A stretch of 38,901 nt of DNA, taken from NCBI GenBank assembly GCA_019637115.1, contig JAHBWH010000065.1:1-38901 (forward strand). Reading direction: 5' to 3'. This stretch comes from Myxococcales bacterium (GTDB lineage Bacteria > Myxococcota_A > Polyangia > Polyangiales > Houyiibacteriaceae). The position numbers and the translations under genes were made by a program. Positions 1 through 38,901 of the stretch are shown piece after piece; position 1 is the stretch's first letter; each line of letters starts with the position of its first letter. Under the pieces are notes generated by a model. That model did no database searches. It was not told the origin of the DNA and was given only the letters and a program-made list of their open reading frames with translations.

Positions 1-1
1 T

Positions 2-362
2 CGAGCGAGTGACCGTGCAGGGAGGCGTACCAGATCGATCAGCGATCTCCTCCGAGGGTCGGCATGCTCCTGCGAGGCCCGACGATGAGCGCGGCGGCGT
101 GGGAGCTCTTCCTCTCCCTCGACGACCGCGAGAACGCGAGGTCCCACCCCGCGAGGCGGTGCATCCGGTCCAGGTCACGATGGAACGAGAGCGTCTGGCC
201 TGCTCCGCGCGGGCCGGACGAGACCCCGGCGGCACCGAGGTGCCACGCCCCGATGTCCCTCGCGGCGAGCGCGGTCAGCCAACCCGCGCCGACGAAGCGC
301 TCCACCGTCGCCCGCCCGAACCCCGAGGTCGCCCCCGTCACCAACAACGTCTTGGTCATGCG
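2..362. repeat. eroded partial copy of the 5548-6367 locus
   Basis: Two blocks match the intact locus further right. Positions 2-34 match 5548-5580 with one mismatch, covering the last codons of the repeat-protein gene and the first bases after it. Positions 278-362 match 6283-6367 with one mismatch, covering the first 27 codons of the YdfG-like SDR. The blocks lie about 360 bp apart here and about 820 bp apart in the intact locus. The middle (35-277) does not match, so this is a duplication that lost or replaced its interior. Confidence 0.8.
39..359 (-). pseudogene. SDR 5' fragment fused to unrelated sequence
   Basis: The first 27 residues, including the Rossmann motif TGATSGFG, match the SDR at 5612-6364 with one difference (Gly for Ser). 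After GAGW the similarity ends abruptly. The remaining about 80 residues have no NNAG motif and no Ser-Tyr-Lys triad, so the product cannot be a working dehydrogenase. The tail stays open for about 240 bp, and I do not recognise it. The simplest reading is a gene remnant left by a partial duplication. A chimeric small gene still using the SDR start is possible but unsupported. Confidence 0.55.
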
Positions 363-450
363 GATGCAGCGCGCCGCGACCGAGTGATCCTGGCGTGGAC
401 CAGCGCGAGGGCGCTCGCCGCGCGCAGCGACACAGAGCTACTCCGCGAGC

Positions 451-999
451 TCACCGGGCGCGGTCGAGCACGGTCGTGTTCTCCAACCTCAGCGACCCCG
501 CCTCGATGAGCGTCGTCAGCCGGAGCTCAGTGTCGCTGACTCCGTCGACCCGGTACTCCTGCGCCGGTCCCATACCGGTCACGACGAGGCGGTCGCCGGT
601 GTAGACGTACCCGAGATTCAACGCGTTGCCGCCACGGATGCGCAGCTGTCCATCGTCGCTGATGTCCCACGTCGTCGGCGCGAGCGGTGGCGACGGCTCT
701 GACGCCTCGCCGTTGGTGCGGTGGATGGTGTGGCGGATGGTCCAGCGCCCATGCAGCGCGCTCGCGTCTTGCGCTTCCAGCCCCTCGGGCGGCCCCTCCG
801 CGGGCGCGCGCTCGAGGTCTCGCAGCGCATCGCCGATCAAGCGCGCCGTCTCGGGGTCGATCTCTTCGCCGTCTGGCGTCACGATCCGGGGTGCGATCGT
901 GGCACCCGGCGCGACCGCAGGCTCGGGTATAGGCCGGGGCCGCTCCTCGCAGCCAGTGACGAGCAGGAGGAGGACTGGGAGGGCGAGGGCGGATCGCAT
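451..999 (-). CDS. small lipoprotein of unknown function
   Basis: This is a 182-residue protein beginning with a lipoprotein signal peptide: MR, a leucine-rich hydrophobic stretch and the lipobox VTGC with Cys17 as the lipidation site. It should therefore be secreted and anchored by a lipidated cysteine. A Pro/Glu-rich linker follows, then a roughly 100-residue C-terminal region with alternating hydrophobic strands starting near HGRWTIRHT, which suggests a small beta-barrel or lipocalin-like fold. That fold is inference. A longer reading frame extends upstream, but the signal peptide fixes the start at 999. There is no obvious operon partner. Confidence 0.75.
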   Translation of the reverse strand: MRSALALPVLLLLVTGCEERPRPIPEPAVAPGATIAPRIVTPDGEEIDPETARLIGDALRDLERAPAEGPPEGLEAQDASALHGRWTIRHTIHRTNGEASEPSPPLAPTTWDISDDGQLRIRGGNALNLGYVYTGDRLVVTGMGPAQEYRVDGVSDTELRLTTLIEAGSLRLENTTVLDRAR

Positions 1000-1318
1000 A
1001 GCCCAGAGGCTAGATGTCCTCGGCGGAATTGGCGATACCGAGGATTTCGGTTTGGCTCGGCGGTCCGAACCGACGAAGGACACGCGGAGCATGTTCGAGG
1101 AGATCGGCCGAAGGCCGGTCGGGCCGACGAGCGGCGCCGAAGGCCGGTCGGGCCGACGAGCGGCGCCGAAGGCCGGTCCGGGCCGACGCGCCGACACCGA
1201 CACCCGCGCGGGCTCGCGGTGCGTCGGTGTCGAGCGTGCCGCGTCCTCGAGCAGTCGAAAGAGAGAAGCAGCCCGCGTCCCATGACCGAAGGAGAGACTA
1301 AGACATCCAATCTGCCAG
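1000..1318. other. intergenic stretch with tandem repeat
   Basis: This 319-bp gap separates the lipoprotein (minus) from the NapB-like remnant (plus). Apart from the 29-bp tandem repeat at about 1107-1195 I see no gene, RNA or clear promoter in it. Open frames crossing it have no recognisable product. Confidence 0.6.
1107..1195. repeat. 29-bp tandem repeat, about three units
   Basis: The segment aaggccggtc recurs at 1111, 1140 and 1169, giving a 29-bp period. The units contain gccgaaggccggtcgggcc and gacgagcggc, and the third unit has diverged at its 3' end. The units abut directly with no spacers. The repeat is GC-rich and partly self-complementary (ggcc/ccgg). Confidence 0.85.
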
Positions 1319-1785
1319 GTGCCGGCGTGGGGCGGAGGGGCGCCGTGGCCTCGAGGACGAGGTCGCCCGACCGAGGCCGAGATCCGAGCGGCGCTCGAGG
1401 CGCGGAGCGCGCGACGCTCGTACGACGGCGCGCCCCCGCGCATCCCACACCCCGTGACGCAGCGAGGCGACCTCGACTGCGTCGGCTGCCACACGAACGG
1501 CCTTGTGCTCGAGGGGCGTGTCGCGCCGATGATGAGCCACGATCACCTCGCGAGCTGCACGCAATGCCACGTGGGAGAAGAGGGGCCGATGCCCGGCGCG
1601 GCGCAAGCGCTGGAGAGCGGGCCACCCTGGCAGAACACCTTCGCCGGGCTCGAGGCGCCGACCCATGGGACGGCCTGCGCACGACGCACCCCTGGCGGCA
1701 GAGCTGCACGCAATGCCACGCGCCCTCGGCGGAGTTCGACGTCCGCCCGGACGAGGGCCTCACGCCCGTCGGAGCCACGCGTTGA
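1319..1785 (+). pseudogene. NapB-like multihaem cytochrome c, frameshifted
   Basis: The frame from 1319 carries a GAPPRIPHP segment, CVGCH (1478-1492), then CTQCH (1556-1570) followed by HV and QNTF. This is the order of the two haem sites in NapB, the periplasmic cytochrome subunit of nitrate reductase. Near 1655-1662 the coding frame moves by one base. The new frame reads PWDGLRTTHPW and a third haem motif CTQCH (1705-1719), ending at 1785. No signal peptide can be read upstream of the GTG at 1319, because a stop sits at 1283, so the 5' end also looks lost. NapB normally has two haem motifs, so the third is unusual. The stop overlaps the next start by 4 bp, which argues the second frame was the genuine 3' end. 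A one-base sequencing deletion could explain the shift. Confidence 0.65.
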
Positions 1786-2300
1786 GCACACACGGCGAGG
1801 ACGAGGATCTGCCTTCGCGCGTGCACGGCGCCGGCGACGGCTCCGCCACGGGCGAGAGGTCGGGCGGCTCATCTTCGGGCGACGCCTCGAGCGCGGGCGC
1901 CGAGGCGCCGACCGCCGCGGCGTCGCTCGACGCGCCGCTGACCCAGGAGGACCTCCCCGAGGTCTTCGAGGGGGAGCTCGACGGGGCCCTCTTCGAGGCG
2001 CTGATGAACGACCTCTCGGATCACGCCGAGATCCTGGGTGTGCTCATCAAGGGCGGCGCCGAGGAGCGCGCCGACGAGCCTCACGTCAGCCTCGATCAAG
2101 CGAGGATGCTGCTCGTGCTCGGCAAGGTCCGCGCGATCCAGATCCACTATCGCCACGAGGGCGCGACGTGGATCGACACGCTGATGCGTGGGCCGCAGAG
2201 CATCCGCCTGGTGCGGATGGAGGCCCCCGCGGCGCGCGTCCAGCCAGCGGCGGCGCCTGCGGCCCCCGACGAGCGCCGACGCCTCCCCGTGCTCGATTGA
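1782..2300 (+). CDS. unknown protein coupled to cytochrome gene
   Basis: This 172-residue protein uses a TTG start whose TTGA overlaps the stop of the cytochrome remnant, suggesting translational coupling. The first about 55 residues are Gly/Ser/Ala-rich and look disordered. The core from about residue 60 (LTQEDLPEVF) to about 150 is acidic, amphipathic alpha/beta sequence ending in a strand-rich segment (HYRHEGATWIDTLMRGP). There is no signal peptide or membrane segment, so it is probably cytoplasmic. I do not recognise the family. Its position suggests a role tied to the cytochrome, but that is only context. Confidence 0.6.
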   Translation: MSTHGEDEDLPSRVHGAGDGSATGERSGGSSSGDASSAGAEAPTAAASLDAPLTQEDLPEVFEGELDGALFEALMNDLSDHAEILGVLIKGGAEERADEPHVSLDQARMLLVLGKVRAIQIHYRHEGATWIDTLMRGPQSIRLVRMEAPAARVQPAAAPAAPDERRRLPVLD

Positions 2301-2337
2301 CGGATCGCTCTCGAGGTGACCGCTTCGCTCCTCGACT

Positions 2338-2366
2338 CGCGGCGCGGGGCCGCCTCCCGCGCCGCG
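2338..2366. terminator. hairpin between convergent genes
   Basis: A perfect 11-bp inverted repeat (cgcggcgcggg / cccgcgccgcg) with a 7-nt loop lies between the ends of two convergent genes. No T-run follows on either strand, so it is not a textbook intrinsic terminator. In a very GC-rich genome such a hairpin could still stop transcription from both sides. Confidence 0.45.
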
Positions 2367-2431
2367 CATCGACTGCTGCTCGAGCCTCGCGACGGGGTGA
2401 ACACGTACGGACGATCGGTGTGGAGATCGCC

Positions 2432-3823
2432 CTAACCCGAGCGCACCGCGCCACAACCCGGGCAGCGCCCGAGCTCGGCGGCGTACACGGCGTCGCACGC
2501 ATGGCAGACGACGCGACCGAGGTCGGCCGACGAGTCGAGACGTCCCAGCTCCGGGTAAAGGACCTCGAGCTCGGCCGAGGACATCCGGTCGGCGTCGAGC
2601 GCAGGTGACCAGATCACCTCGAGCGCCACGAGCTCATCCGGCGTCACCGCCACGGAATCAGTGAGGGCCCGCGCGAGCGTGTCCGGGTCGACCGCGCCTG
2701 GGAGGGGCGCGAGCCTCCGGGTCGTACCGACGACGAAGCTGACGACGACGAGACCCTCCCCTTCCTCTGGGCGCGCGCGCAGGTCGGCCGGACCGCGATC
2801 TCCACGCGCCACGTCATGCCGGTAGCGCGCCTTCAGGTCGTGGACGAGCGCGAAGAAGCGGCGCTCGGCGTCCGACTCGGTCGCGCGCTCCGAACGGACG
2901 CTCGCGTAGCGCGCAGACGCGGTCGCTGCGGCGAGCAGGCGCGCGCTCTCGACCGCCGCCCGGTGCAAGCCGGTCGCGCTGCCGACATCGACGGCGCTCG
3001 CCATCGCGTGCAGCGCACGCTGGAGCTCCGCGCGGCGCGCCGCGTCGAAGGCCAGGCTCACGCAGCGCAGCTCGCATCGACCGCCGTCGGCGGACCGCGG
3101 CGCCGCCGCCCGACGCCGTGACCTCTTCATGGTCCGCAGCCCAGCGAACGCCAGAAACCAGCCGAGAAACCCGCACACGAGCGCGCCGGGGGCGTTGGGC
3201 TCGATCGGCACGGCGAAGCGGTCGTAGCCGAGCAGCGACGCGACCTGGTCCCGAGGCGGCGCGACCGGAGCCAGCGTCGGAGGCGCGGACGGAACGTAGG
3301 TCCGCGGGGAATAGGCCTCCCTCGTCTCCGTCTCGTCGCCTTCGTCGACGGTGACGAACCGAGTGGGGAGGAGCGCGCGCTCGAGCGGTGGCAGCGCGCG
3401 GTGGGCGGCGAGCAGCGCGGCGGCTCGACGGGCCGCGGCTTCATGGGCCGCTGCCTCGCGAGCGCGCGCCTCCGCGGCGCGGCGCTCGCGGTCACGGGCT
3501 TCACGCGCATCCCGCGCCGCTCGGTCGCGCGCCGCCGAGTCGTCTCGCGACGACGACGAAGAGGACCACGTGCCCGATGAGCCCGACGCGCCCGACCAGC
3601 CCGATGAGCCCGATGAGCCCGATGAGCTCGATGAACCGGATCCGAACCCGCGTGACCCGCCGAAGCTGCCGCCGGTCGCCTGCGCACGCCCCGAAGCCGC
3701 AGGCAGGACGAGGCAGACCAAGAGCGCGACCACCCAACCCCGCCCGACGCGGTGCGACCATGCTCCCCGCGCTCGCTGCAAGACGGCGCCGCGTTCGTCG
3801 CACCTACGCACGTCCACGAGCAT
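2432..3823 (-). CDS. DUF1517 family membrane protein
   Basis: A hydrophobic segment (VVALLVCLVLPAASG) acts as signal peptide or first membrane span, followed by a Gly/Ser-rich stretch with GGSFGGS, then an Arg/Ala-rich coiled segment. A second hydrophobic span (ALVCGFLGWFLAFAGL) precedes a cytoplasmic-type domain. The segment VVSFVVGTTRRLAPLP through ELEVLYPEL matches the DUF1517 pattern (VV-hydrophobic, short insert, VEVxWxP, YPEL). The C terminus adds a zinc-ribbon-like CxxC...CxxC (CHAC and CPGC). The Ser/Gly stretch is encoded by 9-bp repeats (cccgatgag on the plus strand, about 3573-3635). The start is uncertain: the longest frame (3895) would overlap the divergent gene, so the ATG at 3823 was chosen, and a TTG near 3782 is also possible. 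Function is unknown. Confidence 0.7.
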   Translation of the reverse strand: MLVDVRRCDERGAVLQRARGAWSHRVGRGWVVALLVCLVLPAASGRAQATGGSFGGSRGFGSGSSSSSGSSGSSGWSGASGSSGTWSSSSSSRDDSAARDRAARDAREARDRERRAAEARAREAAAHEAAARRAAALLAAHRALPPLERALLPTRFVTVDEGDETETREAYSPRTYVPSAPPTLAPVAPPRDQVASLLGYDRFAVPIEPNAPGALVCGFLGWFLAFAGLRTMKRSRRRAAAPRSADGGRCELRCVSLAFDAARRAELQRALHAMASAVDVGSATGLHRAAVESARLLAAATASARYASVRSERATESDAERRFFALVHDLKARYRHDVARGDRGPADLRARPEEGEGLVVVSFVVGTTRRLAPLPGAVDPDTLARALTDSVAVTPDELVALEVIWSPALDADRMSSAELEVLYPELGRLDSSADLGRVVCHACDAVYAAELGRCPGCGAVRSG

Positions 3824-3893
3824 ACGCGAATCCGTGGCGTTGGTGCCTCCGATGCTCGCACCTCGCGGACCTTCCGTCGTACCCTCGGAGGCC

Positions 3894-5558
3894 ATGAGGG
3901 TGCACGCACTCCTCGCGGCCCTGCTCGCGCTTCCGTGCGCGCTCGTCTCTGGCGGGATCGGCGCGGTCGCCGGCGAGGTGATCGCGAGCGGGGGCCTCCG
4001 GCGGGCGCCGCCGCCGCTCCGCGAGGACGAGGTCGCGCCGCACCGCGCGGCGGTCGTCGGCGCGTTGGAGCGCTACGGCCTCGTCGCCGCGCCAGCCCTC
4101 GTCCGTGGCGTGATCGCCGGAGCGACGCACGCCGAGCCTCGCGAGTGGAGCGTCCCGCTCGCGCTCGACGACGGCGAGTGCTTGGGGCTCGTCGTCAGCG
4201 CGACGCGGCCGATCGAAGCGGCGATCCGGCACGACGCGCAGACGTGGGTGCGCGGGGGCCAGGACGTCGTCGTGGCGCTGAGCCATTGTCGACATGGGCC
4301 CGGCCCGCTGGACCTCGTCGTCCAGTTCCCCGACGCGCAGTACTATGACATCCCCGTCGACGTCGACGTCGCGGTGACGACGCTGCGACCTGCGGGTGAC
4401 GCGCGCTTCGACATCGCCGCGTTGCCTCGGGGGCGAGCGTCACCCGCGCTCGTCCGATGGCTCCGCGAGCACGAGCGCGACGTCGCCATCGCCCGTGACG
4501 CCCGCTATGCGGCAGATCATCCAACGCCGATCTTCGGTCCGGTCGAGCTCACCGCTCCGCGAGGTGCGCTCTTGCTCCCCGACGTCCGGACGTTGCGGCG
4601 CGCGCTGGCGACCGCCGCGGTGGTCGGCTCGACCCTCTCGCCAGAGGAGGTCACGCCCCGCACCTTCGGCGACACCGAGGTCCCCGAGACGGATGCGACG
4701 ACCGCCGCGCTCTTCGTCGGCGAGGCCGCGGTCTATCGCGTGCTCGCGGTGATCGACGCAGGCAACCTCCCGTTCATCGAGGGGCCGGACCTCCCGTGCG
4801 TCGACATCTCGTGGTCACGTCTGGCGCTCGCGTCGCTGGACCGCGCGAACGAGCGCCTCGTCCCCCGCAGCGCGGCCGACGCCTACCGGGTGTTCCGGGC
4901 GGACGCGGCCGGCGCGGACGTCGTCCCGTTGAGCGCGCGCGAGGGCCCCCTCGAGGAAGGGATCACCGTCGACCGTCGCTGCCCGTCCGATGGCCTCGTG
5001 TATTACCTCACCGCGGACTACGACGACGCGCCGTACCGGCTGCGCATCGAGGCCGCCGGCGAGGGCGGAGGGCCACGGCGTCCAACCGAGATCGCGCGCG
5101 CGGTCCCGGTTCACCCCGCGCTGCGGCGCGCTCGCGCAGGCTGCGACGAGCTCGCCGACCCGCGCGTCGCGACCGACGGAGACGGCGCGACGCGTTGTGT
5201 CGACCTCGCTCGCCGCGAGCGCTTCGGCGTCCACGGCCCGATCGACCTCACCGCGGCGCGCCGTGCGTACGAGCGCGCCTGCGCACACGGGACCGGCTGC
5301 GTCGAGCTCGCGGCGCTGCTCCGCGCCCAAGACCCAGGAGCCGCGCGCGCGCTCTTGCAGCGACGCTGCGATGAGGAAGCCGCGCTGGAGTGCATGGTGC
5401 TCGGCGACGACTATCGGCTCCGGGCGCGTGACCAAGACGATCTCCGGGCCGCGTTCGATGCCTACCAGCGGGGGTGTGAGCTCGGCGAGACCGGCAGTTG
5501 TCGAAACCGCGATGCGATGGTGACCCTCCAGCTCGTGAGTCCGCCTCCGAGCGAGTGA
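3894..5558 (+). CDS. secreted protein with Sel1/TPR-like tail
   Basis: A 554-residue protein with an N-terminal signal peptide (MRVHALLAALLALPCALVSG). The first about 400 residues have no motif I recognise; they are strand-rich and contain few cysteines. The last about 130 residues hold repeated helical pairs with spaced cysteines (YERACAHGTGCVELAALL, YQRGCELGETGSC), the pattern of cysteine-containing Sel1-like repeats used for protein binding in the envelope. The ATG at 3894 has a short purine-rich stretch (cggagg) just upstream and fits the signal peptide; earlier in-frame starts do not. It is divergent from the DUF1517 gene with about 70 bp between starts. Its 3' end is duplicated at positions 2-34. 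Confidence 0.7.
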   Translation: MRVHALLAALLALPCALVSGGIGAVAGEVIASGGLRRAPPPLREDEVAPHRAAVVGALERYGLVAAPALVRGVIAGATHAEPREWSVPLALDDGECLGLVVSATRPIEAAIRHDAQTWVRGGQDVVVALSHCRHGPGPLDLVVQFPDAQYYDIPVDVDVAVTTLRPAGDARFDIAALPRGRASPALVRWLREHERDVAIARDARYAADHPTPIFGPVELTAPRGALLLPDVRTLRRALATAAVVGSTLSPEEVTPRTFGDTEVPETDATTAALFVGEAAVYRVLAVIDAGNLPFIEGPDLPCVDISWSRLALASLDRANERLVPRSAADAYRVFRADAAGADVVPLSAREGPLEEGITVDRRCPSDGLVYYLTADYDDAPYRLRIEAAGEGGGPRRPTEIARAVPVHPALRRARAGCDELADPRVATDGDGATRCVDLARRERFGVHGPIDLTAARRAYERACAHGTGCVELAALLRAQDPGAARALLQRRCDEEAALECMVLGDDYRLRARDQDDLRAAFDAYQRGCELGETGSCRNRDAMVTLQLVSPPPSE

Positions 5559-5611
5559 CCGCGCAGGGAGGCGTACCAGACCGTCTCCTTGCGCGAGCGT
5601 TGCTGGGGCGG

Positions 5612-6364
5612 TCAGAGCGTGCGCGCCACCTGGAAGCCCGCGAAGGACTGGCTCACGGGCATGAGCTCGACGCGGTTGATGTTCAGGTGCGAGGGGAGGT
5701 TCGCGACCCACCAGATGCACTCCGCGATGTCCGCGCCCGTCATCGGGCTCGTGCCGGCGTAGAGCGTGTCGGAGGCCTCGCGGTTGCCGCCGGTGCGGAC
5801 GAGCGTGAACTCGGTCTCGGCGAGCCCGGGCTCGATGGTGGTCACGCGAACCCCGGTGCCGTGCAGGTCGGAGCGCAGGCCGAGCGAGAGCTGCGAGACG
5901 AAGGCCTTGGTGCCGCCGTAGACGTTGCCGCCGAGGTAGGGATACGTCGCCGCCACGGAGCTCACGTTCACGATCGCGCCGCGACGCTCGATGAGCCTCG
6001 GCAAGAGCGCGTGGGTGAGCGTGACGAGCGCCGTGACGTTCGTGTCGATCATCTGGCGCCACTGCGCGAGGTCGGCGTGCTGCGCGGGCGCGGTGCCGAG
6101 CGCGAGGCCCGCGTTGTTCACGAGCAGATCGAGGTCCGCGAAGGGCGCCGGGATCGCCTCGAGCGCTGCCCGCATCGCCGCCTCGTCGCGCACGTCGAAC
6201 GCGCACGGGTGGATCTTCTCGGGGCCGAGCGCGGCGACCAGCTCGGCCAGCCGATCGGCCCGTCTCCCGCACGCGATCGCCCGCCAACCCGCGCTGACGA
6301 AGCGCTCCACCGTCGCCCGCCCGAACCCCGAGGTCGCCCCCGTCACCAACAACGTCTTGGTCAT
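5612..6364 (-). CDS. YdfG-type short-chain dehydrogenase
   Basis: A 250-residue classical SDR. The NADP-binding motif TGATSGFG is at residues 8-15, NNAG at 83-86, and the catalytic residues are Ser135/136, Tyr149 and Lys153 (VYGGTK). It aligns along its length with E. coli YdfG, an NADP-dependent 3-hydroxy acid (serine, 3-hydroxypropionate) dehydrogenase. Shared landmarks include NNAGLALG, GNVYG-TKAFV, the IEPGL loop and a C-terminal NIN..E.MPV.QS.AG. Exact substrate is not fixed by the sequence. The start at 6364 is set by the Rossmann strand; a longer frame to 6400 adds 12 unlikely residues. It lies about 50 bp downstream of the NorF-like gene on the same strand. A fragment of its 5' end recurs at 278-362. 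Confidence 0.9.
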   Translation of the reverse strand: MTKTLLVTGATSGFGRATVERFVSAGWRAIACGRRADRLAELVAALGPEKIHPCAFDVRDEAAMRAALEAIPAPFADLDLLVNNAGLALGTAPAQHADLAQWRQMIDTNVTALVTLTHALLPRLIERRGAIVNVSSVAATYPYLGGNVYGGTKAFVSQLSLGLRSDLHGTGVRVTTIEPGLAETEFTLVRTGGNREASDTLYAGTSPMTGADIAECIWWVANLPSHLNINRVELMPVSQSFAGFQVARTL

Positions 6365-6413
6365 GCGCCGCAGTGTGTAGCACGCCCCGCGGCGGACCAA
6401 TGGCGCGCGGCGC

Positions 6414-6623
6414 TCAGGCCAAGATCACGAGGCTCGTCGCGAGCAGGCCGATGAAGGCGACGAAGGCCACGAGGTGCAGGCGGTGAGCGTGCCGGAGCTC
6501 CATCAGCTCGGCGCCGACCAGCACGGACTTCACACCCGCGGCGAGCAGCGCGATGCGGAGATCGGCGAGGGTGATCGCCACGGCCACGAGGGCGAGGCAG
6601 GCGAGGTAGGCGGCGGTTCGCAT
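6414..6623 (-). CDS. NorF-like / cytochrome oxidase subunit IV family protein
   Basis: A 69-residue membrane protein with two to three hydrophobic helices. It contains KSVLVGAELMELRHAHRL, close to the K-x(6)-FMELRH signature of the prokaryotic cytochrome oxidase subunit IV / NorF family. Members are small accessory subunits of haem-copper oxidases or nitric oxide reductases. It starts 28 bp after the NorE-like gene, so the two form an operon. No catalytic subunit (norB, ctaD) is in the window. Confidence 0.75.
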   Translation of the reverse strand: MRTAAYLACLALVAVAITLADLRIALLAAGVKSVLVGAELMELRHAHRLHLVAFVAFIGLLATSLVILA

Positions 6624-6651
6624 GAGGTCTCTCGGTCGAGCAGGCGCGCGG

Positions 6652-7281
6652 TCAGACCGCGAGGTGGAAGAGCGGGAAGAGGAAGAACCACGCGACGTCG
6701 CACATGTGCCAGAAGAGGGCGGTGCCTGCGACGCTCGTCTCGGGATCCTCGAAGCGCGAGCGGCCCACCTTCCGGCCGACGCGCGCCAGCATGTAGAGCC
6801 CGAGGAGCACGTGGATGAAGTGGAAGCCCGTCGCGAGCAGGTAGGCGTCCCAGAAGGGGCTGACGCCGAGCGCGATCCCCGCGCTCGCCTTGGCGGCGTA
6901 GTCCCAGGTCTTCAGCGCGACGAAGGCGAGACCCACGGCGAGCGCGAGCGCGTAGCGGACGCGAGCGCCGCGCCAGTCGGCTTGCCGGCAAGCGTGGACC
7001 GCCTCGGCGACGAGCCAACCGCTGGTGAGCAGCGTGAAGGTGAGCGCGAGGCCGACGCCGTCGTCGAGGAGGGCCTGCCCGCTGCGGAACGCCTCGGGCT
7101 CGGAGCCGCGGAGGAGGCCGATGAAGGCGAAGAGCACTCCGAAGGCGAGCAGCTCCACTGCGACGATGATCCACATCAGGAGCCCGCCGGGCGGCTCGAA
7201 GAGTGAGGTTCGGCCGTCGAGAGGGGCCAGCGTGGAGGAGGAGCCGCTCGTCGCCTCGACGGACGGAGAGAGCGCGGTCAT
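6652..7281 (-). CDS. NorE-like cytochrome c oxidase subunit III family protein
   Basis: A 209-residue protein with five predicted membrane helices, as in NorE (seven in most COX3 proteins). Landmarks are FEPPGGLLMWIIVAVELLAF at the start, TGFHFIHVLLGLYML in helix 4 with the conserved HxxH/G pattern, and ALFWHMCDVAWFFLFPLF in helix 5. Members support nitric oxide reductase or haem-copper oxidase assembly and activity in the cytoplasmic membrane. The start at 7281 has a GGAGG about 10 bases upstream; a longer frame to 7317 is less likely. It is the first gene of the minus-strand set with the NorF-like gene and possibly the SDR. A candidate FNR-type operator lies about 190 bp upstream (7465-7478). 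Confidence 0.8.
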   Translation of the reverse strand: MTALSPSVEATSGSSSTLAPLDGRTSLFEPPGGLLMWIIVAVELLAFGVLFAFIGLLRGSEPEAFRSGQALLDDGVGLALTFTLLTSGWLVAEAVHACRQADWRGARVRYALALAVGLAFVALKTWDYAAKASAGIALGVSPFWDAYLLATGFHFIHVLLGLYMLARVGRKVGRSRFEDPETSVAGTALFWHMCDVAWFFLFPLFHLAV

Positions 7282-7464
7282 CGCCGCCAACCTCCCAGCC
7301 AACCCCCCACCCGGCACGCAAGGAGGCCTCGTCGGTCGCCGTGCGCGCTCGCCGGCACGCGGACCGCAGGGGAGGACCGAACGAGCGGCCCTCGGCGCGG
7401 ACTTCGGGGTGTCGGGTGACGAAAGGTCATGCGCTCAACCTGAGGGCCTCGGCCCGTCCTGACG

Positions 7465-7478
7465 ATGATCCAGATCAG
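7465..7478. promoter_or_regulatory. candidate FNR-family operator
   Basis: The sequence aTGATccagATCAg contains an exact TGAT-N4-ATCA, the core of the FNR/NNR/DNR site TTGAT-N4-ATCAA. It is noncoding, in the divergent region upstream of the NorE-like gene. It shares the extended form TGATCnAGATCA with the site at 26590. Confidence 0.6.
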
Positions 7479-7580
7479 GAACGCTCGGACGGGGGCACTC
7501 GTTAGGGGCGCCCGCGAAGAGCGATTCTCCCCTCGAAACCGCCCGACGCTGCGTCACCCGGCCCTCGTCGCCGGGGAGCC

Positions 7581-7594
7581 TTGAGCGAGATCAA
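7581..7594. promoter_or_regulatory. candidate FNR-family operator, near-consensus
   Basis: TTGAGcgagATCAA matches TTGAT-N4-ATCAA at nine of ten positions. Its centre is about 45 bp upstream of the GTG of the acyl-AMP ligase. If it worked as a class II activator site (centred at -41.5), transcription would begin a few bases before that GTG, giving an almost leaderless mRNA. No Shine-Dalgarno sequence is visible there. Confidence 0.55.
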
Positions 7595-7632
7595 CGTGTG
7601 CATGAGCCGCGAGCGCTACCCCGGCTCCCTCG

Positions 7633-9258
7633 GTGACTACACCTGCTCACACCTCCCTCGTCGAAGCGCTCGAGCGCGCCGCGGAGGCGCGCGCGCCGCT
7701 CTTCACCTTCCACCTCGGCGCGCAGCGGGAGGCGCTCGACGCAGTCGCCCTCCGGGCGCTCGCGCGACGCTGGGCGGGCTGCCTCCACGCCGAGGGTGTA
7801 GGTCGCGGCGAGCCCGTGCCCATCCTCCTGCCGACCGGGGCCGACTTCGTCGGCGCGATGCTCGGCGCCGCGACCCTCCGCGCGATCCCGACGCCGCTGG
7901 CGACGCCCATGACCTTCGGCGCGGCCGATCGCTTCCTCGACCACCTCGACGCGGTCGTGGACGACTGCGGCGCGACCGCGCTCGTGGCCTCGCCGCGCCT
8001 GCGTGACGCCATCGCCGAGCGCCCGCTCCGCGAGCGCCTGCGCGCGGTGCTCGTGCCGGGCGACGAGCCGAGCGCCATCACGCCGCCGAGCCCCTCGATC
8101 GACGGCTCGGATCTCGCGCTCCTGCAGTACACCTCGGGGACCACCGGCCGCCCGAAGGGCGTCGCGATCTCGCACCGCGCCCTGGTCGCGAACGCGGCGG
8201 CCATCGCGCACGGCCTCGGCCTCGGCCCGCGCGACGTCGGCGTGAGCTGGCTGCCGCCCTTCCACGACATGGGGCTCGTTGGCGCGATCGTCACGTGCAT
8301 CTGCCACCCCTACCCGGTGCACCTCCTGCCGCCCTCCGCGTTCGCGATGCGGCCGACGAGCTGGCTCCGGACCATCGCAGAGGTGCGCGGCACCGTGAGC
8401 GCGGCGCCGAACTTTGCCTACCAACACTGCCTCGACCGCGCGCGCCGGGACGACGATGACGACCGCGACCTCGACCTCTCGTCGTGGCGCGCGGCGCTCA
8501 ACGGCTCCGAGCAGGTACACCCCGAGACGCTCGAGCGTTTTGCGGCGCGCTACGAGGCCTTCGGCTTCTCTCCGCGCGCGTGGCGCCCCGTCTATGGGAT
8601 GGCCGAGAGCACCTTGGCCGTGACGATGCCGCGGCCCGACGAGCCCGTGCAGATCGCGACGGTCGATCGCGACGCGCTCCACGTCGAGGGCCGCGCCATC
8701 GCCCCTGTGACGCACGCGCACCGGCTGGTCTCGGTCGGCGAGGCGGTGCAGGGCATGGAGCTCCGCGTGCGCGTCGGCGACGCGGACGCGCCCGAGGGCG
8801 TGGTCGGCGAGGTCGAGCTCCGCGGCTCGTCGCTGATGGACGGCTACTACCGAAACCCCGAGGCGACGGCCGAGGTCCTCCGCGACGGCTGGCTGCGCAC
8901 TGGCGATCTCGGCGTGTCGCGCGGGGGCCAGCTCTACGTGGTGGGGCGGGCGAAGGCCGTCATCGTGAAGGCGGGTCGCAACGTGCACCCGCCCGACGTC
9001 GAGCGAATCGCCTGCGCGCGACCCGAGATCGCGGCGGCGGCCGCGTCGGGGGAGGCCGACCCGAGCGCGGGCACCGAGCGCCTGCTGCTCCGGGTGGAGA
9101 CGCGCGAGCGCCGCGACGACGCGCGCCGGGCGCTCGAGGCTCGGATCCGCGGCGACGTGCTCGCCGCGCTCGGCGTGCGGGTGGACGAGATCGCGTTCTT
9201 CCCCATCGGCCGGCTGCCTCGGACGACGAGCGGCAAGATCCGTCGGGTGGCGCCGTGA
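7633..9258 (+). CDS. fatty-acyl-AMP ligase (FAAL family)
   Basis: A 541-residue ANL-superfamily adenylating enzyme. The ATP-binding loop YTSGTTGRPKG is at 166-176, SWLPPFHDMGLVG at 205-217, the adenine motif YGMAES at 321-326, the TGD hinge at 423-425 and the C-terminal catalytic lysine at 535 (TSGKIRR). The FHDMGLVG and GTVSAAPNFAY segments and the LNGSEQVHPETLERF region are typical of fatty-acyl-AMP ligases, which load fatty acids onto a carrier protein rather than onto CoA. A carrier protein gene two positions downstream fits this. It is the first gene of the operon; its stop overlaps the next start by 4 bp. GTG start. Confidence 0.85.
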   Translation: MTTPAHTSLVEALERAAEARAPLFTFHLGAQREALDAVALRALARRWAGCLHAEGVGRGEPVPILLPTGADFVGAMLGAATLRAIPTPLATPMTFGAADRFLDHLDAVVDDCGATALVASPRLRDAIAERPLRERLRAVLVPGDEPSAITPPSPSIDGSDLALLQYTSGTTGRPKGVAISHRALVANAAAIAHGLGLGPRDVGVSWLPPFHDMGLVGAIVTCICHPYPVHLLPPSAFAMRPTSWLRTIAEVRGTVSAAPNFAYQHCLDRARRDDDDDRDLDLSSWRAALNGSEQVHPETLERFAARYEAFGFSPRAWRPVYGMAESTLAVTMPRPDEPVQIATVDRDALHVEGRAIAPVTHAHRLVSVGEAVQGMELRVRVGDADAPEGVVGEVELRGSSLMDGYYRNPEATAEVLRDGWLRTGDLGVSRGGQLYVVGRAKAVIVKAGRNVHPPDVERIACARPEIAAAAASGEADPSAGTERLLLRVETRERRDDARRALEARIRGDVLAALGVRVDEIAFFPIGRLPRTTSGKIRRVAP

Positions 9259-10277
9259 GGCAGCCGCTCGTGCTCGGCGGCACTGGTTTCGTCGGGATGA
9301 ACCTCCTAGACGCGCTCCTCGCGCGCGGAATCCGTCCGCGGACGACCTTCCGCAAGCGGAGCATCACGGCCTTCGCGCAGAAGCGAGACGTCGAGTGGGT
9401 GCCGGGCGACCTCGAGGATCCCGCGAGCCTCGAGGCGGCGATGCGCGGCTGCGACGTCGTCTTCTTCACCGCGGGCCATTACCCGCGCTACTCGCTCGAG
9501 TGGGCGCCCACGATCGAGCGCGGCGTCGCCGACGTCCGCCACGTCTGCGAGGCCGCCCGCCGGGCCGGCGTGCAGCGGGTCGTCTACACGTCCTCGATTG
9601 GCGCGCTCGGAGAGGGGCCGGGCGCGCGCGTCGACGAGCACGTGCGACCCAGCGAGCCGCCGGACAGCCTCTATCGCGCGACGAAGTGGGCGATGGAGCG
9701 AGAGGTCGACCGCGCGACCGCGAGCGGTCTCGACGTCGTCACGCTCTTGCCTGGTGCGTGCCTCGGGCCCTGGGACGCGCGGCTCGGCACCTCGGGGGTG
9801 CTCGTGGCGCTCTTGCGCGGGGCGCTGCCCTGGTGGGTGGACGGCACCGTGAACGTCGTCGACGTCCGCGACGTGGCGCTCGCCCACGTCGAGGCGGCGA
9901 CGCGCGCGCCGACGGGCGCGCGCTACGTCGTCGGGGGGCGTTCGCTCTCGCTCCGCCTGCTCTTCACCACGATCTGTGCGCGCTTCGGCGGCGCGTTGCC
10001 GCCCCTCGAGCTCGACGCCGCCTCGGCGCGCTCCCGGGCTGAGGCCGAGGAGCGGGCCGCCGCGCCGCGCAAGGCGCGGGTGCCGATGCCCCGCGAGCTC
10101 GTCGATCTCATCACGTGGGGCCAGGCCGTCGACTCGAGCCGCGCCCGCCGCGAGCTGGGGCTCGTCTTCCGGCCGCTCGAGCAGACGCTCGACGACGCCC
10201 ACGCGTGGTTCGTCCGCTTCGGCTTTCTTCCTTCTCGCACGGACCTCGACTCGCCCTCGCACCAGGAGCCAGCATGA
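9255..10277 (+). CDS. NAD(P)-dependent epimerase/reductase (dihydroflavonol-reductase type)
   Basis: A 340-residue extended SDR. The nucleotide motif GGTGFVG is at 8-14, VVYTSSIG near 109-116 and the catalytic Tyr140-x3-Lys144 (YRATK). The length and motifs fit the dihydroflavonol-4-reductase / HpnA / OleD group, which reduces or epimerises ketone or sugar substrates; the true substrate cannot be read from the sequence. It starts GTGA-overlapped with the ligase and ends ATGA-overlapped with the carrier protein gene, so it is probably co-translated and may reduce a carrier-bound or released acyl product. Confidence 0.85.
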   Translation: MRQPLVLGGTGFVGMNLLDALLARGIRPRTTFRKRSITAFAQKRDVEWVPGDLEDPASLEAAMRGCDVVFFTAGHYPRYSLEWAPTIERGVADVRHVCEAARRAGVQRVVYTSSIGALGEGPGARVDEHVRPSEPPDSLYRATKWAMEREVDRATASGLDVVTLLPGACLGPWDARLGTSGVLVALLRGALPWWVDGTVNVVDVRDVALAHVEAATRAPTGARYVVGGRSLSLRLLFTTICARFGGALPPLELDAASARSRAEAEERAAAPRKARVPMPRELVDLITWGQAVDSSRARRELGLVFRPLEQTLDDAHAWFVRFGFLPSRTDLDSPSHQEPA

Positions 10278-10555
10278 ACCTTCCCGTCACCTCCCTCCAC
10301 GCCGCCGCCTCCGACCGGCGCCGCCTCGTCATCGAGACCATCGCGGAGATCCTCGAGCTCCAGCCCGACACCGTCCGCCTCGAGGCGCGCCTGCGCGAGG
10401 ACCTCGGGATGGACTCGCTCACGAGCCTAGAGCTGCTCTCGAGCCTCAGCCGGACCTTGAAGGTCGACCTCGAGATGGAAGAGGCGATGGAGATCTCGAC
10501 CGTCGCGGACACGATCCGATTCGTCGACAACCACCTCGAGCGTGCCCATGGCTGA
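10274..10555 (+). CDS. acyl carrier protein
   Basis: A 93-residue carrier protein with the phosphopantetheine site GMDSLTSLEL (Ser48) and the usual four-helix pattern, including an acidic helix II (LEMEEAMEI). It begins at an ATGA overlap with the reductase stop and itself overlaps the next gene. The neighbouring acyl-AMP ligase is the likely loading enzyme. It is not next to other fatty-acid synthesis genes, so it is probably a dedicated carrier rather than the housekeeping AcpP. Confidence 0.9.
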   Translation: MNLPVTSLHAAASDRRRLVIETIAEILELQPDTVRLEARLREDLGMDSLTSLELLSSLSRTLKVDLEMEEAMEISTVADTIRFVDNHLERAHG

Positions 10556-12152
10556 TCCAGCGATCGGCGCGCCCGAGCCGGCGCGGGCGAGCGACGCGGC
10601 GCCGCGACCGAAGGCCGAGCCCCCGCAGATGCCGCTCGGTCCGGTGCTCGCGGCGATCGACCACGCGCTCGCCCACGAAGCGGACGCGCTCGAGAACGAT
10701 CGTCGCGGCGCGCTGCCGGCGGCGTTGCTCGAGCGGGCGCGCGAGCTCGGGCTCTTCGGCGCGACCATCGGCGACGAGCACGGCGGGCTCGGCCTGGGGC
10801 TCGGCGCGACGTGTCGCGTCATCGCGCAGGTCGCCCGCCACGATCGCGCGCTCGCGACCTGCGTGGGGCTGCACAACGGGTTGGGCGTGGCGCCGCTGCG
10901 CGCGCTCGGCACCGAGGAGCAGAAGGCGCGCTGGCTCCCGCTGCTCGCGAGCGGCGAGGTGATCGCCGCCTTCGCGGCGACCGAGGCCGGCGCCGGCTCG
11001 GATCTCTCGGCGATCGCGACGCACTACCACCGCGCGCGCGGTGGCGTCTGCGTGAACGGCGAGAAGCAATACGTCACGAACGGCAGGCTCGCGGGGCTCT
11101 TCACCGTGCTCGCGCGCGCGAAAGAGACGCGAGGTCAGCACGCGCTGATCTGCATCCCGGCGAGCGCGCCCGGCCTCGAGGTGGGGCCCGAGGAGCACAA
11201 GCTCGGCATCCGCGCCTCCTCGACGACGAGCCTCCACCTCGACGAGGTGCCCGTCTCCGGCGACGCGTTGCTCGGTGAGGGTGGGCGGGGCCTGAAGGAC
11301 GCCTACGACGCGCTCGCGATCGGCCGCACGGTCATGAGCGCGGGGTGCGTGGGCACGGCGCAGGCCGCCTTCGACGCGACGCTCGCGCACGTCCAGCGGC
11401 GGCGGCAGTTCCGACGGCCGATCGGCGCGTTCGGCGCGAGCCGCGCGCACGTCGCGGCGATGGCGGCGCGGGTCTTCGCGATGGAGTCGATCGTCGCGGC
11501 GGTGGGCGCGCTCGACGCGACGATCGAGTCGATCGCGTCGCTCTCGACCGTCGCGAAGGTCTTCTGCAGCGAGGGGGCCTTCGAGGTCACCGATCGCGCG
11601 CTGCAGCTCCATGGCGCGATGGGCTTCCTCGAGGACACGGGCGTGGCGCTGCTCGCTCGCGACTGCCGCGTCACGCGGATCTTCGAGGGCGCGAACGACG
11701 TCCTGCTCACGCTGCTCGGCAGCGAGCTGCTCGCCCGCTCGGGTGACGCGGAGGACGAGGACGTCGAGCGCGCGAACGCGGCGCTCGCCGCGCTGCGGCG
11801 GGCCGGCGCGGGATCGGCGGGCGCCGCGCTGGTCGAGCGATGGCTCGGCCTCTCGCGATCGCTCCGCGCGGCGCGCGCGGATCTGCGCGCGACGCTCGGC
11901 GTGCGGGCGGTCGAGCGACAGGACTGTCTGCACGCGATCGCGCGCGCCCACGTCGCGCTCGAGGTCGCCTCCTGCGCGCTCGCGCGCTCCGGCGACGCTC
12001 CCGACGTGGCGACGCACGCCGGCCACCTCCTGATGGACGAAGCACGCCGCGCGCTCGCCGCGCTCGACGCGGCCGACGCCCGCTTCGAGCGAGCGCGCGC
12101 GGTCTCCGAGGACCTCTACGAGCGCGGGACGCGCTGGGCATGGAGCACATGA
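10548..12152 (+). CDS. acyl-CoA dehydrogenase family enzyme
   Basis: A 534-residue flavoprotein. It has an N-terminal helical domain, the FAD/substrate motif ATEAGAGSD (144-152), QLHGAMGF (353-360) and the candidate catalytic base Glu380 in RIFEGAND, the usual position in this family. The C-terminal about 140-residue extension resembles that of very-long-chain-type members. Next to a carrier protein it may oxidise an acyl-ACP thioester to the 2,3-enoyl form, as the ACAD-like enzymes of pyrrole pathways (PltE, RedW) do on a carrier-bound prolyl group. That transfer is inference. The ATG at 10548 was chosen over the GTG at 10542; the gene overlaps the ACP gene by 8 bp. Confidence 0.85.
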   Translation: MADPAIGAPEPARASDAAPRPKAEPPQMPLGPVLAAIDHALAHEADALENDRRGALPAALLERARELGLFGATIGDEHGGLGLGLGATCRVIAQVARHDRALATCVGLHNGLGVAPLRALGTEEQKARWLPLLASGEVIAAFAATEAGAGSDLSAIATHYHRARGGVCVNGEKQYVTNGRLAGLFTVLARAKETRGQHALICIPASAPGLEVGPEEHKLGIRASSTTSLHLDEVPVSGDALLGEGGRGLKDAYDALAIGRTVMSAGCVGTAQAAFDATLAHVQRRRQFRRPIGAFGASRAHVAAMAARVFAMESIVAAVGALDATIESIASLSTVAKVFCSEGAFEVTDRALQLHGAMGFLEDTGVALLARDCRVTRIFEGANDVLLTLLGSELLARSGDAEDEDVERANAALAALRRAGAGSAGAALVERWLGLSRSLRAARADLRATLGVRAVERQDCLHAIARAHVALEVASCALARSGDAPDVATHAGHLLMDEARRALAALDAADARFERARAVSEDLYERGTRWAWST

Positions 12153-13444
12153 AGGTTCGATTCATCTACGCGGCGTTCAACCGTCACGCCGAGGACCACC
12201 CCGAGCTGAGGGAGCACGTCCCCTGCGACGAGTACTTCGGCCCGCCCTCGCTGGGCATCGCCTCCATCGCGGCGGTGACACCGCCGGACTGGGAGATCGA
12301 CTTCCGGGACGACCGCTTCGAGGCGCTCGATCTCGACGACCCGGACGTCGACCTCTTCGCCATCTCGTGCTTCACGCCCTCCGCGAAGCGCGCCATGCAG
12401 ATCGCCGACGAGATCCGCGCTCGAGGCCGCCAGGTCGTCATGGGCGGGATCTTCCCGAGCGCCCGCCCCGACGAGGCGCTCTCGCACGCGAGCGCCGTCG
12501 TGGTCGGCGAAGGGGAGGGCGTGTGGCCGCGCGTGCTCGACGACGTCCGCCATGGGCGGCTCGGCGGGCGCTACGAGGCCGACGCGACGTGCGACCCCGA
12601 GTCGTTGCCGCTGCCGCGGATCGATCTCTACCTCGACAAGGAGTGCGAGACGTATCGCCCCGACGACTATCCAGTGCAGATCACCCGCGGCTGCCCGCTC
12701 AAATGCAGCGCCTGCGCGATCCCGCTGAGCCTCGGGCGGCGGATGCGCTACCTGCCGATCGACCACGCGGTCGGGCAGGTCGAGCAGCTCGCGGCGCGCG
12801 GCAAGCTCGCCTCGCTGACCGAGGACACGAGCTTCTTCCCGGGCGCGACGCGCAAGCACTTCGAGCGAATCCTCGACGCGTTCATCGAGCGCGGCATCGA
12901 GGCCCCCGTCAGCTACGTGGGCATCAGCATGCCGCTCATCCTCGCGACGGACGACGCCTTCCTCGTGAAGCTGCGGCGCGCGGGCGTGCGCATGTTCTAC
13001 CTCGTCGGAGGCTTCGACCCGGTCACGAAGGGGGCGTTCACCGGGAAGGATCCGCGCGCGCGGGAGAAAGCGATCGCGGCCATCCGGCGCTGCCACGATC
13101 ACGACATCGACCCGTACACCTCGTTCCTGGTCGGCAACGACGCCGACGACGAGGGCGTCTTCGACCGAATGCTCGAGTTCTGCGACGACGTGTCGCTGCA
13201 GAAGGCGGAGTTCGCGATCCGGACGCCCTATCCGGGCACGCCGACCTGGCACGAGCTCGAGGCCTCGGGGCGGATCCTCCACCGCGACTGGTCGAAGTAC
13301 AACGACGCGAACGTGGTCTTCCGGCCCGCGCAGATGAGCCCCGAGCGGCTGCAGGAGGGTTACCTCGACCTGTGGCGGGGGTTCTACGCGAGCCGCCAAT
13401 CGCTCTCCAAGCTCGACCATCGCGAGGCGACCATCCAGTTCTGA
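12149..13444 (+). CDS. B12-binding-type radical SAM enzyme
   Basis: A 431-residue protein. The N-terminal about 140 residues form a Rossmann-like cobalamin-binding domain (PPSLGIASIAA; VDLFAISCFTPSA; VVMGGIFPSA; VVGEGEG). The radical SAM motif is Cys182-x3-Cys186-x2-Cys189 (GCPLKCSAC), followed by the TIM-barrel core. The classic DxHxxG cobalamin-ligating motif is not visible. Known relatives methylate, cyclise or couple unactivated carbons (for example HpnP and BchE). In this operon a lipid acyl chain is the likely substrate, which is inference. The start at 12149 gives an ATGA overlap with the previous stop; an ATG at 12140 is the alternative. Confidence 0.85.
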   Translation: MKVRFIYAAFNRHAEDHPELREHVPCDEYFGPPSLGIASIAAVTPPDWEIDFRDDRFEALDLDDPDVDLFAISCFTPSAKRAMQIADEIRARGRQVVMGGIFPSARPDEALSHASAVVVGEGEGVWPRVLDDVRHGRLGGRYEADATCDPESLPLPRIDLYLDKECETYRPDDYPVQITRGCPLKCSACAIPLSLGRRMRYLPIDHAVGQVEQLAARGKLASLTEDTSFFPGATRKHFERILDAFIERGIEAPVSYVGISMPLILATDDAFLVKLRRAGVRMFYLVGGFDPVTKGAFTGKDPRAREKAIAAIRRCHDHDIDPYTSFLVGNDADDEGVFDRMLEFCDDVSLQKAEFAIRTPYPGTPTWHELEASGRILHRDWSKYNDANVVFRPAQMSPERLQEGYLDLWRGFYASRQSLSKLDHREATIQF

Positions 13445-13454
13445 GGTCGCGATC

Positions 13455-14543
13455 GTGAGCTCCCGCCCCGCCGACGCGCGCGTGACCTTGGAGTCTTCGG
13501 CCCAGGCCGAGATCGCCTCGGCGAGCCCGGCCGACCCTCACGTCGCCGTCAGGCGGTGGCTCTGGCTCGTCTACCTCTTCGTGCTCGCGATGGTCGTGCT
13601 CGGCGGGATCACCCGGCTGACCGGCTCGGGGCTCTCGATGGTCGCCTGGGAGCCACACCGGATCCTGCCGCCCATCGGCGAGGCGGCCTGGGAGGCCGAG
13701 CTCGCGCGCTACCAGGCGTCGCCGCAGTTCCAGCTCGTGAACTCGTGGATGACGCTCGCGGACTTCAAGCGGATCTTCTTCTGGGAGTACGTGCACCGCC
13801 TCGTCGGGCGGCTCGCCGGCGTCGTCTTCCTCGCGCCGCTCGTCTACTTCGCCCTGCGTCGCCGCCTGCGCGGGCGGCTGCTGGGTGCGACGCTGGTCCT
13901 CTTCGCGTTCGGGGCGCTGCAGGGGCTCGTCGGCTGGTTGATGGTGGCGAGCGGCCTCGTCGACCGACCCGAGGTCAGCCACCTGCGGCTCGCGGCGCAC
14001 CTGGTGCTCGCCTTCGGGCTCGGTCACGCGGTGCTCTGGCTGCTGCTCTCGCTCCGGCCGTCGATCGCGCCCGCGCGCGGGCCCACGGCGACTCTCCGTT
14101 GGATGACGTGGCTGACGCTCGGGGTGCTCATCGCGCAGATCGCGTGGGGCGCGTTCATGGCGGGCACGCGCGCGGGGCTGGTCGCGTCGACCTTCCCCGA
14201 CATGCACGGCCACTATCTGCCGGGTGGTCTGCTCCGAGAGGGCGCGAGCCTCGTGCACGACCCGGTCGCCATCCACTACGTCCACCGCGTGCTCGGCTTC
14301 GTGCTCGTCCCGCTGCTGCTCGGGTTGATCGCGTGCGTATGGCGCGAGCCGCGCGCGCGGCGCAGCGCGATCGGCGCTTCGGTCGCGCTGCTCGCGCAGA
14401 TCGCGCTCGGCGCCGCGACGGTGATCTGGCTCGTGCCCATCTCGCTCGCGGTGCTCCACCAGGCCTTCGGCTTCGGCGTGCTCTCGCACGTGGTCGCGTT
14501 CGCCGTGCGCTCGGGCGCGCTGCCGCGGCTGCGGGTCGGCTGA
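13455..14543 (+). CDS. ctaA: heme A synthase (CtaA/COX15)
   Basis: A 362-residue membrane protein with about eight helices and the conserved histidine pairs of heme A synthase: His114 (EYVHRLVGR), His182 (AAHL), His277 (IHYVHRVLG) and His335 (LHQAFG). It hydroxylates the C8 methyl of heme O to make heme A for aa3-type oxidases. The long loop after helix 1 (EPHRILPPIGEAAW) marks the proteobacterial/mitochondrial type. It starts only 10 bp after the radical SAM gene, so it probably shares that transcript. GTG start. No oxidase structural gene is next to it. Confidence 0.93.
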   Translation: MSSRPADARVTLESSAQAEIASASPADPHVAVRRWLWLVYLFVLAMVVLGGITRLTGSGLSMVAWEPHRILPPIGEAAWEAELARYQASPQFQLVNSWMTLADFKRIFFWEYVHRLVGRLAGVVFLAPLVYFALRRRLRGRLLGATLVLFAFGALQGLVGWLMVASGLVDRPEVSHLRLAAHLVLAFGLGHAVLWLLLSLRPSIAPARGPTATLRWMTWLTLGVLIAQIAWGAFMAGTRAGLVASTFPDMHGHYLPGGLLREGASLVHDPVAIHYVHRVLGFVLVPLLLGLIACVWREPRARRSAIGASVALLAQIALGAATVIWLVPISLAVLHQAFGFGVLSHVVAFAVRSGALPRLRVG

Positions 14544-14566
14544 GCTCCGGGGCTCGCGTTCGTCGG

Positions 14567-14650
14567 CGTCCGTGTCCGTGTCCGCGTCCGTGTCCGTGTC
14601 CGTGTCCGTGTTCGTGTCCGTGTTCGTGTCCGTGTCCGTGTCCGTGTCCG
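14567..14650. repeat. hexanucleotide tandem repeat (CCGTGT)n
   Basis: About 14 copies of a 6-bp unit (gtccgt in one register), a few with single-base variants (ttcgtg, gcgtcc), fill the gap after ctaA. The antisense reading gives an alternating Asp-Thr frame, which is a by-product of the repeat and not a gene. Confidence 0.9.
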
Positions 14651-14681
14651 GGCGGGGGCGGGTCCGGCGGTTGCTCGCGCG

Positions 14682-14710
14682 GGCCTGTGTTTCACGAACG
14701 AAACACGGCC
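14682..14710. terminator. hairpin downstream of ctaA
   Basis: The arms ggcctgtgtttc and gaaacacggcc pair over 11 bp with one bulged base around a 6-nt loop. It lies about 140 bp after the ctaA stop and about 90 bp before the next gene. No T-run follows, so it may be a terminator or a 5' UTR hairpin of the next gene. Confidence 0.4.
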
Positions 14711-14800
14711 GGGCTCGTTTCGGGCTCGATCGTCGGCCACGGCGTGGTAACACCGGCCCCGCGCGCCGCCGGCTGCGGCGCGGTGGAGACGCGAGGAAAC

Positions 14801-15981
<1,181 letters not shown>

Positions 15982-15988
<7 letters not shown>

Positions 15989-17124
15989 AGATCGACGTCC
16001 GCGAGCTCGAGACGCCCTGCTACGTCATCGACCTCGGCGCCCTCCGGCGCAACCTCGAGGTCTTGGCGGACGTGCAGCGGCGGGCCGAGTGCAAGATCCT
16101 GCTGGCGCTCAAGGGCTTCGCGGCCTGGAGCACGTTCCCCATCGTGCGCGAGTACCTCTCGGGCGTGACCTCCAGCTCGCCGCACGAGGCCAGGCTCGGG
16201 CGCGAGGAGTTCGGCCGCGAGGTGCACGCTTACGCGCCGGCCTACTCGGACGAGGACATCCGCGAGATCGCCGAGCTCTGCGACCACGTCGTCTTCAACT
16301 CCTTCACGCAGTGGAAGCGGCTTCGGCCGATCCTCGAGGCGACGGGGCACACGCCCTCGTGCGGCATCCGGGTCAACCCCGAGCACTCCGAGGTGAAGGT
16401 CGCGCTCTACGACCCCTGCGCGCCCGGCTCGCGCCTCGGCGTGCGCGCCGCCGCCTTCGACGAGGCGGCGCTCGACGGCATCGAGGGCCTGCACTTCCAC
16501 ACGCTGTGCGAGCTCGGGTCGGACGCGCTCGAGCGCACGCTCGTCGCCTTCGAGGAGAAGTTCGGTCGCTACCTCGGCCGCATGAAGTGGGTGAACTTCG
16601 GCGGCGGCCACCACATCACGCGGCCCGGCTACGACACCGACCGGCTCGTGCGGCTCGTGCGCGACTTCCAGGAGCGCCACGGGGTCGCCGTCTACCTCGA
16701 GCCCGGCGAGGCCATCGCGCTGAACACGGGCATCCTGGTGGCGTCGGTGCTCGACCTGGTCGAGGGCGAGGTGCCCATCGCCATCCTCGACACCTCGGCG
16801 ACGGCGCACATGCCGGACGTGCTCGAGATGCCCTACCGGCCGCCGCTCGAAGGCGGGGGTGACCCCGGCGAGAAGGCCCACACGTACCGCTTGGGCGGCC
16901 TGACCTGCCTCGCGGGGGACGTGATCGGCGATTGGTCCTTCGACCAGCCGCTCGAGATCGGCAGCAAGCTCGTCTTCGGCGACATGGCGCACTACACGAT
17001 GGTGAAGAACACCACGTTCAACGGCGTGCGCTTGCCCTCGATCGCGCTCCACGAGCCCGACACCGGAGAGCTCCGCGTCGTCCGCCGCTTCGGCTACGAG
17101 GACTACAAGGGCCGCCTCTCCTGA
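15982..17124 (+). CDS. nspC: carboxynorspermidine decarboxylase
   Basis: A 380-residue PLP enzyme of the alanine-racemase fold. The PLP lysine is Lys44 in LALKGFA. Other landmarks are TSSSPHEARLGRE, IRVNPEHSE, LHFHTLCELG, the glycine-rich phosphate loop NFGGGHHITRPGYD and the EPGEA motif, all typical of NspC. It decarboxylates carboxynorspermidine/carboxyspermidine to norspermidine/spermidine. It overlaps the dehydrogenase gene by 7 bp, forming the two-step polyamine operon that replaces SpeDE-type spermidine synthesis in many bacteria. Confidence 0.93.
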
Positions 17125-17437
17125 GCGGCGTCGGGCTCGGGCGTCGCCTGCGGCGTCTACGATCGCACCGCACCTTCGCCGCGTTTCAACTCCAGCGATA
17201 GGGTGAACGCGTACTCTGTGGCGTCGCGTGCGCCCGACCTGGAGGCGGAAGATCGTCCGCGCGCTTCGATCGGCGAGCGGCCGGCTCGTCGCGGGAGGTT
17301 ACGCGAGCGCGAACCGGAAGTTCGTGACCAGGTGCAAAGAGGTGCCCCTCCCAGCAAGGCGCGACGAGCGAGCGGGCTGTTGGCCCGTAACTGAGGAGCA
17401 ACGCAGCTGAACGGGATGAACTTCCGGGGAGCTGTAC
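17125..17437. other. intergenic stretch, no feature recognised
   Basis: This 313-bp gap between convergent genes holds only low-quality overlapping frames on both strands. I see no tRNA, convincing hairpin terminator or known element. Confidence 0.5.
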
Positions 17438-18097
17438 TCAGCACCACGAGTGGCCGGGGTCGGGCGCCCGGAGCAGCTCTCGCACGTTCGCCTCGATCAC
17501 GCGGTAACCGACGTTGCCGTTCAGGCGCTGGCGTCCGTCGTCGAAGACGTAGCTAGGGCTCACCTCGATCGCGTAGCGACGCGCGAGCTGCAGGCCACGC
17601 GAGAGCTCCGCGTGGGCCTGGCCGCTGTAGAGCAGTGACTCGAGCTCCGCCGCTGGCAGGCCGATCTCGTCCGCCACCTCGAGCTGCACGGCGCGCTGCG
17701 AGATGTCCCGGGCGTGGCGGAAGAAGGCCTCGCGCAAGCTCCAGGCCGCGCGCCGGAACATCTGCGCGTCGTAGAGCTTCACGGCGGCGAGGAAGATGTG
17801 GCAGCCGAGCGAGGACGTCGGCGCCACCTCCGCCCACGTCTTCGGGTGGACCGTCACATGCTCGAAGCGGTCTGCGACGGAGCGCACGTGCTCGGCGTAC
17901 GCGGGCAGGCCGCCGCGCTCGTCCCAGGCTGCGTGGAGCTTCCCTCGCGCGTCGCCGAAGACCGTCATGAAGTGGCAGTCCACGGAGACGCTCGCGCCGA
18001 AGGCGGCCTCGAGCTCGTCGAGCCGGACCTGCCCGACATAAGCCCATACGCAGAGGACGTCGGAGAAATATTGAACGCTGACCTGGTCTCGGTTCAT
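17438..18097 (-). CDS. DsbA-fold thioredoxin-like protein (FrnE/HCCA-isomerase type)
   Basis: A 219-residue protein beginning VQYFSDVLCVWAYVGQ. The start matches the DsbA-family pattern for the thioredoxin motif, but the usual CxxC is CVWA, with only Cys16 kept. Later landmarks are a large helical insertion (residues about 85-150), EVSPSYVFDDGRQRLNGNVGY in the cis-proline region and a helical C terminus. Proteins of this group act as disulfide oxidoreductases (FrnE) or glutathione-dependent isomerases. With one cysteine lost, a disulfide-exchange role is doubtful and a thiol-dependent isomerase or transferase is more likely. There is no signal peptide. The longer upstream frame is not plausible. 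It is divergent from the radical SAM gene. Confidence 0.8.
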   Translation of the reverse strand: MNRDQVSVQYFSDVLCVWAYVGQVRLDELEAAFGASVSVDCHFMTVFGDARGKLHAAWDERGGLPAYAEHVRSVADRFEHVTVHPKTWAEVAPTSSLGCHIFLAAVKLYDAQMFRRAAWSLREAFFRHARDISQRAVQLEVADEIGLPAAELESLLYSGQAHAELSRGLQLARRYAIEVSPSYVFDDGRQRLNGNVGYRVIEANVRELLRAPDPGHSWC

Positions 18098-18313
18098 GGA
18101 CGGATCGTAGTGCAAGACCGTCGAAGGTTCTCGCGGATTCGCGCTTGAGCGATCGCGCCACGGCCGCGAGGGCGGCAGCGTGGGATGGCCATCCCCGGCG
18201 AGGGCCAGCGCCGATCGGCGACGTCGGATCGCTCGCGATAGGCACGCGAGCGGTACCAAAGGCCGCTTGCGCGGCGTCAAGCGATGGAGGTTCGTGTCGC
18301 ATACGCTACGTCC

Positions 18314-19264
18314 ATGCCCCTCGAACCAGAGCTAAGGAAGATCGAGAAGACGCTGAAGGAAATTCCGTTTCCGACTCGATTCGCCGTCGAGCTCTGTGCG
18401 GATTGCAACCTGGCGTGCTCGATGTGTCACCACCCTCAGATGCGGCGGCCGAAGGGCGTGATGCCCTTCGAGCTCTGGCGACGCTGCGCCGACGAGGTCG
18501 CCGAGCGTTCGCCCCGCACCGAGGTGTGGTTCTCGTTCTGCGGCGAGCCGCTGCTCGAGCCCGATCTCTTGCTCGAGATGATCGCCTATGGGCGCTCGGT
18601 CGGCCTCCGCTCGATCAACATCAACACCAACGGGATGTTGCTCACGCCCGACTTCGACGATCGGATCCTGCGCTCGGGGATCCACCGGATCGTCTTCGGA
18701 GTCGACGGCTTCTCGAAGCCGGTCTTCGAGGCGATCCGGGTGAACGCCGACCGCGACGTCGTCTATGGCAACGTCACCCGGCTGCTCGCGCGACGCGACG
18801 AGATCGGCGAAGGCCCAGAGATCAACGTGCAGTTCGTCGTGATGGACGAGAACGAGCACGAGGTCGAAGAGTACCGCGCGTTCTGGCTCGCCCACGGGGC
18901 CACCCTGAAGATCCGCAACAAGCTGAGCTGGGGCGGCAAGTTCGACAGCTCGCTCTGTGTCGCGCCCGAGGACCGCATCCCGTGCCCGTGGGCGATGACG
19001 ATGATGCACGTCTTCTGGGACGGCCGCGTGCCGCGCTGCCCGGGCGACACCGAGGGAGACACGGGCGAGGCCGCGGGGAACGCCTGGCACGAGCCCTTGA
19101 GCGTGCTCTGGAATCGGCTCGGTCAGTTCCGGGACCTCCACATGAGCAAGCAGTTCGACCAGCTCCCGGAGCGTTGCCACACCTGCAAGGACTGGATGAC
19201 GGGCGCGGCGGTGCGCGAGCGCGCCGACACGCGCTTCGTGCCAGCGGAGAGGCTCGCGCGATGA
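18314..19264 (+). CDS. radical SAM protein with SPASM-like C-terminal cysteines
   Basis: A 316-residue protein. The radical SAM motif is Cys31-x3-Cys35-x2-Cys38 (CNLACSMC), with GE-type motif FCGEPLLEP and SININTNGMLL following. Near the C terminus IPCPW, PRCPGD and RCHTCKDW supply at least five cysteines, as in SPASM or twitch domains that hold extra iron-sulfur clusters. Family members modify peptides, sugars or cofactors. The gene overlaps a NeuD-like acyltransferase-carrier gene by 4 bp, so the two probably act on one substrate. The start is uncertain (18314 or 18284); neither has a well-placed ribosome site. Confidence 0.85.
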   Translation: MPLEPELRKIEKTLKEIPFPTRFAVELCADCNLACSMCHHPQMRRPKGVMPFELWRRCADEVAERSPRTEVWFSFCGEPLLEPDLLLEMIAYGRSVGLRSININTNGMLLTPDFDDRILRSGIHRIVFGVDGFSKPVFEAIRVNADRDVVYGNVTRLLARRDEIGEGPEINVQFVVMDENEHEVEEYRAFWLAHGATLKIRNKLSWGGKFDSSLCVAPEDRIPCPWAMTMMHVFWDGRVPRCPGDTEGDTGEAAGNAWHEPLSVLWNRLGQFRDLHMSKQFDQLPERCHTCKDWMTGAAVRERADTRFVPAERLAR

Positions 19265-20298
19265 GCACGCTCTTCCTCTGCGGCGCGACGAACCCCGAGG
19301 GCGTGCGCCTGGCGATCCACGTGAGCCGCGCGACGCAGCGTTGGGAGCGCATCGTCTTGTTGGATGACGACGCGAGCAAGCGCGGCAAGGACATCCTCGG
19401 GGTCGAGGTCGCGGGGGGCATCGACGAGCTCGCCAGCTCGCGGCCGGGGGACGAGGTCGTGAACCTCGTCGCCCGCAAGACGGAGGTCCGCGCGAAGGTG
19501 CGCGCCCGCATCCTCGCGTACGGTCGCTCGTTCGCGCGCCTGGTGCACCCGGGGGTGGACACGCTCGGCGTGACGCTCCCGACGGACCTCACGGTCTATC
19601 CGAACGCGACGCTCTGTGCGCACTCGTCGCTCGGGGAGGGCAGCGTCGTCTTCGTGAGCGCCGTCGTCGGGCACGGGGCGACGGTCGGCGCGGGCTGCGT
19701 GATCGCGTCGGGGGCGGTGCTCAACGCGCGCGTCGTGCTGGGCGACCTCGTCTACGTGGGCACGAACGCCTCGGTCCTGCCCGACGTGACGGTCGGCGCG
19801 CGCGTGACGGTGGGCGCGAACTCGGTCGTGATGCGCGACGTCGTCGAGGGCGCGAGCGTGCTCGGCGTGCCCGGTGAGGTGTTGATCGTGGGGGCGGCGC
19901 CGCGCGCGGTCGCGCCTCCGAACGGCGTCCACGCGAGCCGTGGCGGAACGAACGGCTCCGGAACGAACGGCTCCGGCGTGAACGGCGGTGGCCTGGGGGA
20001 GGGGTTCGAGGCGCTCCTGGAGGAGCTCGGCGGCCTGTGGCGCGAGCTCCTCGGTCGCGAGGTGCGGCCGCACGAGAGCTTCTTCGACGTCGGAGGGACC
20101 TCTCTGCTCGCGTTCGAGCTGAAGGAGCGCCTCCGTCTCCGGGGCTATGAGCTCGCGGTCGCGGATCTTTTCCGGGCGCCGACCCTCGAGGGGCTCGCGT
20201 ACCACCTGGCGGGGGCGAGCGCGCCGGCGGTCGTCGGCGGGCTCGACGACGCGCGGGCGCGCGCCGCCCGTCGCAAGGCGCGGCGCGTCGCGAGGTGA
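19261..20298 (+). CDS. NeuD/PglD-like acyltransferase fused to a carrier protein domain
   Basis: A 345-residue fusion. Residues 1-95 resemble the Rossmann-like nucleotide-sugar-binding domain of NeuD/PglD. Residues about 95-205 form a left-handed beta-helix of hexapeptide repeats ending in the typical GVPG, with His138 (VVGHGATVG) in the place of the catalytic histidine. A Gly/Asn/Ser linker (about 225-245) follows. Residues about 250-320 are a peptidyl/acyl carrier domain with the phosphopantetheine site FFDVGGTSLLAFEL (Ser281). The C terminus is Arg/Ala-rich. NeuD-type enzymes acetylate amino sugars from acetyl-CoA; the tethered carrier suggests a carrier-bound acyl donor or substrate. That is inference. 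It is translationally coupled to the radical SAM gene. Confidence 0.85.
   Translation: MSTLFLCGATNPEGVRLAIHVSRATQRWERIVLLDDDASKRGKDILGVEVAGGIDELASSRPGDEVVNLVARKTEVRAKVRARILAYGRSFARLVHPGVDTLGVTLPTDLTVYPNATLCAHSSLGEGSVVFVSAVVGHGATVGAGCVIASGAVLNARVVLGDLVYVGTNASVLPDVTVGARVTVGANSVVMRDVVEGASVLGVPGEVLIVGAAPRAVAPPNGVHASRGGTNGSGTNGSGVNGGGLGEGFEALLEELGGLWRELLGREVRPHESFFDVGGTSLLAFELKERLRLRGYELAVADLFRAPTLEGLAYHLAGASAPAVVGGLDDARARAARRKARRVAR
19945..19974 (+). repeat. 15-bp tandem repeat in linker
   Basis: ggaacgaacggctcc occurs twice back to back and encodes the Gly-Thr-Asn-Gly-Ser linker between the acyltransferase and carrier domains. Confidence 0.9.
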
Positions 20299-20394
20299 CG
20301 TGGTCCCTTGGCGGCGTGGTCCGCTCACGGGCGAGTCACACTCGACGGAGGCGAGGGCCCGAGGTCGGGTCGACGTAGTTCGCCTTCGACCAGC

Positions 20395-22773
20395 TCATGT
20401 CTCCAACAAGCTGTACAGCTCCTCCTCTTGCGCGAAGTGGAGCGTGAGGATCGCGTCCAAGCCGTAGAGGGCTCGCCGGAGATCGCGGAGGTCCTCCGCT
20501 GCTGGTCCGTCAGGAGGAAGCTGCGCGACCAGTCGTCCGAAGAGCCGCGAGAGTCGACGGACCTCGTGGTGGGTCTGGATCAGGGGCCCGGTCGGATCCT
20601 CCTCGTCGAGCATCCTCGCCAGCAGGGGATAGACCGTTTGCTGCTCTTCGCGCTCGTGCGGCAAGAGCTCTTTCTCGAGCACCTCACGGAGCCGCTCGAG
20701 CTGGGCGCGTGCGTCGCGGGGCTCCAATGAATCGAGGCGTGCCGCCAACGCCGCGAGCTCGCCGACGTGGGGACGAAGCGAGCGGTGCGCCGATGCGAGC
20801 CCCTGCGCGAGCCCCTTGGTCCCTGCATTCTTGGGCGCCACCAAGCTGCCGCCGCCGAGCGCGCGCAGCGCGTTGAGAATGATGAGGACGTCGATGCCCT
20901 CTTGGAGCACCGCGCCGACGACTGGGGTGATGTAACCCGCCGCAGCGAAGACCATCGCCACGAGGGAGAGGCCCATGCCGACGAAGACGCTCTCCAGGGC
21001 GATGCGCCGAGTGCGCTGTGCGATGCGTGTCGCGAGCAGCAGACCTTCGAGCCGGTCCGCCGTGAGCACGATGTCCGCCGCCTCGGACGCTGCCGTCGCG
21101 CCACGCGCTCCCATCGCGACGCCGACGTCGGCGAGCGCCAGCGCCGGGGCGTCGTTGACGCCGTCGCCCACCATCGCCGTGACACCTTCCGCTCGAACCA
21201 CCTTGATGACCTCGACCTTCTCTTCCGGGGTCCGTTCGGCGAACACGTGATCGACGCCGAGCACGTCGCCGACGAGCTCGGCGACGTCGGGATGGTCGCC
21301 CGTCACCATGTGGATCCGCCGTACGCCCACGTTCCGGAGCGAGCGGAGGGTGCGCGGAGCTTCGGGCCGAATGGGATCCTGCAAGAGCAGTACGCCCTCG
21401 AGCGATTCGTCGATGGACACGAAGACGCTCGACGACCCCTCGACGGCGGTGCGCATGGCGATCGAACGAAGCTCCGGAGAGGGGGGGGGGCGGGGGGCCG
21501 TGAAGGTGAGCTGACCGACGGCGACTCGCCGGCCGTCCACCGTGCCCGTGATGCCGGTGCCCATCTGCTCGTGGACATCGACCGGGAAGCTCAGGTCCAG
21601 GCTGCGGCTCCGGGCCTCCGCGAGGATCGCTGGCGCGAACGGGTGCACCGAGACTTGCTCGAGGGAGGCGGCGTGCCGGACGACGTCGTCCGAGGACATG
21701 TTCCGAAAACTCTCGACCGCGACCACCTGGGGTCGCGCGGAGGTCACCGTCCCGGTCTTGTCGAGGAGCAGCACCCTCACGCGCGCGAGCGTCTCGAGCG
21801 GTCCGCCGCCCTTGACGATGATCCCGTGCTTTGCCGCGCGCGAGACGCCCGCCATGATCGCCGCAGGGGCGGCCAGGATGAGCGGGCAAGGGGTCGCGAC
21901 GACGAGCACCGAGAGCGCTCGGATGGGATCGCCTCCCGCGACCCACGTGATGGCAGAGAGGGCAACCGTGACGCCGAGGAAGCCAAGCGCGTAGCGATCC
22001 GCGAGCCGGACGAAGGGCGCCTTCGACTCCTCCGCTGCCTCGACCAGCCGAATGATGCCCGCGTACGTGCTCTCGGCCGCTGGAGCCGTAACCCGGACCT
22101 CGAACGGGCCGCCCGCGTTCGTACCGCCGCTGCGCACGGGAGTGCCCCCGCCTAGCTCCACTGGCTTCGATTCGCCCGTCAACGCCGACTCGTCGAGAAC
22201 CGCGCTCCCCGAGCTGACGATCCCATCGGCCGGAACGACCTCACCGGGCTTGATCACGAGGACGTCGCCCAGCGCCACCTCGGCGACGCTCACGTCCATG
22301 ATGTCGTCACCCAAACGTCGGTGCGCGACGCGAGGTGCTCGCTCGAGAAGGGCCGCGAGCTCTCGGCGAGCCCGTGCGATCGCGAAGCGCTCGAGCGCGG
22401 CGCCGCCCGTAAGCATCACCGAGATGATGGCGCCCGCGAGCTGCTCGCCGAGGGCCAGGGCGCCCACCATCGCCAGCACCGCGATGACATCGACGCCGGT
22501 CCGCCCTCGGACGAGCCCTCGGATCGCCGAGGCGATCGTCGGGATCAAGACGAGGGTGGTGGTCGCAGCCCACGCCCAGCCGGCTCCGTCGCCGACCTGC
22601 GCGAAGTGGAGCACGGCGCCGGTGGCCAAGCCCGCGAGGGCGAGCCCCAGAAGAACGAACTGCCACTGTGGTTTGGGGGCTGTGCTCACCGAGTCACCCG
22701 CGCATCCCGTGCGCGACTCCTTGCATCGGGCGCACGGCGTGCGCCACGTGTTGGGCGCCCCGCCATCGTCCAT
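20395..22773 (-). CDS. P1B-5-type metal ATPase with C-terminal hemerythrin domain
   Basis: A 792-residue P-type ATPase. TGES is at 199-202, the membrane metal motif TPCP at 294-297, the phosphorylated DKTGT at 338-342, the P1B His-Pro at 377-378 and GDGVND at 536-541. No N-terminal heavy-metal-associated domain is present, though CARC..C lies at 14-24. From about residue 660 a helical hemerythrin-like domain follows, with His669, His706, His735/736 and His779 plus nearby acidic residues as likely di-iron ligands. The TPC motif with a hemerythrin tail defines the P1B-5 group, whose studied members move Ni and Fe across the cytoplasmic membrane. The start is uncertain: a GTG at 22689 would remove the cysteine-bearing N terminus. 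Confidence 0.92.
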   Translation of the reverse strand: MDDGGAPNTWRTPCARCKESRTGCAGDSVSTAPKPQWQFVLLGLALAGLATGAVLHFAQVGDGAGWAWAATTTLVLIPTIASAIRGLVRGRTGVDVIAVLAMVGALALGEQLAGAIISVMLTGGAALERFAIARARRELAALLERAPRVAHRRLGDDIMDVSVAEVALGDVLVIKPGEVVPADGIVSSGSAVLDESALTGESKPVELGGGTPVRSGGTNAGGPFEVRVTAPAAESTYAGIIRLVEAAEESKAPFVRLADRYALGFLGVTVALSAITWVAGGDPIRALSVLVVATPCPLILAAPAAIMAGVSRAAKHGIIVKGGGPLETLARVRVLLLDKTGTVTSARPQVVAVESFRNMSSDDVVRHAASLEQVSVHPFAPAILAEARSRSLDLSFPVDVHEQMGTGITGTVDGRRVAVGQLTFTAPRPPPSPELRSIAMRTAVEGSSSVFVSIDESLEGVLLLQDPIRPEAPRTLRSLRNVGVRRIHMVTGDHPDVAELVGDVLGVDHVFAERTPEEKVEVIKVVRAEGVTAMVGDGVNDAPALALADVGVAMGARGATAASEAADIVLTADRLEGLLLATRIAQRTRRIALESVFVGMGLSLVAMVFAAAGYITPVVGAVLQEGIDVLIILNALRALGGGSLVAPKNAGTKGLAQGLASAHRSLRPHVGELAALAARLDSLEPRDARAQLERLREVLEKELLPHEREEQQTVYPLLARMLDEEDPTGPLIQTHHEVRRLSRLFGRLVAQLPPDGPAAEDLRDLRRALYGLDAILTLHFAQEEELYSLLET

Positions 22774-22850
22774 GCGTCAGCGGCGGAAAACACGCGACCG
22801 TCCGTCCTGGCCCACACCGTGCTTGCACGTCTCTTACCAAGGGAGTCGAC

Positions 22851-23327
22851 ATGGCCAGCGGTCAACGAGGGTGGTTGAGGACCATTGGGCTCGTGGGGAT
22901 CGGGCTCTTCCTGGTCGCGCAGCTCGTGCCCTATGGCCGGGCCCACACCAATCCACCGGTGGTCCAGGAGCCCGCCTGGGACCGACCTGCGACCCGAGCG
23001 CTCGCCGTGCGCGCCTGCTTCGACTGCCACAGCAACGAGACGCGCTGGCCGTGGTACGCCCACGTCGCCCCGATGTCATGGCTCGTGCAGCGCGACGTCG
23101 ACGTGGGCAGGCGGGTGATGAACTTCTCCGAATGGAACCGGCGGTACGAAGAGGCCGACGAAGCTGCGGAGACGGTGCTCGAAGGTGAGATGCCGCTGGG
23201 CGTGTATCTGTTGTTGCACCCATCCGCGCGGCTTTCGGTGGACGAGAAGCGCGCGCTCGCGGACGGGCTCGCGGCGACGGTCGGCACGGAGTCTCGAGCG
23301 CATGAGCACGACGACGAGCGCGACTGA
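22851..23327 (+). CDS. haem-binding domain protein (cytochrome c-like)
   Basis: A 158-residue protein with an N-terminal membrane anchor or signal (IGLVGIGLFLVAQLVPYG) and one haem c site CFDCH at 56-60. The following SNETRWPWYAHVAPMSWLV is the hallmark of the Haem_bd family, whose members are periplasmic monohaem proteins of uncertain role. It is divergent from the metal ATPase (about 80 bp between starts) and about 180 bp upstream of the HzsA-related gene, so a shared redox role in the envelope is likely. Its 3' end is partly duplicated just after the stop. Confidence 0.9.
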   Translation: MASGQRGWLRTIGLVGIGLFLVAQLVPYGRAHTNPPVVQEPAWDRPATRALAVRACFDCHSNETRWPWYAHVAPMSWLVQRDVDVGRRVMNFSEWNRRYEEADEAAETVLEGEMPLGVYLLLHPSARLSVDEKRALADGLAATVGTESRAHEHDDERD

Positions 23328-23357
23328 CGAGCTCGCGGCGACGGTCGGCACGGAGTC
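23267..23357 (+). repeat. 27-bp direct repeat with 64-bp period
   Basis: The stretch gctcgcggcgacggtcggca and the next 7 bases occur at 23267-23293, inside the haem protein gene, and again at 23331-23357, after its stop. The second copy is in another frame. This looks like a short tandem duplication of the gene's 3' end that has drifted. Confidence 0.8.
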
Positions 23358-23508
23358 AGGAGAGCTCGAGCACGAGACGGGCGCGAGTGATGAGCTCGTG
23401 ACGGGGGCCGGCGTGGACGGTGGGTGACGCGCGCGCCGGGGCGGTCGCCTTGCCGGTCGCTTGATCGGACGCAACTCACGCCCCCGAGCGGGCGCGCATC
23501 CTGGGTCC

Positions 23509-26496
23509 ATGCGACGACTCCGCGCGACGATCGCCGTCCTTCCCCTCGTCGCTCTCGTCGCGTGTGAGTCGCCGCTGCCTGACGCGGAGTCGTATTACGA
23601 CCGGCGCATCGCCCCCACGTTGGCCGTCGGTTGCCAGATGACGACGTCGGGCTGTCACGTCGCGGACGAGCGGGGGTCGGCGCCGGGCAACCTCGACCTG
23701 TCGAGCTACGACTCCCTCCGTCGCCGCTACGACCTGCTCATCCCCTACGGCCCCTATTCACGCCCGCTCTTCCTCCTGAAGGCGAGCGCCCAAGAGACGA
23801 TCCACGTCGAGGTCCACGACCCGCCCGATCCGAGCCAGCCCGAGGTCCGGACGATCGCCATCGAGACCGACATCCGGCACGCCGGGGGCTTCGGCATGCG
23901 GCCGGGCTCGGGTGGCCTCGGGGAGATCCAGCGCTGGCTCGCCGAGGGCTTCGATCGGCATGGCGTGCCGCGCGAAGACACCCGCGAGAACTCGGGGGAG
24001 TGCTCCCCCGGGCCCGGCTTCGCGGCCGGCTTCTCGCGCGCCGAGGAGCCGAACGCCGCGCTCTTCGGAGCCTTCGTCGACGACGTCCAGCCCGTGCTCC
24101 GAGCCTCGTGCGCGGGCGGCGACTGTCACGGCAGCCCGCTCGCGGACTATCACCTCGCCTGCGGTGATACCGACGAGGAGCGCCGCTGGAACTACTGGAT
24201 CAGCACGCGTTTCCTCGGCGACCCCGTCGGTCGCTCCGAGCTGCTCCGCAAGCCGCTCGCCGTCGCGCGCGGCGGCAGCTTCCACACCGGCGGCGATACC
24301 TTCGCGAGCGACGACGACGCCGGCTATCGCGCGCTCGCGACCTGGGCCGACGAGGTCGTGCGCACGGATCCCTCGCTCGTCCGCGAGGGCGACCCGAGCG
24401 AGGGCTACCGCTTCTTCCTCAACCGCGTGCAGCCGGTCCTGGTCCGGAAGGGCTGCATGTCGCTCGCGTGCCACTCGCCGCTCTCGGTGGTCTTCCACCT
24501 TCGCGGCGGCTCGCAGGGGGCCTTCTCGCGCCTCTCGCGCGAGATCAACTACGCCGAGGCGCGCAAGTTCCTGGCGCTCGAGTCGGACGACCCCAACCAG
24601 AGCCGCCTCATCGGCAAGAACCTCCACGCCTTCGAGGTCGGCGAGGGTCACGGCATCCTCCACCGCGGCGGCTCGCTCTTCGAGGACTTCGCGTGGCCGG
24701 CGGACGCGCGCGTGTGCGAGGGTGTCGACGCCGACGCGGGCGACCTGAACGAGATCCCCGCGTATTGCGTGATGCGCCGCTGGCACGCCATCGAGCGCGC
24801 GGCGCGCGTGGCCTCGGGGGAGCTCTCCGCGGACGTCCGCGCGCTGGTCTGGGTGGACCGCCCGCTCGGCGTCGGCTCGTTCACGGACTTCGACACCTAC
24901 CGACCCGGCGCCGACCTCCGCTACGCCGAGGCCTCCCTGGCGAGCGGCGCGCTCGAGCTCACGGAGGAGCCGCGGAGCCTGCTCGCCCTCTGCGGGCTCG
25001 ACGCGGCCAGCGCGGACGTGCGCCGCCCCCGGCCGTCGTGGGATGGCCGGCGCTTCGCGTTCGCGGCGAGGAGCGCGGCCTCGCGCCCGCTCCGGCTCTA
25101 CGAGATCGAACCCGCCGCGGGCACCTGTCGGCCGCTGCCCGGGGCGGCGACCGAGGAGAGCCGCGACGGCGTCCTCGTGCACGACCTCGATCCGGCCTAC
25201 GCCCCGGACGGAACGATCGTCTTCGCGTCGACCCGTGGCCTCGCGCAGGGGCGGCCGACGCGCACCCGCGCGGCGCTCGAGCCCAACGCCGATCTCTACG
25301 TGCTCGATCCGGAGACCAGCGCCGTTCGGCAGCTCACCTTCATCCTCGACCAAGAGCTGGCGCCCGGCTTCCTCCCGAACGGGCAGGTCACCTACACCGG
25401 CGAGAAGCGCGAGCTCGACTTCCACACGCTCGCGCTTCGGCGCATCAACCTCGACGGCGGCGACTTCCACCCGCTCTACGCCTCGCGCCCCTCGCTCGGC
25501 TTCGGCCTCGCGCACGACGTCTCGACCTTGCCCAACGGCAACGGGGTCTTCCTCGCTTCGGAGTGGGGCGCCGTCGACGCGACCGGTTCGATCTTCACCT
25601 TCAACCGGAGCCTCGGGCCCGACCAGGAGGGGCGGCGCGAGCCTGGATACCTCTCGTCGCTCGCGCGGATCCTGCCGAGCGCCCTGCACGGCGGGCGCGG
25701 CCTCTACCGCTCGCCGCACCCCCTGCCGAGCGGCGAGGTCCTGCTCGCGTGCGCGCCCGACGCGACCCCAGACGCGCTGGCGGTCGACCTCGATCTCTGC
25801 GTGCTCACGCCCGAGACCGGCGCGCTCCGCACGGTGCTCACGGCGCCGGGTCGCGCGCTGGTCGATGGCATCGCGCTCTACGGTCGCCCGAACCGCGGCG
25901 TGCTCCGCTCGGACGGCAGCGGCATCGAGCGGCCCGTCGTCGAGGTCGGACCGACCGACGCCATCGTCCAGATCAACGACTACCCGATGATTCAATCCCT
26001 GATGTTCGAGAATACACGCGAGGGGCGGCCGATCGACTTTCGAATCGGCGGCTTCGAGATCCTCGCGCAGCAGCCGCCCCCGGTGGGCATGACGTCGCTC
26101 GAAGGGGCGAACGTCGTCGAGGACTCGCTCGGGCGCTTCTACTCGTCCTCCGAGCGGCTCGGCTGGGTGCCGCTCTTTGCCGATGGCTCGGTCACCGTGC
26201 GCCTGCCGGGGGGCATACCCATCTCCTTCCTGATGACGGATGCGCGGGGCGGCTTGCTCGAGATGGCGCCGGACGCGCCCTTCGTGGGGCCCGCCCGCCA
26301 GCGGGAGCACGAGCAGTACTACCCGGGCGAGCGGATCAAGCGCTCGATCCCGCGCCGCTTCTTCAACACCGCCTGTGGGGGTTGTCACGGCTCGGTGACG
26401 GGGCGTGAGCTGGACATCGCCGTCGATGTCGACATCGTGACGGGTGCCTCGAGGACGCTCGCGCGCGAGGCGGAACCTTACGATTTGATGCGCTGA
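23509..26496 (+). CDS. HzsA-related multihaem-type lipoprotein
   Basis: A 995-residue lipoprotein with lipobox LVAC (Cys19). The N-terminal third holds three cytochrome-like cysteine motifs with non-standard spacing: C42...C49-His50, C201-x4-C206-His207 and C316-x4-C321-His322. One standard CGGCH is near the C terminus (956-960). The middle (about 500-800) is a run of beta-propeller strands with TolB/PD40-type PSWDGRRFAF, DPAYAPDGTIVFAS and ELAPGFLPNGQVTYTGEKR. This architecture fits HzsA-related proteins, named for the hydrazine synthase alpha subunit but widespread in bacteria that do not make hydrazine. The function here is unknown; envelope electron transfer is likely. The ATG at 23509 is fixed by the signal peptide. 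Confidence 0.8.
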   Translation: MRRLRATIAVLPLVALVACESPLPDAESYYDRRIAPTLAVGCQMTTSGCHVADERGSAPGNLDLSSYDSLRRRYDLLIPYGPYSRPLFLLKASAQETIHVEVHDPPDPSQPEVRTIAIETDIRHAGGFGMRPGSGGLGEIQRWLAEGFDRHGVPREDTRENSGECSPGPGFAAGFSRAEEPNAALFGAFVDDVQPVLRASCAGGDCHGSPLADYHLACGDTDEERRWNYWISTRFLGDPVGRSELLRKPLAVARGGSFHTGGDTFASDDDAGYRALATWADEVVRTDPSLVREGDPSEGYRFFLNRVQPVLVRKGCMSLACHSPLSVVFHLRGGSQGAFSRLSREINYAEARKFLALESDDPNQSRLIGKNLHAFEVGEGHGILHRGGSLFEDFAWPADARVCEGVDADAGDLNEIPAYCVMRRWHAIERAARVASGELSADVRALVWVDRPLGVGSFTDFDTYRPGADLRYAEASLASGALELTEEPRSLLALCGLDAASADVRRPRPSWDGRRFAFAARSAASRPLRLYEIEPAAGTCRPLPGAATEESRDGVLVHDLDPAYAPDGTIVFASTRGLAQGRPTRTRAALEPNADLYVLDPETSAVRQLTFILDQELAPGFLPNGQVTYTGEKRELDFHTLALRRINLDGGDFHPLYASRPSLGFGLAHDVSTLPNGNGVFLASEWGAVDATGSIFTFNRSLGPDQEGRREPGYLSSLARILPSALHGGRGLYRSPHPLPSGEVLLACAPDATPDALAVDLDLCVLTPETGALRTVLTAPGRALVDGIALYGRPNRGVLRSDGSGIERPVVEVGPTDAIVQINDYPMIQSLMFENTREGRPIDFRIGGFEILAQQPPPVGMTSLEGANVVEDSLGRFYSSSERLGWVPLFADGSVTVRLPGGIPISFLMTDARGGLLEMAPDAPFVGPARQREHEQYYPGERIKRSIPRRFFNTACGGCHGSVTGRELDIAVDVDIVTGASRTLAREAEPYDLMR

Positions 26497-26589
26497 CCCG
26501 TGCAGCGTGTGGGCGCGCACACGACGTCGTGGTCTCCGCGAGATTTCGCGAGTCCGCGCGGCAGGAAGCGTCCGAGAAGGGCACCAGAC

Positions 26590-26603
26590 ATGATCGAGAT
26601 CAT
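26590..26603. promoter_or_regulatory. candidate FNR-family operator
   Basis: aTGATcgagATCAt is an exact TGAT-N4-ATCA palindrome centred about 52 bp upstream of the tryptophanase start. It shares TGATCnAGATCA with the site at 7465. The downstream operon encodes a Crp/Fnr protein, so autoregulation is plausible. Confidence 0.6.
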
Positions 26604-26648
26604 CGCGGAAGACGTCACCCCGGGGCAGCGTGCGAGGAGGACCAGAGG

Positions 26649-26652
<4 letters not shown>
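26590..26652 (+). CDS. possible 20-codon upstream reading frame
   Basis: An ATG reading frame of 20 codons begins inside the operator and ends with TGA overlapping the tryptophanase start (ATGA). A purine-rich stretch (gagaaggg) lies about 8 bases upstream. E. coli tnaA is preceded by the tryptophan-sensing leader TnaC, but this peptide has no tryptophan, so a TnaC-like mechanism is not supported. If the operator activates from -41.5, transcription would start inside this frame and it would not be translated. It may be chance. Confidence 0.3.
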
Positions 26653-28036
<1,384 letters not shown>

Positions 28037-28040
<4 letters not shown>

Positions 28041-28756
28041 GAGAGAGCGCTACGCACCTTCGCCTCGTCATGGAGATGACGCAGGCGCCCGATCGGCCGG
28101 CCTATCCCGCGGCCTGCCCCGACTGCCCCGGCGCGCGTCTGGCGGTGCTCGAGCCGCTGGTCGGCGCGACCAAGGAGGCGTGCGCGTTCTCGACCGTGCA
28201 CCTCGCCTCGCGCCTGCCGATCCCGCCGAGCTGGGCGAGCTTCGGCATCGCGCTGATCCGGCGCGGCGTGCTCATCCGGCAGCGCGTGGACGACGACGGC
28301 CACGCCACCGCGATCGACGCCGCAGGCCCCGGCTGCCTCGTGCCGCTCGACGAGCTCGAGGGCCACGGCTACGCGATCGGCGACACCATCGTGTGCATGT
28401 GCCCGCGCAGCCGCCTCGACGAGGCGCTCTCGGGCGCGTCGGTCGCGCAGGATCTCCTGGACCTGCACCGCTCCGCCATCCGCCGCGTCGAGCGCCTCGC
28501 CGAGGCGCGCGGGGCCTCATCGGGCGTGCGCAAGGTCGCGCGCTGCCTCGTCGTGCTCGCCGAGACCCTCTCACCGCCCCGCGTCCGAGACGACCTCCCG
28601 CTGGGCTTCCAGCAGCGCGACCTCGCCGCGCTCATCGGCATGCGCCACGAGAGCGTCTGCCGCGCCCTCGGCGTCCTGGAGCGAGACGGCTGCGTCACCC
28701 GCGGAGGAAACGGATCAATCGACGCGTTGGTGGTGGAGTCCTTGCGGGCAGTCTAA
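28037..28756 (+). CDS. Crp/Fnr family transcription regulator
   Basis: A 239-residue protein with an N-terminal cyclic-nucleotide-type sensor domain and a C-terminal winged helix (LGFQQRDLAALIGMRHESVCRALGVL). The recognition helix has Glu205, Cys208 and Arg209 in the places of FNR Glu209, Ser212 and Arg213, so it should read TGA..TCA half-sites. Cysteines at 27, 30, 49, 100, 120 and 122 include a CxxC near the N terminus (CPDC) and a Cys near FNR's Cys122, so an oxygen- or NO-sensitive iron-sulfur cluster is possible, though the spacing differs from E. coli FNR. It is translationally coupled to tryptophanase. Matching operators are at 7465, 7581 and 26590. Confidence 0.88.
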
Positions 28757-29185
28757 AGGGAAAAAGAAGTCCCCTGCCCGTGCCCGTGCCCCTGCCCCTG
28801 CCCACCAATAAACACCAGAACCACGAACCGATTGAACCCCGCTGCGGCCCTCAGACCCGGCGGCACACCCGCCAGCCCACAAACCCGGCACCCAGCCCAC
28901 AGACCTGGCACCCAGCCATCGGACCCGGCCTCGGCTCGGCCACCGGACCCAGCCCTCGGACCCCGGCACCCGGCCATCGGACCCGGCCATCGGACCCGGC
29001 CACCGGACCCGGCCACCGGACCCGGCCACCGGACCCGGCCATCGAACCCGGCCATCGAACCCGGCCATCGAACCCGGGCATCGAACCCGGCCCCGGCCAT
29101 CGGACCCGGCCATCGGACCCGACCCGGCCATCGGACCCAAACATCGAACGCCGACTCGGACCTGGAAGCGCGAGCCCCGTCGCGC
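28757..29185. other. repeat-filled intergenic region
   Basis: This 429-bp region between the regulator and the CMD gene holds five TGCCCN hexamers (about 28774-28803), degenerate repeats and then a 13-bp tandem array. Long frames across it, such as a minus-strand one rich in Gly-Arg-Val-Arg-Trp-Pro, are by-products of the repeats. Confidence 0.75.
28972..29138. repeat. 13-bp tandem repeat array
   Basis: Twelve copies of ggccatcggaccc or close variants (ccaccgg, ccatcgaa) are arranged head to tail, interrupted only by two short partial units (ggcccc and gaccc). Degenerate units extend left to about 28860. The period is not a multiple of three. The units abut without spacers. Confidence 0.92.
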
Positions 29186-29512
29186 CTACTTCTCGCCCTT
29201 CTTCACCGTCGTCTCGAGCACCCAGCTCCGGCTCGCCATCGCCGCCGGGAAACCGAGCGTCGGGATCGCGAGCAGCGTCACCTGCTCCAGCGCCTCGGGC
29301 TCCACGCCGGCCGCGAGCGCCTTGCGCGCGTGCGCGTGCGCGCCGCCTTCGAGCCGCGCACCGATCGACAGCGCGAGCTTCACGAGCGCGACCTCACGCT
29401 CCGTGAGCGGACCGGTTCGGACCGCCTGGCCGAGCGCCTCGTAGGCCTTCGCCACCTCCGGGTGAGCGGCCACGAAGTCGCGGAAGAACTTGGGGGGCGT
29501 CGTCTCGCTCAT
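29186..29512 (-). CDS. carboxymuconolactone decarboxylase family protein
   Basis: A 108-residue helical protein of the AhpD/CMD superfamily. The core LTEREVALVKLALSIGARLEGGAHAHARKALAAGV matches the family, but the CxxC of peroxidase-active AhpD is absent (GGAHAHA), as in the decarboxylase-type and many unassigned members. It is therefore unlikely to be an alkylhydroperoxidase; the substrate is unknown. It is divergent from the SNF2 gene across about 200 bp in which I saw no clear promoter. Confidence 0.85.
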   Translation of the reverse strand: MSETTPPKFFRDFVAAHPEVAKAYEALGQAVRTGPLTEREVALVKLALSIGARLEGGAHAHARKALAAGVEPEALEQVTLLAIPTLGFPAAMASRSWVLETTVKKGEK

Positions 29513-29708
29513 GCGTCTCCACTACCCCAGCGCGCCGACGCCGTCGAGCGTCTCGATCAATCCGGACGGCGCTCGTCAACCGGGCTGCCTCCACCCTTCA
29601 TCCGCGTTCGCGCGCTCACGCGACCCCATGCCCCGTGGTCGTCCTCGACTTCGACGCTCATGCGCCGTTCACGGTCGACATCGAGCCGCGCCGTAGTACC
29701 CCTCCGAG

Positions 29709-32700
29709 ATGCTGCACCTCGAGAGCCTCTCGGCCGACCAACGCCACGTCGTCGACGCGCTGGCGGTGGTCTGCGCGCCCGTCAGCCGGTCCGACGTCGC
29801 GCGGATCCTGCGGGAGCGCGGTGTCGGTCAGGGGACCGGCAGCGGCAAGCCGGGAGAGGGCGCGCGGCTCACATCGAAGGTCGTGAGCGCCCTCGTCGAC
29901 GATCTCGACGTGGACGGGCCGGACGGCTGCACGGTGGCGCCCGAGGTCCGCGCGCGAGCGCTCGCCGAGCTCGTGGAGCGCGGCGAGTACGATGCGTGGG
30001 TCGAGGCCGTCCAATGCGCGATGCCGCGAGGACGCGCGGGGGAGTGGCGCGAGAAGGTGTGCCTGCTGCAGGCGAACCTGCTCCGTGGCGAGATCGACCC
30101 AGTCGTGGCGTTCGTTCGCAACGACGCGCGAGGCTTGGATGCCTTGGCGGCGGCCATTCCGGAGGCGTGGCGGCTCGCGCCATTGATGCCAGGCCCCTCG
30201 GGGGCGCTCGTGATCCGCGTCGAGCTCGACCGCGCGCTCGAGTCGTGGAGCGAGATGGGCGAGCTGGTCGAGCTGGCGCGCGCCTACGCCGCTGACGATC
30301 GGCTCCTTGCGCTCTCGCTCGCCGCCGTCGAGTGCGCGCGTGGAGAGCTCGAGCTCGCAGAAGCGCTCGTTCAGCCCCATCGAGAGGTCGCGAGCATCGC
30401 CGACCCCGTGACGGGTCTGCTGCGGCTGGCTCGGGGCGACGTCGATGGCGCGGTCGAGGCGTTCGACCGCGGGGCGCTCGCGCTGCGCAAGGCCACGCGC
30501 AGTCGGCGGGTCGTGCCGCTCGACGAGCCCTACGACGCCCTCCATGCGCTCGCCCTGGCCCGCCGTGGGGACGTTGACTTGAACCGAGCGACGCAAGCTC
30601 CGACGCTCGTCGCCGAGCTCGAGAAGTATGTCAGCGGAACGCAGCAGAAGCGGCGGCTGTGGTGGAACGGGAAGTCACCGTGGGAAGCCCTCGCCCTCTG
30701 CCTAGCGCACACGTTCTCGGGGAACGAGGCCGAGGCGGCGAAGCTCGCGAACGATCTCCGCGAGCAGGCGAAGCGGGTGGGGTTCGCGCTCATCGCAGAG
30801 GTCTGCGCGGACGTCGTGGGGCGCGCTCGCGGGAGGGCGCCGACGTCGTCGTGGGTTCGAGCGATGGAGCCACCCGCCGCTTGGCGCCGCAAGCTCGACC
30901 AGCTGACCGAGCTCGTCGACGGGCCGGCTGCCGCGGACCCCTCCTCGGAGGCGCCCATGGAGCGGCTCGTCTTCGCGGTCGAGGGCCGGAATGGCCACCC
31001 GTCCGTCGAGGCGCGGCTCCAGTCGCGCCGGACCGGGACGTGGTCGAAGGGGCGCAAGGTGGCGACGCAGCGCCTCGTGGAGGACCCGCCCGTCACGCTC
31101 TCACCCGAGGACCAGCAGGTCGTGCGGCACGTCCACGTCGAGACACGGTACGACTATCGAGGTTACCCCGAGACGATCGCCTACTTCGACGATGGGGTGA
31201 TCCATGCGCTGACGAAGCACCCCCGCGTCGTCCGCGCCGATGATGGCAGCCCGCTCACCCTGCGGCTTCGCCGACCGATGCTCGAGGTCACCCGGGACGA
31301 CGCGGGGATGCTGCTCCGGCTCGTGCCGAGCGCGCCCAAGATCGAGGACCTCGGCGCCACGATGGAGGTCGTGCGCTTCGACGAGGCCGCGTCGAAGGTG
31401 GCGTCCATCGTCGAGACGGGGCTTCAGGTCCCTCCCGAGGGCGTCGAGGCGCTCGGCGCCATCCTCGGGAGGCTGACTGCCAAGGTGCCGCTGGTCTCGG
31501 ACCCGCAGGTCGCCCTCGAGGGGGTCGAGGCGCAGGCGGTCGACGTGGTGTTGCGGGCCCGGCTTCGGCGCGAGGCGCAGACGTCGTTGTCCTACGCGAT
31601 CGTCGTCACGCCCCTCGGCGAGGGCGGCCCGGCGTACGAGCCTGGGCGCGGGCCCGCGCAGATCACCGCCGACGGCGCGACCTTTCGGCGGGACCTCTCG
31701 GCCGAGCGAGCGTCGTTCGACGCTTGGCGCGACGCGCTCGAGCAGAGCGGGGTCCCGGCCGCGGAGGCTGGGCTGGCCGAGGGCGCCGAGGCGGCGCTCG
31801 CGTTGCTGGATGCCTGCCGCGCCCACGACGTCGTCCTGGAGTGGCCGGAGGGCGAGCCGTTGCGCCTGCAGCGCGTCGAAGCGCGTCATCTGCGCTTCGG
31901 GCTCGCGGGCGCCGCCGAGTGGCTTCGGCTCGAGGGCGGGGCGAAGCTCGACGACGGGTTGGTGCTCGACATGCGGGCGCTGCTCTCGTCGGAGTGCGCG
32001 CGTGACGGCTACGTCGTGCTCGACGACGGCGCGATCGCGGTCCTCGAGCGTGGCTTGCGACGCTCGCTCGCGTCACTCGCGGCCTTCGCGGACGCGGACG
32101 GTGACGGCGTGCACCGCAGCGTCCTGCTCACGCTCGAGGAGCTCGGCCTCGAGCCGAAGCTCGATCGGAGCGTCAAGCGCACGCTGGCCGAGGTGCAGCG
32201 AGCGCTCCACGACCCTGTCGTCGTCCCCGTGGCCCTCGACGCCGAGCTACGCGGGTACCAGCGCGAAGGCTTCGAGTGGCTCGTCCGTCGTGCGCGCCTC
32301 GGCGTCGGCGCTTGCCTCGCGGACGACATGGGGCTCGGCAAGACCGTTCAGGCGTTGGCGCTCCTGCTCGAGCGGGCCGCCGACGGACCAGCCCTCGTCG
32401 TCGCGCCGACGAGCGTGGTCCAGGGTTGGGTCGAACAGGCGGTGCGTTTCGCGCCTTCGCTGCGGCTCCGCGTGCTCGAGGCCGCCACCGCGCGAGAAGA
32501 GCGCGACGCCATCCTGCGCGACGCGGCCGCCTTCGACGTAGTGGTGACGACCTGGGGGTTGCTGGCGCGAGAGCACGGGCGGCAGCCCGAACGGCCGGCC
32601 GAAGGCGCGAAGCGACGTGGCGTCGAGGCGAGGGAGCCGGACATGCTCACGGGCGTGGAGTGGAGCACGGTCGTGCTCGACGAGGCCCAGGCCATGAAGA

Positions 32701-33674
32701 ACGCGCAGACTCGACGCGCGAAGGCGGCCATGGCGCTCCGCGCCCGCGCGCGCTTCGCCCTCTCGGGGACACCGGTCGAGAACCGCGTCGACGAGCTCTG
32801 GAGCCTCTTCGGGTTCCTGCAGCCAGGGCTGCTCGGGACCGAGCAGCGCTTCCGCGCGACGTTCGCCGAGCCCATCGCAAAGGGCGACGAGGCCGCGCGC
32901 GAAGCCCTGCGCGCGCGGGTCGCGCCCTTCCTCCTGCGCCGCATGAAGCGCGACGTGCTCCGCGAGCTCCCGCCGCGCACCGAGATCCGCTTGGACGTGC
33001 GACCGAGCAAAGAACAGGCGGCGCTCATCGAGGCCACGCGACGGGAGGGCCTCGAGCGCGTCGAGCAGGCTGGTCCCCGGCGCGCTCGGGTCGAGGTCCT
33101 CGCGGCGCTCACCAAGCTGCGGCTCGCGTGCTGTCACCCGCGGCTGGTCGTCGACGAGCGCGAGATCGACAGCGCCAAGACGCAGGTCTTCCTCGAGCTC
33201 GTCGACGAGCTGCGGGCTGCAGGCCACCGCGCGCTCGTCTTCAGCCAGTTCGTCCGCCACCTCGCCTTGGTGCGCGAGGAGCTCGACGCGCGCGGCGTCT
33301 CCTACCAATACCTCGACGGAGCGACCTCGGTGCGCGACCGGCGCGCGGCCATCGACGCCTTCCAAGGGGGCGCAGGCGACCTCTTCCTCATCAGCCTGAA
33401 AGCCGGCGGGACCGGCCTGAACCTCACGGCCGCCGACTACGTCGTCCATCTCGACCCGTGGTGGAACCCGGCCGTCGAGGACCAGGCGACCGATCGCGCG
33501 CATCGCATCGGGCAAACGCGGCCCGTCACGGTGTATCGCCTCGTGCTCGAGGGCAGCGTCGAGCAGCGGATCCTCGCTCTGCACGAGCAGAAGCGCGAGC
33601 TCGCGGACGCCATCCTCGCGGGGGAAGGCGCGGCGCTCGACTTCGACATGCTGCGGTCGTTGCTCGTGGGGTAG
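29709..33674 (+). CDS. SNF2-family helicase with long N-terminal region
   Basis: A 1321-residue protein. Residues 1 to about 830 are a helical, partly TPR-like region followed by strand-rich sequence with no motif I can name. From about 835 comes a SNF2 ATPase: Walker A in DDMGLGKTVQ (about 873-882), DEAQ (about 990), SGTPVENR, then helicase C with SLKAGGTGLNLT and the arginine-finger motif QATDRAHRIGQ (about 1260). Bacterial SNF2 proteins remodel protein-DNA complexes and occur in housekeeping and phage-defence settings. It is intact and uninterrupted. A 42-bp stretch (33279-33320) recurs exactly at the end of the window. Confidence 0.93.
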   Translation: MLHLESLSADQRHVVDALAVVCAPVSRSDVARILRERGVGQGTGSGKPGEGARLTSKVVSALVDDLDVDGPDGCTVAPEVRARALAELVERGEYDAWVEAVQCAMPRGRAGEWREKVCLLQANLLRGEIDPVVAFVRNDARGLDALAAAIPEAWRLAPLMPGPSGALVIRVELDRALESWSEMGELVELARAYAADDRLLALSLAAVECARGELELAEALVQPHREVASIADPVTGLLRLARGDVDGAVEAFDRGALALRKATRSRRVVPLDEPYDALHALALARRGDVDLNRATQAPTLVAELEKYVSGTQQKRRLWWNGKSPWEALALCLAHTFSGNEAEAAKLANDLREQAKRVGFALIAEVCADVVGRARGRAPTSSWVRAMEPPAAWRRKLDQLTELVDGPAAADPSSEAPMERLVFAVEGRNGHPSVEARLQSRRTGTWSKGRKVATQRLVEDPPVTLSPEDQQVVRHVHVETRYDYRGYPETIAYFDDGVIHALTKHPRVVRADDGSPLTLRLRRPMLEVTRDDAGMLLRLVPSAPKIEDLGATMEVVRFDEAASKVASIVETGLQVPPEGVEALGAILGRLTAKVPLVSDPQVALEGVEAQAVDVVLRARLRREAQTSLSYAIVVTPLGEGGPAYEPGRGPAQITADGATFRRDLSAERASFDAWRDALEQSGVPAAEAGLAEGAEAALALLDACRAHDVVLEWPEGEPLRLQRVEARHLRFGLAGAAEWLRLEGGAKLDDGLVLDMRALLSSECARDGYVVLDDGAIAVLERGLRRSLASLAAFADADGDGVHRSVLLTLEELGLEPKLDRSVKRTLAEVQRALHDPVVVPVALDAELRGYQREGFEWLVRRARLGVGACLADDMGLGKTVQALALLLERAADGPALVVAPTSVVQGWVEQAVRFAPSLRLRVLEAATAREERDAILRDAAAFDVVVTTWGLLAREHGRQPERPAEGAKRRGVEAREPDMLTGVEWSTVVLDEAQAMKNAQTRRAKAAMALRARARFALSGTPVENRVDELWSLFGFLQPGLLGTEQRFRATFAEPIAKGDEAAREALRARVAPFLLRRMKRDVLRELPPRTEIRLDVRPSKEQAALIEATRREGLERVEQAGPRRARVEVLAALTKLRLACCHPRLVVDEREIDSAKTQVFLELVDELRAAGHRALVFSQFVRHLALVREELDARGVSYQYLDGATSVRDRRAAIDAFQGGAGDLFLISLKAGGTGLNLTAADYVVHLDPWWNPAVEDQATDRAHRIGQTRPVTVYRLVLEGSVEQRILALHEQKRELADAILAGEGAALDFDMLRSLLVG

Positions 33675-33859
33675 CGCGCCGGCTGACGATCCTCTCCGCG
33701 ATCGGGGGCTGCGCCTATGGGTCCTGGCGATTCAGTCGGCACGGCGCCGAGGTCGACGCGATCTCTTCGGAGCCCGCGAGATCCTCGACGTGGCTCGCGA
33801 GGTCACCGGCGAACATGACGGCGACGCCGTGCTCCGAGCGAACGGGGAGCGAAGTCTCG

Positions 33860-34126
33860 GTGAAGCGAATCATGACGCGCTTGGACTCTCTCGCGCCGCA
33901 GCTGGCGCTGGCCGAAGCGGAGGCGAGCGCGGGGTTGCTCGAGTGCGGGACGGTCCGCGCCGGCGACTGCGAGTACCTCTGGCGACGGTTCGCCCCTCTC
34001 GTACCGACGAACCCTGACGAGCTCAGCCTCGGCGACCGCCTACGACGCCAAGCGGGCGCGTGCTGCGGGCTGCTCCTATGGCGTCGCGCGCTCGGCTCCG
34101 CGCGCTTCTGGGCATCGCGAGCCTAG
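33860..34126 (+). CDS. small unknown protein, possibly truncated by an amber stop
   Basis: An 88-residue frame (GTG at 33860, or ATG at 33872) with a strong third-position G/C bias over 33901-33960 (19 of 20), so it is probably coding. It contains Leu/Ala/Glu helices and three cysteines. It ends at TAG (34124-34126), but the same frame continues open to 34372 with Ala/Glu-rich helical sequence (LAARAEVDAASPALSAAEAHL). This may be one gene split by a nonsense mutation or two small genes. I do not recognise it. Confidence 0.45.
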   Translation: MKRIMTRLDSLAPQLALAEAEASAGLLECGTVRAGDCEYLWRRFAPLVPTNPDELSLGDRLRRQAGACCGLLLWRRALGSARFWASRA

Positions 34127-34426
34127 GTCGCCGAGGTGCTCGCTGCCCGCGCCGAGGTAGACGCCGCGAGTCCCGCGCTGTCCGCCGCCGAGGCCCACCT
34201 GGTCGACGCGCTGGAATCGCAGGCAGAAGCGGCACGAACGACCCGCGCAGCCCATCGGACCGCGTATCACGCGTGCGCGACGCTGGAGCTTCGTGAGGAG
34301 CGTCGCGGCGGCTGCGGTGCGGCGCCATCCGAGGGTGCGGGGGCCGAGGCCGAGCGCGCTGGGCCCCAGTAACTCGGGACAGAATATGTCCGACGGCGCT
34401 CGACGGCTGACACCCTCGTCGCCACA

Positions 34427-35461
34427 ATGGGCGCGATGAGACGCTCTGCGGGACGCCGATCGGGCGCGTACACGCAAACCGAGCGGGTGCTCGAATTGAT
34501 GACGATCCTCCGTGCACGTCGGACAGCGGTTCGTCTCGACGCGCTGGCTGAGCGCGTCGGCGTCTCGGAGAAGCAGCTCCGGCGCGACCTCGCGATGCTC
34601 TCGGCGGCCGGTCTCGATCCCAAGCTCGTGCGCATCGACGGGCGCAGCGCCGTGGTGCTCGCGCGCAGCTCGCAAGAGACCATCGCGCTGTCCTTGCGGG
34701 AACGCCTCACGCTCCTCGCGATGCGCGACGCCTTCGAGTCACTCCATGGAACGCCTTTCGCTGAAGACGCCAAGCGAATCTCCGAGAAGCTCGTCGCCAC
34801 GCTGCCGGACGCGTTGAGACTCGAGTTCGAGGCCCTCGGCCCGCGCTTCCAGTACGTCCCGGACGGCGGCATCAAACACTACGGGGATCACGCCGACGTC
34901 GTCGACGAGCTCTTCACCGGCGCCCTGCGGCGCCAGAAGGTCGACGCCACCTACGTGTCCGCGCGGGGCACGGAGCGCGTCGAAGCGTTCGAGCCGTGGG
35001 GCCTCGCCCTCTACCGCAACGGTCTCTACGTGGTCGGGCGCTGGGAGCGCGACGCGGCGCCGCGCGTGCTCGCGATCGAGCGCTTCCGCGCGGCGGAGCG
35101 CCGGCGCCGATCCCACTTCGAGGTGCCGGCCGACTTCTCGATCGCCAGCTTCTTCCACGGCGCGTTCGGGATGTTTCCCGGAGCGCCGCGGCGCGTCGTG
35201 CTCGACTTCGACGCGTCCGTCCAGGGTCTCGTCGAGGCCCGGCGTTTCCACACCACCCAGGAGACTGTGCGTCGCTCCGACGGTGGGGTCCGCATGACGT
35301 TGCACGTCCCGACGAGCCCTGATGTAGTCGCGTGGCTCGTCGGCTGGGGGCCGAGAGTCGTCGTTGTGGAGCCGGAAGACCTGGCCGACGCCGTGCGCGA
35401 AGAGCACCGATGCGCACTGGAGCGCGGCATGCCGAACTCCGGTACCATACACGCAACGTGA
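34427..35461 (+). CDS. WYL-domain transcription regulator
   Basis: A 344-residue protein. Residues about 15-75 form an HTH of the DeoR/HTH_11 type (LDALAERVGVSEKQLRRDLAML). A WYL domain follows (about 155-230), with EPWGLALYRNGLYVVGRW where the WYL ligand-binding motif sits, then a C-terminal WCX-type extension. WYL regulators sense ligands, often nucleic acid fragments, and often control DNA-damage or defence genes. Start 34427 or 34436. It lies 13 bp upstream of the GIY-YIG gene on the same strand. A decayed copy of its N terminus lies at 36717-36783 on the minus strand. Confidence 0.9.
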   Translation: MGAMRRSAGRRSGAYTQTERVLELMTILRARRTAVRLDALAERVGVSEKQLRRDLAMLSAAGLDPKLVRIDGRSAVVLARSSQETIALSLRERLTLLAMRDAFESLHGTPFAEDAKRISEKLVATLPDALRLEFEALGPRFQYVPDGGIKHYGDHADVVDELFTGALRRQKVDATYVSARGTERVEAFEPWGLALYRNGLYVVGRWERDAAPRVLAIERFRAAERRRRSHFEVPADFSIASFFHGAFGMFPGAPRRVVLDFDASVQGLVEARRFHTTQETVRRSDGGVRMTLHVPTSPDVVAWLVGWGPRVVVVEPEDLADAVREEHRCALERGMPNSGTIHAT

Positions 35462-35474
35462 GAGGAGGCGTCCG

Positions 35475-36011
35475 ATGGGCCTGGATATGAGCGATTTCGA
35501 ATTCGGTCGTTGCGAGAAGAAGGAAGCGAACGTAGTCGTGCTTCAGTGGCATGTGTTTCGTGCGGACGAACCATCTAACTGGAGTCTTTGTATCAAGGAA
35601 GCGAAAGAGCTGCTCGCTGGACAGGCGGGAGTGTACTGCATCGAAGGAAGCCACGATGCTCGTCCGACTCCAGGGCCGCTCTACATCGGCGAAACAAAGA
35701 GAGATTTCGGCGAGAGGTTGAGCGTCGTCGGCTCCATTGGATTCTTTTTCTTTAAGAGAGACAAGTCGTCGCTCGAGAGCTACGCCGACATATGGAATCT
35801 ATCCATTCGTTGCGCGAAGGTTGAACAGTCGGTCGTTGGTGCTGTGGAGACTCTTCTGATACGTGCGCACAAGCCGAACTACAATTCAAAGGATATCAAG
35901 GGCACTCTATCCGACGACTTGCTCCTGCTCAACGTCGGCAGAAAGGGACACCTGCTCCCCGTGGTCTGCAGTTGGTACTTCGCCCCGTCTGACCAGTGGC
36001 CGACGAAGTGA
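35475..36011 (+). CDS. GIY-YIG nuclease-like protein
   Basis: A 178-residue protein with a GIY-YIG-type core: GVY at 52-54, YIG at 70-72 (LYIGET), an Arg in GERL near 81 and Glu125 (ETLLIRAHKPNYN), matching the catalytic Arg and metal-binding Glu of this nuclease family. The N-terminal about 45 residues are extra. A good ribosome site (ggagg) precedes the ATG at 35475. The base composition is clearly lower in G+C than its neighbours, with runs such as ttctttttcttt, which points to recent transfer. It follows the WYL gene closely. Confidence 0.8.
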   Translation: MGLDMSDFEFGRCEKKEANVVVLQWHVFRADEPSNWSLCIKEAKELLAGQAGVYCIEGSHDARPTPGPLYIGETKRDFGERLSVVGSIGFFFFKRDKSSLESYADIWNLSIRCAKVEQSVVGAVETLLIRAHKPNYNSKDIKGTLSDDLLLLNVGRKGHLLPVVCSWYFAPSDQWPTK

Positions 36012-36406
36012 CGTCGAACCGCGAGACGCCCCTCGATCACTGCTACGAGCCGCTGCTCGCTCGGCGCGTCCCACACGCGGATGTGGTCGCCGGGCGCGGG
36101 TACGTGATCCACGCCCGCAACGGCGGGGTCGGGGTCGCTGTCCGTGACGGAAACCGCCTCGGCTACCGCCTGCGTCGCCAGAAGTTCGACCGGATCTTCC
36201 TCTTCGTCGAGTGGGACTGGGCGGAAGGTCCGCCGTACGGCACCGCGATCCCGCTGCAGGAGGTCGCCACCGAAGCTCCCGCCGACGAGCGGGACTGGAT
36301 CGGGTGGCTCGAGGCACTCGAGGCCGCGTATGCGGACGAAATTCGGGAAGCATGGGAGACCGTCTGGAGGTCGATGATCGCCGGGCGTGGTGGCGCAGCA
36401 GGGTGA
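35996..36406 (+). CDS. unknown protein partner of the GIY-YIG gene
   Basis: A 136-residue protein with a GTG start inside the end of the GIY-YIG gene (16-bp overlap). The sequence is tryptophan- and acid-rich with protein-like strand and helix patterns (RGYVIHARNGGVGVAV, FDRIFLFVEWDWAEG, DWIGWLEALEAAYADEIREAW). There is no signal peptide or known motif. Its composition returns to high G+C. The tight overlap suggests a functional pair, but its role is unknown. Confidence 0.6.
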   Translation: MADEVTSNRETPLDHCYEPLLARRVPHADVVAGRGYVIHARNGGVGVAVRDGNRLGYRLRRQKFDRIFLFVEWDWAEGPPYGTAIPLQEVATEAPADERDWIGWLEALEAAYADEIREAWETVWRSMIAGRGGAAG

Positions 36407-36537
36407 CGCCATCTCGACGACGCGCACGACGTCTTCGACGGTCGCGTTTCGCTGATCCAATCGAAGCCAGAGGACGGAGCCACCCGCCGAGGCCGAGGGC
36501 GGCCGGATACTGATCCACGCGACCGTCAGATCGCGGG

Positions 36538-36692
36538 GTGGACCGCGTGGCTCGTCGTGGCGCTTCTTGACCTGTCCAAGACCGACGTCATCGATGATGA
36601 GGAGCGCGGGGCGCGCCCAGGCCTTGAGGCGCCGCGCCTAAGAGGTCGTCGGGGAGATCGACGGGGAGATCGACGACGCGGGCATACCGCAT
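36538..36692 (-). pseudogene. IstB-like (IS21 helper ATPase) remnant
   Basis: The minus strand encodes RRLKAWARPALLIIDDVGLGQ and KKRHDEP. This matches the Walker B region of IstB-type ATPases of IS21 elements, where a basic RLK.(Y/W).RP.LLIIDD stretch is typical. A preceding segment starting at 36692 (MRYARVVDL) is in a different frame. Walker A and the C terminus are missing. It is a short, frameshifted relic of an insertion sequence; no terminal repeats were found. Confidence 0.55.
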
Positions 36693-36716
36693 GGGGATGC
36701 CCTGAGAGCTTGGGCG

Positions 36717-36783
36717 CTAACAACCAGCGTCCGCACCTGCTCCGCTTGTGAGTAGGCGCCTGGGCGACGTCCAGCAGATCGCG
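36717..36783 (-). pseudogene. fragment of a WYL regulator gene
   Basis: The minus-strand reading RSAGRRPGAYSQAEQVRTL resembles the N terminus of the WYL regulator at 34427 (RSAGRRSGAYTQTERVLEL). Nothing of the HTH or WYL domain follows. It is a relic of a related gene. Confidence 0.55.
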
Positions 36784-36934
36784 TTATCTCGAGCCATCGT
36801 GGCGATGTTCCGAAACGACGTCGGGTCGCGTGGGACATCGCTTGGTCCACGGAGTCTCCGTCGCTCGGGGGCCGAGCACGTCTTGGAGCTCCTCGACGTC
36901 AAACCCTGGAACCGAGCACCAAAGCTCCTCCGAG

Positions 36935-37645
36935 CTAGCCCGAGACCACTTGGGTCCGCGAGGCAAGGGCTTCAGCGACGAAAGCGACCCAGCGCGGAAG
37001 CTGGGTGTGCTTGATCCGAGCCCCAGCGTCTTCGAGGACGCGGCCCGAGAGTTCACCCGCCCTGAGGATGCTCCATGGTGGCTGTGCGAGCTGGTCGGAA
37101 GGATCGTCCGGATCGAGTGGGGCAGTGTGGAGCAGGAGCGTCAGAAGTGCTGGGCGCTCGCGGGCCGCAAGCTCGACTTGCCCGGACCCGTCGAGCCGCA
37201 GGGCGGTATAGAGCGACGCGCGAATCTCAAGTGGGAAGCACTTCGCGAGCGCGCACGCGTGGGGGTCAAGCGTCGAGATGGCACGGGAGCGGTGGGTCTC
37301 GCGCCAAGCGTCGAGCCTCGACGTCCACGCGAACACGGACGGATCGTCGACATCGCAAGAGCATTCGACGAGTTCGTCGAGGAGATCCGTGTGGAGGGTC
37401 GGTCGTCCCCTGCGATCGTGCTCGAGCACGCGGCTCCGTGGTACAGCGTCCCACACGCACTGATCCGTCGTCGCTTGGGCCCCGCATCGCGTGCAGGATG
37501 CATGCACGCGCAGGAGCGTTTCGTGTCCCTCGACCTCGAAGCGCAGCGGCCCGCACGGTTGAATGCCTAGTGGACGCTCGACTTCGAAGAGTGCGCCGCG
37601 CCAGCGTGTGTCGGATGGAGCGAGGGGGAGAAGTCGTTGGCCCAT
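36935..37645 (-). CDS. unknown protein, possibly frameshifted at its end
   Basis: A 236-residue frame with third-position G/C enrichment on the minus strand in the two stretches I counted (37201-37260 and 37321-37380), which favours it over the plus-strand frame in the same place. It has a possible zinc site (CTRCG, and C..C further on) and no signal peptide. The stop lies within a region where another minus frame continues with protein-like sequence (SSEELWCSVPGFDVEELQDVLG), so the original C terminus may have been shifted. ATG at 37645, or TTG at 37657. I do not recognise it. Confidence 0.45.
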   Translation of the reverse strand: MGQRLLPLAPSDTRWRGALFEVERPLGIQPCGPLRFEVEGHETLLRVHASCTRCGAQATTDQCVWDAVPRSRVLEHDRRGRPTLHTDLLDELVECSCDVDDPSVFAWTSRLDAWRETHRSRAISTLDPHACALAKCFPLEIRASLYTALRLDGSGQVELAARERPALLTLLLHTAPLDPDDPSDQLAQPPWSILRAGELSGRVLEDAGARIKHTQLPRWVAFVAEALASRTQVVSG

Positions 37646-37768
37646 GAGATCCGCCAATTGCCGAGCACATCACGTCGATAGCCGAGCACATCAGCCAGGG
37701 CACGCGAGCGTCAAGCTCGATCAAGATGACCGAACCCTGGGACGAGGAATGTCCCTGGCCGGAGTTCT

Positions 37769-38008
37769 ATGACGATGGTCGAGTCGAAGCGTCCGGGAAC
37801 ACCCTGTAGCTTGGTCCGCCATTCTCGTTCCATCGAGCAGCTCCGCGCCCTCGCGCTCGGCCGGCGCATCCACGTGACCGTCCTCGACGGAGCGCCCCCG
37901 GCCGACGTCGACACTCCGGAAGATCTCGAGCGAGTCCGCGCGCTCTTCGTTGAGCGCCGGCGCTCGGTCTCGAGCTGTCGGGTTTGTCGTTTGTACGAAT
38001 CCGAGTGA
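37769..38008 (+). pseudogene. kdsB: 3' fragment of kdsB (CMP-Kdo synthetase)
   Basis: Only the last about 60 codons of the family are present. [16 protein letters not shown] and [17 protein letters not shown] match the C terminus of 3-deoxy-manno-octulosonate cytidylyltransferase, including the VDTP.DLE(R)VR signature. The N-terminal nucleotide-binding and catalytic parts are missing, and sequence before about 37815 is unrelated. It is a relic next to a KpsC-like capsule gene, which fits an old Kdo/capsule locus. Confidence 0.75.
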
Positions 38009-38017
38009 AGCTGTCGC

Positions 38018-38422
38018 ATGATTCGCTTCTTCGCGTTCGCAATCCTCGTCACGAGCGGCTGCACGAGCTCCACGGATCCCACGGGCGACTCCTGCGCGCT
38101 CGTCGGCGCGTTGCCCGACGCGAGCTGCCCGGCGGGATGTCAGGTCTTCACGGCGAGCGTTGCCGACACCACGCGCGGCTGCGTGCTCCCCGAGTCGCGC
38201 GTCGTCGCGTGTGGCGAGCCCGGCGTCAGCTACTCGGGAGGCCTCACGCTCACGTGCTTTGAGCACCCCGAGGCGTCGCTCGCGTTCATCCACACGATGA
38301 CGGGCCTCCGCGACTACGAGGACGAGAGCGCGCCCGATCGCCTGGAGGTCGTGGGTTGGCAGCGCTGCCCGGGAGGCCACGGCTTCGGCGACACCCGGCT
38401 CGAGCTGCCCGCCTGCGAGTGA
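38018..38422 (+). CDS. small cysteine-rich lipoprotein
   Basis: A 134-residue protein with a lipoprotein signal peptide (MIRFFAFAILVTSGC, lipidated Cys15). The mature part has eight cysteines spread evenly (DASCPAGC, RGCVLP, VVACG, LTCFEH, QRCPGG, PACE), probably forming disulfides outside the cytoplasm. This style of short Cys-rich lipoprotein is common in myxobacteria. No family is recognised. It sits between the kdsB relic and the KpsC-like gene. Confidence 0.8.
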   Translation: MIRFFAFAILVTSGCTSSTDPTGDSCALVGALPDASCPAGCQVFTASVADTTRGCVLPESRVVACGEPGVSYSGGLTLTCFEHPEASLAFIHTMTGLRDYEDESAPDRLEVVGWQRCPGGHGFGDTRLELPACE

Positions 38423-38424
38423 GC

Positions 38425-38494
38425 GGCGTCGAGTCGACGCCTCTGCGTGTTCTTCCCTGCGCGTCTCCTTGCGCGCGCCGCGTCGAGTCGACGC
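38425..38494. repeat. pair of short palindromes
   Basis: gcgtcgaGtcgacgc occurs at 38426-38440 and again at 38480-38494, 54 bp apart. The arms are perfect around a single central G, and the first copy extends to 17 bp. They lie between the lipoprotein stop and the KpsC-like start, where operators or small hairpins would be expected. Confidence 0.8.
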
Positions 38495-38525
38495 CTCCAC
38501 GCCAGGGGGCCACACCTTCGCCCCC

Positions 38526-38901
38526 GTGCAGCTCTCCTCTCGGCTCGGCGTCTTCTCGCCCGGAATCCTGCGCAGCCCGCACCTGCGCAGATTTCTCGAC
38601 GGCGCCGAGCTCGTCGCGCGTCCAGATCTCGCGCGTCGCCCCGTCGACGCGGTGATCGGCTGGGGCCACAAGCCCACCGCGGATCGTGCGCGCGCGTTCG
38701 CCGCGCGTGAAGGTCTCCCGTACCTTGCGCTCGAAGACGGCTTCCTTCGCTCCGTCCTGCTCGGCGTGACGGGCGAGCCGCCGCTCTCGATCGTCGTCGA
38801 CGAGCTCGGCGTCCACTACGACCGCGACCGGTCCCTCGCGCCTGGAGCAAACCATCGCCGAGCTCGACGCGCGCGGCGTCTCCTACCAATACCTCGACGG
38901 A
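38526..38901 (+). CDS. KpsC-like capsule polysaccharide protein, partial
   Basis: The frame opens with GTG at 38526 and runs off the window. LGVFSPGILRSPHLRRFL, VIGWGHKPTADRARAFA, GLPYLALEDGFLRSVLLG and PPLSIVVDELGVHYD match the start of Capsule_synth (KpsC) proteins, which are Kdo transferases building the capsule's lipid-linked Kdo primer. After VHYD the frame turns to Arg-rich nonsense. Removing one C near 38823 restores a family-like reading (DATGPSRLEQ), so a one-base insertion, real or artefactual, is likely. The last 42 bases equal part of the SNF2 gene. Confidence 0.8.
   Translation, partial: MQLSSRLGVFSPGILRSPHLRRFLDGAELVARPDLARRPVDAVIGWGHKPTADRARAFAAREGLPYLALEDGFLRSVLLGVTGEPPLSIVVDELGVHYDRDRSLAPGANHRRARRARRLLPIPRR
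38860..38901 (+). repeat. 42-bp exact copy of SNF2 gene segment
   Basis: The last 42 bases of the window are identical to 33279-33320 inside the SNF2 helicase gene, in the same orientation. The match runs to the window's last base. This may be an assembly artefact at a contig end rather than a biological repeat. Confidence 0.9.

Follow-up and report, generated by a model that had tools for sequence, protein, structure and literature searches.

A putative WYL-regulated, restriction-like operon with a GIY-YIG-type nuclease in a Myxococcales bacterium

A gene for a WYL-domain regulator, a gene for a GIY-YIG-type nuclease and a gene for a small partner protein follow each other in the genome of a Myxococcales bacterium, and their sequences suggest to us that they may form a laterally acquired, WYL-regulated, restriction-like operon against foreign DNA; we put the probability of this reading at about one half. 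The stretch of DNA analyzed here, hereafter the window, comprises 38,901 nucleotides and represents the entire contig C397 of an 8.9-Mb genome (G000) available in 434 contigs. A simple codon-based script called 30 genes in it, and the features needed in the following are:

29709..33674, + strand: SNF2 helicase, 1321 aa; a neighbor, judged to lie outside the operon
34427..35461, + strand: WYL regulator (HTH-WYL-WCX), 344 aa; first gene of the proposed operon, assigned by Pfam
35475..36011, + strand: GIY-YIG-type nuclease, 178 aa; assigned by motif and conservation, with no profile match
36008..36406, + strand: partner, a small beta-barrel protein; assigned by overlap, relatives and model
36548..36628, - strand: weak IstB-like (IS21) fragment of about 27 codons, read by eye
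36695..36787, - strand: weak, possible WYL N-terminal fragment of 31 aa (48% by tblastn against six sequences, E 0.006)

Only 13 bp separate the WYL gene from the nuclease gene, and a Shine-Dalgarno sequence (GAGGAGG) lies inside this gap; the ATG at 35475 that follows it is the likeliest start of the nuclease, as against the listed open reading frame start at 35364, and the stop codon occupies 36009-36011. For the partner, we favor the GTG at 36008 over the listed start at 35996 because it gives a 4-nt overlap (GTGA) with the nuclease stop codon, an overlap that is also used in G073, a genome from another family of the same order. Relatives of the partner are 48-54% identical to it, showing that its gene is real. 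The preliminary description had pointed to an overlapping partner and had considered the WYL, GIY-YIG and partner genes close enough for one unit; both points hold, with the partner start moved.

G073 carries a C-terminal relic of the WYL gene, the nuclease and the partner in the same order as the window. The relic, which sits close behind an unrelated gene, comprises 57 residues and matches the window's WYL protein at residues 275-331 (63% identical, tblastn), while the nuclease and the partner are 42% and 56% identical to their window counterparts; at the DNA level, the WYL tail is 73% identical over 132 columns and the partner 77% over 206. Since the tail is 63% identical, as against 43-45% in the nearest intact WYL homologues examined, a WYL gene appears to have joined the pair before its front part was lost in G073. 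Recurrence of the nuclease-partner pair next to WYL genes, which had been suggested as a check, is thus found in one other genome, behind a WYL remnant. From this arrangement, we propose that the three genes form one unit, a three-gene operon.

We classify the nuclease by motif and not by profile, because no library matches it and the motif residues are kept in all three family members. Pfam, NCBIfam, PHROG and PADLOC yielded no significant family, and no GIY-YIG profile of Pfam matched; the best Pfam entry, RE_Eco29kI (PF09517), reached only E 0.15 (12.3 bits against a cut-off of 30.8), and for this reason we do not file the protein under the Eco29kI family. Tyr54, Tyr70, Glu125 and Asn137 are in place in the window protein, and GVY(C), YIG and the catalytic Glu and Asn are kept throughout the family of three, in which GVYC-EG, YIG, VE--LI--H-P--N and, at the C terminus, K-G-LLPVV are common to all members, with a Tyr-Tyr spacing of 16 and a Glu-Asn spacing of 12. 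The catalytic Arg expected on the helix after YIG could correspond to Arg81 of the window protein; the alignment column is not invariant, although inspection by eye allows an Arg to be paired across the three proteins. Two sequence profiles found no significant solved relative. The structural model is poor (pLDDT 52.6); Foldseek returned no GIY-YIG fold and nothing at E 0.001, VIA ranked R.Eco29kI 50th (Z 3.7, rmsd 4.6, 103 aligned) in a list headed by polymerase eta rows (Z 4.3), and the model is too poor for these fold results to count either way. The nuclease may therefore represent an uncatalogued GIY-YIG subfamily relative to Pfam, NCBIfam, PHROG, PADLOC and the literature searched, in which we found nothing on GIY-YIG proteins with a WYL domain in an anti-phage setting, two papers on WYL and defense islands that each name GIY-YIG once and, as far as the accessible texts go, only work on NucB concerning GIY-YIG restriction in Myxobacteria.

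Searches of Myxococcota genomes and of plasmid, phage and viral-contig collections located the nuclease in 2 of 96 relatives, in 3 of 183 searched within the order (G000, G073 and G482) and in 1 of 377 genomes of a phylum sample; the viral contigs, plasmids and phages contained no confirmed relative. The low G+C content of the gene noted in the preliminary description was confirmed (0.539), as was the gene itself with its conserved motif; the start was moved, and no profile supports the class. Its third-position G+C is 0.657, compared to 0.846-0.979 in the 20 called window genes of more than 200 aa. With 0.786 in G073 and 0.679 in G482, the nuclease falls below every called gene of this size in its stretch (minima of 0.846 among 20, 0.895 among 9 and 0.798 among 7 genes for G000, G073 and G482), a difference that is indicative only, since the caller favors GC-rich codons and provides a biased control. 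Trained on such codons, it misses the window nuclease and also hsdS of G482 (third-position G+C 0.590).

The third family member, 37% identical to the window's nuclease, is encoded 60 bp after HsdS on the same strand in G482, a single-contig genome of 14.6 Mb from the same order as the window genome, where it follows a full HsdR-HsdM-HsdS set (PADLOC 4.4e-272, 7.9e-180 and 8.4e-80). A gene for a CARF-type RtcR-like regulator lies upstream, and genes for a PLD-domain protein and an MkoA-like helicase follow further on; tblastn detected no partner or WYL homologue in this 18-kb stretch. Since the genome has only ten N6_Mtase matches in 14.6 Mb, such closeness of nuclease and hsd genes is unlikely to arise by chance (about 0.2%, from 10 x 3 kb / 14.6 Mb), an estimate made after the fact and on one locus. 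Between the nuclease and the PLD-domain gene lies a gene for 545 aa (L106, G482:C1, 9462-11096) that has no Pfam or PADLOC match.

The first gene of the putative operon encodes a protein of HTH-WYL-WCX layout (Pfam WYL 5.1e-9, WCX 1.4e-14), in agreement with its initial annotation as a WYL regulator. This type of regulator is common where the nuclease is rare: homologues at E 1e-20 are present in 39 of 96 related genomes, as against 2 of 96 for the nuclease. The surroundings of three homologues, from two genomes, consist of mixed, non-defense-looking genes. Among solved sequences, WYL/DeoR-family chains and PafBC are nearest to the regulator (E 3.9e-8 and 1.6e-6, respectively), and some of these chains we take to be DriD. 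The regulator resembles BrxR and CapW by its layout and by its position ahead of a putative effector; it differs from them at the WYL position, which, as judged by eye, is occupied by an LYVVG-type sequence without tryptophan in the window protein and in three homologues, while CapW and its immune relatives share this tryptophan according to the accessible text of PMC9122588. In the part of the BrxR survey available to us (PMC9122601), about half of the BrxR homologues lie near known defense systems and no homologue is reported from Deltaproteobacteria. The protein is thus built like a defense regulator, and its role as one is putative. The stretch 7326-9975 of L073 (G015:C30) holds a 45% identical WYL homologue, with a DnaB_C-domain gene and, at L073:9496-9975, a gene of GIY-YIG-like appearance by eye nearby; BLAST showed no relation of the latter to the window nuclease, and it has no Pfam match.

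Partner genes are present in eight genomes (G000, G001, G073, G125, G103, G262, G349 and G381), among them one of the same genus as the window's own (G001); G349 holds a second, partial copy, bringing the total to nine, and a match in G370 (E 5.2e-4) was left out of the count. Two of the nine copies follow the nuclease and seven occur without it. No relatives were found in viral contigs or plasmids, and the five hits among genome contigs belong to G073, G381, G349, G001 and G103. Residues 25-91 of the partner are related to phrog_3740, i.e., to gp58 of Bixzunavirus phages (E 9.3e-6), and this relative was found by tblastn (33.8%, E 9e-3) in 96 Mycobacterium phage records; the phage protein differs in that part of its second half is rich in cysteine. 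The partner has no significant solved relative by sequence. Its model (pLDDT 87.6) shows five strands with helices on both sides, for which Foldseek gave only weak matches (best E 0.025 in the PDB and 5.9e-3 in the viral library); the best VIA match is a chain of the human NEXT complex (Z 5.0, rmsd 5.2, 107 aligned), followed below Z 5 by Mtr4/Ski2-type helicases, large-subunit ribosomal proteins and PWWP domains. The term SH3-like barrel, which might be applied to this model, is our reading of the strand order and leaves a relation unproven.

Two of the partner genes lie near recombination genes. The G103 copy begins 4 nt behind a gene for a resolvase (PF00239 8.2e-45) and is surrounded by genes for PRTase-CE, NADAR, Vsr and two cytosine methyltransferases. 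The G262 copy has a DUF433/HTH gene, an MNT-like gene and a gene for a phage integrase in its vicinity. The remaining copies stand among mixed or housekeeping-like genes, as judged by eye. PADLOC, applied to 29 hand-picked neighbors of partner copies, matched 33 families with one member each, without assignment of the matches to proteins, and the 25 of these 33 families that were listed include many candidate or kinase-like models and also two type IV restriction models. The association with defense neighborhoods that had been proposed as a check is thus found for the two families separately, next to hsdRMS for the nuclease (G482) and next to methyltransferase, Vsr and NADAR genes for the partner (G103). 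The G103 island (L083, G103:C119, 3204-13609) also contains a gene for 873 aa that has no Pfam or PADLOC match.

In the operon as we envisage it, the WYL protein would sense a nucleic-acid signal, e.g., single-stranded DNA, and set expression; the GIY-YIG enzyme would cut DNA; and the partner, translated in step with the nuclease, would help to recognize or hold the substrate or would restrain the nuclease. PADLOC was run separately on the SNF2, WYL, nuclease and partner proteins and on 23 other window proteins (22 called genes plus one uncalled open reading frame, with five short or contig-edge called genes left out), and in this set it detected no methyltransferase and none of hsdR, hsdM and hsdS. 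Because no methyltransferase adjoins the operon, cleavage would need to be conditional: it could be gated by the WYL switch or by the partner, or be aimed at modified or unusual DNA.

Among known enzymes, R.Eco29kI and R.DraR1, described in the accessible texts of PMC1952068 and PMC10855626 as GIY-YIG type II restriction endonucleases, offer the closest comparison, since the nuclease carries the Tyr-Tyr-Glu-Asn set. The catalytic residues given for R.Eco29kI are Y49, Y76, R104, H108, E142 and N154 (PMC1952068); the Glu-Asn spacing of 12 equals that of E142-N154, Eco29kI is the single Pfam family to appear for the nuclease, and R.Eco29kI is the only GIY-YIG enzyme among the VIA matches listed. 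The window nuclease differs in its Tyr-Tyr spacing (16 versus 27), in that no histidine like H108 was recognized by eye, in lacking a methyltransferase alongside and in its extra C-terminal K-G-x-LLPVV motif. A likeness to type I restriction-modification lies in the homologue behind hsdS of G482; the window differs from such loci by the missing hsd genes, the preceding WYL gene and the following partner.

The tight spacing and coupled overlap, the retained GIY-YIG residues, the rarity of the nuclease, the gene order in G073, the hsd setting in G482 and the location of partner genes near a resolvase (G103) or an integrase (G262) gene argue for the operon reading. It is weakest in that no more than three nuclease loci are known in all, one of them without WYL and partner; the seven partner copies without nuclease, the lack of any other defense match in the window proteins scanned, the poor nuclease model, the absence from the regulator of the WYL tryptophan common to CapW-type immune regulators, the lack of a nuclease copy in the plasmid, phage and viral-contig collections searched and the lack of visible element ends also count against it. 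In a more specific form, which we offer tentatively as a possibility, the genes would constitute a small new restriction-like system in which a WYL switch stands over an uncatalogued GIY-YIG subfamily and a small barrel protein gives recognition or restraint; the barrel module would also occur in Bixzunavirus phages and move separately among myxobacterial mobile and defense loci, and the nuclease subfamily could join a type I restriction locus instead. If so, a new nuclease subfamily and a partner protein would join the known restriction-like modules and provide a case of a nuclease without a visible protective methylase that is restrained transcriptionally or through its coupled partner.

Three other explanations of the same genes deserve consideration. 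A DNA-damage operon, in which a DriD/PafBC-like regulator senses single-stranded DNA and the nuclease and partner process the cell's own damaged DNA, would fit the nearest solved relatives of the regulator, the wide occurrence of its homologues and the non-defense-looking neighborhoods of three of them; DriD and PafBC are activated by single-stranded DNA according to the accessible texts of PMC12340889 and PMC11804915. These regulators, however, control chromosomal damage genes, the rare and patchy occurrence of the nuclease is unlike that of repair genes, and one of its relatives sits behind hsdRMS, so that we regard this explanation as unlikely. The conserved 4-nt coupling could be that of a toxin-antitoxin or otherwise selfish pair, whose nuclease harms the host unless the partner neutralizes it and which is maintained through addiction or as an element of the homing type; the patchy, low-G+C nuclease and the partner copies near recombinase or integrase genes are in keeping with this, and orphan partners could be left-over antitoxins. 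That the nuclease of G482 has no recognizable partner, that the partner is far commoner than the nuclease and that neither an interrupted host gene nor element ends are seen makes such a pair quite unlikely in our estimation.

A chromosomal WYL regulator might also have come to lie by chance ahead of an acquired nuclease-partner pair, with neither regulation nor function in common. The near-normal codon composition of the WYL and partner genes, not shared by the nuclease, and the absence of WYL from one of the three nuclease loci are compatible with chance juxtaposition. We consider it highly unlikely, given that the pair in G073 is accompanied by a WYL tail whose identity exceeds that of other WYL homologues, and given the 13-bp gap between the WYL and nuclease genes.

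The preliminary description had drawn the unit wider and viewed the SNF2 gene together with the WYL, nuclease and partner genes as a defense island; a Dpd- or Zorya-like system would be a related possibility. The closeness of the SNF2 gene and the PADLOC scores of its product (DpdE 533 bits, ZorD 339 bits) speak for it. However, the best DpdE scores of all five SNF2 homologues taken from other settings range from 501 to 658 bits, four of them exceeding the window protein, and the DpdE match is therefore non-specific. SNF2 matches at E 1e-60 or better occur in 52 of 57 genomes, with five inside G000, and no family besides SNF2 recurs in three or more of 20 homologue loci; these represent the better homologues, include two from G000 and several that end on short contigs, and have neighbors called by the codon-based script. 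WYL and partner are absent from the called genes of the 20 loci, and the nuclease from their genomes, the window's own excepted. Other Dpd genes were not found in the WYL, nuclease, partner or 23 other window proteins by PADLOC, which gave no match at all at E 1e-10 in the latter 23, at odds with a defense island at this place. We thus reject the SNF2 protein as a Dpd or Zorya component and find the wider unit hardly credible. From its distribution, the SNF2 gene looks like an ordinary chromosomal gene outside the operon, and for this gene the refuting condition set out in the preliminary description applies.

As initially described, the SNF2 protein has 1321 residues, and Pfam recognizes SNF2-rel_dom (7.1e-58) and Helicase_C (7e-24) in it; the nearest NCBIfam entries, SCO1167-type and pilus-regulating Snf2 helicases, remain below cut-off. 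The claim of an unclassified N terminus of 800 residues stands in part: residues 1-597 have no Pfam match and residues 1-840 no significant solved relative (best E 0.41), but from about residue 415 onward the protein aligns with DpdE models and homologues. Since the alignments of the best twenty homologue rows, self excluded, start at residue 323 or later, the first third of the protein appears variable. PADLOC DpdE models give 500-660 bits also on long SNF2 proteins that myxobacteria encode in other settings; hits of the DpdE and ZorD profiles to long SNF2 proteins of bacteria are thus, taken alone, no evidence of a defense system.

Short fragments are present downstream of the operon, where relics of an IS21-type element and of a WYL gene had been reported, and they are too weak to carry weight. 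Positions 36549-36582 of the IstB-like fragment form a 34-bp, 97% match to contig C33 of the same genome; a PF01695 search of this genome at E 0.1 gave 27 matches, none of them in the window. Neither element ends nor an interrupted host gene are visible, and lateral transfer of the operon is suggested by patchiness and composition instead. Further downstream, 36935-37657 (- strand) contains an open reading frame of 240 aa that the codon-based script leaves uncalled and that has no significant family (best Pfam E 0.25).

Both ends of the window duplicate inner sequence and are probably assembly edges: the last 42 bp (38860-38901) are identical to 33279-33320 within the SNF2 gene, positions 278-362 are 98.8% identical to 6283-6367, and positions 2-37 also match 5548-5583. 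The roughly 750 bp that separate the SNF2 gene from the WYL gene (33675-34426) contain no called gene on either strand. Ahead of the SNF2 gene, at about 28750-29140, short degenerate tandem repeats are found that give a Pro/Arg-rich reading (HRTRPSDPA-like) in several frames.
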